A stretch of DNA of 64,000 nucleotides, taken from the NCBI RefSeq assembly GCF_000172635.2, contig NC_018632.1, positions 1,612,001-1,676,000 of the forward strand, given 5' to 3'. Both the position numbers and the translations under genes were made by a program. The notes beneath the pieces were generated by a model that did no database searches, was not told the DNA's origin, and worked only from the letters and a program-made list of their open reading frames with translations. Numbering within the stretch: the first letter of the stretch is position 1; each line of letters begins with the position of its first letter. Of this stretch, positions 1-64,000 are shown one piece after another. The DNA is from Alteromonas macleodii ATCC 27126 (lineage in GTDB: Bacteria; Pseudomonadota; Gammaproteobacteria; Enterobacterales; Alteromonadaceae).

Positions 1-40
1 TAAGCTGACTTTGGGTTAGCTTACGCTTCAAGAAATACTA

Positions 41-69
41 AAAAGCCGGTCGCATGACCGGCTTTTTTT
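41..69. terminator. Rho-independent terminator hairpin
   Basis: An 11-bp perfect stem (AAAAGCCGGTC / GACCGGCTTTT) with a GCAT loop is followed by a T run on the + strand and preceded by an A run, so it can act in both directions. It lies 29 bases past the cynS stop and probably ends the nirC-kinase-cynS transcript as well as any gene entering from the left. Confidence 0.85.
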
Positions 70-97
70 ATGTCGGGTGTCCCATCCTGAAATACGT

Positions 98-547
98 TTA
101 GTACATCTTATATGGCAGAAACTTCCCTGACATAACTACGCTGACACGGTCACCTTTAGGATCGTTTTCGCGCTGTAAATCCATAGAAAAATCAATTGCA
201 CTCATGATGCCGTCGCCAAACTCTTCATGAATTAATTCCTTTAATGTAGTGCCATACACACTCACCAATTCATACCAGCGGTAAATAAGCGGGTCGGTAG
301 GGACTTCTGTGGGTAACGAGCCTTTGTAAGGCACGATTTGAAGCCAAGCAATGGCTTCGTCGGTGAGTTCAAGTAACTCACCCACGGCTTCAGCTTGCTG
401 CTTTGTCATGGCCATTTGTCCTAAGCAAGCTGCTGTACTCCATTCTTTTGACTGACCAACAACTTCGGCAATCTGACTCCACTTTATGCCTTTTAAAATT
501 TTGGCTGACTGGATCATGTCGGTAACTTGGGTTCTCGATGTAATCAT
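98..547 (-). CDS. cynS: Cyanate hydratase (cyanase)
   Basis: Cyanase converts cyanate and bicarbonate to ammonia and CO2, detoxifying cyanate and supplying nitrogen; it acts as a cytoplasmic homodecamer. The family layout is complete: an N-terminal helix-turn-helix-like domain (about residues 5-75) and a C-terminal catalytic domain. The catalytic Arg and Glu sit in YRWYELV and the Ser in IMSAIDF. At about 149 aa it is close to the usual 156. I chose the second ATG (547) because AAGG lies 8 bases before it but only 2 bases before the ATG at 553. It is the last gene of the operon nirC-phosphatase/kinase-cynS, 18 bases after the kinase stop, so it is likely under the same nitrogen control. Confidence 0.95.
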   Translation of the reverse strand: MITSRTQVTDMIQSAKILKGIKWSQIAEVVGQSKEWSTAACLGQMAMTKQQAEAVGELLELTDEAIAWLQIVPYKGSLPTEVPTDPLIYRWYELVSVYGTTLKELIHEEFGDGIMSAIDFSMDLQRENDPKGDRVSVVMSGKFLPYKMY

Positions 548-565
548 TTGCATTTCCTTAAAGGG

Positions 566-1360
566 TTAGTTAAACAAAATGAGCGTAACTAGATTGCTGA
601 AAATAAGTGCCAGTATTAGCACCTTGTACACAAAAAGAGGGTGTCGTTTTACTAACGGCTCGTACGCCGTATGTTGTGATGGATTTGGGTAGCGAAGCGA
701 AAAAAGAAACTCAGATAGTGAAGAAAATCGCTTATCAGGGTTCACATGCAAAGCACGCTTAAGGGCGCTATCAACCCAATTAGGTATTGGTCGATTAGGA
801 GCCAATGCGGTTTGGTATTTTAACTTTTTCTGCTCGGCCAACGTGCGACAATGAGCGAGCTTTGTGCCATAGGGGTAACGCCCGCACAAAAGATAGTAGG
901 TGAGTACGGCTAAGGAGAACAGATCAGAGCGCTCTGTGCCAACATTTCCTAAAAAGTATTCAGGTGCGGAAAAAAGTGCAGCGCCAGGAATAGGTGTGTC
1001 ACTATAGAGGCTTGGGGCATCGGCTAAGGCTGCTGAACCCAAATCTATAATAGTACAGTGCCCTTGTTCGCTAATAATAATATTGTCGGGGCGTATATCC
1101 CTATGAACAATGCCCTGACGGTGCATTGCCTGTAAACCTTTACCAACCTGCTCGATTATATTCCTAACTTGCTCTAATGGCGGCGTAGGATTATCAACAG
1201 CCCATTGAGCTAGCGTTTGACCTTGAATATATTCACTTACGCTGTAAAAAGAAGAAGGAGGGTACGGTAAACCCAAATCAGTAAACGTTGGGCTTTTAAT
1301 AACGTGTGCCGAATTAATCCGTCTCGAAAACCAGCTCTCTATTAGGAATCCATTTACCAT
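566..1360 (-). CDS. Kinase-domain fragment with C-terminal membrane anchor
   Basis: This 264-aa reading frame holds a protein kinase from helix C onwards: the helix-C Glu (FLIESW), hinge, catalytic loop VHRDIRPDNI, metal motif IIDLGS (DLG in place of DFG) and SAPEYF (APE). It ends with a hydrophobic segment (about residues 242-262) that would anchor it in the inner membrane. It lacks the glycine loop and the ATP-binding Lys, which lie in the upstream frame, so alone it could not be an active kinase. It overlaps the upstream frame by 7 bases. The apparent ATG start is probably an accident of the frameshift. Confidence 0.8.
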   Translation of the reverse strand: MVNGFLIESWFSRRINSAHVIKSPTFTDLGLPYPPSSFYSVSEYIQGQTLAQWAVDNPTPPLEQVRNIIEQVGKGLQAMHRQGIVHRDIRPDNIIISEQGHCTIIDLGSAALADAPSLYSDTPIPGAALFSAPEYFLGNVGTERSDLFSLAVLTYYLLCGRYPYGTKLAHCRTLAEQKKLKYQTALAPNRPIPNWVDSALKRALHVNPDKRFSSLSEFLFSLRYPNPSQHTAYEPLVKRHPLFVYKVLILALIFSNLVTLILFN

Positions 1361-2475
1361 TTCTGGTGATAGGGTAAAGTCGGTAGCCGGTGTTTTACAA
1401 CCACAGGGCTGTTTCTGTGCGTAGCTTCACAAGACGAATTGGTGGCAATAAAAACATGGCTTCGGGCCGACGTATAAAGCTGTCGTTCTAGCTTCAGTCC
1501 ATCAACATCATCACCCGTCTTAAAGTTTGCGGCAGCAGGCTCTTCGCATACATGTTCATCAGAATGCTGATTTGAGTAATGAATCGCAGCATCAGAAACC
1601 TCAGAATTGGTTATCAGTTGTTCGCCCAACGACCTGTTAAGTACAGATGAATGAGGTGAAGTTGAAACGCCTGTATACAGTGGGTGTCTGTGATCGTCTA
1701 GGCCATCATGGCTAGCTACAAGAACCTTTACGAGAAGTAAGGTGAGGTTGTCATCGCTTCCTCTAGTAAATGCCTCATGTACTACCAGCGCAGCTTGGTT
1801 TTCAGAAAGCGTATCGGCCTCACTGATTTTCATAAGAATGGTGGGTAGCGAAACAAACTCATAAACCCCGTCGCTACTTATCGAAAACGTGCTCGATGAG
1901 TTGAGGGTGAGTGTTGTGTGGTCGATGTCTATATTCGCTTTAACGCCTAATGCTTTAGTAAGATAACTCTGCGAAGGCTCACTTTCCGATACTTGACGAT
2001 GAGGTTTTGTGAGTAAGACAGGCGACTGTGCGTTCTTAGAAAGAACTTGAATTTGACAATCCCCCACATGAAATACATCCATGTGATTGCCTGTTACCAC
2101 TGCCACTGTTAACGTGCAAACATAACCTTTTTCTGGTGTATAGCAAAAGGGACTTCTTTGCGTACGTGTGTAAAGCAGCGCGTTTATCTCTTTAATAATG
2201 GTTTCAGCGCGCGTCTTAACCGACCATTGTTCCGGCGCCATATTAAACAGTTTAATAAACTGACTGGTAGCAAAGTCGCTAGCAACTTGGCTAACCGTAC
2301 TGCTACTTACACCGTCGGCGATAACAAAAACGCTGCTTTGATCTGGGTTATCAGAAACATGAAAAGCGTATGCATCTTGGTTTATCGCTTTAACGCCGGC
2401 TGTAGAAAATGCACTTACACTGAGCGTGTTAGCTGGTGGGTTAATTGGGGCGTTTAACGCGGCTCGCTCATTCAT
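1354..2475 (-). CDS. PP2C-type phosphatase fragment plus start of kinase N-lobe
   Basis: This 373-aa reading frame carries a complete PP2C (PPM) Ser/Thr phosphatase domain with its metal-binding acidic motifs: NQDAY, IADGVSS, HVGDCQ, SSDGVYE and SDDNLT. It would remove phosphate from Ser/Thr residues in the cytoplasm. The last 60 or so residues are not phosphatase but the beginning of a protein kinase fold, cut short by the frameshift. It may still be an active phosphatase if expressed. It lies 126 bases after nirC in the same direction. Confidence 0.85.
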   Translation of the reverse strand: MNERAALNAPINPPANTLSVSAFSTAGVKAINQDAYAFHVSDNPDQSSVFVIADGVSSSTVSQVASDFATSQFIKLFNMAPEQWSVKTRAETIIKEINALLYTRTQRSPFCYTPEKGYVCTLTVAVVTGNHMDVFHVGDCQIQVLSKNAQSPVLLTKPHRQVSESEPSQSYLTKALGVKANIDIDHTTLTLNSSSTFSISSDGVYEFVSLPTILMKISEADTLSENQAALVVHEAFTRGSDDNLTLLLVKVLVASHDGLDDHRHPLYTGVSTSPHSSVLNRSLGEQLITNSEVSDAAIHYSNQHSDEHVCEEPAAANFKTGDDVDGLKLERQLYTSARSHVFIATNSSCEATHRNSPVVVKHRLPTLPYHQKW

Positions 2476-2543
2476 GTTTAATTGCTTCTTACCTGCATAT
2501 TTAATTATGAGCCCAATTAGTTATTTCCAAGGAAACGGATAAC

Positions 2544-2582
2544 GCCATCATGACGTGTCTTGTAGGGGCAAGGCATGATGGC
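2544..2582 (-). other. Intra-operon hairpin between nirC and the phosphatase gene
   Basis: A 9-bp perfect inverted repeat (GCCATCATG / CATGATGGC, loop about 21 nt) lies in the 126-base gap. There is no T run on the transcribed strand, so it is more likely an mRNA stabiliser or partial attenuator that favours nirC over the downstream genes than a full terminator. Confidence 0.5.
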
Positions 2583-2601
2583 TTTAAGATAAGCGCTTTA
2601 G

Positions 2602-3450
2602 TTAAATAGGCAGTGTTTGCGATGCAGCGGCTTTATCAACAGGGATAGTACGTTTGGGTAGCGTCTTAACGTGGGTGGTGTACAGGGTTAGTCCAGTAAA
2701 GGCGAGGCCACCAACAAGATTTCCAAGTGCAGTTGGGATCTCGTTCCAAATGAAGTAGTCCATAACCGAGAAGTCGCCGCCCATAATAAGGCCAAATGGG
2801 AAAAGGAACATGTTTACTACTGAGTGCTCAAAACCCATAAAGAAGAACAGCATGATTGGCATCCACATGGCTAGTACTTTTCCGCTAACGTGGGTTGAAA
2901 TCATTGCACCCACTACGCCTAGCGACACCATCCAGTTACACAACATGCCGCGAATAAAAATGGTGAACCAGCCTGCAACGCCGTGTTCTGCGTAGCCCAA
3001 TGTACGAGCTTCGCCAATGCTGGCTACCTTAGTCGCGATGGCACCGCCATCCACGTTATACCCCATGGTAAAAATAAACGACATCATAAAGGCCACGGTT
3101 AATGCGCCGCCAAAGTTACCTAAAAATACTAATCCCCAATTTCGTAGAATTTGTTTTGGCGTGACGCCAGGTCGCTGTGCAAGCCAAGCGAGCGGGGTAA
3201 GTACAAACACGCCGGTTAATAGGTCAAACCCCATAAGGTAGAGCATACAAAAGCCCACTGGGAATAACACTGCGCCAAGAAGAAACACGCCGGTTTGAAC
3301 GGCAATGGTAACGGCAAAAACAGCGGCTAGGGCCAATATTGCACCTGCCATATAAGCGCGAATTAGAGTATCTCGTGTAGACATATAAATTTTGGCTTCG
3401 CCTGCATCTACCATCTTGGTTGCAAACTCAGCGGGGAGAAGATAAGCCAT
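2602..3450 (-). CDS. nirC: Formate/nitrite transporter family channel (NirC-like)
   Basis: A 282-aa member of the FNT family: pentameric inner-membrane channels with six helices per subunit that pass formate, nitrite or related small anions. Visible here are the conserved N-terminal stretch, the helix segments, and the typical cytoplasmic LAQRPG...RNWG and FLGNFGGA region. Next to a phosphatase-kinase and cyanase, nitrite (or possibly cyanate or formate) is the likely substrate; the sequence alone does not settle this. The start has a good ribosome site (GAGGTG, 6 bases upstream). It is the first gene of the operon and follows an unusually long leader of about 250 nt that contains regulatory hairpins. 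Confidence 0.88.
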   Translation of the reverse strand: MAYLLPAEFATKMVDAGEAKIYMSTRDTLIRAYMAGAILALAAVFAVTIAVQTGVFLLGAVLFPVGFCMLYLMGFDLLTGVFVLTPLAWLAQRPGVTPKQILRNWGLVFLGNFGGALTVAFMMSFIFTMGYNVDGGAIATKVASIGEARTLGYAEHGVAGWFTIFIRGMLCNWMVSLGVVGAMISTHVSGKVLAMWMPIMLFFFMGFEHSVVNMFLFPFGLIMGGDFSVMDYFIWNEIPTALGNLVGGLAFTGLTLYTTHVKTLPKRTIPVDKAAASQTLPI

Positions 3451-3534
3451 GGTTTCACCTCACGTTGTCGTTATTAATAAGTTGTCATCTGTATGTTGGC
3501 GTTTACTGTTTCAATGCGTTCCAGAAGATCAAAA

Positions 3535-3644
3535 AAAGGCGTCCGCAGCGCTCTCGTAAGAAAGAACTGGGGACGCCTTTGTCCGAAACTCATGCATTGT
3601 GGTAGCTAACAAATAAACCGTCGGTTATATGTACGCCTTTGTAC
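3535..3644 (-). promoter_or_regulatory. Two-hexaloop ANTAR-type antitermination leader with terminator
   Basis: Read on the minus strand, the nirC leader contains two short hairpins with the same hexaloop AAAGGC: GTAC-loop-GTAC (3631-3644) and GGAC-loop-GTCC (3571-3584). A at loop position 1 and G at position 4 is the signature bound by ANTAR regulators such as NasR and NasT. The loop and 3' arm of the second hairpin form the 5' arm (AAAGGCGTCC) of a strong terminator whose 3' arm GGACGCC is followed by seven Ts (3531-3580). The second hairpin and the terminator are therefore mutually exclusive, as the mechanism requires. The linker between the hairpins is long (46 nt) and holds a small AACCG/CGGTT stem. 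The regulator gene is not in this window. Confidence 0.75.
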
Positions 3645-3711
3645 TCTGAAGCCCGTTGGCAACTAATACTTGTATAAGCGCCTTCGTACTTTTGTTATCC
3701 ATTTGTACAAA

Positions 3712-3727
3712 GCTAAAAAAGTGCCAA
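3712..3727 (-). promoter_or_regulatory. Candidate sigma-54 (-24/-12) promoter of nirC operon
   Basis: The minus strand reads TTGGCAC, five Ts, then TAGC. This is the -24/-12 pattern with GG and GC separated by exactly 10 bases and one mismatch (TAGC for TTGC). It would start transcription near 3700, upstream of the antitermination hairpins. Sigma-54 with NtrC is the usual control for nitrogen assimilation, which fits the operon content. It was found by eye only. Confidence 0.55.
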
Positions 3728-3891
3728 TAACCAAAATGTACCTAAATGCGTTATTTATTGCTATTAAAAACAATGCTTTGTATAAATTCATGGCTGTGTT
3801 GATAGACGCTTGCGCCAAGGCACTATTAATTAGTCTGCACTAAAAAGGGGGGGAGTGTGAGTGTTTAAGGTGCAACCGGTTTAACCATTTC

Positions 3892-5958
3892 CTACTTTAA
3901 TGCCTGTTTTAACATTTTTAACTGACGCTTCATGGTTGGATAAACTTTTGTCTCTTGTGTTCGGTGTGCGTATTTTTCATGCTCAAATAGTTCACACAGA
4001 AGTGTTAGTGCCTTGGTAGCATCTTCGTTTATCAAAGGGTTAACTTCACTCATAAAGGCGGACAAGGTTTTATTCCCTCTTTCTTTTCCTGTTTTAGCTT
4101 CAACGCATTTTATTGCGTTTAGTAAAACTCTGTGTGAGGGCGACAGTGTGTTGCGATGCGTATTGGGTAAAAAATAAAGTGCTAAAATAAGCCCAATTAG
4201 GCCAATGGCGGAAAGAAATACAACTCGCATTTTTTGCGGCGTTAGCGAGCCTAGTAATTCTTCAAGCATGTTGGTTTGCGCAGTATTGTCAAAGCCCAGT
4301 ACCCATTTACTCCATGAGTAATCGAGCTGTTGAAACCAGCTTTGTAACGTTGCAAAAATGGCAGCGTTGCTAAGGTCGCCCAAAATACTCGCTTCACGAG
4401 ACTCCCCAAGCTCTTCCAACGCACGTTCAAGCCCGAAGGTTAAGCGTGACGGTGCCACCATACTCGTTGGGTCGTGTCGAATCCATACACCATCAATAAA
4501 TGCTTCCACCCACGCATGTGCATCGTACTGCCTTATTTGCAGCACATTGTCATTAAGTGCGCTTCCGCCCTGGTAGCCTGTCACCATTCTTGCCGGTACC
4601 CCTGCGGCGCGAAGCACATACACCATGGCGCCTGCGTAATGGGCACAAAAACCTGAGCGTTCTTCAAATAAAAAACGGTCGATGGGGTCGGTAGGCATGG
4701 CGTTCGGCGATAGGGTGTAGCGGAAGCCCCCTTGATTAAATTCACGCATTATTGCGCTAACAATTTGCTGTGCGCTTGAGTATTGTTTGGCAAGTGTCTG
4801 TCCCCATGCTCTGGCTTGAGGGTTGCCATTCATGGAAACCTGAAGGTTTAGTTGCGATTCAAAATTTCCTATTCCGCTAGTGATTTGCGCAGTTGGATAG
4901 TAGCGCAGATAAAACGCTTTTTTACTGGATATTGGGCTATTCGCCCTTAACGTAAAATCAAAAAGACTTCTTACGAAAATACTGTTCTCGCGGTTGTTGG
5001 GTGTCGAAGGCGCTAGCGCAAACAGCCACGTTTGCTGTGTGGGTTCCACGATCAATTCATAACTTATCACTTGAGGCGTATTTTCCTCGGCCAGAGCTGA
5101 CAAGGGTGTTGGCTTGCCCATGTAAGCTAACTGCTGCTCTGCCTGTTTGCGTTTGTTGCTAATAGACCAGGTTTTCCCGTCAAAATGTTCTAAGGTCATA
5201 GCGCGCCAATACCTGGACGGTGCAACAGGGACTGCTTCTGCGTTTTCAAATGTGGCGCTGAAAGCCAATTCAGATGAACTTGCAAGTGACGCAATATCAC
5301 CAGGCGTCACCGTGTCAGAAAGCCCGGTTTCAGTCGACTTTGACGTGGGCATCTGCCAAAGCGGAGGGAGTTGGGGAAGCAGTAAAAACAGTAGCAGCGC
5401 GATAGGGAAAGCTTGGACAATAAGTACGGTCACGAATTTAATGCTTTTTGATTTGGGTACTCCTGCACCGTGATAAATGGCAGTCGCGAATAGCAGCAGG
5501 GCCAGTATTCCTGTATAGCCAATCCACGCAAATACGCTTAGAGACGAGATAAATCCGCAGCCGATCAAGAACAAACAGGTACATACAATTAAGTGAAAAT
5601 CTCGTTTTTTCTCAACCAGCATGATTTTGAGCGCGCACGCGACGGTCAATAGGTTAATCATGCTATCAAGCAATCCTACTGAAAAGCCGAACCACGATAA
5701 TGCGAACACTGCCAATATTGCCAGCAAGTTAACCGTGCGTGATGTTGGCAAACTATTCAACGCACTAAGGCCTGCGGCTCTCACTATCACAGCACACCCA
5801 CCTAGCATAATTACCCATGTCATAAGCGGCGCGGTAAGAGTAAAAAGAATAAGAGAGAAAGCTATGCAGAGCATAAGCACAGCCACGGACGTTGGTTGGC
5901 TAAACACGCTTTTAACAACGGTTAATTGCGTTAAACGGCTTAAGATAGCGGAGCTCAT
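3892..5958 (-). CDS. TgpA-like membrane transglutaminase (DUF3488)
   Basis: A 688-aa inner-membrane protein with about six helices in the first 200 residues, a large periplasmic transglutaminase-like domain, another helix near residue 575-595 and a cytoplasmic tail. The papain-like triad is visible: Cys in RSGFCAHYAG, His in YDAHAWVEAF and Asp in RHDPTS. TgpA of Pseudomonas, the best studied relative, is essential, but its substrate is not well defined. It overlaps the DUF58 gene by 4 bases and is the last gene of the moxR-DUF58-tgpA operon, a very common arrangement in which the three proteins are thought to act together at the envelope. Confidence 0.88.
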   Translation of the reverse strand: MSSAILSRLTQLTVVKSVFSQPTSVAVLMLCIAFSLILFTLTAPLMTWVIMLGGCAVIVRAAGLSALNSLPTSRTVNLLAILAVFALSWFGFSVGLLDSMINLLTVACALKIMLVEKKRDFHLIVCTCLFLIGCGFISSLSVFAWIGYTGILALLLFATAIYHGAGVPKSKSIKFVTVLIVQAFPIALLLFLLLPQLPPLWQMPTSKSTETGLSDTVTPGDIASLASSSELAFSATFENAEAVPVAPSRYWRAMTLEHFDGKTWSISNKRKQAEQQLAYMGKPTPLSALAEENTPQVISYELIVEPTQQTWLFALAPSTPNNRENSIFVRSLFDFTLRANSPISSKKAFYLRYYPTAQITSGIGNFESQLNLQVSMNGNPQARAWGQTLAKQYSSAQQIVSAIMREFNQGGFRYTLSPNAMPTDPIDRFLFEERSGFCAHYAGAMVYVLRAAGVPARMVTGYQGGSALNDNVLQIRQYDAHAWVEAFIDGVWIRHDPTSMVAPSRLTFGLERALEELGESREASILGDLSNAAIFATLQSWFQQLDYSWSKWVLGFDNTAQTNMLEELLGSLTPQKMRVVFLSAIGLIGLILALYFLPNTHRNTLSPSHRVLLNAIKCVEAKTGKERGNKTLSAFMSEVNPLINEDATKALTLLCELFEHEKYAHRTQETKVYPTMKRQLKMLKQALK

Positions 5959-7097
5959 TTCGTTGACCTCGCCCTTTCATTCTTTATGGAAGATATTGAG
6001 ACCGTTTTATTTGAGGTTGAAGAAGCTTGTGATGAATGCGAATTCAAACACGCAAGTGCACTAAGACATTCGTGCATTTGTTTTACCCCGTGAGCAGGGG
6101 CAATGTTAAGCCCTTTGTACTGTATTCCAAATACCCGGTCTGCGCCTGTCCAAGACAATGTTGCATAGGTAAGCGCCGACACGGCAGTTTCCACATCTAT
6201 GTTTGAGGGAACTGAAAGTACAAAACTGTCGCTTTGCAAGGAGGTAAAGGATTTCGAAACCCAATTTCCGTTTTTCGCCACATGCTTCCATGATACGCGA
6301 TTAAGCGGCTGTCCAACTTCGTAATCGTTTAATGCGTAAAAGTCTTCGTTACTTGTAAGGTCGTTAACCTGACTGACGCTATCCGACTCATTAGAACTCG
6401 CTACCTTATTAACAGTGACCGGACCTTCTTGAGGTTTTGCGTAGACAGTGACTTGTTGGTCAAAATCGAGGTGGGTCCAGCATTTGTATAATCCCAACGG
6501 AAAATCGCATGCAATGGTTAGTCTGCCGAGTGCAAATCGCCCCCGTACTGGTATTGGAAGAGGCACGCTGAGGGTTTGCGTTTGTTTTGTATCCGTAACT
6601 TCATTGTCGTTTAAAGAAAAGCTGTACGTCTGCTGAGCCACTGAAATGTTTTCATTGCTTGCATGAGCAGTCGTATCCATGGGGCGCACTGTATTTAGCC
6701 ACTTTATTGCTAATACGCCATTGCACGTTTTCGTTGGCGCTGCCGCGTGAGGGATAACCTGAAGCTGCAATTCACCCTGTAAGTTACAGTGAAATGGACT
6801 GGGGGGCGTCGCTTTAAGCGCTAAACGCGCAAAGTTTTGATGAGTGTAAAACAGCGTTAATAGCATAATGCTTAAGCACAAATAGCTAAGCAGCAACATC
6901 AAGTTGTTTTGGTAGTTAGTGCCAAGTAAAAACAAACACAGCGATAGAATAATAAAAGACCAACCGAATCCGCTCGGCAATATAAAAATACTGTTTACGT
7001 TGAGGTGATGTTCGTGAGAAGCCGGAACTCGCCTGTCTAACCACTTTAATAGCCTGCGTTGTAGGTAATTCGAAAGTGAAGCTGGCATTCTACGCAC
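5955..7097 (-). CDS. DUF58 domain membrane protein
   Basis: A 380-aa protein with two hydrophobic segments (about residues 38-80) followed by a soluble region with the DUF58 signature (DFYALNDYEVGQPLNRVSWK, which ends in the R-x-W-K part of the motif). DUF58 proteins accompany MoxR ATPases and usually contain a degenerate von Willebrand A-like fold; their molecular role is poorly known. It starts 28 bases after moxR stops and overlaps the transglutaminase start by 4 bases, so the three are translated as one unit. Confidence 0.85.
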   Translation of the reverse strand: MRRMPASLSNYLQRRLLKWLDRRVPASHEHHLNVNSIFILPSGFGWSFIILSLCLFLLGTNYQNNLMLLLSYLCLSIMLLTLFYTHQNFARLALKATPPSPFHCNLQGELQLQVIPHAAAPTKTCNGVLAIKWLNTVRPMDTTAHASNENISVAQQTYSFSLNDNEVTDTKQTQTLSVPLPIPVRGRFALGRLTIACDFPLGLYKCWTHLDFDQQVTVYAKPQEGPVTVNKVASSNESDSVSQVNDLTSNEDFYALNDYEVGQPLNRVSWKHVAKNGNWVSKSFTSLQSDSFVLSVPSNIDVETAVSALTYATLSWTGADRVFGIQYKGLNIAPAHGVKQMHECLSALACLNSHSSQASSTSNKTVSISSIKNERARSTK

Positions 7098-7124
7098 CTT
7101 TAGCGCTCCGAAAATTCATGAATG

Positions 7125-8072
7125 CTAGGCTGCCAGTGGGTCAATACTATCGAGTAATTTCTGGCTCAGTTTTTCACCGTCAAAAGCATGGGTTTGCTGC
7201 CCTTGTGCCAACTGATGTGAAGACAATGTTAGCCTATGAGCGGTAATGGCCACGAAGACGGCCTGTACATCTTCGGGAGTAACATATGATTTTCCAGAAA
7301 CAAACGCCCAGGCTTTGGCACCTTGGAGTATCGCTCTACTCGCTCGTGGCGATAGGGGATTAGGGTAATCATTACTTTCTCGACTTTCACTCACCAATCT
7401 TAGAATGTAATGAATAATGGCATCGCTGGTATGAATAGCGGCTACCTCTCGTTGCATCTCGCACAAATTCTCCTCATTTAGTATTTGTGCAAGCGGTGCT
7501 GATGCATCCTGTTGCAATAGCATGGCTTTTTCTGCTTCCCACGCTGGATAGCCCAAAGAGATACGCATAAAGAAACGGTCGAGTTGGGACTCTGGCAAGG
7601 GATAAGTGCCCGATTGATAGCTTGGGTTTTGTGTAGCAATAACAAAAAATGGAGAGGGTAGCGCGTGGGTTACACCATCGATACTTACTTGTCGCTCTTC
7701 CATCGCTTCTAACAGAGCGCTTTGTGTTTTGGGGCTGGCTCTGTTTAGCTCGTCCGCTAACACCACTTGGCTAAAAATAGGGCCGTGTCTAAACGAAAAG
7801 CGCTTTGCCTCGTCTTGTTCATTACTATGAAAAATGTTTACGCCCAACATATCTGATGGGAGTAAGTCAGAAGTAAATTGAATGCGAGAATATTGTAGGC
7901 CAAAAACTTGTGAAAGCGCATGAGAAAGGGTGGTTTTACCCATTCCCGGTAAGTCTTCAATTAATAAGTGGCCATTGGCAAGTAAACAAGTTATTGCGAG
8001 TTTTAATTGGTGATCTTTACCAATAATTTTCTGACTAAGAGCCCGCTGTACGTTAATGATATCTTGGCGCAT
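7125..8072 (-). CDS. MoxR-family AAA+ ATPase
   Basis: A 315-aa AAA+ ATPase with Walker A GLPGMGKTTL (about residue 40), Walker B VVLADELNRA, sensor region VIATQNP and the C-terminal lid (SPRASRAIL). MoxR proteins act as cytoplasmic chaperone-like ATPases for vWA/DUF58 partners. It is the first gene of the operon with DUF58 and the TgpA-like transglutaminase, which supports a role in preparing that membrane complex. Length and motifs are normal. Confidence 0.92.
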   Translation of the reverse strand: MRQDIINVQRALSQKIIGKDHQLKLAITCLLANGHLLIEDLPGMGKTTLSHALSQVFGLQYSRIQFTSDLLPSDMLGVNIFHSNEQDEAKRFSFRHGPIFSQVVLADELNRASPKTQSALLEAMEERQVSIDGVTHALPSPFFVIATQNPSYQSGTYPLPESQLDRFFMRISLGYPAWEAEKAMLLQQDASAPLAQILNEENLCEMQREVAAIHTSDAIIHYILRLVSESRESNDYPNPLSPRASRAILQGAKAWAFVSGKSYVTPEDVQAVFVAITAHRLTLSSHQLAQGQQTHAFDGEKLSQKLLDSIDPLAA

Positions 8073-8572
8073 ATGATTGTCACTTAAGTTTAAAGTTACT
8101 CTGTCACACTACGTATTAAACAGTGAGAAAGCGATTAAGGCTTTTCTAAGGATGTTGCGCAATGATGTTTAAGTTCATGTCTGAGTTCATGTTCTAGCTT
8201 ACATGTTTAGCGAACGGTAACGAGTGCCGACAATGTGGTGTTTCGAAGGTCACTACTTCTTAATAATAGCAACGATAGTGAAAGGCTTTCTATTGAATTA
8301 CCTGTTAAATTTTATACGCAGGTATATCAGCGACTTGATGGTTCGTTGCGTTGTTTCTCCTATGTTCTTAATGTTGTTAAGGCGACGTCTATTTTAAAAA
8401 AAGTAAAAACGGCTTACATGGACTTTATCGACAGCAGATACGACGGGATGGGAAGCAGTAAAACGTCACTTTCTTGCCTTATTAGCATAGATTCCCGCAA
8501 AACATCTGTTATTAAGTGCTGCGTAGTTTATCTGTGTTGTCTATAATGGTGCCTCTTAAAAAGGAAGTAGTT
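8073..8572. other. Intergenic region between moxR and seqA, no supported gene
   Basis: This 500-base stretch separates two divergent genes and must hold both promoters. A 103-codon open frame on the + strand (8235-8546) has no recognisable motif, Cys-rich low-quality C-terminus and no convincing ribosome site, so I do not call it. The seqA ribosome site AAGGAAG lies at its right end. Confidence 0.6.
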
Positions 8573-9358
8573 ATGAAAAGCATTGAAATAGATGACGATT
8601 TATATGCCTTCATCGCCAGCCAAACGAAGCATATTGGTGAGAGTGCATCACAAATTTTAAGACGTTTACTTTTGCCTGAAGACGGTGCCGTGTCCCACGG
8701 TGTCCAGCATGGTGGGGCTTCATCTACATCTGTAAAAACAAGCGAACCAAAAAGTACAGACGTTGTAGAAACCGCAGATAACGGAAGTGAGTCAACACCC
8801 GAAGTTGAAACTCAAGTGGCGACTAAAGTACAAACCAAAGCGCCTACTAAAGCGACAGCCAGTTCAGCAGTTAAAGCAGCGCCAAAGGCTGCAGCGAAGA
8901 AAGCTCCAGCTAAAGCAACGGCAGCAAAAGCGCCTGCGAGCTCAAGGGCAGCTAAAAAGGTTTCGGAAGTTTCTTCAGTAACGCCAGCAACAGAAGCTCA
9001 CTCGAAAAGAGACATTCTTGAAGCGGTGTCAAAAGATGCATTAGGCACATTTACCAAGCGCGTTGATCAATTCCTGTTTGTTTTAAGTGCAGCGCACAAG
9101 CTTAATGCAGAAAACTTTACTCGTGTTGAAAGTATAAAAGGTAAAAACCGTACGTACTTTGCGACAAGTAAGGCGGCATTGTTGGAAAACGGCAGCAGTA
9201 CTAATCCTAAAGCTATCCCTGATAGCCCGTTCTGGGTGGTAACAAATAACAATACTGCCAAGAAAACGAATATGCTGGAACAAGTTTTGCGTAACTTAGG
9301 CTATCAACCCGATGTTATTGAAACCGTGATTGCGCGTTTCTCTTCAGAAGGTAAATAG
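8573..9358 (+). CDS. seqA: SeqA, replication-initiation sequestration protein, long linker
   Basis: SeqA binds pairs of hemimethylated GATC sites, delays re-initiation at oriC and organises new DNA. The N-terminal oligomerisation domain (residues 1-36, MKSIEIDDDLYAFIAS and SASQILRRLL) and the C-terminal DNA-binding domain (about 145-255, with VTNNNTAKK corresponding to the E. coli ITNTNTGRK contact loop) are both clear. The start at 8573 has AAGGAAG upstream and begins exactly at the family's N-terminus. At 261 aa it is about 80 longer than E. coli SeqA. The extra length is the linker: a Ser/Thr/Glu-rich part (50-80) followed by a Lys/Ala/Pro-rich part (82-130) like histone H1 tails. It lies directly before pgm, as in enterobacteria. 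Confidence 0.95.
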   Translation: MKSIEIDDDLYAFIASQTKHIGESASQILRRLLLPEDGAVSHGVQHGGASSTSVKTSEPKSTDVVETADNGSESTPEVETQVATKVQTKAPTKATASSAVKAAPKAAAKKAPAKATAAKAPASSRAAKKVSEVSSVTPATEAHSKRDILEAVSKDALGTFTKRVDQFLFVLSAAHKLNAENFTRVESIKGKNRTYFATSKAALLENGSSTNPKAIPDSPFWVVTNNNTAKKTNMLEQVLRNLGYQPDVIETVIARFSSEGK

Positions 9359-9405
9359 CAAGCCAAGGTATAGAACAACGAAACTTCTAAATAAGGATTT
9401 TTTTC

Positions 9406-11058
9406 ATGGCATTACATCCGCAGGCTGGACAGCATGCAGCAAAAGAGCAACTCATTAACGTAGCGCAGTTAGTGAGCCAGTATTACAGCTATAAACCGGA
9501 TATGAATGACCCGGGTCAAGCGGTCTCTTTTGGCACGTCAGGTCACAGAGGTACAGCTTCCAACGCTACGTTTACCGATACCCACATCAGTGCAATTTGC
9601 CAAGCATTGGTAGAGTATCGTAAACAAGAAGGTATCGACGGTCCGCTGTTCGTTGGTAAAGATACCCACGCGTTATCTGAGCCTGCCATGATTACCGCTA
9701 TCGAAGTTTTGTGTGCAAACGGTGTCAATGTTGTCGTGCAGCGCGCAGACAATGAAAGCATGGGCTATACGCCGACACCTGTTATTTCACGTACTATTAT
9801 TCGCTACAATCGCGCAGGTAACACCGACAAGGCAGATGGTATCGTCATTACGCCTTCTCATAACCCTCCTTCAGACGGTGGATTTAAGTACAACCCGCCT
9901 CATGGTGGACCTGCCGATAGCGACGTAACCAAGCAAATTCAAGAACGCGCGAATGAACTAATTGCCGATGGCAATAAAAACGTTAAGCGCATTGATATTC
10001 GTCAAGCTACCGCGCGCAAATTGGTTCGTGAAGAAGACTTCATGGAACCTTATATTGAAGACCTAGCGAACGTTATCGACATGGAAGCGATTGCAAAAGC
10101 TAACTTAAAACTAGGTACAGACCCACTCGGTGGTGCAGGTGTCGGATATTGGTCGCGTATTGCTGAAAAGTATGGATTGGACATTACCGTTGTTAACGAC
10201 GCGGTTGACCCACAGTTTGGTTTTATGCGCCGTGACAAAGACGGTAAGCTTCGCATGGATTGTTCGTCTGCCTATGCGATGGCAGGGCTTATCGAGCTGA
10301 AAGATAACTTTGACTTAGCTTGGGGCAATGATCCTGACTTCGATCGTCACGGTATTGTGTGCAAAAGTGCGGGCCTTATGAACCCAAACCATTATTTGGC
10401 CGTGGCTATTAACTACCTTTATACCCACCGTCCAGAATGGCCTAGCGATTTAAATATCGGTAAAACACTGGTGTCTAGCAGTATGATTGACCGCGTAGCC
10501 AACAGTTTAGGTAAACCTTTGGCTGAAATGCCGGTAGGCTTTAAATGGTTTGTTGATGGTTTATCAAACAGCACTATTGGTTTTGCGGGTGAAGAAAGTG
10601 CTGGTGGAATTTTCCTTGAACGCAATGGAAGCACGTGGGCGACAGACAAAGACGGCTTTATTCTTTGTTTGCTGGCAGCTGAAATCCTAGCCATCACAGG
10701 CAAAGATCCTGGCGAGCACTACAAAGCGCTAACGGAAAAATTTGCAGCGCCGGTTTACAGCCGTGTTGACGTGGCAGCAACACTTGAACAAAAGCAAAAG
10801 CTTTCGGCGATGGATGCATCTGTCGTCACTAGCGATACGTTGGCAGGCGAGCCTATCACTGCCGTTCAAACCCATGCGCCAGGTAATAATGCGGCAATTG
10901 GTGGCGTTAAAGTATCGACAGAAAATGGCTGGTTCGCAGCGCGTCCTTCTGGCACCGAACAAATTTATAAAATCTATGCGGAAAGCTTTAACGGTGAAAG
11001 CCACTTACAGGATCTAATTGCTGAAGCCGAAGCCTTAGTCGGAAAAATAATTAAATAA
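9406..11058 (+). CDS. pgm: Phosphoglucomutase (alpha-D-glucose phosphate specific)
   Basis: Interconverts glucose-1-phosphate and glucose-6-phosphate in the cytoplasm. The 550-aa protein has all four domains: SFGTSGHRG near the N-terminus, the phosphoserine loop TPSHNPP (Ser about 150), the metal loop NDPDFDRHG, the sugar-specificity loop GEESAGG and the C-terminal phosphate-binding RPSGTE. It starts 47 bases after seqA and is followed by a strong hairpin terminator, then glgP. Together with glycogen phosphorylase it would channel glycogen-derived glucose-1-phosphate to glycolysis. Confidence 0.97.
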
Positions 11059-11104
11059 GTACAAAAATAAATCACTTTAAATTCTTTTTTGTAAATCAAT
11101 TGTT

Positions 11105-11143
11105 AAAAATCGCATGAATGCATACGAATTCATGCGATTTTTT
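11105..11143. terminator. Strong terminator after pgm
   Basis: A stem of about 15 bp (AAATCGCATGAAT / ATTCATGCGATTT core) with a short loop is followed by a T run. It lies 46 bases beyond the pgm stop and separates the seqA-pgm unit from glgP. Confidence 0.85.
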
Positions 11144-11276
11144 GTTATTTTAACAAAATTATTACAACATAATCGTTTAAGCGCTGCTATATTGCTGTCA
11201 TATTCTGAAGTTATTCTGTAATTAAATTACGTTTTCGGTGTGTAAACACCGCTTCTACTTAAGAGTGAGACGCAAA

Positions 11277-13754
11277 ATGAACGCAAAAGCGACCAAGACG
11301 CAACCCTCTCCAGTGATCGATAAGGCTGCATTCAAAGCAGCGGTTATTAAACACTTACACTGCACGCTAGGCACCGACGAAAACAAAGCAAACAATCACG
11401 CTTGGTGGAAAGCAACGTGCGCTGCAATTCAAGAACAAGTACTTGAAGGGTTGCGCAAAACCCAGAAAAGTCATTACCTGAACGACACCCGCGCCGTTCA
11501 TTATTTCTCTGCTGAATTCCTAATGGGCCGTTTGCTTTCAAACAACCTACAAAACTTTGGCCTATTCGATGTAGCGAGTGGTGCGTTGAAAGAGCTAGGT
11601 GTTGAAATTTCAGACATTCTTGAAGAAGAGCCTGATATGGCGCTAGGTAATGGTGGCCTTGGCCGACTAGCGGCTTGCTTCATCGACTCACTAGCGACAA
11701 TGGAATTACCTGCAATAGGTTATGGTATTCATTACGAGCACGGTTTGTTCCGCCAAGAAATTAAAAGCGGTGCGCAAATCGAGCGTCCAGATAGCTGGCG
11801 TGACTACGGTAATCCATGGGAAATTTGCCGTCCAGAATCTATTCAAGAAGTATCGCTTTACGGCTATGTAGAGACTAAATACGGCGACAACGGACGAGTG
11901 CTGAAAGAATGGCACCCTGGCTCAATTGTTAAAGGTGTGCCGTGGGACATTCCGGTTGTAGGCTACGAAGGTAAAACCGTAAACGTACTGCGGTTGTGGC
12001 AGTCAGAAGCGTCTGACTACTTCAATTGGGACGTATTCAATGCTGGTGGTTATGTTGATGCACAGCGTGAAAATGTATCAGCTGAAACGATTTCAAAAGT
12101 ACTTTATCCAAACGATGAGACCGAAGCGGGTAAAGAGCTGCGTCTTATTCAGCAGTACTTCTTCTGCTCGTGCTCGCTTAAAGACATTATCCGTCGTTAC
12201 AAGCGTGCTCATGGTGACGATTGGAGCCGTTTCGCCGATCAGGTTGTTATTCAGCTAAACGACACGCACCCAGCTATTTCTATACCAGAGCTAATGCGCA
12301 TTCTTGTTGACCGCGCAGAGCTTGGCTGGGATGAAGCGTGGGGGATTTGTACAAAAGTATTTGCATATACCAACCACACCTTGCTGCCAGAGGCACTTGA
12401 AAAGTGGCCTGCGCGCATGATTGAGAAGATCCTTCCTCGTCATCTAGAAATCATTTATGAAATTAACCACCGCTTTATGGCAGAGGTTGATAAGAAGTGG
12501 CCTGGCGACAATGCCATGAAAGCTAAGCTTTCAATCATTGAAGAAGGTAACGAGAAGATGGTTCGTATGGGCCACCTGTCGGTAATCGGTTCATTTGCCG
12601 TTAACGGTGTGGCAGAAATGCACTCTCGTCTTGTTAAGTCGTCTCTGTTCCCAGAGTTCGATGAACTATATCCAGGTAAGCTAACTAACGTAACCAACGG
12701 TATTACACCACGCCGCTGGTTGAAAGCGTGTAACCCAGCGCTGTCCAAGCTAATCGATAAAAAGATTGGTGAAGACTGGCCGCGCGACTTAGACAAACTG
12801 CAGGGGTTGGCTAAATTTGCGAGCAACAAAACGTTCCAGAAGCAATTCATGAAAGTGAAGCTTGAGAACAAAGAGTTACTAGCAGAGGAAATTCGCAAGT
12901 CCCTTGATATAGAAGTAGACGTTAACGCCATTTTCGATGTGCAGATTAAGCGTTTGCACGAGTATAAGCGTCAACACTTAGCGCTTCTGAATATTATGGC
13001 GTTGTACCGTCGTATTCTAGAAAACCCTGATTACGATATGCACCCGCGTGTATTTGTGTTTGGTGCTAAAGCGGCACCGGGCTACAAGCTTGCGAAAGAT
13101 ATTATCTTCGCTATTAACAAGGTAGCGGATAAGATCAACAACGATCCGCGCGTAAATAACAAGATTAAAGTAGCATTCTTACCAAACTACCGTGTATCAC
13201 TCGCTGAAAAAATGATTCCAGCGGCAGACGTATCTGAGCAAATCAGTACGGCAGGTAAAGAGGCATCAGGAACCGGTAATATGAAGCTTGCGCTGAACGG
13301 TGCGGTAACTATTGGTACACTTGATGGTGCAAACGTTGAAATTGCTGAAGAAGTGGGCGATGACAACATCTTTATCTTCGGACTTACAGTAGAAGAAGTG
13401 AACGAGCTTAAAGCGAATGGCTATAACCCACATGACTACTACTATAAAGATCCAGAAATTAAAGCTGTGCTGGATTGGTTAGAAACGGATTACTTTACGC
13501 CAGGTAAACCAGGTGCATTGGTGTCAATTAAGCAAAGCTTACTTGATAACGGTGACCCGTACATGGTGCTTGCAGATTTCCGTGCTTATTCTGATGCACA
13601 AATTGCAGTTGATGCTGCATACCGCGACAAAGAGCGTTGGGCAGAAATGGCCATCATCAATACAGCGAAGATGGGTAAATTTACCTCAGATCGTTCAATT
13701 CGTGACTACGTAGAACGCGTTTGGAAACTTTCACCGTGTAAGATTGAAAGCTAA
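11277..13754 (+). CDS. glgP: Glycogen/starch/alpha-glucan phosphorylase
   Basis: A PLP enzyme that releases glucose-1-phosphate from glycogen or maltodextrins. The 825-aa protein is full length for the family and shows the N-terminal [13 protein letters not shown] motif, the substrate region [15 protein letters not shown], and the PLP lysine in [14 protein letters not shown]. The start at 11277 is preferred over the frame opening at 11238 because MNAKATK follows a purine-rich ribosome site; this choice is moderate. Located after pgm, although a terminator separates them, it fits a glycogen-use pair. No glgA, glgB or glgC is in the window. Confidence 0.95.
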
Positions 13755-13776
13755 TCGCAGAACCGTAAAGAAATAG

Positions 13777-13806
13777 CCCGGCAGTGGTACACTCGCCGGG
13801 TTTTTT
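13777..13806 (+). terminator. Terminator after glgP
   Basis: Stem CCCGGC / GCCGGG with a 12-nt loop, followed by TTTTTT, 22 bases after the glgP stop. Confidence 0.85.
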
Positions 13807-14051
13807 ATTACCCTCTAAATACTTCTTCATTGTTTCGTATTGGGTTCAAAATACGGCACAGTTTGTTCTTAACGTCACCAGAAATAAGTACTACAGCCAT
13901 GTTTTTTGTCCAATATTAGGCTAATGTTGTACAAAAGTATAAGACGGTATACAAAATAATACGTTACTGTCGTTGCGCCTTTCGTAGCGCCATGGTTTTA
14001 TATAACTAGTTGTTTTTAGTACCTCGAAGCGTAAAGCTCAAGGAAAACATC

Positions 14052-15356
14052 ATGAGCCAACACACATCACTGGCAACCATTCCCAATCGCTATGCGTTTA
14101 TCGATAGCATTTCGAAGCAAGCATCTCGCAGTGCTTCTATTTCATTGATGCTGGTCGATGTAGTGCGTTTTTCTGATGTGACAACCAGTCTGGGCATTCA
14201 TGTAGGCGATCGCTTTTTACTTGAAATAGCCAACCGCATCCAACTCCTATTTGGAACTGCGGTATCGATTGGCCGTATCAGTGGTGATGTTTTTGGCATC
14301 GTTTTTCCTAATGAAAGTAATGAAACCGTAATGCGACAAATGTTCGAACGCTTAGTCGAGCATTTCAAAACGCCTATGCATTATGATGGTACGGCTTTTA
14401 TTGCAGACTTTAACGTAGGTGTGGTGTGCAGTATTAAGAATGACTTTGATATCACTTCCTTTGTTTCCCGAGCGGAAACGGCTTTAAAACAAGCAAAAGA
14501 AAACAAATACGAAAATTACTTCGCGTTGACTAAGTCAGACAAAACCGACACGGGCAGAAGTTTGGCGCTAAAAGCAGATTTAAAACGTGCATTAGCACAA
14601 AATGAACTCGAGCTTTACTATCAACCAAAAGTCGATCTGACAACGCTAGAAGTAGTGGGGGCTGAGTGCTTACTTCGCTGGAATCACCCTCTTGATGGCG
14701 TCTTATTTCCAGGTCCGCTAATCGAAGCGGCCGAGTCGTATAATATGATGAGCGAACTGGGCTACTGGACGCTTGAGCAAGCCTTTAGGGCGCTCTCGGA
14801 ATTGGACCTAATGAAGCGGTCTTTAATGCTGTCTGTGAATATTTCTCCTACACAGTTATACGACAACCAGTTAGTTCCAACCCTGACGATGCTGAGTCGT
14901 ACGTATTCAATGCCGCTTTCGTTAATCGAGTTGGAGCTTACCGAGGACGTGGCACTGTCTAATTCATTAATGGTGAAAAAGCAGTTAGATGAGCTGCGAA
15001 GCTTAGGCGTATCTATTTCTGTAGATGATTTTGGTAAAGGGTATTCAAATCTTGCTTATATTCGAGATCTGGATTTGGATGCGCTGAAAATCGATAAGTC
15101 CTTTGTGATGGAACTTGAAGCTCACCCTGTTAATCGCGCCATTATCGAAGCGGCGAAAGTGATAGGGCATGCAAAAGAGTGCTGTGTAGTCGCCGAGGGC
15201 ATAGAAACCGTAGAGCAGCTTCACATACTCAGAGAAATAGGGGTTACACAAGGGCAGGGATACCTATTCTCTCGCGCCATTCCATTCGTTGATTTCGTAC
15301 AGCTTACCCAACAAGAGATAATTATCGGCAACTCGCCTAGACGCGCTCAAGCGTAG
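14052..15356 (+). CDS. GGDEF-EAL protein with degenerate GGDEF, likely c-di-GMP phosphodiesterase
   Basis: A 434-aa cytoplasmic protein. The N-terminal GGDEF domain (about 1-150) has ISGDVFG in place of the GGDEF active site, so it probably makes no c-di-GMP and may only bind GTP or regulate. The EAL domain (about 175-425) keeps the catalytic set: ECLLRW (the Glu is kept), NISPTQL, LELTE, VDDFGKGYS, KIDKSF and EGIE. It should therefore hydrolyse c-di-GMP. No sensor or membrane segment is present. The start at 14052 has AGGAAAA upstream and gives a plain cytoplasmic N-terminus. It is monocistronic. Confidence 0.9.
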   Translation: MSQHTSLATIPNRYAFIDSISKQASRSASISLMLVDVVRFSDVTTSLGIHVGDRFLLEIANRIQLLFGTAVSIGRISGDVFGIVFPNESNETVMRQMFERLVEHFKTPMHYDGTAFIADFNVGVVCSIKNDFDITSFVSRAETALKQAKENKYENYFALTKSDKTDTGRSLALKADLKRALAQNELELYYQPKVDLTTLEVVGAECLLRWNHPLDGVLFPGPLIEAAESYNMMSELGYWTLEQAFRALSELDLMKRSLMLSVNISPTQLYDNQLVPTLTMLSRTYSMPLSLIELELTEDVALSNSLMVKKQLDELRSLGVSISVDDFGKGYSNLAYIRDLDLDALKIDKSFVMELEAHPVNRAIIEAAKVIGHAKECCVVAEGIETVEQLHILREIGVTQGQGYLFSRAIPFVDFVQLTQQEIIIGNSPRRAQA

Positions 15357-15501
15357 TATCTGAAAGTGCGGCAATCTGTAGTTCCGTTGTTCAATGCTTA
15401 CAGCTACTGGGAATTAAACAGTGAGATAACGTGATTTTGAAGGCCTGTCTGGGTACACTGGAAGCATTCGAGATTAGACAACGTAGACAAAGCTCACACT
15501 T

Positions 15502-16533
15502 ATGCAAGAACTTATCGAAAGCGGCCAATTTTTAACACTTTCTCGCCGTAATTCCGCATTATTTGAACGCTCTCATCAATTTACATTAGCTAATGGTACG
15601 CTCGTCGATATTACCGCACCTGGCATTATCAGTTTTTCAGTACAGCCAACCTCTAAGCCTAATAAACGCATTGTTTTATCGTGTGGTGTGCACGGTAATG
15701 AAACCGCACCTATCGAAATCTGTGATGATTTAGTTAAGGGGATCCTTACAGGGAACATAACGCTGGCACATGATGTTTTGTTCTTATTTGGCAACCTGCC
15801 AGCGATGGATATTGCAGAGCGTTTCGTTGAAGAGAACATGAACCGCTTGTTTAGCGGTGCACACTCGAAGGGCGAAGGTTTAGTGAACGCAGAGCGCGTT
15901 CGTGCTAAACAGCTCGAAGATGCTGTGGCGTCTTTCTTTGAAGCGGGAGAGGGCACCCGATATCACTACGACCTACACACAGCAATTCGCGCCTCAAAAA
16001 ATGAAAAGTTTGCGGTATATCCTTATCTTCATGACAGAATACACAGCAAAGGGCAGCTGGCATTTCTCGCCGCGTGTGGTGTGAAAACCATATTACTGTC
16101 GGAAAGCTCGACAACCACCTTTAGCTATTTCTCGTCATATCAATACAACGCGCACGCGTTTACGGTTGAACTTGGCAAAGTGCGTCCATTTGGGCAAAAC
16201 GATATGCGTCGATTTGAAGATGCGAAACAAGCGATAACGCAGCTAATTACTCAAACCGAGTACGCGCCTAAGGTTGATATGGATGACCTTGATATTTATC
16301 GCGTGAACCAAGTTATAAACCGAAACGAAGAACAGTTTACGCTTCATTTCGATGACGATACGCCAAACTTCACTGACTACCCTAAAGGCACGGTATTGGC
16401 TTCTGAACCGAGTAAAGAGTACATAGCAGAGCAGGACGGCGAAGCCATTGTTTTCCCGAATGCAAAAGTGGCCATTGGACAACGCGCCTTATTAACCGTT
16501 GTGCCTACTACGTTGGATAAGCTAGATGTTTAA
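15502..16533 (+). CDS. astE: Succinylglutamate desuccinylase
   Basis: Hydrolyses N-succinylglutamate to glutamate and succinate, the last step of the AST arginine pathway. The 343-aa protein belongs to the M14-like zinc carboxypeptidase family: zinc ligands in CGVHGNETAPIE and in YDLHTAIR, with the catalytic Glu in FTVELGKV. The other ast genes (astA, astB, astC, astD) are not nearby. It overlaps the following HIT gene by 8 bases, so the two are translationally coupled. Confidence 0.92.
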   Translation: MQELIESGQFLTLSRRNSALFERSHQFTLANGTLVDITAPGIISFSVQPTSKPNKRIVLSCGVHGNETAPIEICDDLVKGILTGNITLAHDVLFLFGNLPAMDIAERFVEENMNRLFSGAHSKGEGLVNAERVRAKQLEDAVASFFEAGEGTRYHYDLHTAIRASKNEKFAVYPYLHDRIHSKGQLAFLAACGVKTILLSESSTTTFSYFSSYQYNAHAFTVELGKVRPFGQNDMRRFEDAKQAITQLITQTEYAPKVDMDDLDIYRVNQVINRNEEQFTLHFDDDTPNFTDYPKGTVLASEPSKEYIAEQDGEAIVFPNAKVAIGQRALLTVVPTTLDKLDV

Positions 16534-16936
16534 ACTTGATAGCCGTTTACACAATGATACATTTTTTGTCTGTGATCTCTCGCTGTGTCGTGTACTGTTA
16601 ATGAACGATAGTCAGTTTCCGTGGCTTATTTTAGTGCCGATGAAAAATGATATTGCGGAAATTATCGATTTGTCAGAAGAAGAGCAGATTACTTTACTTA
16701 AAGAGTCTGCATTGGCATCAAAAGCCATGCAGTCCTTGTTTTCACCGCTTAAACTTAACGTGGCAGCACTAGGCAATGTGGTAAGGCAGCTTCATGTTCA
16801 TCACGTCGCACGTTTTGAAAATGATTGTGCGTGGCCAAAACCTGTGTGGGGCAACCAGCCAGCAGTGGCGTATAACACAAACGATGCTCAGGCACTTGTT
16901 AAGTCTGTTAAGCAGTGGTTCGAAAACAACAGCTAG
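16526..16936 (+). CDS. HIT domain protein
   Basis: A 136-aa histidine-triad family protein (nucleotide hydrolases or transferases acting on AMP-linked substrates). The triad region reads RQLHVHHVARF near residue 90, and FPWLILVPM and NDIAEIIDL match the N-terminal half of this proteobacterial HIT subgroup. The substrate is unknown. It overlaps astE by 8 bases; the pair is probably co-expressed, but a shared pathway is not evident. Confidence 0.85.
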   Translation: MFKLDSRLHNDTFFVCDLSLCRVLLMNDSQFPWLILVPMKNDIAEIIDLSEEEQITLLKESALASKAMQSLFSPLKLNVAALGNVVRQLHVHHVARFENDCAWPKPVWGNQPAVAYNTNDAQALVKSVKQWFENNS

Positions 16937-16992
16937 AGGGCGCACGCCCTTAATAGCGCAAAATAAACAGTTCACATTAAAAGGAGTTATGC

Positions 16993-17319
16993 ATGATAGT
17001 TTCAACTACCCCAACGCTTGAAGGGCATAAAATTGAAGCTTATTACGGTATTGTTGTGGGCGAGGCCGTGATGGGCGCAAACGTATTTAAAGATCTTTTC
17101 GCCTCTATTCGCGATATCGTTGGCGGCCGTTCTGGGTCGTATGAAGAAGAGTTAACCACCGCACGTAAGTTAGCGTTTACTGAGCTTGAGCATGAAGCCA
17201 GAAGCATGGGCGCAAATGCTGTGGTTGGCATCGACTTAGATTATCAAGTGATTGGCGATAAAGGCAGTATGCTTATGGTGAGCATTAGCGGTACCGCGGT
17301 GAAAACAACCCCTTTATAA
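16993..17319 (+). CDS. UPF0145 / YbjQ family protein
   Basis: A 108-aa protein matching the YbjQ-type family throughout: [12 protein letters not shown] at the start, then [27 protein letters not shown], and the Gly-rich [12 protein letters not shown]. Family members form pentameric rings and are sometimes annotated as putative heavy-metal-binding; the function is not established. It has its own ribosome site (AAAGGAG) and lies 56 bases after the HIT gene. Confidence 0.9.
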
Positions 17320-17375
17320 GATTATGAAGGGCGTATGCTTTGGTGAATTAACGTTTATCAATTAAGTGCCGATTA

Positions 17376-17458
17376 ATACCAATCCGCATAGATAATTGCC
17401 CACTCATACGAACATTTTAAGTCTCGCTGAGTGGGTAATTGTCTATGCGGACTGGTAT
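17376..17458. repeat. 83-bp palindromic element with 31-bp arms
   Basis: The ends (ATACCAATCCGCATAGA... and ...TCTATGCGGACTGGTAT) form inverted arms of 31 bp with 28 matching positions around a loop of about 21 bases. It sits between two convergent genes, just before a separate terminator. The form suggests a small non-coding mobile or REP-like repeat. GGATTGGTAT-type ends recur in intergenic repeats of Alteromonadales, as far as I recall. Confidence 0.7.
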
Positions 17459-17494
17459 AAAATTGCGATAAGCAAAAAGCGACACAATCCAATC

Positions 17495-17540
17495 AAAAAA
17501 GGGCAGCCTAAGCGTTTCAAAAAGCTTTGCTGCCCTTTTC
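17495..17540 (-). terminator. Terminator of the DAACS symporter gene
   Basis: An inverted repeat AAAAGGGCAGC / GCTGCCCTTTT with a loop of about 21 nt ends in a T run on the minus strand, 19 bases past the symporter stop. Confidence 0.75.
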
Positions 17541-17558
17541 TATCTGTAAGACTAGGCT

Positions 17559-18818
17559 TTATTTGGCCGTATTTTCTATTGCTTGCTCTTCAACAGCATC
17601 AGCATCAATGGCAATCGTATCTACGATCACTGCGCATGCTGCATCACCCGTAATATTTAGCGCAGTGCGGATCATGTCGAAAATTCTGTCCAAGGCAAAT
17701 AGCAGGGGTAAACCTTCAATGGGAATGCCGGCAGCAAGCAACACCGCAACGACCAAGAATGATGGCCCAGGAACGCCCGCTTGACCAACCGCGCCAAGGG
17801 TAGAGGTTAGGACGATGGCAACATATGCACCCATTGATAAATCTATATTGAAAAGCTGCGCAAAAAACACCGCTACCAAGCCATAATAAATGGCATTTCC
17901 GCTCATGTTGATGGTGGCGCCTAACGGCAGTACAAAAGATGCCGTTGCGTTTCTTACACCTAGCTCATTCTCTACTGTATTCATAGTGAGCGGAAGTGTC
18001 GCCATGGATGACGCGGTTGAAAGAGCAACCGCCTGAGGCTTTTTCATAGCCACGAGAAATGACTTAGCCGACGTTTTTGTAAATAGCTGTACCAAAAGCG
18101 GGTAAACTACAAAACCAAATACTAAAATTGCCGCAGTAAATACCAAGAAGAGTTTGAATACAACCATGAGCGCGGCAAAACCAAATGTTCCTACGGCCTC
18201 TGCCATTAAACCAAATACGCCGATAGGCGCGATTTTCATCACACAGTTGATCATCCATACCATGGCATCAACGATAGTGTTCACGCCATTTAAAATAGGC
18301 TCACGGTTCTTTTTAGGTTGTTTGGAAAGGGCGAGGCCAAAGAACAAGCAAAACACCAGAATTTGAAGAATGTTCGCGTTGGTTAACGACGCAAATACGT
18401 TGGTGGGGATCATACCTGTAACGGTAGCCCAAAATGAAGGTAGCTCACCTTTAGAGGCGTATTCACCAGAGAACATACCTTCTACCGCAGAAACGTCGAT
18501 ACCTATTCCTGGCTTAAACACTTCACCCATAATGAGGGCCAGTGTTACGGCAAGTGCTGACGTTAACGCAAAATAAGCAAGGGTAGATAGCCCCACTTTT
18601 CCTGCATTAGTGCTGTTGCCAAGCCCCGCAGCGCCAGAGATAAGCGCTACTGCCACCAGTGGAATGACCAGCATTTTAATTAAATTGATAAAAATGGCAC
18701 CTAGTGGTGCGAACATTTCAGCGTTTTCACCCATAAAGGCGCCAACAGCGGTGCCAATAATCATAGCAATGACAACTTGTACGCCGATATTGCCCAGTAA
18801 GGATTGTTTTTTAGACAC
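17559..18818 (-). CDS. Dicarboxylate/amino acid:cation symporter (DAACS, GltP-like)
   Basis: A 419-aa inner-membrane protein with 8 helices and two re-entrant hairpins, using Na+ or H+ to import C4-dicarboxylates, glutamate, aspartate or neutral amino acids. Signatures seen: serine-rich hairpin STASSMATLP, TM7 motif GATINMSGNAIYYG and hairpin 2 GAVGQAGVPGP. The substrate cannot be told from these. Starts with GTG (GTGTCTAAA) behind AGAGG. It has its own terminator and is probably transcribed alone. Confidence 0.9.
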   Translation of the reverse strand: MSKKQSLLGNIGVQVVIAMIIGTAVGAFMGENAEMFAPLGAIFINLIKMLVIPLVAVALISGAAGLGNSTNAGKVGLSTLAYFALTSALAVTLALIMGEVFKPGIGIDVSAVEGMFSGEYASKGELPSFWATVTGMIPTNVFASLTNANILQILVFCLFFGLALSKQPKKNREPILNGVNTIVDAMVWMINCVMKIAPIGVFGLMAEAVGTFGFAALMVVFKLFLVFTAAILVFGFVVYPLLVQLFTKTSAKSFLVAMKKPQAVALSTASSMATLPLTMNTVENELGVRNATASFVLPLGATINMSGNAIYYGLVAVFFAQLFNIDLSMGAYVAIVLTSTLGAVGQAGVPGPSFLVVAVLLAAGIPIEGLPLLFALDRIFDMIRTALNITGDAACAVIVDTIAIDADAVEEQAIENTAK

Positions 18819-18930
18819 GTCTAGAACCTCTTAGAGTGTGTTTAAATGTGAAAAGTGATTTGTGAATGAATAATTGAGAGCCCTAATACTGAAGTGCCCG
18901 CGTCGGCATAAACAATGGGTAAAAGCTTCT

Positions 18931-18978
18931 AATTATAAAAGCCTCGAATTATAAAAGCCTCGAATTATAAAAGCTTTA
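18931..18978. repeat. Three tandem copies of a 16-bp unit
   Basis: The unit AATTATAAAAGCCTCG is repeated at 18931-18946 and 18947-18962, and a third copy with a divergent end follows at 18963-18978. It lies in the gap between the symporter and the DUF2897 gene, upstream of the symporter, and may affect its promoter. Confidence 0.85.
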
Positions 18979-19024
18979 CTTAGGCTTCGATTAAAATGCC
19001 GCGATTGACGCTATCAGGATAGGG

Positions 19025-19234
19025 TTATTTCATAGGGGTGTTGCTGTCTTTATCTTGGTCTTTAACGGATGTATTCGCGCTTTCACTGTCCTTGTTTGAA
19101 TCGTCGTCACTATCATCATAAGGTTTAGAAGGTGTCGGAAATTTAAATCTAGCACTGTATTTAAGCAGCGTGATATTCCCAATCACAACGCCCAATACTA
19201 AAACAATAATGATGATGACCCAGGTAGTACTCAT
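19025..19234 (-). CDS. DUF2897 family small membrane protein
   Basis: A 69-aa protein with one N-terminal transmembrane helix (about residues 4-24, rich in Ile and Val), the LLKYSARFKFP motif that defines DUF2897, and a very acidic Asp/Ser-rich tail. The function is unknown. It lies 14 bases after the M15 peptidase gene and is the last gene of the run arsC-like-dapE-peptidase-DUF2897. Confidence 0.8.
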   Translation of the reverse strand: MSTTWVIIIIVLVLGVVIGNITLLKYSARFKFPTPSKPYDDSDDDSNKDSESANTSVKDQDKDSNTPMK

Positions 19235-19248
19235 AAAAATTCCGTAGG

Positions 19249-19935
19249 CTACAGCCCTTTGTTCAATACGTAGCGATTATACAAGCTAGGTAGCTGTGGC
19301 AAAATACATGTTTTGCCTTCTATATCGCTTTGTTCGATGGCTTTCGTAAAGCCATCTAAGTGCCTGGCATTTTCGAAAGCATACGCTGTGTTTTGAAAGC
19401 TTAAATGCCATGGCTCTACTGCGACGCCACCCGTATTAACCGAAAAAGGGCGATAAAAGCCAAACTGTTCCATATTGTCAGCTAGCCAACATGAAAGGGC
19501 ATGGCACGGTCCGCCAGAAAGGTATTCGCGTTCGACAAGATTAAACTTGCCCCCCCAGTTATGCACGGCAGCTCTGTCGTACACGTCGATGTCAGTGCCC
19601 CAGTGGTGGCGACTGCCGCCGGGAAGTGCTGACCATGTCAAAATAGCATGAAGCTTTTCATTATCGCTTAGTGCCTCGAATGGCAGTTCATCACCGTTGG
19701 TATTAAGAAGCTGTGCTTGACCTGCCCATTTGCGGTTAAAAATGGCTGTTTGCCTGTCGAAATCTCGAAAGCTACTGACCAACTGTAAGTCTATACCGTC
19801 TTTTTGCGCAGCATCTTGCATGGCAAGAAACGGCGATATCACGTCGCGATGCAGTCTATGGCCGTTGCCAGCATCAACGAGATAGTCGTTGTGCTGGCCC
19901 AACCACGCTTTTTCTGGCACTTGATTCATAACCAT
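19249..19935 (-). CDS. M15 family D-alanyl-D-alanine carboxypeptidase-like protein
   Basis: A VanY/LdcB-like zinc peptidase of about 228 aa, expected to trim peptidoglycan peptides. The zinc motifs are clear: LVSSFRDFDRQ (substrate Arg), GGSRHHWGTDIDVYD (first His and Asp) and VEPWHLSF (second His and catalytic Glu). No signal peptide or membrane helix is visible, so either it is cytoplasmic or exported by an unusual route. The start is uncertain (ATG at 19935 or 19929) because no good ribosome site is seen; it follows dapE by about 10 bases and may depend on coupled translation. Confidence 0.85.
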   Translation of the reverse strand: MVMNQVPEKAWLGQHNDYLVDAGNGHRLHRDVISPFLAMQDAAQKDGIDLQLVSSFRDFDRQTAIFNRKWAGQAQLLNTNGDELPFEALSDNEKLHAILTWSALPGGSRHHWGTDIDVYDRAAVHNWGGKFNLVEREYLSGGPCHALSCWLADNMEQFGFYRPFSVNTGGVAVEPWHLSFQNTAYAFENARHLDGFTKAIEQSDIEGKTCILPQLPSLYNRYVLNKGL

Positions 19936-19944
19936 CAATAGCGG

Positions 19945-21081
19945 CTATTGAGCCAGCAAGCGTTCTAAGATACCGAAGTACATATCAGCAAGCTGTTCAA
20001 GGTCAGACATTTTCACGCACTCGTCAATTTTGTGAATAGTGGCATTCACCGGGCCTAGCTCTATCACTTGTGCACCTGTTGGCGCGATAAAGCGACCATC
20101 TGATGTACCGCCAGCAGTAGACAGCACGGTAGGTGTTCCTTTAACCGCAGCTATTGCACCTTGAGTGGCTTCTAACAGGGCACCCGTATCGGTCAAAAAG
20201 GGTTGACCGTTAAACGTCCATTTAATCTCGTACTCCAGTTCGTGGGCTTCCAAAATTGCCGTGACTCTCTCAATGAGAATTTGGTCGGTTACTTCCGTTG
20301 AAAAACGGAAGTTGAAGCAAATGTGCATCTCGCCCGGGATCACATTGCCCGCACCTGTTCCCGCGTGAATGTTTGATATCTGGAAGCTGGTGGGAGGGAA
20401 AAAGTCGTTACCGTTATCCCAATGAGATTTAGCTAGCTCGTCAAGGGCTGCCATTGCACTATGAACAGGGTTTTTAGCTAAATGAGGGTAGGCGACATGG
20501 CCTTGGATACCTTTTACTATCAAATCACCCGTTAATGAACCTCTACGGCCATTCTTAACAATATCGCCTACTTCATCGGTTGAAGAGGGTTCGCCAACAA
20601 TACACCAATCAATTTTTTCGTTGCGGGCTTCAAGGGTATCAATAACGCGAGTGGTACCGTTTATAAAAGGGCCTTCTTCGTCGCTAGTAATAAGGTACGC
20701 AATACTTCCCTTGTGATCAGGGTATTTGTTCACAAACTCGCGGGTGGCTACTAGCATAGCGGCAAGACTGCCTTTCATGTCAGCTGCGCCGCGCCCATGC
20801 AGATAGCCGTCAACTTCTGTCGCGGTAAATGGCGGTGTTTTCCATGCTGACTCAGGGCCACTAGGCACTACATCAGTGTGGCCTGCGAAACAAAATACCG
20901 GGCCTTCTTTACCTCTGCGAGACCAAAGGTTCGTCGTGTCTTCAAATACCATGGTTTCATTATTAAACCCTAAAGCACCTAAAAACTCGCCCATGGCTTC
21001 TTGGCAACCTGCGTCTTCTGGCGTTACAGAACGGCGGTTTATTAATTGTTTAGCAATTTCAATAACAGAGTCGTTTAACAA
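19945..21081 (-). CDS. dapE: Succinyl-diaminopimelate desuccinylase
   Basis: Converts N-succinyl-LL-diaminopimelate to LL-diaminopimelate and succinate in lysine and peptidoglycan synthesis. The 378-aa M20 metallopeptidase shows the zinc motifs [27 protein letters not shown] and TSDEEGP, and the C-terminal GGTSDGRF of DapE. It overlaps the upstream ArsC/Spx-like gene by 7 bases, the same pairing found in E. coli (yffB-dapE). Next to an M15 peptidase, this is a cell-wall-linked run. Confidence 0.96.
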
Positions 21082-21422
21082 AATATTTCCTCATACTGCG
21101 CGGGTTTGAAGCCAATATAAAACGCGTTGTCATGAACAAGGATAGGGCGTTTAACCATGGCAGGATGAAGCTCTAGCAGAGCCAGTGCTTTATCTTTATC
21201 TAGATTCGCTTTCTCTTGCTCTTCTAGCTGGCGAAAGGTCGTGCCGCGTTTGTTGAGCATTGCTTCCCAGCCAAGCTCAGACTCGGCTCGTACAAGAAAG
21301 TCGTTATCTATCCCGTCCTTGCGGTAATCGTGAAATGTGAAAGCGATATCGTTGTCTGCTAACCATTTTTTTGCTTTTTTAATGGTGTCACAGTTTGGGA
21401 TCCCATAAAGGATTGTGCTCAT
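21075..21422 (-). CDS. ArsC/Spx-family thioredoxin-fold protein (YffB-like)
   Basis: A 115-aa thioredoxin-like protein beginning [20 protein letters not shown], with a single active-site-position Cys, and the conserved KRPILVHD segment near residue 90. YffB relatives lack arsenate reductase activity in known cases and may act on glutathione-linked thiols. It overlaps dapE by 7 bases, matching the yffB-dapE order of other gammaproteobacteria. Confidence 0.88.
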
Positions 21423-21647
21423 GGTGATTTATTCCGTACTACTTTGTTGTTTGTAAATGAAAGACGCTGGTTAGAACAGTGCCATTATGTGGCGCTGTTT
21501 CGAAGAGCTAGAGAAAATAGAAAACCGCAATAGCCCGAAAACAGTGCGCCTGTACATTTTTGTTTTTCAATGTGCTCCATCATACAAGCTGTTGATACGT
21601 TGATAAACTCACTTGCGATGATTTTTAATAGTAAATCATTCAGGGCT

Positions 21648-21683
21648 GAAAGCCTGTTTTACAATTAGGTCAACAGGCCTTAG
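21648..21683. repeat. Degenerate copy of the GGTCAACAGGCC repeat
   Basis: The segment AAAGCCTGTT ... AACAGGCCTT forms a hairpin (9 of 10 pairs), and its right part GGTCAACAGGCC matches the arm of the 150-bp element at 61989-62138. A further similar stretch (CTGTACATTTTTG) at about 21551-21563 suggests this is a decayed longer copy. It overlaps the stop of the EIIA-like gene and may act as its terminator. Confidence 0.6.
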
Positions 21684-22198
21684 AGGTAAAGTGTCAACAA
21701 CGTATCTTCGCCCGCTTCGACAAACTTTTGATGCGTAGGCACCACGCCGATAAGCGCATTTGCATTAAGCAACGTCATTGAACAGGTATTGCTAACACCG
21801 CGCTGCTTTAGCCATGCAGCATTCACGGTAAAAAGTACTTGTTTAAGTCTTATTTCATCGCCCCGCTTCAAAGAACAGGCGAATTGTGCGCCATGCAAAT
21901 GACTAGTATCGCCACCATATTTAATCTTGCATTTAAGGCCCGCGCTAGACTGTATGTCGATTGCGTAATCTAGCGGGGAAACGCTCAATACTTTACCAGC
22001 GAAAGGCGATAAGACAGTATTTGATGTTGAGCTTATTGCTGCACCAGGCCCCATAAGGCCACTTTTATAATAGGGATCGTCAATGTGTGAGAGTGAAACC
22101 ACTTGCCCTGAAAATGGGCTTAAAGTTACAAACTGCTTGGTAAAACTGTCTGGTGCGTATTGTAGTTGCTTAGCATTCACGGTATTAAACGTCCTCAC
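21680..22198 (-). CDS. EIIA-Glc-like domain protein lacking both active-site histidines
   Basis: A 172-aa protein whose residues 23-140 follow the glucose-type PTS EIIA fold: SPFSGQVVSL, GLMGPGAAI, SPFAGKV, then the active-site region. In E. coli EIIA-Glc, His75 and His90 carry out phosphate transfer; here the aligned positions are Tyr78 (DYAIDI) and Lys93 (KIKYGGDTS), while the neighbouring Gly and Asp are kept. It therefore should not be phosphorylated by HPr and may be a binding or regulatory protein. It overlaps the ACT-domain gene by 14 bases. The GTG start at 22198 is uncertain; another in-frame GTG lies at 22180. Confidence 0.8.
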   Translation of the reverse strand: MRTFNTVNAKQLQYAPDSFTKQFVTLSPFSGQVVSLSHIDDPYYKSGLMGPGAAISSTSNTVLSPFAGKVLSVSPLDYAIDIQSSAGLKCKIKYGGDTSHLHGAQFACSLKRGDEIRLKQVLFTVNAAWLKQRGVSNTCSMTLLNANALIGVVPTHQKFVEAGEDTLLTLYL

Positions 22199-22574
22199 TT
22201 ACCGAATAGCCAGCTTTCTTAAGCGCACTAATGGCATCTTTTAGTTTATTGTCTTTTACTAAAAAGAAGTCAGTGTCGAAGGTTGATACCACAAATATAG
22301 CCACTTTTGCTGATGCTAACACTTGGCCGATTTGGGCCATGATCCCTACCATGGACAAGTGCAAAGGCCCTAACAGTTCAAGTGCACGCCAACCTTCATC
22401 ACTATCTAGTGACGGTACGTCTACCGAGTCAGGCACAACAATAGATAGTTCATCTTCTGTTTTACCTAAGAAAAAAAGAGGGCTATTAAGCACAGATGCG
22501 GGGATATTGGTTTCAGGATCCAAGCTGTGAATGGTAAACAAAGATTCTCTGACTAAAAGTGTTTGTTTGGGCAT
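22185..22574 (-). CDS. ACT domain protein
   Basis: A 129-aa protein with tandem ACT-like halves, matching the small family in which the second half reads ALELLGPLHLSMVGIMAQIGQVLASAKVAIFVVSTFDTDF (first 20 residues or fewer are diagnostic: VGIMAQIGQVLA and VSTFDTDF). ACT domains bind amino acids or other small ligands and regulate partners. It is not fused to an enzyme. The downstream EIIA-like gene overlaps it by 14 bases, so the two products are probably made together; what they regulate is unknown. Confidence 0.8.
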   Translation of the reverse strand: MPKQTLLVRESLFTIHSLDPETNIPASVLNSPLFFLGKTEDELSIVVPDSVDVPSLDSDEGWRALELLGPLHLSMVGIMAQIGQVLASAKVAIFVVSTFDTDFFLVKDNKLKDAISALKKAGYSVSEDV

Positions 22575-22644
22575 GAGAAACCGAAAAAAAGATAACTTCG
22601 AAGATATTCACATTAAACCACTAACTGTGATTAAGTGCTACGTG

Positions 22645-22780
22645 TTATCCACTTAATCTGTGGATAAGTTTGTTGAGTAGTTTGGGGCTTTGTTGTAAGT
22701 GTATGTATTTAAAGGAATAAATAAACTGTACAAACAATGTTCAGTGGATAACATTCTCAATTTTACAAGCATTTTCCACA
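22645..22780. promoter_or_regulatory. Cluster of DnaA-box-like sites
   Basis: Four 9-mers near the DnaA-box consensus TTATNCACA lie within 136 bases: TTATCCACT at 22645-22653 (+), TTATCCACA at 22659-22667 (-), TTATCCACT at 22743-22751 (-) and TTTTCCACA at 22772-22780 (+). The first two face each other across a 5-base gap. There is no replication gene nearby, so this is more likely a DnaA-titration or DnaA-regulated site than an origin, if it is real. Confidence 0.45.
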
Positions 22781-22905
22781 GGCCATGTCTACAACTAAAA
22801 TAAAAAATGTTTTGTAATTTTGCAATTTCTTAGCTTGACAACCATGGCTTTTTTCAGAAATTTGCGTATTACTAAAACGCGAGATTCAAATGATCGAACT
22901 CTTTT

Positions 22906-22950
22906 GGCCATGTTGATCTTTGATGTACAGCAAAGGTCAATAGACTCTAG
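22906..22950. repeat. Short palindromic copy of the GGTCAACAGGCC repeat
   Basis: The left arm GGCCATGTTGATCTTTG and the right arm CAAAGGTCAATAGACTCTAG meet at a central GTAC, giving a compact fold-back of about 45 bases. Both arms match the ends of the 150-bp element at 61989-62138 with a few changes. Confidence 0.65.
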
Positions 22951-23206
22951 CCTTTTTACCTTTAAAACATCAGTACATTAAAATGATCTATTAGTTAACA
23001 AATATTCAGTAAGGTACTACTGTTAGTAGTTAATTTAGTCTTGGGTTTTGCTTATTGAAGCAATGGGGCATTGCGCTTATCAGTTATGTAGCTTACTAGG
23101 TATTTGATCTCTAACCAGAACAAGAGCGCTGACTAGAAAAAATGCCTCAACCATAAATAGAGCCCTTACAAAACAACAGCCCTAAAAAAAAACAGAGGGA
23201 GAGACA

Positions 23207-23572
23207 ATGTCAGATTCTTCATGGTGCGATATTACTGTAGAAAACGCAGACGAACTTGTCAGCTTTTATGAAGCGGTGATGGGATGGAAGAAAGAATCCA
23301 TAGATATGGGTGGCTACAATGATTATGTCATGATGAAGGCCGACGGCACACCTGTGGGCGGCATTTGTCATAAGCGGGGTGTAAACGCGCAGTACCCAAG
23401 CGGATGGATTAATTACTTTACCGTAGAAAATCTAGATGCCGCGTTGAAAGAAGTTACTTCCAAAGGTGGAAAGCAGGCGGGTGATATACGTCATCACGGC
23501 AAAGACAGCTTTTGTGTCATTATTGACCCAAGCGGCGCTGCGTGCGCGCTTTATGAAAAAGGCAGCAAGTGA
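23207..23572 (+). CDS. VOC family (glyoxalase-like) protein
   Basis: A 121-aa single-module vicinal-oxygen-chelate protein with two beta-alpha-beta-beta-beta units (SWCDITVENADELVSFYEAV and WINYFTVENLDAALKEV). Members include glyoxalases, dioxygenases and resistance proteins; the reaction here is unknown. The usual metal ligands are not all obvious. It ends inside a hairpin shared with the convergent hppD gene. Confidence 0.85.
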   Translation: MSDSSWCDITVENADELVSFYEAVMGWKKESIDMGGYNDYVMMKADGTPVGGICHKRGVNAQYPSGWINYFTVENLDAALKEVTSKGGKQAGDIRHHGKDSFCVIIDPSGAACALYEKGSK

Positions 23573-23586
23573 TGAGACTTGCTGCC
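23561..23586. terminator. Bidirectional hairpin between convergent VOC and hppD genes
   Basis: A perfect 10-bp stem GGCAGCAAGT / ACTTGCTGCC with a 6-nt loop. It includes the last codons and the stop of the VOC gene. There is no long T run, so termination strength is uncertain. Confidence 0.6.
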
Positions 23587-23609
23587 CTAGTATTGTGTTA
23601 GCTATCGAA

Positions 23610-24683
23610 TTACTTGTTTAGCACGCCGCGATTTACCTGATCGCGTTCAATCGACTCAAATAGTGCCTTGAAGTTACCCTCGCCGAAACCTTCATCTTGT
23701 TTGCGTTGGATAAATTCAAAGAACACTGGGCCGAAAACGGTTTCAGAAAATATCTGGAGCAGTAGGCGAGGCTCACCATTTTCCGTTGTGCCGTCCAATA
23801 GAATACCGCGCTTTTGTAGCTCATCTACGTTTTCGCCGTGCCCAGGAAGACGTTCTTCAAGCATATCGTAGTAAGTGTTTGGTGGAGGCGTCATAAACTT
23901 CATGCCTTTCGCTTTAAGCTTGTCTAAACACGCCACTAGGTCGTCACAAGCGAAAGCGATATGCTGAATACCTTCACCATTGTACTTCATTAAGAACTCT
24001 TCAATTTGGCCACCACCGCCAACCGCCTCTTCATTTAGCGGTATGCGAATTTTACCGTCTGGCGCCGTCATTGCTTTCGATAATAGACCTGTGTATTCAC
24101 CTTTAATATCGAAATAGCGAATTTCTTTAAAGTTGAATAGCTTTTCGTAGAACCCTGCCCAGAAATTCATGCGGCCGCGGTACACATTATGGGTGAGGTG
24201 ATCGAGCGTATGGAAGCCACATCCTTCAGGATGGCGATCAACGCCTTCAATCCAATTGAAGTCGATGTCGTAAATGGTATTTTCGCCTTCATAACGGTCT
24301 ATAAGGTAAAGCATCGCACCGCCAATACCTTTAATAGCAGGAAGTTTCAGTTCCATTGGACCGGTATGGGTATCCATAGGCTGAGCACCGCGGGCAAGCA
24401 CTTCTTTATATGCGTGCTGTGAATCTTTAACGCGGAATGCCATACCACACGCTGATGGACCGTGTTCTTCGGCATAATAGGCTGCATGACATTTCTTTTC
24501 GTAGTTACTTAATAAATTGATGTCGCCTTGACGCCATAATTCCACGTCTTTTGATTTGTGGCGAGCAACAAGGGTAAAGCCCATAGCTTCAAAAATGGGT
24601 TCCAACATGCCCTTTTTCGGCGCAGTGAACTCTAAAAATTCAAACCCGTCTAAACCAATAGGGTTTTCAAACAAATCAGCCAT
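23610..24683 (-). CDS. hppD: 4-Hydroxyphenylpyruvate dioxygenase
   Basis: Converts 4-hydroxyphenylpyruvate to homogentisate with Fe(II) and O2 in tyrosine degradation. The 357-aa protein has two VOC modules with the iron ligands visible in the C-terminal one: His in [11 protein letters not shown], His in [11 protein letters not shown] and Glu in VFFEFIQRK. The length is normal for bacterial HPPD. A ribosome site GAGGAT precedes the ATG. The next enzyme, hmgA, is 293 bases upstream in the same direction, leaving room for separate promoters. Confidence 0.96.
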
Positions 24684-24975
24684 AGCGATACATCCTCAAC
24701 GTAAATCACATTTTATAATTGTTACCTGATTGTAAGGGCGCAGTGAAAAAGCAAGCAATAGGTGTCGAGTTCAAGGATTTTGGGCATGGAAAGCAAAGCT
24801 GTAACGTTTTGTTTTCACCCGTGAATGAGATGCTGAGTTAGGGAAAGCTGACTTCCCCTAACTTGTTGAAAATAAATGATATTGAGCAAATGTGATGCTT
24901 GTCGGTTGTGTTCAAAAATCAGTACAATTGCTTGTTTAGGTATCGGTACGTGTAACGTTACAAATCCCAGGGAGC

Positions 24976-26271
24976 TTATTTTTCACCATCGTAGTACTTT
25001 TTAAGGCCTTTCCAGCACGCCAAATAATCTCGTTGACGAATATAACTGTTTAAAGCGAACTCCGTTGGCGCAATGGCATAGCGAGATTCAAACATAAACG
25101 CCAGCGTGTTTTCATAACGCTGCGGTGAAAGCTCGGCGTTCGAGGCTTTTTCAAATACTTCAGCTTCTGGGCCATGGGGAGTCATACAGTTGTGAAGGCT
25201 CATGCCGCCGGGCACAAAACCGTGTTCTTTGGCGTCGTACATCCCCTCAATTAGCCCCATAAACTCGCTCATAATATTTCTGTGGTAATACGGTGGGCGA
25301 AAAGTATTTTCAGCAACCATCCACCTTGGAGGGAAAATAACGAAGTCAACGTTCGCCGTACCTTCCAGCTCAGATGGTGAGGTAAGCACGGTAAATATAG
25401 ACGGATCCGGGTGGTCAAAACTTACGGTGTTCATAACGTTGAAACGGGACAAATCATATTTATAAGGGGCAGAGTTACCTACCCAAGCCACCACATCAAA
25501 GGGAGAGTGATCGAGTTTTGCTTCGAACAAATTTCCACAGAACTTGTTTACCAAAGTGTGAGGCGTCTCATTATCTTCAAACCAGGCCGTGGGATAGCAA
25601 AAATCACGCTGGTTCGCATAGCCATTCGCGCCTACAGGGCCACGCTCTGGCAGCACAAAAGGATGACCGTAGTTTTCGCATATATATCCGCGAATTGGCC
25701 CATTAATAGGGTTAACCGAAAAACGAACGCCACGAGGAATAACGGCTATTTCACCTACAGACAAGTTGAGCCTACCAAACTCGGTGGTGATCAGCATGTC
25801 GCCTAGCTGGGGGACAATAAGCATTTCTCCGTCTGATGAGTAGAAAACACGATTTTGCATATTAGCACTGGCACTGTAGCAGTGAATGCCCATACCTACT
25901 TGGGCTTTAGCGTCACCGTTAGTGGCGATGGTTACAAGCGAGTCTACAAAATCAACGTCTTTGTCTGGTAAGGGAACAGGATCCCACCTAAGTACATTCG
26001 GAGGGCAATGGACATCAGACTCAGGTGCTGTTTTTACCAGGCCGTTATCAATTTTTTCAAAGTCGCCCATAGCAATAGAGGGGCGTAAACGATAGGTCCA
26101 GCTGCGGCGGTTTTCTGCTCGTGGGGCAGTAAATGCTGTACTGCTAAACTGTTCAGCGTAAAGCTTATAATTCACTTTTTGTGGGCTGAACTGGCCTTTA
26201 GGAAGGGCACCCGGCAGTGCCTCTGTCTCGTGCTCGTTATTAAAACCCGTTAAATACGACAAATTATCCAT
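24976..26271 (-). CDS. hmgA: Homogentisate 1,2-dioxygenase
   Basis: Opens the ring of homogentisate to maleylacetoacetate. The 431-aa protein matches the family from end to end: YLTGFNNEHETEALPGALP near the start, the metal-binding cupin region with PPYYHRNIMSEFMG, and the C-terminal GGMSLHNCMTPHGPE. The start at 26271 has GGAGGG upstream; the in-frame codon at 26283 is less likely. Together with hppD it gives the upper homogentisate pathway; maiA and fahA are not in the window. A MarR regulator is divergent. Confidence 0.96.
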   Translation of the reverse strand: MDNLSYLTGFNNEHETEALPGALPKGQFSPQKVNYKLYAEQFSSTAFTAPRAENRRSWTYRLRPSIAMGDFEKIDNGLVKTAPESDVHCPPNVLRWDPVPLPDKDVDFVDSLVTIATNGDAKAQVGMGIHCYSASANMQNRVFYSSDGEMLIVPQLGDMLITTEFGRLNLSVGEIAVIPRGVRFSVNPINGPIRGYICENYGHPFVLPERGPVGANGYANQRDFCYPTAWFEDNETPHTLVNKFCGNLFEAKLDHSPFDVVAWVGNSAPYKYDLSRFNVMNTVSFDHPDPSIFTVLTSPSELEGTANVDFVIFPPRWMVAENTFRPPYYHRNIMSEFMGLIEGMYDAKEHGFVPGGMSLHNCMTPHGPEAEVFEKASNAELSPQRYENTLAFMFESRYAIAPTEFALNSYIRQRDYLACWKGLKKYYDGEK

Positions 26272-26283
26272 AAACCCTCCCAC

Positions 26284-26668
26284 AGGCGGCCATCGATGTG
26301 GCTGTACAGATGAATGCTAAATAAAAGTAGTTACAAATGAAACTATGTGGTTTAGGCTAGAGGTAAATGAAATGTAAATCAATGGCCGTGGGCGAGTAGA
26401 GGGAATAGAACCAACGTCATTTGGTACGCTAGCTTTACACCTTTTATGTGAGGGCCATTACAAGGTTACACGTATTGCGTGTTTTTAATGCACGATGTTA
26501 GCTGTGAAAGTTACCTGGGTTAATGTTGAACGCGCCTGAACGCTCGACAGATGGTAGCGACACTGTGGGTATAAGTAACGCCTAAGGTAAATGAAAAACA
26601 ACCATGGCTTTTAAGGCGGTCGCAGAAGTAAAAATAGCAAGAGTAATACAGTGATAAGGGCTTAAAAC
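26284..26668. other. Intergenic region between hmgA and the MarR gene
   Basis: This 385-base divergent region must contain promoters for hmgA and probably the MarR gene. I see no gene in it and no clear palindrome that I would call an operator. Confidence 0.5.
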
Positions 26669-27097
26669 ATGCAGCTAGAAGATATGCTTGCCTACAAGGT
26701 AGCCATGCTCGCGAGCGATTTAAGTGAATCGCTCTCAAAAGAATATGCAGAATATAAACTTACTAAACCAGAGTGGCGAATCTTAGCCACATTAGGCGGC
26801 CGAAATGAAAGCTCGCCAAAATCACTGCTAACGGCAAAAGAAATCGCTATTGCAACACGACTAGATAAAGTGCAGGTTTCGCGAGCGCTGGAGCGATTGG
26901 TTAAGCGAGATGCTATCGTTAAGCGTGTGAGCAAGCGAGATAAACGGGCCACATTAATTTCATTGTCAGTGGAAGGAGAACGAATCTATCGGGCGCTGTT
27001 GCCTAAAATTGTGGCTTGGCAAAATAAGCGTTTGGAAAATATCAATGAAGATGAGTATCGAATATTTGTAAAAGTGATAGATGCACTAACGCCTTAA
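26669..27097 (+). CDS. MarR family transcriptional regulator
   Basis: A 142-aa winged-helix regulator. The family core is clear: LTKPEWRILATL, AKEIAIATRLDKVQVSRALERL (recognition helix) and KRVSKRDKRATLISLS (wing). MarR proteins usually repress divergent genes until a phenolic ligand binds. Its position opposite hmgA suggests control of homogentisate/tyrosine breakdown, which is inference only. Confidence 0.88.
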   Translation: MQLEDMLAYKVAMLASDLSESLSKEYAEYKLTKPEWRILATLGGRNESSPKSLLTAKEIAIATRLDKVQVSRALERLVKRDAIVKRVSKRDKRATLISLSVEGERIYRALLPKIVAWQNKRLENINEDEYRIFVKVIDALTP

Positions 27098-27293
27098 GAT
27101 TCGGGTGAAGTCGTTGAAAAGTCTGGTCTGAGCAGATGTGAGGGCATTGCTATAAAGGTTACTTTCGCGCCTTTAACTGTTAAATTCCCCCGAAACTAAT
27201 TAAATGGGGAAGTTATTGGATTTATTGGTCATGGCTTGCTACCCCCTAAATATTTATCAAGCGCTTCTATTCGGCGCACAGCGAGGACATTGA

Positions 27294-28370
27294 GTGGCAC
27301 CCTTAGAAATATACGCAGGTAAAAAAGCACGTGAATCCATAATGAAAAACGGATTTACGCCTGAGTTATTTAGCTATTTTCTGGGGGCATCTGGCGGCCC
27401 GAAATGGTTTTCTCTGGCTGGTCTAGATCGCGTACTGTTCCCTGAGTGGTTTGCCAACGTTAAGCATCAAATTCACGTGATTGGCTCTTCAGCAGGTGCG
27501 TTTCGTACCATTTGCGCTGTTCAAAATGATCCCCTAGCAGCCATAAATCGTCTAGCCTCTTCTTATTCAACAACGACCTATAGCAGTGATAAGCCTACGC
27601 CTAGAGAAATTACGGCTAAAGCTGAAGACCTGCTGAAAGAAATGGTGGATGAAGCAGGTAAGCAAGAAGTGCTGTCTAACTCCCGCTTTAAAGCGCACCT
27701 GATCGTTGCTAAATGTTTAGGTGCTACTCGTTTTGAAAGTAAGTTTAGGCAACTTTCGGGCTTGGCGATGAGTGCAGCGGCCAATACAGTGAACCGACGA
27801 CACCTTTCTCGCTTATACAAGCGCTACGTGTTCTCAACGCCGGGTACGGAGTTTGCGATAAACGACCCGTATCAACTGCCTACTCAGTACCATGCATTAA
27901 CGCGTGGAAATATTCATACCGCGCTGCTAGCGTCTGGTTCTATTCCTGTGGTAATTGAGGGCGTACAGCAAATTGAAGGTGCGCCAGCCGGAATGTATCG
28001 AGATGGCGGTATTATTGACTACCATTTCGACTTGTCCTTCGGACCAGATGATGGCTTAGTGTTATACCCTCATTTTTATGACAAGCCCATTCCAGGCTGG
28101 TTCGACAAGGGCTTGAAGGGCAGAGTGCCTCATCGTTCAAGCTACGATAACGTTGTAATGCTTGTGCCTTCGGCATCGTTTGTTGCTAATTTGCCTTATA
28201 GCAAAATCCCCGATAGGAAAGATTTTGAAGTACTCGATGCAAAAACGCGCATCCAGTATTGGCAAACAGTATTGAAAGAAACTGACAGGTTGGGTGAATA
28301 TTTTATGCGTGCTGTTAACGATGGCTCCTTAGTGGACGCTATCAAGCCGCTTCCATTTAAAATGATTTAA
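27294..28370 (+). CDS. Patatin-like phospholipase family protein
   Basis: A 358-aa protein with the patatin catalytic parts: oxyanion loop ASGGPKWF, nucleophile motif IGSSAGA (GxSxG) near residue 65, and the catalytic Asp in YRDGGIIDYHF. No signal peptide is visible, so it should act on lipids or acyl esters at the cytoplasmic face. The start is GTG (27294) behind GAGG; no better ATG preserves the N-terminal family residues. It is transcribed alone. Confidence 0.87.
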   Translation: MAPLEIYAGKKARESIMKNGFTPELFSYFLGASGGPKWFSLAGLDRVLFPEWFANVKHQIHVIGSSAGAFRTICAVQNDPLAAINRLASSYSTTTYSSDKPTPREITAKAEDLLKEMVDEAGKQEVLSNSRFKAHLIVAKCLGATRFESKFRQLSGLAMSAAANTVNRRHLSRLYKRYVFSTPGTEFAINDPYQLPTQYHALTRGNIHTALLASGSIPVVIEGVQQIEGAPAGMYRDGGIIDYHFDLSFGPDDGLVLYPHFYDKPIPGWFDKGLKGRVPHRSSYDNVVMLVPSASFVANLPYSKIPDRKDFEVLDAKTRIQYWQTVLKETDRLGEYFMRAVNDGSLVDAIKPLPFKMI

Positions 28371-28446
28371 GTTAATCGAAATTGTTGAAGAAAGTGGCTA
28401 ATTGCTGTCAAATTAGTCACTTGAATCGTCATTTGATAAGTTTTCC

Positions 28447-28475
28447 TTGCAGGCAACGCTCGTGCTAAGTATTAT
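28447..28475 (+). promoter_or_regulatory. Promoter of tRNA-Val
   Basis: -35 TTGCAG, a 17-base spacer, -10 TATTAT, followed by a GC-rich discriminator (ACGCGCCG). This form is typical of stable-RNA promoters under stringent control. It lies 54 bases before the tRNA. Confidence 0.7.
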
Positions 28476-28528
28476 ACGCGCCGTTGCTTGGCATTCGCCC
28501 ACCTATCAGGTGCAACAAAATTCTATAT

Positions 28529-28605
<77 letters not shown>

Positions 28606-28802
28606 TCTTACGATTTAATTTCATCTTTTATTTACCCAAGTTCTGCGTAACACGCACTGCTACCCTTTTCTCTATTCAGCGATATTCATGAGTAATTTAA
28701 CTTTTTAATGTCGGGTGGTCTGTGTGATTTGGACTACACTAAAAGAATGGTGGCCGTTTTTATATCTTTGCTATCTAACAATTTAGCACTCGCGGGAGTA
28801 CG

Positions 28803-30521
28803 ATGAGCTTACAGAAATACCAAGAGCCCCCGTTATTTGAACAACATGGTTCGGCTGAAAGGCGGTTCCTTCAGCTTATTAGTGCCTTGCCAAAGGTATC
28901 GGTGCAAGGTTATGACAAGCACCGAAAAGTTATCTACTGGAATAAATCAAGTGAAGACATGTATGGCTTTCGTGAGTGCGAAGCACTAGGTCAAAAACTT
29001 GAAGATCTCATCATTCCCTCGTTCATGAAAAGTGAAGTGATAAAGCTACATCAGCGATGGATAGATTACGGTGAGGCAATTCCTTCAGACGAACTCGTGC
29101 TTGAGAAGAAAAGTGGCGAGCCTATCCATGTTTTCTCATCTCACGTCATGCTGAAAGAAGGCACAGATTCACCCGAAATGTATTGTGTGGATATTGACCT
29201 GAGTGAGCAGCACAACATCAGGCAAGAACTTGAGCGAATGGCATCCACAGATTTGTTAACCGAGTTGCCTAATCGACGCCTGTTAGAGCAGTTTTTGACG
29301 TCGTCCATCGAGGATGCATCGCGCAATGAGTCTGGCTTCGCTTTGTTTTTCATTGACTTAGATATGTTCAAAGAAGTTAATGACACGCTTGGGCATACCT
29401 GGGGTGATGAATTACTGCGCTCTGTTTCTAAGCGGCTGTCAGATTGTCTGAGCGAGCAAGGCTTACTGGCTCGGTTCGGTGGAGACGAATTTGTTTTTGT
29501 CGCCACACAAGTGACTTCTGAAAATGAAAGTGCTGACATTGCTAAGAAACTTACTGAGTGTTTCAAGCAGAGCTTCGCACTTAGCACTGAAAACGTGCAT
29601 ATCACTTCAAGTATCGGTATTAGTATGTTCCCTAAAGACGGAAGTGAGATTGATGATCTTCTGAAAAATGCAGACGTCGCAATGTATCAGGCGAAAGCTG
29701 AAGGCCGAAACCGTTTTCATTTTTTCACCCACGCTTTAAGTCAGAAAGTTCGACAACAGCGAAGTATCGCAGCTTATCTCCATGAGTCTTTGGTTAACGA
29801 TGAGTTTGAACTCTTGTATCAACCTCAAATAGATTTGCTCACTGGAAAAGTGGCATCGTGTGAAGCGCTGTTAAGGTGGCGTCCTAAAGATGAGGATAGG
29901 GCTGTTCCACCCAATATCTTCATCCCCATCGCTGAGCGCAGTGAGTTAATTGTTCACATTGGAAATTGGGTGTTAGAAAAGGCGTGCAAACAGGCACAGT
30001 TATGGAAAGAGCAGGGCATTAATATTCGCGTTGATATCAATGTTTCAGGAAAAGAGTTAGAGCAGAATGCTTATTTCGAACGCCTAAGGGAGTGTCGAGA
30101 GCGGCACGGTTTACTGCCTAAAGATATTGGGTTAGAACTTACTGAGAATGTGCTTATTAAGTCTGACAATACGATTTTAGAAAATTTGAGAGTGCAACGC
30201 GACCAAGGCGTTGAAATATCAATTGATGACTTTGGTACGGGTTATTCTTCGCTTAGTTATTTAAAACAGTTTCCCGTTAGCCACTTAAAAATAGATCGTT
30301 CATTTTTAAGAGGTGCACCGGAAAATGCCTACGATAGCGCGTTAATGGAGGCTATCGTGAATGTTGGTCACAAACTCGATTTAAACATTGTTGTTGAAGG
30401 CGTGGAAACTCAAAATCAATCGAACTACTGCAAGTCTCTTAACGTTGAATATGTGCAAGGCTTTCTGTATTCAAAACCCATTCGCTCTGACGCCATTGTA
30501 AAGCTGCTTAACGAACAGTAA
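28803..30521 (+). CDS. PAS-GGDEF-EAL protein
   Basis: A 572-aa cytoplasmic protein: PAS sensor (about residues 20-135), GGDEF domain (about 140-305) with intact RFGGDEF, and EAL domain (about 315-570) with intact CEALLRW, NVSGKEL, LELTE, IDDFGTGYSSL, KIDRSF and EGVE. It could both make and break c-di-GMP, with the PAS domain choosing between them. It starts at ATG 28803 behind GGGAG. The neighbour on the other strand is a degenerate GGDEF-EAL receptor-like protein. Confidence 0.92.
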   Translation: MSLQKYQEPPLFEQHGSAERRFLQLISALPKVSVQGYDKHRKVIYWNKSSEDMYGFRECEALGQKLEDLIIPSFMKSEVIKLHQRWIDYGEAIPSDELVLEKKSGEPIHVFSSHVMLKEGTDSPEMYCVDIDLSEQHNIRQELERMASTDLLTELPNRRLLEQFLTSSIEDASRNESGFALFFIDLDMFKEVNDTLGHTWGDELLRSVSKRLSDCLSEQGLLARFGGDEFVFVATQVTSENESADIAKKLTECFKQSFALSTENVHITSSIGISMFPKDGSEIDDLLKNADVAMYQAKAEGRNRFHFFTHALSQKVRQQRSIAAYLHESLVNDEFELLYQPQIDLLTGKVASCEALLRWRPKDEDRAVPPNIFIPIAERSELIVHIGNWVLEKACKQAQLWKEQGINIRVDINVSGKELEQNAYFERLRECRERHGLLPKDIGLELTENVLIKSDNTILENLRVQRDQGVEISIDDFGTGYSSLSYLKQFPVSHLKIDRSFLRGAPENAYDSALMEAIVNVGHKLDLNIVVEGVETQNQSNYCKSLNVEYVQGFLYSKPIRSDAIVKLLNEQ

Positions 30522-30530
30522 ATGCGGTTC

Positions 30531-30573
30531 AAAGGAGGTGTATATGAAAGAGATTTTCACAACACCGCCTTAA
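30531..30573 (+). terminator. Hairpin after the PAS-GGDEF-EAL gene
   Basis: AAGGAGGTGT and ACACCGCCTT form a stem of 9 pairs out of 10, ten bases after the stop. There is no T run, so it is a weak terminator candidate. A nine-codon frame with a perfect Shine-Dalgarno (ATG at 30544) lies inside, but is probably a by-product of the stem. Confidence 0.4.
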
Positions 30574-30680
30574 ACGTTTCATCGAATCGACGCACAATAA
30601 ATTCGTATAAAGCGCGGGGTCTCACATAAAGCGTCAATACTTATCCTGACGTTCAGTGCCTCAGACCAGCGAGCTTACAC

Positions 30681-32615
30681 TTAGTACATTGTCCAAAGTG
30701 AGGGTTTAGAAAAGTAATAGCCTTGTTGGTGTTCAACGTCTAGTTTTCTCAGTGCAACAGACTCAGCCTCGTTTTCTACCATTTCCGCAATAACATGGAT
30801 ATTAAGGCCTTTCGCAATATTGATAAGGCTAGAGACAAATAACTGATTATCTTTGTTGGTATGAATTCCCTGGGTTAGCCGTCCCGAAAGCTTAACGAAT
30901 TGAGGCTGAATTGCCCTTAAACCCGCAAGCGAGGCAAAGTTATCGCCAAAGTGCTCTATGGTAATTCTACAGCCCAGCTGTATGAGTTGACGGCAAAAGT
31001 TCTCGGCTACTTCTCGATGGTGAATAAGCGCTGCATCTTCGACTTCAAAAATAAGTCTTGGGCATAGCGTTTCCCGGGTTCGAAGCTCTTCAATTAACCA
31101 TTTTCTAAACTCGCCGTTGGCAATTGAGGCGTTACTAATATTTATAGCAACCTGATGAGACGTTACCGTTAGTTTTTTAAACACGATGCCTGCTACCAAC
31201 TTATCGACTTGAGGAATAAGGTCCAATCGCTCCGATGCGGGGATAAGTTGCGCCATGGGTATAACATCATTGGTGTCTTTGTCTTTAAATCGAGCAAACG
31301 TTTCGTAATATGCTGGTGCGTTTCGCTCTACATTCATCACGGGTTGAATGAGAATATCGGCATATTGCTGCGACACGATGTAATTGAGGCGCTCACGCCA
31401 TTTTGTATTGCTATGAACCTGAGACACTTCTGAAGAAAACTGCCATCCTTTTTGCGTTTTCATTGCCGCCATCAACGCACTGTCAGCACTTTCCATTACC
31501 TGCTGTAACGACATTTGGCTAGAAAAACGTGTAACGCCCATCCACGTTGCTTTGCTTCCATCTCGAAGTGGCGTGGCGTTTGCAAACTGCTTCGACATAT
31601 TTTCTAACATCAAATCCCGTTCGTCCCGCCCCATAATTTCACTTATCAAGGCGAAATCTCCGCCTGATAACCGAAATACAAAGCCACTTTTGCAATTGTG
31701 CTTCGCCTCATGCACAAGAAAGTCCGCGATAGATTTTACATAATTGTCACCAGCTAACATGCCCAACTTAGTATTTATAGTGGTAAGTTGAGCGAGCCTG
31801 ATGAGAATAAGCTCTTTTTCCTGGAAATTAGACGTGTCAGACAACAGCGCGCGAGTGTGTCGCTCGAATGCACTGCGGTTCGACAACTTCGTCAATGTAT
31901 CTTTATTGGCTTCTGTTTTGAATCGCTCAGATTGCTGAGCAATGTCATTAAATTTTGATGCTAACGAAGTGGTTAGGGTGTTCACTGTGCTGGTAAGTTG
32001 GCGGTAATCTGTTGTAAACGCATTTACCTGCGAGGGGGTGAAGTCGTGGCTATTTATCTCATTAAGCTTCTTAATGGTGTTGGCAATGGGGCGCCTAGCA
32101 AATTTGGTTACCGTGACGATATATAGCGCGAGGGCGAAAAATAGCCCACAAAAGATAACAGCATTTTTGATGAGAATAGCGGTGATTTCAGTGTAAATAT
32201 AAGACGTGTCTGACGTAACTAACAAATAACCATCATTGTTCGAAAAAGGAATTTTCTTGTTAACGGCAGGTGCGGAGTCCAGCTGTAAGTACCAATTAGG
32301 AACAATAGTGTTAGGCGAGCGCTCGTACTTCGCAAACACATTTCCTTCGACATCAATGACTTTGGCTGCAGATAAAAACGGCTGCAATACCATTTGACGA
32401 AGCATGGCATCAATCACTGATTGCTTCGACTGAGAAGACAAGGCAGAGGTTTGTAAGACGGTTGTTTCGTAACGCAGCCGTGCTTCTTCAGCTTCTTGCT
32501 CGATTGACACTGAAGTGCGAGATTTTATTTCGCTTAGCTCAATACTCGACAACACCGTAAATGCTAAAAGCATAAGGGCAAAAACGCCCAAATTAATTTG
32601 ACTAGACAGCTTCAT
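30681..32615 (-). CDS. Membrane GGDEF-EAL protein with both active sites degenerate (LapD/CsrD-like)
   Basis: A 644-aa inner-membrane protein: TM1 (about 7-26), a periplasmic domain of LapD/MoxY type, TM2 (about 145-167), a HAMP-like region, GGDEF (about 235-390) and EAL (about 400-640). The GGDEF motif reads LSGGDFAL, missing one residue. The EAL site is also altered: YYETFARF for EALLRW, IEHFGDNF for DDFGTGY, KLSGR for KID. It should neither make nor cleave c-di-GMP. LapD (a c-di-GMP receptor that controls an adhesin protease) and CsrD (an RNA-turnover factor) are known proteins of this form; no lapG or lapA homologue is in the window. Confidence 0.87.
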   Translation of the reverse strand: MKLSSQINLGVFALMLLAFTVLSSIELSEIKSRTSVSIEQEAEEARLRYETTVLQTSALSSQSKQSVIDAMLRQMVLQPFLSAAKVIDVEGNVFAKYERSPNTIVPNWYLQLDSAPAVNKKIPFSNNDGYLLVTSDTSYIYTEITAILIKNAVIFCGLFFALALYIVTVTKFARRPIANTIKKLNEINSHDFTPSQVNAFTTDYRQLTSTVNTLTTSLASKFNDIAQQSERFKTEANKDTLTKLSNRSAFERHTRALLSDTSNFQEKELILIRLAQLTTINTKLGMLAGDNYVKSIADFLVHEAKHNCKSGFVFRLSGGDFALISEIMGRDERDLMLENMSKQFANATPLRDGSKATWMGVTRFSSQMSLQQVMESADSALMAAMKTQKGWQFSSEVSQVHSNTKWRERLNYIVSQQYADILIQPVMNVERNAPAYYETFARFKDKDTNDVIPMAQLIPASERLDLIPQVDKLVAGIVFKKLTVTSHQVAINISNASIANGEFRKWLIEELRTRETLCPRLIFEVEDAALIHHREVAENFCRQLIQLGCRITIEHFGDNFASLAGLRAIQPQFVKLSGRLTQGIHTNKDNQLFVSSLINIAKGLNIHVIAEMVENEAESVALRKLDVEHQQGYYFSKPSLWTMY

Positions 32616-32644
32616 TGCTAGCAGTTAGCTCCTTTAACTGAGAA

Positions 32645-32737
32645 ATTTATTATTCGCCTCAACCAAATCGAGTACTATCACTTTGATTGAGGCTTTTGTT
32701 ATACCCGCCAATAGTGCCTAAGCGGCGAATAATAAAT
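32645..32737. repeat. Nested inverted repeat upstream of the LapD-like gene
   Basis: A perfect 14-bp outer repeat (ATTTATTATTCGCC at 32645 and its complement ending at 32737) encloses an inner stem GCCTCAA / TTGAGGC. The inner stem, followed by TTTTGTT, can act as a terminator on the + strand, or end the MBL-fold transcript on the minus strand. Confidence 0.55.
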
Positions 32738-32809
32738 GTACTGCAAAACATAGAGTTAAGCGAGCAATTAAAGCCCAGAATAATGAAGCAAGCGCTGTTT
32801 ATTAGCTAC

Positions 32810-33877
32810 TCACCTTTCGTCTAACCACCAGGTTTTGTTCGGAGCTTCGCCTGCACCCTTAACCGGAACAACTTCGCCAAAGATAGGAATACTGGTGGGA
32901 ACACCCTTAGCACCAGCAAGGTCTGTGATTTTTATTAAAGGCTCATTCCAATTATGTAGTGCTAAATCAAAGGTACTGTTGTGCACGGGCATCATGACAC
33001 TAGCTTGAATATCAATATGGGCTTGCAAGCTCTCTTCAGGCAGCATGTGAATGTCAGACCATAGCTGGTTGTACGCACCGGTTTCAATCATCGATAAATC
33101 AAACGGACCGTACTTTTCACCAATGGCTTTAAATCCGTCAAAATATCCCGAGTCACCGCTGTAAAAGATGTTGGTATTTGCAGATTTAATAACCCAACTT
33201 GCCCAAAGAGTTTCGTCTCTATCAAATAAACCTCGCCCCGAGAAATGCTGAGACGGTGTGGCCACTATTTCAATGTCGCTCAGCTTTGTACTTTGCCACC
33301 AATTTAGCTCAACAACTTTATTTGCATCCACACCCCAGTCACGTAAATGATTGCCAACTTTTAGCGGTGTAATAAACACGTCGACTTTGTTTTTTAGTAT
33401 TTCAATACTGCCTTTATCTAAATGGTCGTAATGGTCATGACTTATGATAACGGCATCTAATTTAGGCAAGTCTTCCAGTGAAATTGGCGCTTGGTGGAAA
33501 CGCTTGGGCCCCATCCATTGGACGGGAGAAGCACGTTCACTAAAGACCGGATCGATCAAGATATAACGTTTGGCAAGTTTCAATAGGGTAGTAGAGTGGC
33601 CCAGCTTTATCACGCTGTCTTCTGCAACTGCGTCAAGCATCTGTGGTGTAAGTGCCGACACGGGTATGTCAAACGTTGGCGTTGCAGCATCTCTATTGTC
33701 ACGAAAATACGCTTTGGTGACTTTCCACATGTCTCGCCACGTCGTTTTATATTCAATATGAGTATTAGTGAATTTTTCAGGTTGCGACGCGCTTGCAGCA
33801 AGGGTGTTTGAAGAACCACAGAAAGATGTCATAAATAAAACTCCAACAAGAAAGCGTGTGCGATTAAAAACGGGCAT
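32810..33877 (-). CDS. Exported MBL-fold metallohydrolase (NAPE-PLD/UlaG-like)
   Basis: A 355-aa protein with an N-terminal signal peptide (cleavage likely after LAA near residue 28) and a metallo-beta-lactamase fold: metal motif ISHDHYDHLDKG, further His and Asp ligands in SQHFSGRG, YSGDSGYFDG and MMPVHNSTFDL. Relatives act on phosphodiesters, such as N-acyl-phosphatidylethanolamine, or lactones; the substrate here is unknown. A strong palindrome lies 21 bases upstream of the start, so the gene is probably repressed by a dimeric regulator not encoded beside it. Confidence 0.87.
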   Translation of the reverse strand: MPVFNRTRFLVGVLFMTSFCGSSNTLAASASQPEKFTNTHIEYKTTWRDMWKVTKAYFRDNRDAATPTFDIPVSALTPQMLDAVAEDSVIKLGHSTTLLKLAKRYILIDPVFSERASPVQWMGPKRFHQAPISLEDLPKLDAVIISHDHYDHLDKGSIEILKNKVDVFITPLKVGNHLRDWGVDANKVVELNWWQSTKLSDIEIVATPSQHFSGRGLFDRDETLWASWVIKSANTNIFYSGDSGYFDGFKAIGEKYGPFDLSMIETGAYNQLWSDIHMLPEESLQAHIDIQASVMMPVHNSTFDLALHNWNEPLIKITDLAGAKGVPTSIPIFGEVVPVKGAGEAPNKTWWLDER

Positions 33878-33897
33878 GCTCTCACCTTAAACAAAAA

Positions 33898-33920
33898 GTA
33901 TACTGCACAGTGTAGTATAC
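33898..33920. promoter_or_regulatory. 23-bp palindromic operator upstream of the MBL-fold gene
   Basis: Half-sites GTATACTGCAC and GTGTAGTATAC mirror each other around one central base, with 10 of 11 arm pairs matching. Length and symmetry suit a TetR-family dimer. It covers the likely promoter of the MBL-fold gene. Confidence 0.6.
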
Positions 33921-34004
33921 CCATATTAAACTAATTTTGTTAAAAGTAAACTGGTGGGTGTAGTTTTTGTTGAGAAGGATAGATTGCAGCTAAGCGATAG
34001 TATG

Positions 34005-34039
34005 CAGCCAGCATGAGTAGACTCTCCTCATGCTGGCTG
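34005..34039. terminator. Hairpin downstream of the RND operon
   Basis: A perfect 13-bp stem (CAGCCAGCATGAG / CTCATGCTGGCTG) with a 9-nt loop, about 80 bases beyond the RND pump stop. No T run follows on either strand, so it may be an mRNA-end stabiliser rather than a classical terminator. Confidence 0.6.
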
Positions 34040-34120
34040 TTAACAATATTAGGTCCGCACCGTTTTTGTGCTACCTACACGAACTAGCGCACAACTAATC
34101 GAATTTGTTGTGCGTACTTT

Positions 34121-37100
34121 TTATTCTGACTTTATACCGTGGAACGTACAGTGCAGCACAGGCAATATAAGCAGTGTAAGTACGGTGGCAACGGTCAGAC
34201 CAAATACAATAACAACTGCCATTGACGCGAAGAACGCGTCAGAAAACAGCGGGATCATACCCAGTATGGTGGTAATGGCTGCCATTGAAACGGGACGTAC
34301 ACGAGATACTGACGCGGCTACTACGGCATCGAATGCGCCACTGTTACCCTTTGCCTGTACGTTTATTTCTTCCATTAATACGATCCCGTTTTTAAGCACC
34401 ATACCAATAAGGCTTAAGCTGCCGAGCAGCGCCATGAACGTAAAGGGTGCACCAACTAACACCAACCCGCCAATAATGCCGATAGTGGTGAGTGGAATTA
34501 CGCCCCATATCGCTAACGCCTGACGAAGCTTGCCAAACAGCAAAACGGTGATAATGAACATACCTAATATACCAATAGGCATACTTGCAAATAGGGCGCT
34601 TTGTGCGTCTGTTGAGGTCTCGTATTCGCCGCCCCATTCAATGTGGTAGCCATCAGGCAGTTTAAGCTCTTCTACAAGAGGGCGAACTTTAGCTTGCACA
34701 CTCGCGGCCGTCTCACCGGATAAAGGCATGGGCTCTGCATAAACCGCTAGCATCCGCACCCGGTTGCGGCGTTTGATGATAGGGTTATCAAGCGATACAT
34801 CCACATTGCTGATAACATCAGCCATGCTAATATATTTACCTTGTTCTTGGCTCCATACGTTGAGCGAGGCGAGGTTATCTATGTCATAGCGCTGGTTTGG
34901 ATCGTTGCGCATGACGATAGGTATTAAATCACTACCTTCGCGGTAAAGGCCCACAGTTTCACCTTCATTGTTCAGTAAAAATGCGGTGTGAACGGCATCT
35001 CGCGTTACGCCGATACGCCTAGCTTGTTCTTCCAGAAACACAGGTTCAACAAATGGGACTTTGTTGCTCCACGACAAGCGAACGCTGTCCATGGTTTTCT
35101 CTGCTTGAAATATGGCTTCAATGTCGCTGCTAATCTCACGCAAAACTTCAGGCTCTGGTCCGTAAATTCTCGCTTCAATTGCCGCTTTTGCAGAAGGGCC
35201 TACTTGCAGTGCTTTTACCTTGTATTGCACATTAGGGAAGTCTTCTTGCACCAGCTCGATAATTTCTCGCATACGAGCATCACGAGACTCAACCGTATCA
35301 GTTTCAACGATAAGCTGACCATAACTGGCGTATCTGTCTTCTGGCGCATAGGTGAGGGTAAGGCGCTGTGCTCCACCGCCAATAACGCTTGTTACGTTGG
35401 CGATATTCTCCATGCCTAACACGTTGTCTTCTAAGCGACGAATAGACTGCTCGGTGGTTAAGATATCGCTACCTTCAGGCAACCACAAATCGACGAAAAA
35501 CAGCGGTGTGGATGAATCTGGGAAAAATGCATTTTTTACGAATTTACCTGACGCCATGCTGCCTACTAATGCAACAAGTACCAGTACAATTGTCACGTAA
35601 CGATGATTGATAGCAGCAGTAAGCACACGCTTGTATACCGTAAAAATAATGCCCTTATATGGGTCGTCATCTTCGTCATTAGCTCCGCGCTCCTTTTCAG
35701 TTTTAAACAGTAAGTCGAAAAAGAAGGGGGTAATGGTAAGTGCGGTGATCCAACTTAAGAAAAGCGAAAAGCACAGTACCCAGAAGAGGGAGCCGACGAA
35801 TTCACCTGTGGCATCTGGCGATAGACCAATTGGCGCAAAAGCGGTGATGGCAATCACAGTCGCGCCAAGCAGCGGCAACCCATTTTGCGATACCACGTCT
35901 TTTGCCGCCTGAAGTTTGGTTTGCCCTTTTCTCACACCAATCAACATGCCTTCGGTTACCACGATGGCGTTGTCGACCAACATGCCCAGAGCAATAATAA
36001 GCGCACCCAAGGAGATTTTTTGCAACTCAATGCCTTTTACCGACATCAATATAAAGGTGCCGAGAATGGTAAGCACAAGAATGAGCCCCATCAGAACGCC
36101 ACTGCGCCAGCCCATGAAAAGTAGCAGCACGAAAATAACGATGGCCACGGCTTCAACAAGGTTAATAAGAAAGCCAGTTACAGAATCGTCGACCACTGTA
36201 GGCTGGTTGTAAACGGTATCCAGCGTCATACCCAGGGGCATACGCTGCTCTAGCTCGGCTATTTTGCTATCAAGCCGTTTACCTACATCAACTACATTTA
36301 CCGCCGACGCGAACGACACACCAATTGACAGAGCCGGCGTGCCAGAACTGTGATAAAGGATTGAAGGGGTATCGTTAAGCTTGCGCTCAATAGTCGCAAT
36401 ATCTGTTAAGCGAATAAGGCCGCTTGCCGGTGAGCCAATCACCACCTGACCTAACGCTTCTAGGTTATCAAATTCGCCAGTGGGCTGTATGGACAGGCGC
36501 TTGCCCTGAACCTTAATCGAACCCGCGTTGCCCACTACATTTTGCGCGGTTAAAAGGCCAGCAATGGATTCTGCAGAAACATTAAGGGTTTTCATTTTAT
36601 CGTGATCTAACGACACAATAATCTGTTCATTAACGGTACCGGCAATCGACACCTTTTTTACACCGTCAACAAGCTGAATCTCTCGCTGCATTAAATCTGC
36701 AAAGTCTTCCATTTGCTTAAGGGAGTAGTCTTCGCTTTTAAGAGTAAGCAGCAGGCCAAAAACGTCACCAAAGTCATCATTCACAATCGAGGTGCTGGTG
36801 CCAGGTGGCAGCGATGCTTGTGCATCGCCCACTTTACGGCGCAAGTTGTCCCAGTATTGCTCTAGGTCCTTGGCCTGAACACTACTTTTAAGCTCAACAG
36901 TAATTTGCGATAGCCCAACCATGTTTACTGAGCTGATTCGTTTTACGTTGGGTATACGCTGAATCGCCTTTTCAAGCTGCAGCGTAACTTCTTCCTCAAC
37001 TTGCTCAGGCGTTGCCCCTGGGTATTGAGTAATAACCAGAGCATTTCTAATGGTGAATTCAGGAAACTCTAGCTGACCTAAGCCAAGAAAAGTCACAATG

Positions 37101-37168
37101 CCGCCAACACCCAAGATGATGGCGACCATCCAGCTAATTACTTTTTGACGAAAAAAATACTCGACCAT
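34121..37168 (-). CDS. RND efflux pump permease (AcrB-like family)
   Basis: A 1015-aa inner-membrane pump with 12 helices and two large periplasmic loops. Visible are the first helix followed by the porter domain (TQYPGATPEQVEEEV), the TM4 proton-relay motif LGMLVDNAIVVTEG, and the second-half helices (GMVLKNGIVLMEEI). It exports drugs or other toxic compounds using the proton gradient. It follows its periplasmic adaptor gene by 3 bases. No outer-membrane channel gene is present, so it would use a TolC-type partner encoded elsewhere. Confidence 0.93.
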   Translation of the reverse strand: MVEYFFRQKVISWMVAIILGVGGIVTFLGLGQLEFPEFTIRNALVITQYPGATPEQVEEEVTLQLEKAIQRIPNVKRISSVNMVGLSQITVELKSSVQAKDLEQYWDNLRRKVGDAQASLPPGTSTSIVNDDFGDVFGLLLTLKSEDYSLKQMEDFADLMQREIQLVDGVKKVSIAGTVNEQIIVSLDHDKMKTLNVSAESIAGLLTAQNVVGNAGSIKVQGKRLSIQPTGEFDNLEALGQVVIGSPASGLIRLTDIATIERKLNDTPSILYHSSGTPALSIGVSFASAVNVVDVGKRLDSKIAELEQRMPLGMTLDTVYNQPTVVDDSVTGFLINLVEAVAIVIFVLLLFMGWRSGVLMGLILVLTILGTFILMSVKGIELQKISLGALIIALGMLVDNAIVVTEGMLIGVRKGQTKLQAAKDVVSQNGLPLLGATVIAITAFAPIGLSPDATGEFVGSLFWVLCFSLFLSWITALTITPFFFDLLFKTEKERGANDEDDDPYKGIIFTVYKRVLTAAINHRYVTIVLVLVALVGSMASGKFVKNAFFPDSSTPLFFVDLWLPEGSDILTTEQSIRRLEDNVLGMENIANVTSVIGGGAQRLTLTYAPEDRYASYGQLIVETDTVESRDARMREIIELVQEDFPNVQYKVKALQVGPSAKAAIEARIYGPEPEVLREISSDIEAIFQAEKTMDSVRLSWSNKVPFVEPVFLEEQARRIGVTRDAVHTAFLLNNEGETVGLYREGSDLIPIVMRNDPNQRYDIDNLASLNVWSQEQGKYISMADVISNVDVSLDNPIIKRRNRVRMLAVYAEPMPLSGETAASVQAKVRPLVEELKLPDGYHIEWGGEYETSTDAQSALFASMPIGILGMFIITVLLFGKLRQALAIWGVIPLTTIGIIGGLVLVGAPFTFMALLGSLSLIGMVLKNGIVLMEEINVQAKGNSGAFDAVVAASVSRVRPVSMAAITTILGMIPLFSDAFFASMAVVIVFGLTVATVLTLLILPVLHCTFHGIKSE

Positions 37169-37171
37169 GGC

Positions 37172-38305
37172 TTATAGGCCCCCTTCTTTCGTCCACTCCG
37201 TAACAGCTTGGCCTTCTTTTACAAGATGAGCGCCAGCAGCAACGATTTTATCATCGTCGTTTAGCGGGCCTTCAACTAACAGACCGTTGGAAATACCGCG
37301 CGTAATCATCACTTCTACTGCTTCTACGGTGCCCTTCGTTGCGTCGCTATCACTAGGTTTAAAACGCCATACAATCGCTTTGTCCGGATCTGCATTGTCG
37401 GTAACCACCGCACCAAAAGGCACTAGCCAAAGTTTTGCGTTAGACTCAATGAGTTTCGACATATCAAGTAATACGGTGGCGCTCATGCCCGCTAGAACAT
37501 TGATGTCGTCTGGTTCTGGCAGAGTAATTGTTACCTCATAACTAAGCTCGCCTTGTCGCGTGGTGCTTTCGTGATCCTTATACATGGCCGCGTAACGCTT
37601 GTCTGGCATACCTGAAAAGCTCACCCATGCCATTTCAGATGTACGATTTTTACGGGCTCGTGAGCGATCAATCATACGCATTTTTTGCTCTGGCAATTGA
37701 AACGTAACGTCGATTGCACCCGGCATATGAAGCTCGGCAATGGTTTGCTGCGGTACAATGACTTGGTAATTTTCAACAGGAACAGACGCTATAAGCCCCG
37801 CAAACGGTGCGCGAAGCTCAGTATAGCTTAGCTGGTCCTGTGCGTTGGTCAGACTGGCTTTAGCGGCTAAAAAATTGGCTTTCGCTTCATCAAAAGTAGA
37901 GCGGCTTACCGCGCCTTTTTCAACGGAAGCCTCCATACGTTCAAACATAGCCGATGACACGTCAAACTGAGACTGGGCGGTGGCTAACTGTGCTTTCGCG
38001 TCTCTATCATCAAGTCTTGCGATAAGCTGGTTCTCTTTAACTTCTTCACCAGCTTTTACTCTGAGTTCTTGGAGTTTGCCGCCAATGCGAAACGAAAGGT
38101 TTGAATACTCAGCCGCTTCCACTTGCCCCGGGAATTTGGCGATGGTTTCGTCTGAGTGCTGCACTTTATAAAGCGTTACCGGTGTCGATGAGACTGCTTT
38201 GGGTGGCGTGGGGGCTTCCTCACACGCACTTAATCCAGCGAGTGCAGTAAATACCATCACAGTGCGCAGGGCTAAGCTGTGAAAGAGACTTTTTTCAGAC
38301 AACAT
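37172..38305 (-). CDS. RND efflux periplasmic adaptor lipoprotein
   Basis: A 377-aa membrane-fusion protein that links the RND pump to the outer-membrane channel. It starts at 38305 (GGAGAG ribosome site) with a lipoprotein signal ending LAGLSAC (Cys28), then the HlyD-type barrel-sandwich (LSFRIGGKLQELRVKAGEEV), a coiled-coil hairpin (about 90-160, QFDVSSAMFERME) and beta-barrel domains. It is the first gene of the two-gene pump operon. Confidence 0.92.
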   Translation of the reverse strand: MLSEKSLFHSLALRTVMVFTALAGLSACEEAPTPPKAVSSTPVTLYKVQHSDETIAKFPGQVEAAEYSNLSFRIGGKLQELRVKAGEEVKENQLIARLDDRDAKAQLATAQSQFDVSSAMFERMEASVEKGAVSRSTFDEAKANFLAAKASLTNAQDQLSYTELRAPFAGLIASVPVENYQVIVPQQTIAELHMPGAIDVTFQLPEQKMRMIDRSRARKNRTSEMAWVSFSGMPDKRYAAMYKDHESTTRQGELSYEVTITLPEPDDINVLAGMSATVLLDMSKLIESNAKLWLVPFGAVVTDNADPDKAIVWRFKPSDSDATKGTVEAVEVMITRGISNGLLVEGPLNDDDKIVAAGAHLVKEGQAVTEWTKEGGL

Positions 38306-38583
38306 GGTAACTCTCCATTTAAATAGACCACTTTTTATTCCCACTAAGGCAATGGGTTATCTTGTACAAGGCGCGTGTTAACTTTTGAACGTGAAAGATA
38401 AAAAGCCAATATACGACAAGTTTGTTATACATACAGGTTATAGCGCTTTTTTCCCTTTTCGATCAGCTTTTTGTTTATTTTTACAAGGCGATAGTATGCT
38501 ACCACCCATAAATATTCGTGGGTGTCCGGTCACTATCAGACAATTACCTTCTCGAAATACCGCCGGCTAGTTCGCAATTCACC

Positions 38584-39579
38584 CTAATCAGGTTTCTCAT
38601 CGGGCGCGAGGTTTTCAGCATAGCCTTTCGGTGGTGGCGTCCAGCCACGCATTTTCGAATGCTTGTCGTGTAAATCTGCTTTTAGCGCATTTTCGATTAG
38701 CGACTCAAGTTCAATAAAGAGTTTCAAATAATTATTGTCTACTCGTTCTCCGCTGGCCTCATCCGCCCACGCGTGATACAGCACATCGTTTTGCTGAGCC
38801 TCAATATTTTTATACGCCATTTTTTGCCGTTCAACTTGGAAAGGGTGAATATTGAGTGAGCGAAGTGCCTCTGCGCCCATTTCAAGAGCGCTGTGGTACG
38901 TTTCTGATACCACAAAATCTGCACCCAACTGGCGCAAGCGATACCCATGACCGCGGTCAAAGGCACGCGCAAGCACTTTAATGTTAGGAAATGCGTGCTT
39001 GGCGTATTTCACCATTTCGGCAGCGGTTTCTTTATCGTCTATAGCAATAACTAGTAACGATGCTTCATGGGCGCCAGCAGTATGCAAAATGTCTGGTTTG
39101 GATGCATCGCCAAAATAGGCTTTGGTGCCAATCCGTCTGATAAGGTCTATTTGCTCAGAGCGAATATCAAGCACAACGGTATTTACATCGTTGGCCACTA
39201 AAAGACGGTTAATGATTTGTCCAAAGCGCCCAATTCCAGCAATAACGACGGTGCCTTTCTCGTCAATTTCATCTTCAGCTCGCTGTGATTTCGCGTTTTT
39301 GTAGCGAGGAATGATGGCCTTGTCGAAAAGAATAAAAAGTCCTGGTGTTAGGAACATTGAAATGGCAACAACAAGCGAGAGAACAGAAATAATGTCGCTG
39401 GGAAGCACATAGTTTTGCGAGGCAAAACTTAATAGCACAAAGCCAAATTCACCCGCCTGAGCAAGGCTTAATGTGAATAGCCATTTGTTAGTGCCTTTTA
39501 TTTTAAAAATTAAGGCGATGATAAACAGCACAATGGCTTTCACAAGCATAACAGCTACGGTTAGCCCTGCTATTAGCAT
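38584..39579 (-). CDS. Kef antiporter fragment: last helices and RCK domain
   Basis: Contains the last membrane helices of the antiporter, then the NAD-binding Rossmann domain (VIAGIGRFGQIINRLL) that senses glutathione or NAD(H) and gates transport, and a charged tail. As an independent protein it would lack the ion path. The ATG at 39579 is internal to the intact family protein. Confidence 0.75.
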   Translation of the reverse strand: MLIAGLTVAVMLVKAIVLFIIALIFKIKGTNKWLFTLSLAQAGEFGFVLLSFASQNYVLPSDIISVLSLVVAISMFLTPGLFILFDKAIIPRYKNAKSQRAEDEIDEKGTVVIAGIGRFGQIINRLLVANDVNTVVLDIRSEQIDLIRRIGTKAYFGDASKPDILHTAGAHEASLLVIAIDDKETAAEMVKYAKHAFPNIKVLARAFDRGHGYRLRQLGADFVVSETYHSALEMGAEALRSLNIHPFQVERQKMAYKNIEAQQNDVLYHAWADEASGERVDNNYLKLFIELESLIENALKADLHDKHSKMRGWTPPPKGYAENLAPDEKPD

Positions 39580-39623
39580 TGGGCTCTCACTAAGTACGGA
39601 AAAGTTAATGCCTGCGCCTACCG

Positions 39624-40508
39624 TTATGAAAAGAGGCCTAACAGTAAGCCTTTAAACGGCTCGATATTAGCTTCAAGTTCATGCCTGAATTCACTGTTTG
39701 CTAAAACTACACCAGCCAAGAATGCACCAAGGGCGGGAGAGAGACCTACAAGTCCCATTAGTGCTGCAATTCCTATAATGAGCATGAGCGCAGTGGCGGT
39801 AAAAATTTCCCGTAAACCCGATGCAGCAACAAACTTAAATAAGGGGCGACTTAAGTAGTGTCCTCCGATGGTTAAAAAGGCAATTGAGCTAATGATCACA
39901 AGACCTGAAGCCCATGGGGCAAGCCCTTCAACTAAATTAAAGCTATCGTGTGACCCTGTATCGCCGCCATGTGCATTTCCTGCTTCGACCAGCTCGGGTA
40001 TGGCAAGGAGGGGGATAAGCGCAAGCATGGGAATAACCGCGATATCCTGAAACAGCAACACAGAAAAAGCGCTTTTGCCTCCTTCCGTTTTTTGCAGCCC
40101 TTTTTCCTGCAACGTTTGTAAAACAATGGCAGTTGAAGAAAGGGCGAATATAAGGCCTATTGTAAGGGCAATGCTAAAAGGCTGATCAAGCAATATGGCT
40201 ACGCCTGTGATAAGGGCGGTGGTTAACGCTAACTGAAGGCCGCCCAATCCCATTAATTTTGACTTCATCGCCCACAGCGAGCGAGGCTCTAGTTCTAGCC
40301 CAACCAAAAACAGCATCATGACTACACCAAATTCAGCAAAATGTTGAATGGCAACAGTTTCGTCACCAACAAGGCCGAATATGGGGCCAATCACTAGCCC
40401 TGCTATTAAATAGCCTAGTACAGACCCTAATCCAAGACGCTTCGCAATGGGCACTGCAATTACGGCGGCGACCAGATAGATAAATGCATATAAGAAATAG
40501 CCAGTCAC
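39624..40508 (-). CDS. Kef antiporter fragment: N-terminal membrane domain
   Basis: A 294-aa hydrophobic fragment covering roughly the first nine to ten helices of a CPA2 antiporter (LGSVLGYLIAGLVIGP, MLFLVGLELEP, LLFQDIAVIPML, LSPALGAFLAGVVLANSEF). It ends at the frameshift. It starts 1 base after the KefG-like gene, so the two are translated together. Confidence 0.78.
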   Translation of the reverse strand: MTGYFLYAFIYLVAAVIAVPIAKRLGLGSVLGYLIAGLVIGPIFGLVGDETVAIQHFAEFGVVMMLFLVGLELEPRSLWAMKSKLMGLGGLQLALTTALITGVAILLDQPFSIALTIGLIFALSSTAIVLQTLQEKGLQKTEGGKSAFSVLLFQDIAVIPMLALIPLLAIPELVEAGNAHGGDTGSHDSFNLVEGLAPWASGLVIISSIAFLTIGGHYLSRPLFKFVAASGLREIFTATALMLIIGIAALMGLVGLSPALGAFLAGVVLANSEFRHELEANIEPFKGLLLGLFS

Positions 40509-40509
40509 G

Positions 40510-41160
40510 TTACTCTCCTTGCGATGTACAAAGGTCTGCGAGATTCTCGATGTGCTTTGCTTTTTCTAGATTCAGGGTGTTAGTGGTCAATTTGTTTAGC
40601 AAGGTTGTCCACTTACCTCTATGTTCAGCAACGCGATGCTCTTCTTGCGCGGTACGAGAGCCAAAGATCGCAAAAGGAGCAATGTAGGTCATGTGCGTGA
40701 TCTGAGCCATTTGCTCTAAAGGCTGGAGCAGTTGCCTGATGGTGTAATGATTAAAGCCATCAGTTTGATAGGCTTCTTCCTTACCGCCTGCACTTAATGC
40801 GCAAAGAAATAATTTATCTTTAAGTGCAGTGCCTTCATGCCCATAGGCAAAACCATATTCCAACACTAAATCTTGCCATTCTTTTAAGATTGAAGGTGTG
40901 GAATACCAGTAAAGTGGAAACAGAAAAATAATGACATCGTGGTCAACTAAACGCTGCTGTTCCCGCTCAATATCAATATTGAAATCTGGATATTCCGCAT
41001 ACAAGTCAACAGCAGTAACGTGTTTATTCATTTTTGCTTCGTGAAAAAGCGGCACATTTACTTCTGAACGGGTTTGCGCGGGATGGGCAAAGAGAACCAG
41101 TACTTTCTTACTTTTCTTAGTGCTCTCTACATTGCTTTCAATGATGTTCTCGTCAGTCAT
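40510..41160 (-). CDS. KefG/KefF-like NAD(P)H quinone oxidoreductase
   Basis: A 216-aa flavodoxin-fold protein with the FMN-binding start VLVLFAHPAQTRSEVN, the FPLYWYSTPSILKEW motif and LCALSAGGKEEAY. KefF and KefG are cytoplasmic partners needed for full Kef activity and also reduce quinones. Its position directly before the Kef antiporter supports that role. It has an N-terminal extension of about 18 residues relative to KefG. Confidence 0.88.
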   Translation of the reverse strand: MTDENIIESNVESTKKSKKVLVLFAHPAQTRSEVNVPLFHEAKMNKHVTAVDLYAEYPDFNIDIEREQQRLVDHDVIIFLFPLYWYSTPSILKEWQDLVLEYGFAYGHEGTALKDKLFLCALSAGGKEEAYQTDGFNHYTIRQLLQPLEQMAQITHMTYIAPFAIFGSRTAQEEHRVAEHRGKWTTLLNKLTTNTLNLEKAKHIENLADLCTSQGE

Positions 41161-41204
41161 ACATTTCTACTCAGTGCTACATCCAGCTCTAGTTGAGCGA
41201 TAAG

Positions 41205-41257
41205 GAGCCGTTGATTTTTGATGTGCAAAACACGGCAAAGGTCAAAAGACCCTAGGT
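41205..41257. repeat. Short palindromic copy of the GGTCAACAGGCC repeat
   Basis: Left arm GTTGATTTTTGATGTGC and right arm GGCAAAGGTCAAAAGACCCTAGG are decayed versions of the ends of the 150-bp element at 61989-62138, joined by a short centre. It lies between the divergent KefG-like and PagL-like genes. Confidence 0.6.
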
Positions 41258-41447
41258 TATTCATTAATTCAATCTGTACGTTTAGAGCAAATAAGAATGT
41301 GTTTTTCCTCAAAGTTATAAGGTTACTAATATTTATTAGGTTGAAAAAAGTAACCTGATTACCATTATGTACTCACGTATAAAAACCGCTTCTAATAGAA
41401 GCGTCGACGGAACACTATTTTTAACTTTTGCTTAGAACAGTATAAAC

Positions 41448-41942
41448 ATGAAAACACCAGTAAAAACACTCGCACTTGCATTATCTTTACTTTCTCCCCT
41501 TGTTTCTCTTTCTACTCAAGCCCTGCCGCAAGGAAGTGAGCTTAAAGCTGGGGCTGCGGTATGGAACTTGTTTGATGACGCAGACCGTTACGCATTGCAT
41601 GTGGCTTATGTTCACAAACCGCTCGAATCATTTTACGGAATTCGACCAACAGTTCTCTTGGTAAACGCAGATCAAGGCCAACACTATTTCGCTGCGGGGT
41701 TGGCAAAAGACGTCTACAAATACAATGACTTTTCAGTACGCGTTGCCTTTCACGCGGGCATTGTTGATGAATCTGAAAATTTAGGCGACACCATTGAGTT
41801 CTATTCATCACTTTCCGGACTCTACAATTTTTCTGAATCTTTTTCGCTAGAGGCTGAAATTGGCCATATTTCTAACGGTGGGCTAGGGGACACGAACCCT
41901 GGTTCAGAATCGTTCGTATTGAGCGCTCACTACCATTTCTAA
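41448..41942 (+). CDS. PagL-like lipid A 3-O-deacylase (acyloxyacyl hydrolase)
   Basis: A 164-aa outer-membrane barrel protein: signal peptide ending STQA (about residue 25), alternating beta-strand pattern and a terminal aromatic (HYHF). The PagL catalytic His-Ser pair is seen in EIGHISNGGLG, with the Glu in NPGSESF as the likely third member. PagL removes the 3-position acyl chain of lipid A, altering endotoxicity and envelope properties. It is monocistronic and divergent from the kef operon. Confidence 0.88.
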   Translation: MKTPVKTLALALSLLSPLVSLSTQALPQGSELKAGAAVWNLFDDADRYALHVAYVHKPLESFYGIRPTVLLVNADQGQHYFAAGLAKDVYKYNDFSVRVAFHAGIVDESENLGDTIEFYSSLSGLYNFSESFSLEAEIGHISNGGLGDTNPGSESFVLSAHYHF

Positions 41943-41976
41943 TCTCGCCTAAACAAGCAATGCCTACTTCTTTTGT

Positions 41977-42010
41977 TGAACAGCCCGCTTAAAACGCGGG
42001 CTGTTCATTT
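41977..42010. terminator. Bidirectional terminator
   Basis: A perfect 12-bp stem TGAACAGCCCGC / GCGGGCTGTTCA with a 7-nt loop, followed by TTTTT on the + strand. It lies between the convergent PagL-like and cytochrome genes. Confidence 0.9.
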
Positions 42011-42030
42011 TTGGCAAAGACTTTTTTAAC

Positions 42031-42780
42031 TTAACTTTCTGTCGGGCAAGGTGCGCCGCCGTTAATCCAAACCGACATTGCCTTAGCGAACTGTGCATGT
42101 GTGCCAGGAGCAGGTGTTCTGCCTGGGCCGGGGTTCCATGCCCATCTCACTAATGGATCATCACTGACATGGTGTTCAAATTCTTTTTTGAACGTTTTCA
42201 TGTCATCTCTTCCCCCACGTTGAGCAAGAAAAGAGTTCAAACGCGGGTTTAACCAATTGTTGCATAATTTTGAGGGTGTCATGTCGCTGCCAATAATCAT
42301 GGTAGGAGGCGGCATGTGCCACACGAAACCTGGCATAAGGTCGTTTGCTGCACCAGGTGGCCTGCCAGGTTCACGCGCATTTTCATCTTGGTGACATCCG
42401 CGGCAGTTTACGGGGTGCGTTTCGCCAACCTGAACAAACTTTCCATCTTGCACCGCCATTTTCAAATTATTCACAGAGGTAATGTTCATAGGGTGGGGGA
42501 CGCTGTTGTCGCCCACTGTCGGTCGGTGAGCGCCATCTTCAATAACACCATGACAGTTCACACACCGTGGATGTGTTGCTACATCGAACAAGTAGTTAAA
42601 TGCTGTCGTTGGGTTAGGATCTTGCTGATAAGCTTCAAAAGCAGGCGTTGAGTTAGCTGCTTTTGAAACGCTAGCGGTCAAATTACTATGGTCGCTATCG
42701 TCATTTTTGTTTGCAATACACCCGCTCAGGACGAATGATGAGAGAGCACCACTTAATAGGACTGTTATCATTTTCATCAT
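42031..42780 (-). CDS. c-type cytochrome lipoprotein (electron acceptor of IorAB-like oxidase)
   Basis: A 249-aa protein with a lipoprotein signal (SSFVLSGC, Cys about 21) and two haem-c sites, CVNCH (about 76) and CRGCH (about 128). It would sit on the periplasmic side of a membrane. It follows the molybdenum hydroxylase large subunit by 7 bases, so it very likely takes electrons from that enzyme. The C-terminal half (about 160-249) has no domain that I recognise. Confidence 0.85.
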   Translation of the reverse strand: MMKMITVLLSGALSSFVLSGCIANKNDDSDHSNLTASVSKAANSTPAFEAYQQDPNPTTAFNYLFDVATHPRCVNCHGVIEDGAHRPTVGDNSVPHPMNITSVNNLKMAVQDGKFVQVGETHPVNCRGCHQDENAREPGRPPGAANDLMPGFVWHMPPPTMIIGSDMTPSKLCNNWLNPRLNSFLAQRGGRDDMKTFKKEFEHHVSDDPLVRWAWNPGPGRTPAPGTHAQFAKAMSVWINGGAPCPTES

Positions 42781-42787
42781 ACTGCCC

Positions 42788-45085
42788 TTATGCTTTTAAT
42801 GCTGCGGTAACGTGTTGAGCAAGCATGGGCAAATGACGTAGCCGTACACCAATCGCTTGGTATACTGCATTGCCGATAGCAGGGGCTACACCAATAACGC
42901 CAGGTTCACCAAGACCAACTGGGAATTCATCGCTCTCTACCAGTTCAATGTCCATTTCTGGTACATCGTTCATGCGTAAAGGAAGATAAGTATGTAGGTT
43001 GGTTTTCGCGACTTGACCATTTTTTATTTCATTGTGTTCAAATAAGGCCAAGCTGAGCCCCCACAACAGTGAACCTTCAAGCTGCGCCATGGCGCCATCT
43101 GGGTGAATAACAATACCGGCATCCGATACTACCCAAAGTTTCTTAACGGTTATTTTTCCTGTGCGCTTATTAACATGGACATGTGCAGCGGTGGCTAGCC
43201 ACGCTGGCATTGTACGTTCTTGCCCTGCTGTCACGCTATAACCAATGCCTTCGTCAGCGCCAAGTTTAATATTTGCGGTCTTTTTCTTAAGAATTTCAAG
43301 AGTATTGGCAAGTCGTTTGCCTCCGCCCACACTTTCTGGCGCTTTGCCTCCTTGTTTACCTTTACCGTCTAACATCGCAAGCCTGAAGTCGACAGGGTCT
43401 TTGTTGGCTTTAATGGCAGCTTCGTCAATAAACGATTCTAAGCCCCATACAATCCAACCTTGACCTACCGAACGCAGCCAGCCTGGTGTGAAAGTATCTT
43501 GCGCGACCTTGTTATTAACAACGCGAGCACGGTGATGTGACATGGTGTACCAGTGATCGGCTCCCGACGCTGAGAACATGTCTACTTTGCCCTTGCCATC
43601 AACGCCAGGTACAAGAAAATCTGGCGCCATGTGTAAGGTTGGCCAACCGGCAGCGAGTGCATGTTCCATTCCTGTGAATTCACCATTTTCGTCAAACGAT
43701 GCGTTAAACAATGATGTTGATGCAGAGCGAGGTTGGTCAAACAGGGCATCGTCTGGGCGCATAAATACCAGTTTTACTGGTTGACCTGCCGCCTTAGCAG
43801 TAAGTAAAGCTGGAATAACCCAGTCACCGAAAAGACGGCGTCCAAAACCACCACCTAGGTAGTATTGATGCATAACGACTTCGTCATCCGACACTTCAGC
43901 AGCTTTGGCTACGGCCGGCAGCGTCAGTCCTTGCCACTGGTTGCCTGTATGGATGTGCCATTTACCTTCTTTGAATTCCGCAATAGCGTTCAACGGTTCT
44001 AGTTGGAAGTGACTCGCCGTAGAGGTTGTATATATCGCTTCAATAGTAGAGGCAGCATTAGCCTGTGCTTTAACTACGTCGCCTTCGTCAACAAAGACAG
44101 TGCCTTCATTGCGGTCACGTACAATTCTTTCGCCTTCTTTTTGTATATCAGCTTCAGAAACATTAGCGGTTTTACCGGCGTTATAGCTGACTTTTACCAT
44201 ATCAACAGCTTTAATCGCGGTGGGGTAGTCTGTAGCCAATACAGTGACCCAGCCTTCGATGGTACCGCTTGGATCGGTAAGCACTTTATAACCTTTATAT
44301 CCCGGTAGACTCTTAGCCTTACTGTCGTCGACATTCGTTACTGTACTGCCATAACGCGTCGGCGGCAGAATGGGGCGTGCATAAAGCATATTTTCCACTT
44401 CAACATCAATACCGTATACCGCAGTACCGTTAGTTTTAGGCGGTATGTCGAGAGCCTTATAGTCTGCATTAACGCCAATAAGGTGGCGTTTTTTACCCGG
44501 CTTAATCGGCAGTTCCGCAAGCTCATCTGCACTGAATGTTTTGTCTACTTTGCCATTCGCTACGATATCGCCATAGCTAATTTTCTTGTTACCTGAGATA
44601 ACAAAGCCTTTTTCTGCCTTACAACTATCGACAGGCACGCCAAGTAGCTTCGCACCTGCAGCAGTTAACACCATGCGGCCAGCGGCGCCCGCCTGAGAAA
44701 TGGGCTTGTAAGTATGGAAAATTGACCAAGAGCCGCCTGTTATCATGTAGCCCCATTTAGGGTCTGTATCAACGTGCACAATAGACACTTTCTCCCAGTC
44801 GCACTCAAGCTCATCAGCCAAGATTCTAGCGATTGGCGTGCCGATATGCTGACCCATTTCCGCTTTGGCTATGTTGACGGTGACGTTGCCATCTATATCC
44901 ATCTCAAACCAAACATTTGGAGAAAACTTTTTGTTTTCAATACTTTCCTTCGCCGACAGCAGGGATGGAATAGCAGCAGCACCAAATGCCATGAATAAAG
45001 ACGTTTTCACTGATCCCACCATGAAAGAACGGCGAGATAAGTTGATCATATCTTTCTTTTCTTGAGAGATATTTTTCATGCTCAT
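42788..45085 (-). CDS. Molybdopterin-binding subunit of an IorB-like hydroxylase
   Basis: A 765-aa member of the xanthine oxidase family, IorB type (isoquinoline 1-oxidoreductase beta, aldehyde oxidases). It has a twin-arginine signal (LSRRSFMVGS, then a hydrophobic stretch to residue 45), so it is exported folded. Typical molybdopterin contacts are seen: YLGGGFGRR, GWLRSVGQGW and, near the C-terminus, VGLGEPGVIGVAPA with the catalytic Glu. Aldehydes or N-heterocycles are possible substrates. It overlaps the 2Fe-2S subunit gene by 4 bases. Confidence 0.9.
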   Translation of the reverse strand: MSMKNISQEKKDMINLSRRSFMVGSVKTSLFMAFGAAAIPSLLSAKESIENKKFSPNVWFEMDIDGNVTVNIAKAEMGQHIGTPIARILADELECDWEKVSIVHVDTDPKWGYMITGGSWSIFHTYKPISQAGAAGRMVLTAAGAKLLGVPVDSCKAEKGFVISGNKKISYGDIVANGKVDKTFSADELAELPIKPGKKRHLIGVNADYKALDIPPKTNGTAVYGIDVEVENMLYARPILPPTRYGSTVTNVDDSKAKSLPGYKGYKVLTDPSGTIEGWVTVLATDYPTAIKAVDMVKVSYNAGKTANVSEADIQKEGERIVRDRNEGTVFVDEGDVVKAQANAASTIEAIYTTSTASHFQLEPLNAIAEFKEGKWHIHTGNQWQGLTLPAVAKAAEVSDDEVVMHQYYLGGGFGRRLFGDWVIPALLTAKAAGQPVKLVFMRPDDALFDQPRSASTSLFNASFDENGEFTGMEHALAAGWPTLHMAPDFLVPGVDGKGKVDMFSASGADHWYTMSHHRARVVNNKVAQDTFTPGWLRSVGQGWIVWGLESFIDEAAIKANKDPVDFRLAMLDGKGKQGGKAPESVGGGKRLANTLEILKKKTANIKLGADEGIGYSVTAGQERTMPAWLATAAHVHVNKRTGKITVKKLWVVSDAGIVIHPDGAMAQLEGSLLWGLSLALFEHNEIKNGQVAKTNLHTYLPLRMNDVPEMDIELVESDEFPVGLGEPGVIGVAPAIGNAVYQAIGVRLRHLPMLAQHVTAALKA

Positions 45086-45585
45086 GCGTTTTCCCCTTCT
45101 GATGAAGCGGTTGGATCAAAGTATTGAACGGAAGACGTTGCAGCGCGCTTAATCGCCTTTTTTATGCGCGGGTAAGCCATACAGCGACAATAATTGGTGC
45201 TCATGTGATTAACGATATCTTGGTCGCTCGGGTTTGGATTTCTGTCTAGCAATGTCGCTGCTTGCATGATTTGGCCAGACTGGCAATAGCCACACTGAGG
45301 AACCTGCTCTTCTACCCAAGCAGATTGCAGCGGATGCGCGTTGTTGAAGCTTTCAATAGTGTTTACGTTCTTATCTTTAGCTAACGAAACGGGATAGGAG
45401 CAAGAGCGAATAGCGTTACCATCAATATGTACCGTGCATGCGCCACACATCGCTACACCGCACCCAAACTTGGTACCTTTTAGTCCAAATTCATCGCGTA
45501 TTACCCAAACGAGAGGCGTATCTGATGCAGCATCTGTCTGCACTCTTTTTCCATTTAACGTAAATTCAATCATGGTTTGTGTCAC
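45082..45585 (-). CDS. 2Fe-2S subunit of the IorA-like hydroxylase
   Basis: A 167-aa small subunit with two [2Fe-2S] clusters. The plant-type cluster is in KFGCGVAMCGACTVH and the second in QCGYCQSG and YCRCMAY. It passes electrons from the molybdenum subunit to the cytochrome. There is no signal peptide, so it probably travels out with the Tat-targeted large subunit. It is the first gene of the three-gene operon, whose promoter region holds repeated operator-like sites. Confidence 0.92.
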   Translation of the reverse strand: MTQTMIEFTLNGKRVQTDAASDTPLVWVIRDEFGLKGTKFGCGVAMCGACTVHIDGNAIRSCSYPVSLAKDKNVNTIESFNNAHPLQSAWVEEQVPQCGYCQSGQIMQAATLLDRNPNPSDQDIVNHMSTNYCRCMAYPRIKKAIKRAATSSVQYFDPTASSEGENA

Positions 45586-45755
45586 CGTGAAGTTAATGTT
45601 TAATATGCTCTCGCCAAGGCGCTGTACTTGGTTTGAACGGTCTGTTTTGCCTGTTTTAATTGGTATTATTAAAATCTGGCCGCGTTGGCTCTCCCTTTAA
45701 TAACCGCTCACTCCATAGACGCCCGAATGAACCTTTCGAATTGGAGTTAGACTAA

Positions 45756-45845
45756 TTAACTAAAGGTATACTAGAGGCCAAACTTGCTTATGTGGTCTAT
45801 TTTAGTTACCTTGTTCAAACAAACAATTAGTATACTTTTAGTAAC
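45756..45845. promoter_or_regulatory. Inverted operator-like sites between iorA-like and hxlR genes
   Basis: The 16-mer ACTAAAGGTATACTAG (45759-45774) recurs inverted as ACTAAAAGTATACTAA (45827-45842, read on the minus strand) with 14 of 16 bases the same. A third partial copy (GGTAACTAAAATA on the minus strand) lies between them at about 45798-45810. They span the shared promoter region, the expected place for binding by the divergent HxlR regulator. Confidence 0.6.
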
Positions 45846-45869
45846 TAGGTGGCTTTTTTAGGAAAATAG

Positions 45870-46229
45870 ATGGAAAGTGAAATAAAAACAGACGCTAAGG
45901 GTAGAAAAACCGTTCTAAATACTTGTACAGAGCCTTGTGCTATAGAGCGTGGAATGCGCCTAATTGGTGGAAAGTGGACGGGTTCTATTATTTATCATCT
46001 CAAAGATGAGCCTGTTAGATTTAACGACCTGTGTAGAATGCTTGGCGGCGCCAGCCGGAAGATGGTCGATCAGCGCCTTAAAGAGCTGGAAAACAACGGT
46101 ATGGTGATCCGCAACGTTATCGACTCTCGTCCAATTGCGGTTGCTTATAGTCTCACCGAGTTTGGGCGCTCAGCGCTAGATATTCTTGAACAGCTAAGAG
46201 TCTGGTCTGAAAACCACACGAATGATTGA
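45870..46229 (+). CDS. HxlR family transcriptional regulator
   Basis: A 119-aa winged-helix regulator of the HxlR/YodB class: ERGMRLIGGKWTGSIIYHL, RFNDLCRMLGGASRKMVDQRLKEL (recognition helix) and the wing VAYSLTEFG. Three Cys residues (TCTEPC and DLC) include one near the N-terminus in the position where quinone- and aldehyde-sensing relatives such as YodB react. It is divergent from the IorAB-like operon and beside a quinol monooxygenase, which fits control by electrophilic compounds (inference). The ATG has AGGAAA upstream. Confidence 0.9.
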   Translation: MESEIKTDAKGRKTVLNTCTEPCAIERGMRLIGGKWTGSIIYHLKDEPVRFNDLCRMLGGASRKMVDQRLKELENNGMVIRNVIDSRPIAVAYSLTEFGRSALDILEQLRVWSENHTND

Positions 46230-46278
46230 ATACCGCTAGCGGTGAGCATTTATCTCACCGCATTTGCTTTATAAAGAG

Positions 46279-46554
46279 CTAGACCGACACTAGCGGTAAT
46301 CGAAGTACTTTTTCAACAAGCTCTCCGGCTTTTTCTTGGAAACCAACAAAGTGTTCAGTAGCTTCATGAGCATCAAGGGCATCCTGAGATTGCCATTTCT
46401 CCGTAATAACAAACACACCCTCTTCACTTGCATGTAGGTCATACATCACTGCGCCGACTTCTTCTCGGCTTGATTTAACCAAGGGTAACAATGCGTCTAA
46501 AAGTGCATCTTGTTGGTTTGGTTGAGAATAGATTACGACTGAAAACTCGATCAT
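46279..46554 (-). CDS. Antibiotic biosynthesis monooxygenase (YgiN-like quinol monooxygenase)
   Basis: A 91-aa ABM-fold protein with the family core SREEVGAVMYDLHASEEG and VITEKWQSQDALDAHEAT. Members such as YgiN oxidise quinols to quinones as cofactor-free dimers. It converges on the HxlR gene. Together with that regulator it suggests a small quinone/aldehyde response locus. Confidence 0.87.
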   Translation of the reverse strand: MIEFSVVIYSQPNQQDALLDALLPLVKSSREEVGAVMYDLHASEEGVFVITEKWQSQDALDAHEATEHFVGFQEKAGELVEKVLRLPLVSV

Positions 46555-46847
46555 TTTACTGTCCTATTGAGAAAAAACGCTAACATAGGCAACTAACGGA
46601 GTAATGGTTAGCGTTTAAAGCTGACTAGCAACTTTTTTCAGGTGAAAAGCAATCTCCACCATCAAATGCCTTTTACCGCTATGTCGCAGTTAGACGCTAT
46701 CTAAGCCTTTTTCTTAGATGCATTTTTTAGCGAATGAAAAAAGTTAATCTATAATGGCTTATACTAAAGTATAAAAGGGTGCTCATTATCCTTTGAGTGC
46801 CACCTCTTGAGGCGACGGAATGCAATTACCGAACGGGGCGATGCCCT

Positions 46848-48125
46848 ATGTTTGAAAAAACTTTTCACTTTTGTCCTGTTGGGCTCGCTCACGTAAGCGT
46901 GGATGGAAGCTTTATACGTGTAAATAAGCGACTGTGTGATTTTTTAGGATATTCTGATGAAGAACTAACGACGTTAACCTTTCAAGAATTAACTGCGCCA
47001 GATTATCTTGATGAAGATCTAAGTTACTTAGAGCGCCTGATGGCAGGTGATATCGATGACTATGCGATTGAAAAGCGATATGTAAGGCGCGATGGCGAGC
47101 AAGTTTGGGCGAAGTTAACAGTGTCTTTAGTAAGAGATCAGCGCGGCAACCCAGACTATTTTATTTCTATTGTGGAAGATATCGACGAGAAAAAGCGCAT
47201 CCAGTCTGAGCTCTTTCAAGTTGATGCCTTGTTTAGCAAAATTGTTAGCGCATTTTCTGATAGAACGTTTATATGGGTGGCGACGCCAGACTTGTCTAAA
47301 CTGCAATACGTTAACGATGGCTATTCAAACATATTCGGTCGCAACGAGTACGAACTTTACTGTAACCCTATGAGCTTTATTGATCATGTACATGAAGATG
47401 ATAAAGCACGGGTGTTAAAACTGTTCAGTCAACGCCCTTTGCAGAATTGGGATATTCAATATCGTATATACGACTCGAAAGGCGAAGTGAAGTACCTTCA
47501 CGATCGCGGAAGCTTGATATTTGACGACCGTGAAATGCAGTCGCTTATTTTAGGTACAGCCGACGACATAACAAGAGAGAAAACGCAGCAACAAGCTCTG
47601 ATGAGCGCCGTCACTAAATTAGAGCACCTGTCGAAAACCGACTCGCTCACTGGACTTGCGAATAGGAGAGAGATATTTAGCAAGTTAAGTGACGAAATTT
47701 CTCGTATGGATCGTGGCCAACAAACGTCAACGCTTGTTTATATAGACTTAAACAAATTCAAAGAAATTAACGATAAATATGGTCACAAGGTAGGAGACAA
47801 GGCGCTTGTTGAGTTCTCTGAAAGAATGAGTAGTTTGCTGCGTGATAGTGATAGATTCGGTCGTATTGGAGGAGATGAATTTGTCATCTTGCTCTATGGC
47901 ACGGGTGAAAAGGAAACGGAAGCTTTTTTTAATAGGGTTGCCCAAAGCGACTTTGAAGTTAATGTAGATGGCAATAAGGTAGTACCAATTGGCTTCAGTG
48001 TTGGCTGGGTTGAGTGGAGCGAAGGGATTGAAACCGTGCAGGAGTGGCTAGATAAGGCCGATGAGGTAATGTACGGAAAAAAGCGTTATCAGCAAGTTTT
48101 AACCGCGATTGATAAAGCGATGTAG
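46848..48125 (+). CDS. PAS-PAS-GGDEF diguanylate cyclase
   Basis: A 425-aa cytoplasmic protein with two PAS modules (about 1-120 and 125-255; PAC-type ends SIVEDIDEKKR and GTADDITREK), then GGDEF (about 265-425) with intact RIGGDEFVIL. It should make c-di-GMP in response to a signal bound by PAS. The start at 46848 is preferred since MFEKTF begins the PAS domain; an upstream in-frame codon at 46797 lacks a clear ribosome site. Confidence 0.9.
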   Translation: MFEKTFHFCPVGLAHVSVDGSFIRVNKRLCDFLGYSDEELTTLTFQELTAPDYLDEDLSYLERLMAGDIDDYAIEKRYVRRDGEQVWAKLTVSLVRDQRGNPDYFISIVEDIDEKKRIQSELFQVDALFSKIVSAFSDRTFIWVATPDLSKLQYVNDGYSNIFGRNEYELYCNPMSFIDHVHEDDKARVLKLFSQRPLQNWDIQYRIYDSKGEVKYLHDRGSLIFDDREMQSLILGTADDITREKTQQQALMSAVTKLEHLSKTDSLTGLANRREIFSKLSDEISRMDRGQQTSTLVYIDLNKFKEINDKYGHKVGDKALVEFSERMSSLLRDSDRFGRIGGDEFVILLYGTGEKETEAFFNRVAQSDFEVNVDGNKVVPIGFSVGWVEWSEGIETVQEWLDKADEVMYGKKRYQQVLTAIDKAM

Positions 48126-48168
48126 ACAGCTATTCCTGAGACTCGATATCTACATCGCTTTCGCCATT

Positions 48169-49428
48169 CTATTTTTGTCTTTGAGCGAACCAGCGCGCTA
48201 TTTCCTGACGCTCTTCGTCTGTCATTTTTGTCTTGTTTAAAAATGGCATGTCTTTGGTCACAGTGGTTCTTCGAACCACTTGTGGCGCAAACCTTTCAAT
48301 ATCTTCCCATGTATCTAATACTACGCCTAAAGGCGCGACTTTAAAGATATCGTCGGTTGGCGTGCGCGAGTGGCAACCCACACAATGGGTTGTAATTAAG
48401 CTTACTACTCGCTCATTGCTTACTTCAGAACTCGCTTGGGCGACTGCATTGTTAGCCGTTACTTTTTTACCTACTTCATCGACAAGGCTCACATCTTCAT
48501 GTCCTTCATTCGATGTATGTGATGGCGACTGAGGCCATGACACCCATAGCGCTATTGCTAGCATAGCGACTGCGCCAGACACTAAAATACCTGGTTTAGT
48601 GATGCCCACATGACGCAAGTTAAAGAAATGACGTATCCAAGCGGCAGCGGCCATTATCGCAATGAGTACCAGCCAATTTTGCGGGTGTTGATACGTCATG
48701 GGGTAATGATTTGAAATCATGATAAACAGCAGAGGCAGCGTAAAGTAGTTATTGTGTACCGAACGCAATTTAGCGCTCGCACCCCAAGTAGGATCAATAT
48801 CTTTCTTATCGGCTACAGCTGCTACCATTTTGCGCTGGTTCGGCATGATGTTGAAAAAGACATTCCCTGCCATGATAGTGCCAATAAGCGCACCAACGTG
48901 AATATAGGCACCGCGACCGCTAAACCACTGGGTAGACAGGTAGCTGACAATACAAACAAGCGCGACTAATCCAATACCGAAGGCAAGTGGATATTTTGCC
49001 AATGGGCTGCGACAAGCAAATTCGTATAAGGCTAGTCCGCCAAAGATTAACCCTAAACTTAAAGATATTGCCGTGGTCGGTGACATGGCGTTTACCGAAG
49101 GGTCGATAAGATAAGCGCTAGCACCAAAGTAATAAACAATTATGAGTAGTGCGAAACCCGATAACCACGTGGTATAGGCTTCCCACTTAAACCAGTGCAG
49201 TGTTTCTGGCATTTTCTCTGGGCCATAGGCGTATTTTGCGACCTCATAAAAGCCGCCACCGTGAATAGCCCATAAGTCGCCTTTGATACCTTTGTCCTGT
49301 TTCCATTTAGGTGGCGTGCGTAGATTGTTATCCAACCAAATGAAGTAAAACGACGCGCCAATCCACGCTACACCCGCTACAACGTGGAACCAACGTACAA
49401 ATAAACTTATCCAATCTAGCCACGGCAT
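48169..49428 (-). CDS. puuD: Membrane urate oxidase (urate hydroxylase) with cytochrome c domain
   Basis: Oxidises urate to 5-hydroxyisourate, passing electrons to a haem rather than making H2O2. The 419-aa protein has an N-terminal membrane domain of eight or so helices (FHVVAGVAWIGASFYFIWLD and WAIHGGGFYEVAKY are family markers) and a C-terminal cytochrome c domain with CVGCHSR (about 353) and a methionine ligand region near MPFLNKTKM. It ends the operon xdhABC-uraD-uraH-guaD-puuD and produces the substrate of UraH. Confidence 0.95.
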   Translation of the reverse strand: MPWLDWISLFVRWFHVVAGVAWIGASFYFIWLDNNLRTPPKWKQDKGIKGDLWAIHGGGFYEVAKYAYGPEKMPETLHWFKWEAYTTWLSGFALLIIVYYFGASAYLIDPSVNAMSPTTAISLSLGLIFGGLALYEFACRSPLAKYPLAFGIGLVALVCIVSYLSTQWFSGRGAYIHVGALIGTIMAGNVFFNIMPNQRKMVAAVADKKDIDPTWGASAKLRSVHNNYFTLPLLFIMISNHYPMTYQHPQNWLVLIAIMAAAAWIRHFFNLRHVGITKPGILVSGAVAMLAIALWVSWPQSPSHTSNEGHEDVSLVDEVGKKVTANNAVAQASSEVSNERVVSLITTHCVGCHSRTPTDDIFKVAPLGVVLDTWEDIERFAPQVVRRTTVTKDMPFLNKTKMTDEERQEIARWFAQRQK

Positions 49429-49475
49429 TATTGTTCTCCTTATTTAGGGCCAAAAAGCCCTACAGCAGCCTGTTA

Positions 49476-50768
49476 TTAATGATGTTCTTTTTTATAGCGG
49501 CAGGTGCCGCTTATCCACGTTTGGTCGATAGCGCGGTCATCACCTAAAATACTCAAGGCAAAAAACACATCGTCAAAGTCCGCGTCTTCTTTTATTCTCA
49601 ATTGTGTCAATTCGTCAAACCTAGGCTCAACAACGATAAAGTCAGCAGTGGTGCCTGGCTTTAAGTTGCCTATTTCATGATCAAGCGCATGAGCTACGGC
49701 CGCGCCTTGGGTCATAAGATAAAAGCCTTCTAACGGGCTGATGGGCTCGCTGCGCAATTGACTAACCTTGTATGCATCGCCGTAGGTTTTAAACATGTTA
49801 AACGTAGTGCCTGCACCCACATCGGTGGCCATGGCCACATGGACCTTGTTAGCACGCGCTGCGGTCATATCAAAAAGGCCACTTCCTAAAAACAGGTTAG
49901 ATGTAGGACAGAAGGCCACCGTAGCGCCGCTTTCGCCTAAGCGCGCCCATTCGTTGGGCGTAAGGTGAATGCCATGGCCAAACACCGCACGTTCACGCAC
50001 AAGGCTGTAGGTGTCATATACATCTAAATAGCCGTCCGCTTTAGGGAATAAGCTCTTCACCCATGCAATCTCGTCTAAGTTCTCAGACAAGTGTGTTTGA
50101 ATGAAAACGTCGGGATACTGCTTGGCAAGTTCCCCTAATGCAGCAAGCTGAGCTTCAGTACTGGTTGGCGCAAAACGGGGCGTTAGCGCATAGCGGTTGC
50201 GGCCCTTGTTATGCCAAGCTTCGATTAATTCTGCACTGTCAGCTTGTGCTGTGTCGGCGCAGTCATTAAGCGCACTAGGGCAATTCCTGTCCATACATAC
50301 TTTACCGGCCACAATTGCCATATCAATTTCGCTTGCTGCACTAAATAATGCGTGGCTACTGCTTTTATGAACCGTAGTAAAAACAAAACCTGTGGTAGTA
50401 CCGTTCTTTAGCAATTGGCGCAAAAATACGTTAGCAATGGTTTTAGCGTGTTCACTGTCAGCAAACTGCATTTCTGTGGGAAACGTATAGTTTTCAAGCC
50501 AGCTCAACAGCTGCTCGCCATAATGAGCTATGCTCTGTGTTTGCGGATAATGCAGGTGGCTGTCTATTAAACCTGGCAAAATCCACTTGCCTGAAAAATC
50601 TGTCACAGTGGCAGCCGGGTAGCGCTTTGCTATCTCTTCAAATGTGCCAATGTCTTTTATTTCTTTATTGTCTACTAACAAACCACCGTCTTTGAATATA
50701 GCGATGTCATTATCGAACTGTGTAGTTTGGTTAGGAAAGTGCGCAATGCTTGCACGAAAAAGCTGCAT
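49476..50768 (-). CDS. guaD: Guanine deaminase
   Basis: Deaminates guanine to xanthine. The 430-aa amidohydrolase shows the metal motif DSHLHYPQT, the diagnostic VCMDRNCP, IQTHLSEN, GHGIHLT and the metal Asp in MATDVGAGT. Xanthine then goes to XdhAB encoded in the same operon. It starts 5 bases after the uraH stop. Confidence 0.96.
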   Translation of the reverse strand: MQLFRASIAHFPNQTTQFDNDIAIFKDGGLLVDNKEIKDIGTFEEIAKRYPAATVTDFSGKWILPGLIDSHLHYPQTQSIAHYGEQLLSWLENYTFPTEMQFADSEHAKTIANVFLRQLLKNGTTTGFVFTTVHKSSSHALFSAASEIDMAIVAGKVCMDRNCPSALNDCADTAQADSAELIEAWHNKGRNRYALTPRFAPTSTEAQLAALGELAKQYPDVFIQTHLSENLDEIAWVKSLFPKADGYLDVYDTYSLVRERAVFGHGIHLTPNEWARLGESGATVAFCPTSNLFLGSGLFDMTAARANKVHVAMATDVGAGTTFNMFKTYGDAYKVSQLRSEPISPLEGFYLMTQGAAVAHALDHEIGNLKPGTTADFIVVEPRFDELTQLRIKEDADFDDVFFALSILGDDRAIDQTWISGTCRYKKEHH

Positions 50769-50773
50769 GTTTG

Positions 50774-51100
50774 TTAGCTGCCCCTGTAGCTGCTGAAACC
50801 GAATGGAGAGATAAGAAGTGGCACATGATAATGACCGCCATTCTCATCAAGTTCAAATGTAATATCAATGTGTGGGTAGAAACTTTTGTCATGCGTTTCT
50901 ACAAGGTAAGGCTTGCAGTGAAAGCGCAGGGTATAAACGCCTGCGGCAAAACCGTCTTCAACGCCCCAGTTGTTAAAACGCCCGTCATTATCCGTTTCAC
51001 CCGAAAGGGTGCTACCGTCAGGTAGTGTAAGTGTAAGGGCAATGCCTTGTGCTGGCTTACCTAATGTAGTGTCGAGTACGTGGCTAGAAAGCGTATTCAT
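50774..51100 (-). CDS. uraH: 5-Hydroxyisourate hydrolase
   Basis: A transthyretin-like enzyme of 108 aa that hydrolyses 5-hydroxyisourate to OHCU. All markers are present: LSSHVLDTTLGKPA at the N-terminus, the central Arg in TLRF and the C-terminal YHVPLLISPFGFSSYRGS, with the catalytic tetrapeptide YRGS at the end. No signal peptide, hence cytoplasmic. Confidence 0.96.
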   Translation of the reverse strand: MNTLSSHVLDTTLGKPAQGIALTLTLPDGSTLSGETDNDGRFNNWGVEDGFAAGVYTLRFHCKPYLVETHDKSFYPHIDITFELDENGGHYHVPLLISPFGFSSYRGS

Positions 51101-51158
51101 ACTGTTTTCCTTAAAAACTATTCAATGCGTATTGACCATATTTTTGAAAATACGGGGG

Positions 51159-51662
51159 TTAATCCAGCGCTTTGTTAATACGCAATAGGGTTATCTTTAT
51201 TTGCTCTGCAGCAGCATTGGTAATCTCTTGCTGTGTGGTATTGGGTAGCCTAGCTTGTAATGCTTCTAACATAGTCTGCGCAGAAAGACCGGTGGCACAA
51301 ATAATAAAGATAAACCCGTGCTTGTCTAAATAGGCGTGATTGGCTTCTTTTAACTGGTGTAAAACGGCCTCGGACGCGCTGGCTGTACCCGACTGCTCGC
51401 CCGCAGCAATGGCTTTGGTATTTGCAAACTTTTTGCGCAACGAATCAACGTCGCCAATCATGGGGTGTGCCGTAAAAGCTTCAAGGTAGTCGTCATCACT
51501 GCATTTGGCCCACGCGCTCTTCGCTTGATTAACAAGTGCGTCCTTGTCGCTGTAGGGGCGTGCTTTTACCATTTGATAAATCCAGGTTTTCGCCGCGCAG
51601 CATTGCTCAAACCAAGAAGATGCCTCTTCAGCGCTTAGCGTATTTAATTCTTTAAGTGTCAC
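51159..51662 (-). CDS. uraD: OHCU decarboxylase
   Basis: Converts OHCU to S-allantoin. The 167-aa protein has the catalytic His in FTAHPMIGD, Glu and Gln in AAGEQSG, and FIFIICATGLSAQ. I place the start at GTG 51662 (GTGACACTTAAA), behind AAAAGGA, because it matches the family N-terminus (TLKELNTLS); a frame extending to 51707 would overlap xdhC by 56 bases. With GTG 51662 the overlap with xdhC is 11 bases, consistent with coupled translation. Confidence 0.9.
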   Translation of the reverse strand: MTLKELNTLSAEEASSWFEQCCAAKTWIYQMVKARPYSDKDALVNQAKSAWAKCSDDDYLEAFTAHPMIGDVDSLRKKFANTKAIAAGEQSGTASASEAVLHQLKEANHAYLDKHGFIFIICATGLSAQTMLEALQARLPNTTQQEITNAAAEQIKITLLRINKALD

Positions 51663-52551
51663 TGGTGGTGTCCTTTTCTTTGTGAAAAGCTGTAACGGGT
51701 TTCTCACTGTATTTGTTACTGTTGCCTGCCGTTACTTCTTTTACATGAAGACGCTCGATAATTTGCGCAGATATAGAAACGGCAACTTCAATTGGTTGCT
51801 TGCCAGGGATATCTCGGTTACCTATTGGCGTAAATAGCCTTGCCAGCGCGTTGTCGTCAAACCCACGCTGAGTCAGTTTGGTAATAAAGCGCTTTGCTTT
51901 GGTGTCTGAACCAATTAACCCAACAAAGGGGAGGGAAGGTTGCTTTAACGCCTGTTCTGTAATGCGATAGTCCAATTGATGATCGTGGGTGAGTATAATC
52001 AGCCAACTGTTCTCATCAAGGTGTCTAACTTCGCTCTCTGGTGCTTCTTCCACGACTTTGTGCACGTTGGCTGGCAAAGACGATGGAAACAGTTCCTCGC
52101 GACTGTCTATCCACGAAATGCGTACAGGCAATTGAGCCAAAATAGGCACCAATGCTTTTGCAACATGGCCAGCACCAAAAATGGCGATGTGCTGCTGATG
52201 AACGTTACACACGTCAAATAGCACCTTTACCGCGCCGCCGCAGCACTGTCCTAAAGAACTGCTTAACGGGTAGCTGTGAAGTTCAGTGCATGCTTCGCCT
52301 TTTGCAAGGTACTCTCGTGCGCGGGCAATGGCATTAAACTCAAGGTGCCCGCCGCCAATGGTATCGATGCTTTGTGAAGCGGTAACTACCATTTTACTCC
52401 CGGGTTCACGAGGTGTAGAGCCTGCAGTGCCAACCACAGTCACAAGCACATAGCCTTCATTACGCGCTTGGCATTCGGCTATTCCCTCATACCAGTTTGT
52501 TGCACGAAATGATTGGGGCGCGCGAGATGACTTTGCTGCCGTGAGTGTCAT
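51652..52551 (-). CDS. xdhC: Xanthine dehydrogenase maturation factor XdhC
   Basis: XdhC binds molybdenum cofactor, protects it, helps add the terminal sulfur and inserts it in XdhB. The 299-aa protein has the N-terminal VTVVGTAGSTPREPGSKMVV motif, the Cys-containing LGQCCGGAVKVLF and a Rossmann domain (IAIFGAGHVAKALVP). The last 40 residues are a variable tail. It overlaps xdhB by 4 bases (ATGA) and uraD by about 11. Confidence 0.93.
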   Translation of the reverse strand: MTLTAAKSSRAPQSFRATNWYEGIAECQARNEGYVLVTVVGTAGSTPREPGSKMVVTASQSIDTIGGGHLEFNAIARAREYLAKGEACTELHSYPLSSSLGQCCGGAVKVLFDVCNVHQQHIAIFGAGHVAKALVPILAQLPVRISWIDSREELFPSSLPANVHKVVEEAPESEVRHLDENSWLIILTHDHQLDYRITEQALKQPSLPFVGLIGSDTKAKRFITKLTQRGFDDNALARLFTPIGNRDIPGKQPIEVAVSISAQIIERLHVKEVTAGNSNKYSEKPVTAFHKEKDTTSDT

Positions 52552-54914
52552 AAAACACCGCCTCGACTGGAAGAATGCTGCATAGCACTTACTGCATTTA
52601 ACACGCGTTCTGGTGTGGCTGGTGTATCTAGTTGCGGATCAACTGTGTAGCCAGATAGGCTAGATATGGCGTCTTTAAGGGCGCACCACACTGAAATAGC
52701 CAGCATAAATGGTGGCTCGCCAACCGCTTTTGAGTGGTAAATGCTGTCTTCAGCATTCTTTCTACCAAACAGCTTCACATTAAACTCTTTTGGCGTATCG
52801 CCAATGGCTGGAATTTTATAGGTCGCCATATTTTCACTTATCAGCTTACCCGCTTCATTCCATTTAAGGTCTTCTGTGGTAAGCCAACCCATACCTTGAA
52901 TAAACGCGCCTTCTATTTGGCCAATATCAATGGCAGGGTTAAGACTGTTGCCAACATCGTGGAGTACGTTAACTTTATCTACCGTATATTCACCGGTAAG
53001 TGTATCGACAGAGACTTCGCTCATTGAGACGCCATAGGCAAAATAGAAAAACGGACGGCCTTCACCGGTTTCGCGGTTATACTGTAATTTTGGGGTTTTG
53101 TAGAAACCGCTTGAAGACAAAGATACACGAGCAAAATACGCTTTCTGCACAAGCTCGGTAAAGGTAATTTTGTGCTCATCCAATACCACGTGCTCATTAA
53201 TGAATAGCACGTCGCCAGCGCGGTCCTCTAGACCTAAGCTTTTGGCAAAGCACTCGGCCAAACGGGCTTTTAGCGTAATACATGCATTTTGTACGGCTTT
53301 TCCGTTTAAGTCAGTGCCGCTTGAAGCTGCTGTTGGTGAAGTGTTAGGTACTTTGTCAGTGCGTGTTGCAGTGACTTCAATCATATCCAAATCTAGTCCA
53401 AATTCATTGGCTGCAATTTGGCCTATTTTGGTGTGAAGCCCTTGGCCCATTTCAGTACCACCATGGTTCACCTGAATACTACCATCAGTATAAATGTGCA
53501 CTAAAGCGCCAGCTTGGTTTAAATGCTTCGCGGTGAATGAAATGCCAAACTTAACAGGCGTTAGCGCTAAACCTTTCTTAATCACCGGGCTTTCGCGGTT
53601 AAACGCTGCAATAGCTTCACGGCGCTGCCAATACTGAGCGGTTTCTTCTAGCTCGGCAATCATATCGGGCAGAAGGTTATGTTCTACCTTCATTCCGTAG
53701 GGGGTAAAACTACCTGTAGTGGGGCCGTATAAATTACGTTTTCTTACCGATAGGGGGTCGCTGCCAATAGCACGGGCAATTTTATCAATCACGGCTTCAG
53801 CCATAATCATACCTTGCGGTCCGCCAAAGCCTCGATAAGCGGTGTGCGATACCATATTGGTTTGCAATCTGTGGCCAACAATGTCGCTATCACCTAAGAA
53901 ATAACCATTGTCCGCATGGAACATGGCTCTATCGACAATGGCGTCAGATAAATCAGGCGAGTGCCCACAAATACCATTGATTGTCATGCGGGTGGCTTCA
54001 ATTTTACCTGTCTCGTCAAAGGCCACGTCGAACTCGTTTTCGAACGGGTGACGTTTGCCAGTAACATGCATATCGGTGAAGCGTGGTAAGCGAAGCTTAA
54101 CCGCACATTGATTGCGCGATGCCAGTAGAGCCGCTATACAGGCCCATTGCGCGGCTTGCGTTTCTTTTCCGCCAAAGCCGCCGCCCATACGTCGCATGTC
54201 TACCATTACACGGTGCAATTTTACATCGAGCACTTCGGCAACGAGTTTTTGTACCTCACTGGGATGTTGACTAGACGTATAGATTTTCATGCGATCTTCT
54301 TCATCAGGGATCGCAAGGCTCACTTGTCCTTCTAAGTACATATGTTCCTGTCCACCAATACTGAGCGTGCCATGTGCTTGGTGGATCGCTTTTTCAAATG
54401 TACTTTCAACGCGGTCAGTATGTTGGCCAAACCGATGTAGGGGACGCACAAACGTTTGCTGCTGGTGGGCAGCTTCGGCATTAAGTATAGGTTTGGCTTC
54501 ACTCACCTCTACTTTCCCTTTTAGCGCAGCTTGTCGGGCAAGGTTTATCGAAGTGGCAAGCACTGCAAATACAGGCTGACCGAAGAATTTGATTTCGCCA
54601 TTAGCAAGTAACGGATCGCCTTCGAACACAGGTCCAATATCTTTATGGCCAGGCACGTCGTCAATCGTAACCACATCTACAACGCCTTCACTTTGGCGAA
54701 CAGCGTCAAGATTTATCGAGTTAATTGTACCTTTTGCGCATTGGCTTACACCAACGGCAGCATAAAGAGTGCCTTGAGGTTCAATAACATCGTCAACATA
54801 GTTGGCACTGCCTTGTACTTGGCGTGTTGCGCTCTCGTGCTTTTTAGATACGTGAACGACACTTTGCTTGTCGTTTTGTTGCAGTGAATTAGGGGCATCA
54901 ATTAACTTACGCAT
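52548..54914 (-). CDS. xdhB: Xanthine dehydrogenase molybdopterin subunit XdhB
   Basis: The catalytic large subunit that turns hypoxanthine into xanthine and xanthine into urate. About 788 aa, with molybdopterin contacts MRRMGGGFGGKE, AYRGFGGPQG, HGGTEMGQGLHTK and the catalytic Glu in KAVGEPPFML. No Tat signal, so it is cytoplasmic, unlike the IorB-like enzyme of this window. The ATG at 54914 (overlapping the xdhA stop) matches the family start better than the frame opening at 54935. Confidence 0.94.
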   Translation of the reverse strand: MRKLIDAPNSLQQNDKQSVVHVSKKHESATRQVQGSANYVDDVIEPQGTLYAAVGVSQCAKGTINSINLDAVRQSEGVVDVVTIDDVPGHKDIGPVFEGDPLLANGEIKFFGQPVFAVLATSINLARQAALKGKVEVSEAKPILNAEAAHQQQTFVRPLHRFGQHTDRVESTFEKAIHQAHGTLSIGGQEHMYLEGQVSLAIPDEEDRMKIYTSSQHPSEVQKLVAEVLDVKLHRVMVDMRRMGGGFGGKETQAAQWACIAALLASRNQCAVKLRLPRFTDMHVTGKRHPFENEFDVAFDETGKIEATRMTINGICGHSPDLSDAIVDRAMFHADNGYFLGDSDIVGHRLQTNMVSHTAYRGFGGPQGMIMAEAVIDKIARAIGSDPLSVRKRNLYGPTTGSFTPYGMKVEHNLLPDMIAELEETAQYWQRREAIAAFNRESPVIKKGLALTPVKFGISFTAKHLNQAGALVHIYTDGSIQVNHGGTEMGQGLHTKIGQIAANEFGLDLDMIEVTATRTDKVPNTSPTAASSGTDLNGKAVQNACITLKARLAECFAKSLGLEDRAGDVLFINEHVVLDEHKITFTELVQKAYFARVSLSSSGFYKTPKLQYNRETGEGRPFFYFAYGVSMSEVSVDTLTGEYTVDKVNVLHDVGNSLNPAIDIGQIEGAFIQGMGWLTTEDLKWNEAGKLISENMATYKIPAIGDTPKEFNVKLFGRKNAEDSIYHSKAVGEPPFMLAISVWCALKDAISSLSGYTVDPQLDTPATPERVLNAVSAMQHSSSRGGVL

Positions 54915-56352
54915 GCTGCACCACCCGTGTTTCAAATTGGTTTGCTGTTTGGTTTTCTAACCAGAAGCGATGCCACAGGTTAGCTAAAACAGTTTTACGG
55001 TATTGGGCTGTAGCGCGCACATCATCGATAGGTGAAAATGCATCGAATAAGACTTGTTTGCCCAACGTTAAACATTCGTTGCTAGCGAACTGCTTACCTT
55101 TCAAAACGTTTTCTAACGCATTGCAGGTTGACGGAACTGCTGCTACACCACCAAAGCCACTGCTAATGGCTTCTACTTTGCCGTTGTCGAGTGTGACATT
55201 AAATACGGCGCATACTGCAGAAATATCATCTTCAAATCGTTTCGATATTTTATATGCAGCTAATGCTTGATTGGGCTGTTTCAATGGTATTTCTATTGCA
55301 CTTATCCATTCATCTTTCGCCAGCATGGTCTCGCGATAGCCTGTGAAGAATGTGCTAATTGGGATCATACGAACGCTCTCGCCGTTATCTAAATGCAGTA
55401 TGGCATTCAACGCGAGTAGTAACGGTGGCATATCACCAATAGGGGAAGCGTTAGCCACGTTACCGCCAATGGTAGCCTGATTGCGGATAGGCAACGAGGC
55501 AAATCGGGTAACAAGCTCAGCCACTTGCGGAAATGCATTTAGTAATAAAGGTGCCGCATCATTTAGCGGTACAGCTGCACCAAGAATAAGAGAATGCTCG
55601 CTTTTGGTGCATTGTTTTAGTGCATCAATATGCGTCACACTGATAAGCGTTTCTACATCTTTTAGCTGTTGCGTGAACTGAAGGCTTAAATCCGTGCTGC
55701 CAGCGACTAGCTGTGCAGCTGGATGCGCTTGAATCAGAGTCTTCAGTTCTTCGCGAGACGTTGGCGTATGGATATTGCCCGTACCAGTGGGTTTCTCACC
55801 AGATAATGACAGTAATGTAGAAAGGGTGGCAGCTTGGCGTGCAGTGAATTGATCAACAGGTGTTTGTTCGCACACCTCCATCGTAGCATCGATAATAGGG
55901 CGGTAGCCTGTGCAGCGACATAAGTTGCCTGATAAAGCGTGCAGCACATCGTCGCGATTTGGTTTTGTATTGCTGTGATATAAGGCAAACATCGACATGA
56001 TAAAACCAGGTGTGCAAAAGCCACACTGAGAACCATGGTGATCAACTAACGCCTGCTGTACGGGGTGTAAGTGTTTACCATCGTTCAAATGCTCAACAAA
56101 TAAAAGCTGCTTCCCATGAACTGCACTCATTAGCGTGATGCAGCTATTCACTGTTCGATAATTAAGTTTTGCAGCGCTATTTGAGGAGGCTGGTTCCACA
56201 AGTACTACGGTACATGCACCGCAGTCTCCTGCTGCACAGCCTTCTTTTGTGCCTGTTTTTTTGCGATGTTCGCGAATAAATTGTAGAAGGGTGAGGTCGG
56301 CCCGCGCTTCATTTAATTCAACGACATCGTTATTTATTAGAAAGCGAATCAT
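54907..56352 (-). CDS. xdhA: Xanthine dehydrogenase FeS/FAD subunit XdhA
   Basis: The electron-transfer subunit: two [2Fe-2S] clusters (EGCAAGDCGACTVV and QCGFCTPGF ... LCRCTGYRPI, within residues 1-165) and an FAD domain (about 195-480, with LVAGSTDLSLQ and TIGGNVANASPIGD). It passes electrons to NAD+. About 481 aa. The ATG at 56352 has AAGG seven bases upstream; a GTG at 56358 is a less likely start. It is the first gene of a seven-gene operon, preceded by a palindrome that fits the divergent TetR regulator. Confidence 0.95.
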   Translation of the reverse strand: MIRFLINNDVVELNEARADLTLLQFIREHRKKTGTKEGCAAGDCGACTVVLVEPASSNSAAKLNYRTVNSCITLMSAVHGKQLLFVEHLNDGKHLHPVQQALVDHHGSQCGFCTPGFIMSMFALYHSNTKPNRDDVLHALSGNLCRCTGYRPIIDATMEVCEQTPVDQFTARQAATLSTLLSLSGEKPTGTGNIHTPTSREELKTLIQAHPAAQLVAGSTDLSLQFTQQLKDVETLISVTHIDALKQCTKSEHSLILGAAVPLNDAAPLLLNAFPQVAELVTRFASLPIRNQATIGGNVANASPIGDMPPLLLALNAILHLDNGESVRMIPISTFFTGYRETMLAKDEWISAIEIPLKQPNQALAAYKISKRFEDDISAVCAVFNVTLDNGKVEAISSGFGGVAAVPSTCNALENVLKGKQFASNECLTLGKQVLFDAFSPIDDVRATAQYRKTVLANLWHRFWLENQTANQFETRVVQHA

Positions 56353-56417
56353 ACTCACACCTTCTTGTTATATTCATTCTTGTATTCATTAATATAGCTG
56401 TATTTTTTCAATAAAAG

Positions 56418-56433
56418 TAGACCATTTGGTCAA
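56418..56433. promoter_or_regulatory. RutR-like operator upstream of xdhA
   Basis: TAGACCATTTGGTCAA matches the E. coli RutR consensus TTGACCA-NN-TGGTCAA at all but one defined base. It lies 65 bases before the xdhA start, in the region shared with the divergent RutR-like gene, and overlaps a TTGACC that could serve as a -35 element for xdhA. Confidence 0.7.
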
Positions 56434-56760
56434 TTTATTGCTTATAAAAAAAGGCCGAGTTCTAAAAGGCCATGATTTTGCGCAAATTTGATTGGAAAAA
56501 AAGAAGTGATACCTTTCTATTTTTCTTTTGCTAAGCACTACGTCGATTTGTTAATAAAGAATAAGGCAAGATTCGTGCAAGGTTTTGAACTATTCGCGTA
56601 ATTCGTGTTTTAGTATGGTTAACACTCCCTGTATAGGGTATGTATGATCTATAAGAGCATAGCAACTCGTCGGCAATAAATGCTAACCTATCGAAAAGGC
56701 ATGCAGCATTTATACTGCCCGTGCGCTTGCAAAGTAGATTGCAAAGGAATTTTAATAATA

Positions 56761-57405
56761 ATGATGAAGGTAAAAAGTGCTGACGCTGGCGTTGGCGCTA
56801 TGAACAGAAGAAAAATACTCCAAGCCGCTGAAAAATGTTTTGCACAGTTTGGCTTCAAAGGCACAGCAGTACAAAAAATTGCTGATGAAGCAGGACTTCC
56901 TAAGACTAACGTTTTGTATTATTTCAAAACAAAACAAGAGCTCTACGTAGCGGTACTAGAAGAAACCCTCTCGCTGTGGAACTCACGTTTTGATAAAGCC
57001 ACAGTAGAAGACGACCCAGCCGAGGTACTCGCCAATTATATCGCCGAGAAAATGGAAGTGTCGCGAACGCATCCAATGGCCTCTAAGATCTTTGCGATGG
57101 AAATTATCAATGGTGCACAAAACTTAAGTGGCTACTTTGATGAAGAGCATGCGCTTTGGATGAAAGGGCGACTTGCGGTTATTGATGCATGGGTAAAGGC
57201 CGGCAAACTGCCACCTGTTGAAGGTGAATACTTGCTTTACACAATCTGGGCGAGTACCCAGCACTATGCTGACTTCTCTGCGCAAATAACCCGTCTACGC
57301 GGTAAAAAAATGACAAAATCAGATTTTGAAGACGCTACAAAACAAGTGGTAAAACTCGTGCTCGGTGGCTGTGGGTTATCTGTGCCAGAAAACTTCGAGG
57401 TGTAG
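56761..57405 (+). CDS. TetR family regulator, RutR-like
   Basis: A 214-aa regulator with an N-terminal helix-turn-helix (RRKILQAAEKCFAQFGFKG, VQKIADEAGLPKTNVLYYF) and a RutR/YcdC-type ligand domain (SKIFAMEIINGA). RutR responds to uracil/thymine; here a purine or breakdown product is more likely given the neighbours. The start at 56761 follows AAAGGAA. It ends 1 base before puuE starts and is divergent from the xdh operon; matching palindromes lie upstream of xdhA and of the purine permease. Confidence 0.9.
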   Translation: MMKVKSADAGVGAMNRRKILQAAEKCFAQFGFKGTAVQKIADEAGLPKTNVLYYFKTKQELYVAVLEETLSLWNSRFDKATVEDDPAEVLANYIAEKMEVSRTHPMASKIFAMEIINGAQNLSGYFDEEHALWMKGRLAVIDAWVKAGKLPPVEGEYLLYTIWASTQHYADFSAQITRLRGKKMTKSDFEDATKQVVKLVLGGCGLSVPENFEV

Positions 57406-57406
57406 C

Positions 57407-58336
57407 ATGACAGAGTCTGTTTACCCTCGTGATCTGATTGGTTATGGTCAACATGTACCTCACGCTAAGTGGCCGGGCGAAGCAAAAATCGCGATTCAGT
57501 TCGTATTAAATTACGAGGAAGGTGGCGAAAATTGCGTGCTTCATGGTGACGAGGCGTCGGAAATATTCCTATCGGAAATTATCGGCGCACAAGCGTATAA
57601 AGACCGCCACCTCAGCATGGAGTCTATTTACGAATACGGCAGTCGTGCAGGGTTTTGGCGTTTACACCGTTTGCTTAATAAATACGACATTCCCGTTACT
57701 GTGTTTGGCGTCACTATGGCTATGCAACGACACCCTGACGCCGTAAAAGCCATGATGGATTCAGGTTGGGAAATCGCCAGCCACGCCATGCGCTGGGTGC
57801 ATTATCAAGACATGGACGAAGAGCAAGAGCGTAAACAAATTGATGAGGCGATTATTCTTCATGAGCAGTTAACGGGCAGTAAACCTGTAGGTTGGTATAC
57901 AGGAAGAACGAGTCCGAATACGCTGAAGTTGATTGCAGAGCGCGACGATATCTTATATTGCGCCGATTCATATGCTGACGACTTACCTTACTACGACTGC
58001 CATTACAGCAAGCCGTTATTGATGGTGCCGTACACATTAGACACCAATGATATGCGCTTTGCCACGCCTCAGGGCTTCAACAGTGGGGAACAGTTTTTCA
58101 CCTACTTAAAAGATGCGTTTGACGTGTTGTATGAAGAAGGAGAAGAAGCGCCTAAGATGCTATCTATCGGCCTTCATAATCGCATAATAGGACGGCCTGC
58201 TCGACTCGCCGCACTTAAGCGCTTTATCGAGTACGTTAAGTCTCATGATAAAGTATGGCTAGCGACACGAGAGCAAATTGCCCGTCACTGGTTGGAGCTT
58301 CATCCTAAAGATGGTGGTGACAAGCCGCGTACGTAG
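57407..58336 (+). CDS. puuE: Allantoinase of the polysaccharide-deacetylase fold
   Basis: Hydrolyses allantoin to allantoate without a metal, in the PuuE family. The 309-aa protein has PRDLIGYGQHVPHAKWPG, FVLNYEEGGENCVLHGD and SHAMRWVHYQDMDEEQE, which are specific to PuuE rather than sugar deacetylases. ATG 57407 has GAGGTG upstream and lies 1 base after the TetR stop, so the two are co-transcribed. It continues the pathway after UraD; allantoicase is not seen in the window. Confidence 0.95.
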   Translation: MTESVYPRDLIGYGQHVPHAKWPGEAKIAIQFVLNYEEGGENCVLHGDEASEIFLSEIIGAQAYKDRHLSMESIYEYGSRAGFWRLHRLLNKYDIPVTVFGVTMAMQRHPDAVKAMMDSGWEIASHAMRWVHYQDMDEEQERKQIDEAIILHEQLTGSKPVGWYTGRTSPNTLKLIAERDDILYCADSYADDLPYYDCHYSKPLLMVPYTLDTNDMRFATPQGFNSGEQFFTYLKDAFDVLYEEGEEAPKMLSIGLHNRIIGRPARLAALKRFIEYVKSHDKVWLATREQIARHWLELHPKDGGDKPRT

Positions 58337-58436
58337 CGTTTACAGTACGCCTACTATATTTGAAGTACAGTAAAGTGAAGAGACGAGAGTGAAACAGATT
58401 GATCACTACCGCCTTCACTTAATAAAGGACAAAACC

Positions 58437-58694
58437 ATGAAAACAAAACTAGCCATTATTGCCCTTGGGGCGCTAGCGCTGACAGCATGTTCAAAGCTGA
58501 CTAAAGAAAACTACGATAAATTAGAAATGGGTATGTCTCAGGACGAAGTTGAAGCAATTCTAGGGTCAGCTGACAACTGCGGAAAAACAATGGGTACCAT
58601 GGCATGTACATGGGGCAATGAAGACAGTAAGCACGTTAAAATCGTATTTATGGGTGATAAAGCCGTTACCTTCACTTACGATGGATTGAAGTAA
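58437..58694 (+). CDS. DUF3862-type small lipoprotein
   Basis: An 85-aa lipoprotein: signal ending LALTAC (Cys19), then a BamE/SmpA-like fold of one helix pair and a beta sheet (ENYDKLEMGMSQDEVEAILG), with an internal Cys pair (NCGKTMGTMAC) that may form a disulfide. The function is unknown. The start at 58437 has AAAGGA upstream. It sits after puuE but is unlikely to be part of the purine pathway. Confidence 0.85.
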   Translation: MKTKLAIIALGALALTACSKLTKENYDKLEMGMSQDEVEAILGSADNCGKTMGTMACTWGNEDSKHVKIVFMGDKAVTFTYDGLK

Positions 58695-58728
58695 ACGTAT
58701 ATCTTTTTCACTTGCCTAGTTTAAAAAG

Positions 58729-58756
58729 AAAGGTGGCGTTGAAAGCCACCTTTTTT
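58729..58756 (+). terminator. Terminator after the small lipoprotein gene
   Basis: Stem AAAGGTGGC / GCCACCTTT with a 7-nt loop and a T6 tail, 34 bases after the stop. It separates the gene from the convergent purine permease. Confidence 0.88.
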
Positions 58757-58801
58757 GTATCTAAAGCGTTAACTTACAGGCACGCAATAAGCGCCGTTGA
58801 A

Positions 58802-60133
58802 TTATTTTAAATCCAATAAGTATCGTAATAAGAAAACAATCGCCAGTGCATAAGTGAGCGGTGTTACTTCTTTAAATTTTCCCGTACCTACCTTAATGCC
58901 AACATAAGTAATAAAACCAAGGGCAATGCCTTCGCTAATGCTGAATGTGAGCGGCATGGCGATAAGTGCAACAGAAGCAGTGGCTAACGCACCTAAGTCG
59001 TCGAAATCAACCTGTCGAATCGATTCCATCATCAAAATACCTACCATCAATAGCGCTGGCGTAGTGGCCATCAGCGGGATAACTTTCATTAGCGGTGTTA
59101 AAAATAGCGAGAGTAAGAAGCAGACAGAAACCACTACTGCGGTAAGCCCGGTTCTGCCGCCCGCCGATACGCCCGTAGCGGACTCCACATAGCTAGTTAC
59201 TGGAGATGTACCCACTAATGCGCCAGCAATACTCGCTGATGCATCGGCTGTCATTGCTGAGCCAATTTTCGGTAGCTTGCCTTCGGGTGTAAGTAGATTG
59301 GCTTTTCGAGATACGCCGATTAAGGTACCTATGGTATCGAACATGTTCACAAACATAAGTGCGAAAATGAGGTCCCACGTTTCAGCAAGGTGATCGATTG
59401 GGTACCAAAAGTCCATTGCCATAAAGGTGTTTGAAATAGATTCTGGCATGCCAACTACAGCAGAAGGCGTTGCAGTTAAGGTACCGTTTTCAGTGGGGAT
59501 AAAAGCACCAATTAAGGTGAGTGTTACGATAGAGATTAAGATAGCGCCTGTAACGCGTTTCACCATAAGAACGATAGTAAAGATAATGCCGATGAGCGCT
59601 AACATTACTGCCGGCTCAGAAAGGTCGCCAAGCTGTACGAAGGTTGCAGGATTATCAACAATCAGCCCCGCATTTTTAAGGCCGATAAAGGCAATGAATA
59701 AACCTATGCCACACTGCACGCCGATTTTGAGAGAAGGAGGTATAGACTCGGCTATTTTGGTTCGAACTCCGGTGAGAGAAAGGAGTAAAAAGAGAATGCC
59801 GTTCCAGAAAACAATACCAAGCGCTGCTTCCCATGGGATTTCACGACCAAGACAAATGGTAAACGCGAAAAAGGCGTTCAAGCCCATGCCTGGGGCCAAC
59901 GCAATAGGGTAGTTAGTCATTAGCGCCATCATTAAAGTGCCAATACACGCCGCTATTGCTGTCACTGTAATTAGGCCCTCTACGGGCATGCCACTTAACC
60001 CAAGAATACCTGGGTTCACCACGAGTATATAAGACATGGCTGCGAACGTAGTAAGTCCTGCAATGATCTCTGTTCTTACTGTTGTTCCGTGTTCCTGCAG
60101 CTTAAATAGCCGTTCGATTACGTTGTTGGACAT
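58802..60133 (-). CDS. NCS2 family purine permease (AzgA-like)
   Basis: A 443-aa inner-membrane transporter with about 12-14 helices, of the guanine/hypoxanthine/adenine branch of NCS2. Markers: TEIIAGLTTFAAMSYILVVNP, APGMGLNAFFAF, FVNMFDTIGTLIGV and the substrate-site GTSPVTSYVESATG. It probably imports adenine, guanine or hypoxanthine to feed the island's deaminases. ATG 60133 is used. A palindrome like the xdhA operator lies 55 bases upstream, so it should share the same regulator. Confidence 0.92.
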   Translation of the reverse strand: MSNNVIERLFKLQEHGTTVRTEIIAGLTTFAAMSYILVVNPGILGLSGMPVEGLITVTAIAACIGTLMMALMTNYPIALAPGMGLNAFFAFTICLGREIPWEAALGIVFWNGILFLLLSLTGVRTKIAESIPPSLKIGVQCGIGLFIAFIGLKNAGLIVDNPATFVQLGDLSEPAVMLALIGIIFTIVLMVKRVTGAILISIVTLTLIGAFIPTENGTLTATPSAVVGMPESISNTFMAMDFWYPIDHLAETWDLIFALMFVNMFDTIGTLIGVSRKANLLTPEGKLPKIGSAMTADASASIAGALVGTSPVTSYVESATGVSAGGRTGLTAVVVSVCFLLSLFLTPLMKVIPLMATTPALLMVGILMMESIRQVDFDDLGALATASVALIAMPLTFSISEGIALGFITYVGIKVGTGKFKEVTPLTYALAIVFLLRYLLDLK

Positions 60134-60455
60134 CAAGAGTTCTCTGTTAGTATTTCATTGTGTGTTTTGTGCGTTGAAAGCAATAAACTGACCAATTAGT
60201 CAACTTGTTGGTGTGTTTTGTGCTAACTTACTTTTCAGTACAATGACTAATTAATAGCCATTGCGTGACTCAAGGTCACTAGCCAGGCAGCACAAAGCCA
60301 GCCAAACGGTTAGTAATCAACATAGATGAAGTCAAAAAAACCGCAAACAAAACCTAAATGAGCAATAGAACTCGTTTACAGATAGCATTAAAGATAAACT
60401 ATTACGCACCAATTAAATGCCATTGCATTGTTGTGGTGCAAATAAGTGAGGGGCC
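60134..60455. other. Divergent promoter region of the purine permease and deaminase genes
   Basis: These 322 bases hold the RutR-like site at 60188-60203 and otherwise no gene or structure that I can support. Confidence 0.6.
60188..60203. promoter_or_regulatory. RutR-like operator upstream of the purine permease
   Basis: CTGACCAATTAGTCAA fits TTGACCA-NN-TGGTCAA with two mismatches and keeps the TGACCA half-site. It lies 55 bases before the permease start and mirrors the site at xdhA, so the two transcripts are probably one regulon. Confidence 0.6.
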
Positions 60456-61454
60456 ATGTCGCTGTCATCAATAATTAAAAACATTCCAAAGGCCGAACTG
60501 CATCTGCATATAGAAGGTAGCTTAACGCCTGAACTTATGTGGCGCCTAGCTGAAAAGCACAGTGTATCACTTCCTTATGCTAGCGTGGAAGAGATAGAAG
60601 CGGCGTATAACTTTGAAGATCTACAAAGCTTCCTTGACTTATATTATGCAGGGGCGGGCGTGCTTCGCGATGAGGATGATTTCTTTGCCTTAATGTGGGA
60701 ATACTTAACGCGGTGTCATGAGGACAATATCGTCCACACAGAAATTATGTTTGATCCGCAAACCCATACAGAGCGTGACATAGGTTTCGATATTTTCATG
60801 CCAGGCTTTTTGAAGGCGATGGAAAAAGCAAAAGATGAATACGGTATCAGTAGCTATTTAATCATGTCTTTCCTTCGCCATTTGCCAGAAGATGCTGCCT
60901 TCGATACGCTTTCTGCAGCAGAGCCTTATTACGAGCACATTACAGCGATAGGGTTAGATAGCTCCGAACTTGGGCATCCGCCATCAAAGTTCGAACGCGT
61001 ATTCAAAAAAGCCAAAGCGCTGGGATTTAAAATTGTCGCCCATGCTGGAGAAGAAGGACCGGCATCTTACATTTGGGAAGCCATCGAGCTATTGGACGTT
61101 GATCGTATTGACCACGGTGTACGCTGCCAAGAAGACGAGGCGCTTATGGACCTCTTGAAAGAAAGACAAATTCCACTCACTGTTTGTCCGTTAAGTAACC
61201 TCAAGCTGTGTGTGATAAATGATATGAAAGACCACAATATTGTCCAGCTTCTTGATGCTGGGCTTCTGGTCACGGTTAACTCTGATGATCCTACGTATTT
61301 TGGTGGCTTCCTAAATGACAATTTTGAAGCGTTGCACCAGTCGCTGGGTATTGATGAAAAAACAGTTCGTACGTTGGTAGCAAATAGCTTTAAGGCAAGT
61401 TTTTTACCGCAGGAGCAGAAAAACCAGCTTGTTGAAAAGGTTCTTTCAGCCTAG
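60456..61454 (+). CDS. Adenine deaminase (adenosine deaminase family, AAH/ADE type)
   Basis: A 332-aa zinc deaminase: HLHIEGSL (metal), VAHAGEEG, IDHGVRC and TVNSDDP. Motifs such as GLDSSELGHPPSKF, EEGPASYIWEA and CPLSNLKLCV match the bacterial branch shown to deaminate adenine to hypoxanthine (EC 3.5.4.2), rather than classical adenosine deaminases. Hypoxanthine then enters XdhAB. Beside a purine permease and the xdh operon, the adenine assignment fits. A GGGG-containing ribosome site precedes the ATG. Confidence 0.88.
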   Translation: MSLSSIIKNIPKAELHLHIEGSLTPELMWRLAEKHSVSLPYASVEEIEAAYNFEDLQSFLDLYYAGAGVLRDEDDFFALMWEYLTRCHEDNIVHTEIMFDPQTHTERDIGFDIFMPGFLKAMEKAKDEYGISSYLIMSFLRHLPEDAAFDTLSAAEPYYEHITAIGLDSSELGHPPSKFERVFKKAKALGFKIVAHAGEEGPASYIWEAIELLDVDRIDHGVRCQEDEALMDLLKERQIPLTVCPLSNLKLCVINDMKDHNIVQLLDAGLLVTVNSDDPTYFGGFLNDNFEALHQSLGIDEKTVRTLVANSFKASFLPQEQKNQLVEKVLSA

Positions 61455-61481
61455 CAAGGCGAGGAGTGGATGATAGTCGAG

Positions 61482-61512
61482 TTAGCTTCTGGCGATTAAT
61501 GCGAGAAGCTAA
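61482..61512. terminator. Hairpin between the convergent deaminase and Hpt genes
   Basis: A perfect 9-bp stem TTAGCTTCT / AGAAGCTAA with a 13-nt loop, placed between the two stops. It could end both transcripts, though T runs are short. Confidence 0.6.
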
Positions 61513-61519
61513 TGTGATT

Positions 61520-61882
61520 TTACGATTGCATGACTGCAATAGTTTGCTTAATCAAATTGTCTAATTCCGTGATGTCTTGAACGATTTCGCTTAAATCGTC
61601 TTGCTTGGCTTTGTTTTCAATAGACGATGCCTTTTCCCGAATGGCATCGGCACCTACATCGCCCGACACACCTTTCATAGCATGACTGTTGAATCTAACA
61701 GCTTCAACATCCAATGCGGTCGCTGCACTTTTAAGTGCTTGTTGTTTTTGTTCTATTTGCGCGAGGAACATTTCAACAATACGGTTCAATAACCCCTCAT
61801 TTCCACCCAACCTGCTTATTGCAGCATCGCGGTTCCATAATTGTTCTCGAGTGGGCGTATCGTTTGAGTTAGATGTGTCCAT
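61520..61882 (-). CDS. Hpt domain phosphotransfer protein
   Basis: A 120-aa stand-alone histidine phosphotransfer protein, a helix bundle carrying the phospho-His in FNSHAMKGVSGDVGA (about residue 69). It would move phosphate between a histidine kinase receiver and a response regulator. The start at 61882 (MDTSNSND) is more natural than the longer frame. It is divergent from a response regulator with PAS-GGDEF-EAL output, a likely partner, with a repeat element lying between them. Confidence 0.87.
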   Translation of the reverse strand: MDTSNSNDTPTREQLWNRDAAISRLGGNEGLLNRIVEMFLAQIEQKQQALKSAATALDVEAVRFNSHAMKGVSGDVGADAIREKASSIENKAKQDDLSEIVQDITELDNLIKQTIAVMQS

Positions 61883-61988
61883 ATGTGCCACCGTAATTGA
61901 AGCGTTATGCCAGTGTACAATACATGTTCTAATCAAGAAATAGCAAGTTTAGTGGCATAGCATACTGCGGTTCATAAACCAGCAAAAC

Positions 61989-62138
61989 CTAGGGCCTGTT
62001 GACCTTTGCTGTACATTTTTGCAGCGGTCTGTGTGCCATCTAGCTTTAACTTAGCCCGCTAGGCTTGCAGGACTGTTCCGCGATTAAAAGGCTGCCATTT
62101 AGACCAAAATTCGTACACCAAAGGTCAACAGGCCCTAG
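61989..62138. mobile_element. 150-bp non-coding element with 26-bp terminal inverted repeats
   Basis: The outer 26 bases of each end are inverted copies with one mismatch (CTAGGGCCTGTTGACCTTTG is the first 20; the mismatch is at position 21). The interior has no reading frame. Size and ends are those of a MITE, or of a large REP-type palindrome. Related but more decayed copies occur at 21648-21683, 22906-22950 and 41205-41257. No transposase with such ends is in the window. It sits in the shared promoter region of the Hpt and response-regulator genes. Confidence 0.8.
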
Positions 62139-62213
62139 ACTAAAGACTAATTTTTTTTTACGTATCTCGGGCGATACTTATTCTGATATTTGTTACATGG
62201 TGTGGAATTTCTC

Positions 62214-64000
62214 ATGGATAATGAGACACAGAAAGTAGTCATCATTGACGATGAACCAACAACACTCTTGTTATTAGAAAGTGCAGTAGAATCTCTAGCA
62301 AAGGTTGTTACGGTCTCGCAAAGCGCGAATGCGTTTTCGGTGATAAAAGCACAACTTCCTGATTTGGTTGTTCTAGATATAAGCATGCCTGAGCTATCTG
62401 GCTTTGAGGTCTGCAAGCAGTTAAAAGCGTGTCCAGAAACGGCAGCAATTCCAGTAATCTTTGTCACTTCCCATAGCGATCCAGAAAATGAACATGTGGC
62501 ATTGTCGTTAGGTGCCATAGACTTTATATCCAAGCCCATTGATATTGGGTTGTGCCAGATGCGAGTTAGAAATCATCTCACTATTCAGGACCAAAAAACG
62601 AAGCTTGCTCGTGTTAATCACGAATTAGAAGCAGAGAAAAAGCAGCTTGCTATTACTCTCAAATCTATAGCTGACGGCGTTATTTCAATTAACGCAGCAG
62701 GGGATGTAACTTTTATTAACCCGGTAGCGCAAAGGTTAACCGGTTATAGTGAAACGGAAGCCCTTGGCAAACCTATCGATGAGGTTATGAATTTAAGAGA
62801 TGCCTCGACAAATGAGCGTCTTTTAAACCCCGCTCTTTACGCACTAGAAGTGATGCGCCCGGTAGCTATGTCTTATAACGCCACGCTGGTAAGCCGACAC
62901 AATCAAGTATTCAGGGTAGAAGATACAGCGTCGCCCATCATTGATGAGGATGGCCATCTGTCTGGCGCGGTTATCGTTTTCCAAGATGTGTCAGAAGCCA
63001 TTGAAATGGCAGTAAAGATGACACATTTAACCAATCATGATCAGCTCACGGGCCTGCCAAACCGAGTTCTGCTGCACGATAGAGTTGTTCAAGCTATCAC
63101 TCGTTGTTTTACCTCTAAGCAAAGCATAGCGTTACTGTTAATCGATATCGATAATTTCAAATACCTCAATGACAGCCTGGGGCATCAAGTCGGCGACTAT
63201 ATTATTGCGTCTATTGCAAAGCGCCTTGCAAAGGTTGTTGGAGAAAGCGCTACGCTCGCCCGCGTGGGTGGCGATGAGTTTGCCTGCTTACTTACTGAAA
63301 TTGGTTCGGGCTACAGTGCAGACAGTATTGCTATGGCGTGTTTGCAGGCGGGCAGAGAGCCCATTGATATAGACGGTAAGGCCCATCAACTTAGCTTAAG
63401 CATTGGAATTAGCCTTTATCCCCAAGATGCTGTTAATGCGGAAGAGATGATGCGCCATGCAGACTCAGCCATGTACCGCTCTAAATCAAAAGGCAAAGAC
63501 ACTTTCAGTTTCTTTTCAAAAGACCTGCAGCATGCCATGCATCATCGTGTGGAGATGGAGGTAAAGCTTAGAAATGCTATCGAGAACGACAGTCTCGCCA
63601 TTTACCTACAGCCAAAATATAACTTTGACGATAGCGCAGTATTAAGTGCGGAAAGCTTAGTCAGAATGTTCGACGAAAATGGAAAAGTTATTGGACCCGA
63701 TGAATTTATCCCGCTGGCAGAAGAGACTGGGCTAATACATCAGTTAGGTAAGCAAGTGTTGCAAAAAAGCTGTGAGTTTGTCGCTAGATGCAACGAATTG
63801 GGGCAAGACTTCAAAGTGGCGGTAAACGTAGCTGCTAAACAGCTTTCAAACCCAGGGTTCGCAAAAGAAGTTGCTGAAATTATCAACGAAGCGGGTATCG
63901 CCGCGTCGTCTATAGAATTGGAGGTAACAGAATCAGCCTTAATGCACGACTTTGAACAAACCAGAGATATCCTGAACGACTTGGCTTCATTGGGCGTTAC
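62214..64000 (+). CDS. Response regulator REC-PAS-GGDEF-EAL (3' end outside window)
   Basis: The 595 codons in view remain open to the window's end. Order: REC receiver (about 1-125; acidic pair VIIDDE, phospho-Asp in LVVLDISMPELSG, Thr in FVTSHS, Lys in ISKPID), coiled linker, PAS (about 145-260), GGDEF (about 268-430) with intact RVGGDEFACL, and EAL, begun at about 440 with SAESLVRM in place of EALLRW (the catalytic Glu is kept). It probably converts phosphorylation into changed c-di-GMP. The ATG at 62214 gives the standard REC start; no strong ribosome site is seen. Confidence 0.92.
   Translation, partial: MDNETQKVVIIDDEPTTLLLLESAVESLAKVVTVSQSANAFSVIKAQLPDLVVLDISMPELSGFEVCKQLKACPETAAIPVIFVTSHSDPENEHVALSLGAIDFISKPIDIGLCQMRVRNHLTIQDQKTKLARVNHELEAEKKQLAITLKSIADGVISINAAGDVTFINPVAQRLTGYSETEALGKPIDEVMNLRDASTNERLLNPALYALEVMRPVAMSYNATLVSRHNQVFRVEDTASPIIDEDGHLSGAVIVFQDVSEAIEMAVKMTHLTNHDQLTGLPNRVLLHDRVVQAITRCFTSKQSIALLLIDIDNFKYLNDSLGHQVGDYIIASIAKRLAKVVGESATLARVGGDEFACLLTEIGSGYSADSIAMACLQAGREPIDIDGKAHQLSLSIGISLYPQDAVNAEEMMRHADSAMYRSKSKGKDTFSFFSKDLQHAMHHRVEMEVKLRNAIENDSLAIYLQPKYNFDDSAVLSAESLVRMFDENGKVIGPDEFIPLAEETGLIHQLGKQVLQKSCEFVARCNELGQDFKVAVNVAAKQLSNPGFAKEVAEIINEAGIAASSIELEVTESALMHDFEQTRDILNDLASLGV

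Follow-up and report, generated by a model that had tools for sequence, protein, structure and literature searches.

Organization of the locus

The stretch of DNA analysed here, called the window, comprises 64,000 nt of Alteromonas macleodii ATCC 27126 (assembly GCF_000172635.2, contig NC_018632.1, positions 1,612,001-1,676,000 of the forward strand). On its minus strand, in the order of transcription, lie a sigma-54-type promoter, a hairpin (P1), a second hairpin (P2) that overlaps an intrinsic terminator, and genes coding for an FNT-family channel, a PP2C phosphatase, a protein kinase and the cyanase CynS (Table 1). We infer from the promoter motif that transcription would start near position 3700. 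An earlier note on this DNA, made from the letters alone, had described two AAAGGC hairpins, the second on the 5' arm of a terminator with seven T nucleotides, and a GG-N10-GC promoter pattern. All of these elements lie exactly where they had been placed, and the promoter pattern is kept in relatives.

Table 1. Positions of the leader elements and genes of the operon within the window.
Feature	Position	Strand	Details
Sigma-54-type promoter, TTGGCAC-N5-TAGCTTT, GG-N10-GC	3709..3727	-	GG 3725-3724, GC 3713-3712; score 21 of 23
Hairpin P1, gtac-AAAGGC-gtac, gtacAAAGGCgtac	3631..3644	-	4 pairs; loop with A1 and G4
Hairpin P2, ggac-AAAGGC-gtcc, ggacAAAGGCgtcc	3571..3584	-	ANTAR-type hexaloop; mutually exclusive with terminator
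Intrinsic terminator	3531..3580	-	5' arm AAAGGCGUCC 3580-3571; 3' arm GGACGCCUUU 3544-3535; seven T 3537-3531
FNT-family channel ("nirC" in the earlier note), 282 aa	2602..3450	-	Pfam PF01226
PP2C phosphatase part of PP2C-kinase protein	1354..2475	-	PF13672
Ser/Thr protein kinase part of PP2C-kinase protein	566..1360	-	PF00069; frame different from PP2C part
Cyanase cynS, 151 aa	98..553	-	PF02560 and TIGR00673 over cut-off; 12 nt downstream of kinase
Terminator-like hairpin 3' of cynS	40..67	-	12 pairs; from terminator scan

The phosphatase and kinase parts occupy a single open frame at 107 of 108 loci. The sole exception is the window copy, whose two frames may reflect a broken gene, slippage during translation or a sequencing error. 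Kinase matches returned by PADLOC were set aside as generic kinase similarity. Between the FNT and PP2C genes (2476-2601) is a hairpin, GCCATCATG/CATGATGGC, that carries no T tail and may act in mRNA processing or stability. The scan that yielded the hairpin downstream of cynS found 4 terminator-like sites against 3.8 in shuffled sequence, which is no excess. The leader terminator is absent from that same scan, presumably owing to an interruption in its stem and to the limit of 3-8 nucleotides set on loop size.

The P2 hexaloop and its terminator

The loop and 3' arm of P2 are the same nucleotides as the 5' arm of the terminator. The 136-nt stretch that includes both hairpins and the terminator (3660-3525) folds better than all of 200 shuffled versions (z -3.5). 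The arrangement resembles the EutV dual-hexaloop element which, in the available text of Ramesh et al. 2012 (PMC3369931), likewise consists of two hairpins with six-base A1/G4 loops and a P2 lying over a terminator. In the terms of that publication, the window hairpin has each attribute of a P2, including a stem of at least three pairs, an A1/G4 hexaloop, and overlap with a terminator arm.

We compared 110 leaders, composed of 80 named FNT loci, 29 loci from the genus and the window. Genus loci were available for 30 of the 46 FNT-bearing genus genomes, and the window's own copy (L102) was dropped from these. A script recognizes the terminator in 86 of the 110 leaders, and in 70 of these 86 an A1/G4 hexaloop with at least four pairs lies on the terminator 5' arm. 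These A1/G4 structures are found at 41 of the 80 named loci, at 28 of the 29 genus loci and in the window, and a sequence pattern finds P2 at 30 of 30 genus loci. None of the remaining 15 classes of loop positions 1 and 4 approaches this count of 70, as their totals range from 0 to 10. As background, the two strands of L021-L100 together have 1004 terminators, of which 95 bear an A1/G4 hexaloop, including the 41 leaders; within the window the figure is 9 of 122 with the leader counted in. The P2 called at L071 is AT-rich, comes from a genome lacking an ANTAR protein and is probably spurious. At L045 a P2 visible by eye was missed by the script.

Covariation was assessed by anchoring each leader on AANG and the terminator only. 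The P2 5' arm was left unused, and A1, A2 and G4 are thus fixed by construction. Anchors were obtained for 72 of 110 nirC, 30 of 30 nirB and 11 of 11 stand-alone cynS leaders, which reduce to 33 distinct 14-mers. Paired cells of the P2 stem number 110 of 132 (5' arms shuffled 1000 times: mean 81, maximum 95), even with some anchors that seem wrong (e.g. L024, L037, L045 and L092) still counted. The first three pairs are formed in 25 of the 33 14-mers (shuffled arms: mean 11.3, maximum 17). Because the P2 5' arm lies outside the main terminator stem, its pairing is largely independent evidence. Covariation across orthologous leaders, which the earlier note had proposed as a check, is therefore present for P2, while for P1 it extends to two pairs within one clade.

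The earlier note had also proposed a scan with the Rfam ANTAR covariance model. Scanned with Rfam, at the gathering threshold and by E-value, the leader has no match over a gathering score. The nearest models, P11 (RF00625; 19.3 bits, gathering score 70) and narK RNA (RF03032; 13 bits, gathering score 43.2), are far from their cut-offs. In each of the two consensus models a GACAAAG-type hairpin is aligned with P2, and there is also a promoter-like GGCAC stretch. The exact P2 12-mer, GAYAAMGRCGTC, occurs at four further sites in the genome, all within coding frames, which we took as chance occurrences. The 10-mer ACAAAGGCGT has 19 genome sites versus 7 for the reversed pattern, of which P1 and P2 were examined.

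Promoter and nitrogen status

The nasF leader of Klebsiella oxytoca has a sigma-54/NtrC start, and a sigma-54-type promoter, GG-N10-GC with flanks like TTGGCAC/TTGCT, precedes the hairpins of the window leader as well. On a scale of 23 with weights set by us, 54 of 63 distinct P2 leaders score at least 19 (shuffles: mean 1.0, maximum 4) and 62 of 63 score at least 17 (shuffles: mean 8.6, maximum 14). Of 61 leaders, 27 have an NtrC-like site with at most three mismatches located 78-135 bases 5' of the promoter (shuffles: mean 0.4, maximum 2). The window has no such site upstream of its promoter, where the best candidate in 575 bases has 5 mismatches. All 7 matches within three mismatches in the whole window lie beyond position 38900. 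The claim that nitrogen status controls the operon is thus favored by the promoter and by the NtrC-like sites of relatives, but it finds no such site upstream in the window itself.

The P1 hairpin and its linker

The P1 hairpin has a folding energy of -3.3 kcal/mol on its own and is missing from the minimum-energy folds of the window leader. For the nine leaders of the window's clade, the only structures that RNAalifold predicts are P1 and the terminator. In these leaders 96.3% of the P1 stem cells are paired, and at two pairs both partners have changed. Taking P1 and terminator together, 2 of 500 shuffles attain the covariation score, but 136 of 500 attain two double-changed pairs. The A1/G4 identity of the P1 loop is present in six of nine clade leaders (shuffles 1.7, maximum 5) and gone in L103, L108 and L109.

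P1 and P2 are separated by 46 nt in the window, by 44-54 nt across the clade and by 44-53 nt in those clade members with an A1/G4 loop. A closer P1 (A1/G4, at least four pairs, at most 35 nt from P2) is found in none of the nine clade leaders. The window hairpin nevertheless fits the P1 definition of Ramesh et al. 2012, with an upstream stem of at least three pairs, an A1/G4 hexaloop and a variable linker. It departs from the short-linker rule that emerges from functional work on EutV, a rule that the published search definition does not contain.

A usable promoter is present in 62 leaders overall, and in 22 of them an A1/G4 hairpin of at least four pairs lies on the stretch from promoter to P2 (shuffles 5.0, maximum 13). 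When the leaders are divided by type of ANTAR protein, with the ambiguous L029, L083 and L112 excluded, such a P1 is present in 9 of 17 leaders from genomes with a short, NasT-size protein (shuffles 0.9, maximum 3). Among nirC leaders from NasR-only genomes outside the clade it occurs in 6 of 33 (shuffles 1.9, maximum 5), leaving 27 without one. Only 3 of 26 distinct nirB leaders have it (shuffles 3.9, maximum 8). At L094, which adjoins a nasR gene, about 20 nt separate the inferred start from P2, and in the nirB leader L164 a P1 of the classical kind lies at a distance of six bases from P2.

A single NIT-ANTAR protein

The genome (4.65 Mb, one contig) contains one ANTAR-family match over the Pfam cut-off. 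The protein of 465 aa carries NIT and ANTAR domains (PF08376, 164.7 bits; PF03861, 59.1 bits). It aligns in two stretches to K. oxytoca NasR (4akk, E 5e-37), which is its sole solved relative at E <=0.001. Thus, two features of NasR are present, namely the two domains in one protein and resemblance to the solved structure, and the search for an ANTAR protein suggested by the earlier note has a positive outcome. The nasR gene adjoins a nitrate locus whose genes follow within about 10 kb. From their sequences, we take these genes to code for a SulP-type transporter, NirB, NirD, an assimilatory nitrate reductase and a uroporphyrinogen methyltransferase.

Among 59 genomes of the genus, FNT is found in 46, ANTAR in 46 and nirB in 47. 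FNT and ANTAR are discordant only in G012, which has ANTAR and nirB but no FNT, and in G053, an assembly of 590 contigs with 7% contamination that has FNT and a piece of nirB but no ANTAR. In 23 of the 45 genus genomes with both, nasR lies divergently beside FNT, with about 1.6-1.7 kb between the start of FNT and the ANTAR-coding end of nasR. The same divergent layout occurs at 19 of 80 named loci, and a NasR-like match is present anywhere in the flanks at 24 of 80. The nasR gene next to FNT at L029 gives a match in two parts, the ANTAR portion lying in a 65-aa open frame, and is possibly interrupted.

In a sample of 196 genomes from the family, ANTAR proteins occur in 39 of 41 genomes with FNT and in 56 of 155 others, and among the named genomes they occur in 40 of 41 with a scripted P2 and in 29 of 39 without, although the genomes are related and their counts therefore not independent, such that we attach no probability to them. 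The single P2 bearer among the named genomes that lacks an ANTAR protein is the spurious match described above. The 29 P2-less FNT loci in ANTAR-bearing genomes also indicate that an ANTAR protein is not always accompanied by this leader.

Leaders of nirB and cynS

Leaders of nirB were compared for 30 of the 47 genus genomes with a match, including the window's own genome. In all 30, ggc-AANGRA-gcc, whose stem has just three pairs, lies on the terminator arm. Each also has a promoter-like site that reaches 17-20 of 23, a score given without a shuffle baseline. The genome's own nirB (G000:C1:626600-629242; L138:12480-12690) has a leader with TTGGCACTGAACTTGGATA and with ggc-AACGAA-gcc on the terminator arm, and on this sequence pattern it is likely to be a second NasR target. 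Genes for FNT, PP2C-kinase and NirB form one operon run at eight named P2 loci. At L024-L030 and L037, nasR lies in divergent orientation next to a run of FNT, PP2C-kinase and nirB. The operon in the window may have arisen when part of a nitrate operon like these moved and acquired cynS.

The earlier note remarked that cyanase under ANTAR control would be notable, and the case is now stronger than the one it made. Of the 59 genus genomes, 40 carry cynS, and every one of these belongs to the 46 with FNT. It lies within about 3.3 kb of FNT in 29 and elsewhere in 11. Each of these 11 stand-alone genes (L174-L184) has its own promoter, P2 and terminator. The P2 forms include gagc-AAAGAC-gctc, ggat-AAAGGC-gtcc, gggc-AAAGGC-gccc and variants. 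Of the 29 linked cynS genes, 22 leaders were read, including those of the window and of L034 (the same as G051 by coordinates), and P2 is present in all 22. Among the named loci, cynS is located downstream in the operon at 25 of 80, with a scripted P2 at 19 of the 25. The gene follows the kinase in 20 cases and lies between FNT and PP2C in 5 (L042, L046, L047, L060 and L086). With two placements and separate leaders, cyanase resembles a member of the regulon more than a gene merely carried along, and it looks like a gene of the predicted NasR regulon. Several of the stand-alone leaders also show, by eye, a hairpin without an A1/G4 hexaloop directly against P2. RNAalifold, applied to the eleven leaders, does not call this abutting hairpin.

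A different arrangement is seen at nine loci elsewhere in the family (L186-L191, L193, L194 and L212), for which 30 of 38 cynS matches were compared. Here cynS comes first and FNT follows. A TTGGCA..GC promoter-like site can be seen by eye in 9 of 9. P2 is called in 0 of 9 within 320 bases upstream, using a script for an AANG loop and four pairs that may miss a P2, as at the stand-alone cynS L203, where aggc-ATCGAG-gcct is visible on a terminator arm. These loci are apparently cyanate operons without ANTAR control. The nine P2-less operons in other genera suggest that ANTAR control of cyanase is lineage-specific.

Proposed mechanism and alternatives

We consider it very probable that the leader is a NasR-type antiterminator acting ahead of the genes for FNT, PP2C-kinase and CynS. 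The model builds on a promoter motif, a P2 with covariation and terminator overlap, one NasR-like protein in the genome, and the same predicted device at nirB and stand-alone cynS, all of which are covered by sequence and comparison. As judged from what is known of its family, the sigma-54 promoter, with NtrC-like sites upstream in relatives, would fire when nitrogen is short. Without nitrate or nitrite, the transcript would form the terminator and stop ahead of FNT. With either ion present, the single NIT-ANTAR protein would presumably bind the P2 hexaloop through A1 and G4. A P2 held in this way would occupy the terminator 5' arm and should permit readthrough into FNT, PP2C-kinase and cynS. 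Any part played by P1 would be additional conjecture. The sense of such a circuit would be to turn on cyanate use together with nitrate and nitrite assimilation. The core of the earlier note, a NasR-type antiterminator and sigma-54 promoter before a cyanase operon, is therefore supported at the level of sequence.

The main question within this model is whether NasR needs both hairpins, with the 46-nt linker bridged by folding or by the timing of transcription. The identical AAAGGC loops, the P1 stem kept throughout the clade and called unprompted by RNAalifold, and the excess of A1/G4 loops over shuffles both in the clade and overall speak for this canonical arrangement. So does work on nasF of K. 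oxytoca, whose P1 loop requires its A1 and G4 (PMC3369936, in part). The published ANTAR models from 2012, with both hexaloops bound together, and from 2022, with sequential binding, agree that antitermination needs two hexaloops. A EutV dimer touches one hexaloop at once, and still each hexaloop is required, according to the available text of PMC8934654. However, the P1 seen here is distant and mostly absent in relatives, three of the nine clade leaders have lost its A1 or G4, few NasR-only nirC leaders outside the clade and few nirB leaders have one, and the two double-changed pairs are readily reproduced by shuffling. The linker also exceeds tested limits. Those of the Enterococcus faecalis eut genes span 5-12 nt, and a linker of 14 nt strongly lowered induction (PMC3369931, in part), while adding 20 nt abolished antitermination (PMC8934654, in part). 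We therefore regard a requirement for both hairpins as a possibility of some substance, though one we doubt. The double hexaloop of the earlier note stands as far as the conserved P2 is concerned, whereas the A1/G4 P1 found here is bound to the clade and its linker is outside the EutV working range. Either the clade P1 acts from afar or many NasR leaders use P2 alone, and for most leaders we lean toward the latter. The P1-poor form may be a variant of the known mechanism, and it makes the two-hexaloop requirement directly testable.

Other explanations dispense with NasR or with regulation by an ANTAR protein altogether. The terminator might simply limit expression or end a short RNA, and it is true that P11, a small RNA in Rfam, aligns to the promoter, P2 and terminator. 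Its score is a fraction of the gathering value, however, and a plain attenuator would not account for a P2 5' arm that lies outside the main terminator stem and yet keeps its pairing with the 3' arm while the two arms vary in sequence, for the dominance of the A1/G4 class or for the co-occurrence of the leader with ANTAR genes, which makes this reading very unlikely. A NasT-type regulator (receiver-ANTAR) could be considered since the same P2 is present in orthologous leaders of genomes with short ANTAR proteins, but with the one ANTAR match of this genome residing in a NIT-ANTAR protein, the idea is scarcely credible. The notion that the hexaloop is a chance by-product of terminator composition has the four coding-frame copies of the P2 12-mer in its favor. 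It is refuted among orthologues by the 70 of 86 leaders in a single loop class, and we give it a negligible probability.

Relation to known systems

The regulator of K. oxytoca nasF is likewise a NIT-ANTAR protein acting on an A1/G4 hexaloop over a terminator (PMC3369936, in part). That operon serves nitrate assimilation, with no cyanase mentioned in the available portion of the paper, whereas the Alteromonas leader precedes a cyanase operon. Within the literature collection searched, nothing relevant on cyanase under ANTAR, antitermination or NasR control came up. The main text of PMC3369931 has no word starting with cyan, nor nirC or Alteromonas, although its supplementary tables might still list an example. 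Thus, the mechanism is known and the target set including cyanase appears to be new.

Cyanate is a nitrogen source that is used in the sea. If cyanase is switched by a nitrate sensor, then cyanate use would follow nitrate or nitrite and low-nitrogen signals rather than cyanate sensing alone. This, if true, would change how cynS expression in marine surveys is read.

The FNT channel

The earlier note labeled the channel gene nirC. Its product is an FNT-family protein by Pfam, and the NCBIfam scores are closer to FocA than to NirC (fnt 144.5, FocA 128.8, NirC 47.6 bits, all under cut-offs). The best solved chain is LCIA (9v2a, E 2e-25), a chloroplast FNT protein for bicarbonate and nitrite. Possible substrates, as judged from sequence, are nitrite, cyanate or both. 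In the family sample, cynS is present in 37 of 196 genomes, and 37 of 37 are among the 41 with FNT. Because cynS occurs only where FNT occurs, the channel could serve mainly cyanate, or could feed bicarbonate to cyanase. A broader proposal joins this role to action of NasR through P2 alone in Alteromonas and relatives, with a second A1/G4 hexaloop dispensable, the upstream hairpin free to vary, and a regulon that joins nitrate, nitrite and cyanate. In its entirety this proposal is speculative and, in our view, unlikely. One cynS match, G023:C1:1661328-1661510, covers profile positions 8-68 in a 69-aa open frame and is possibly an interrupted cyanase.
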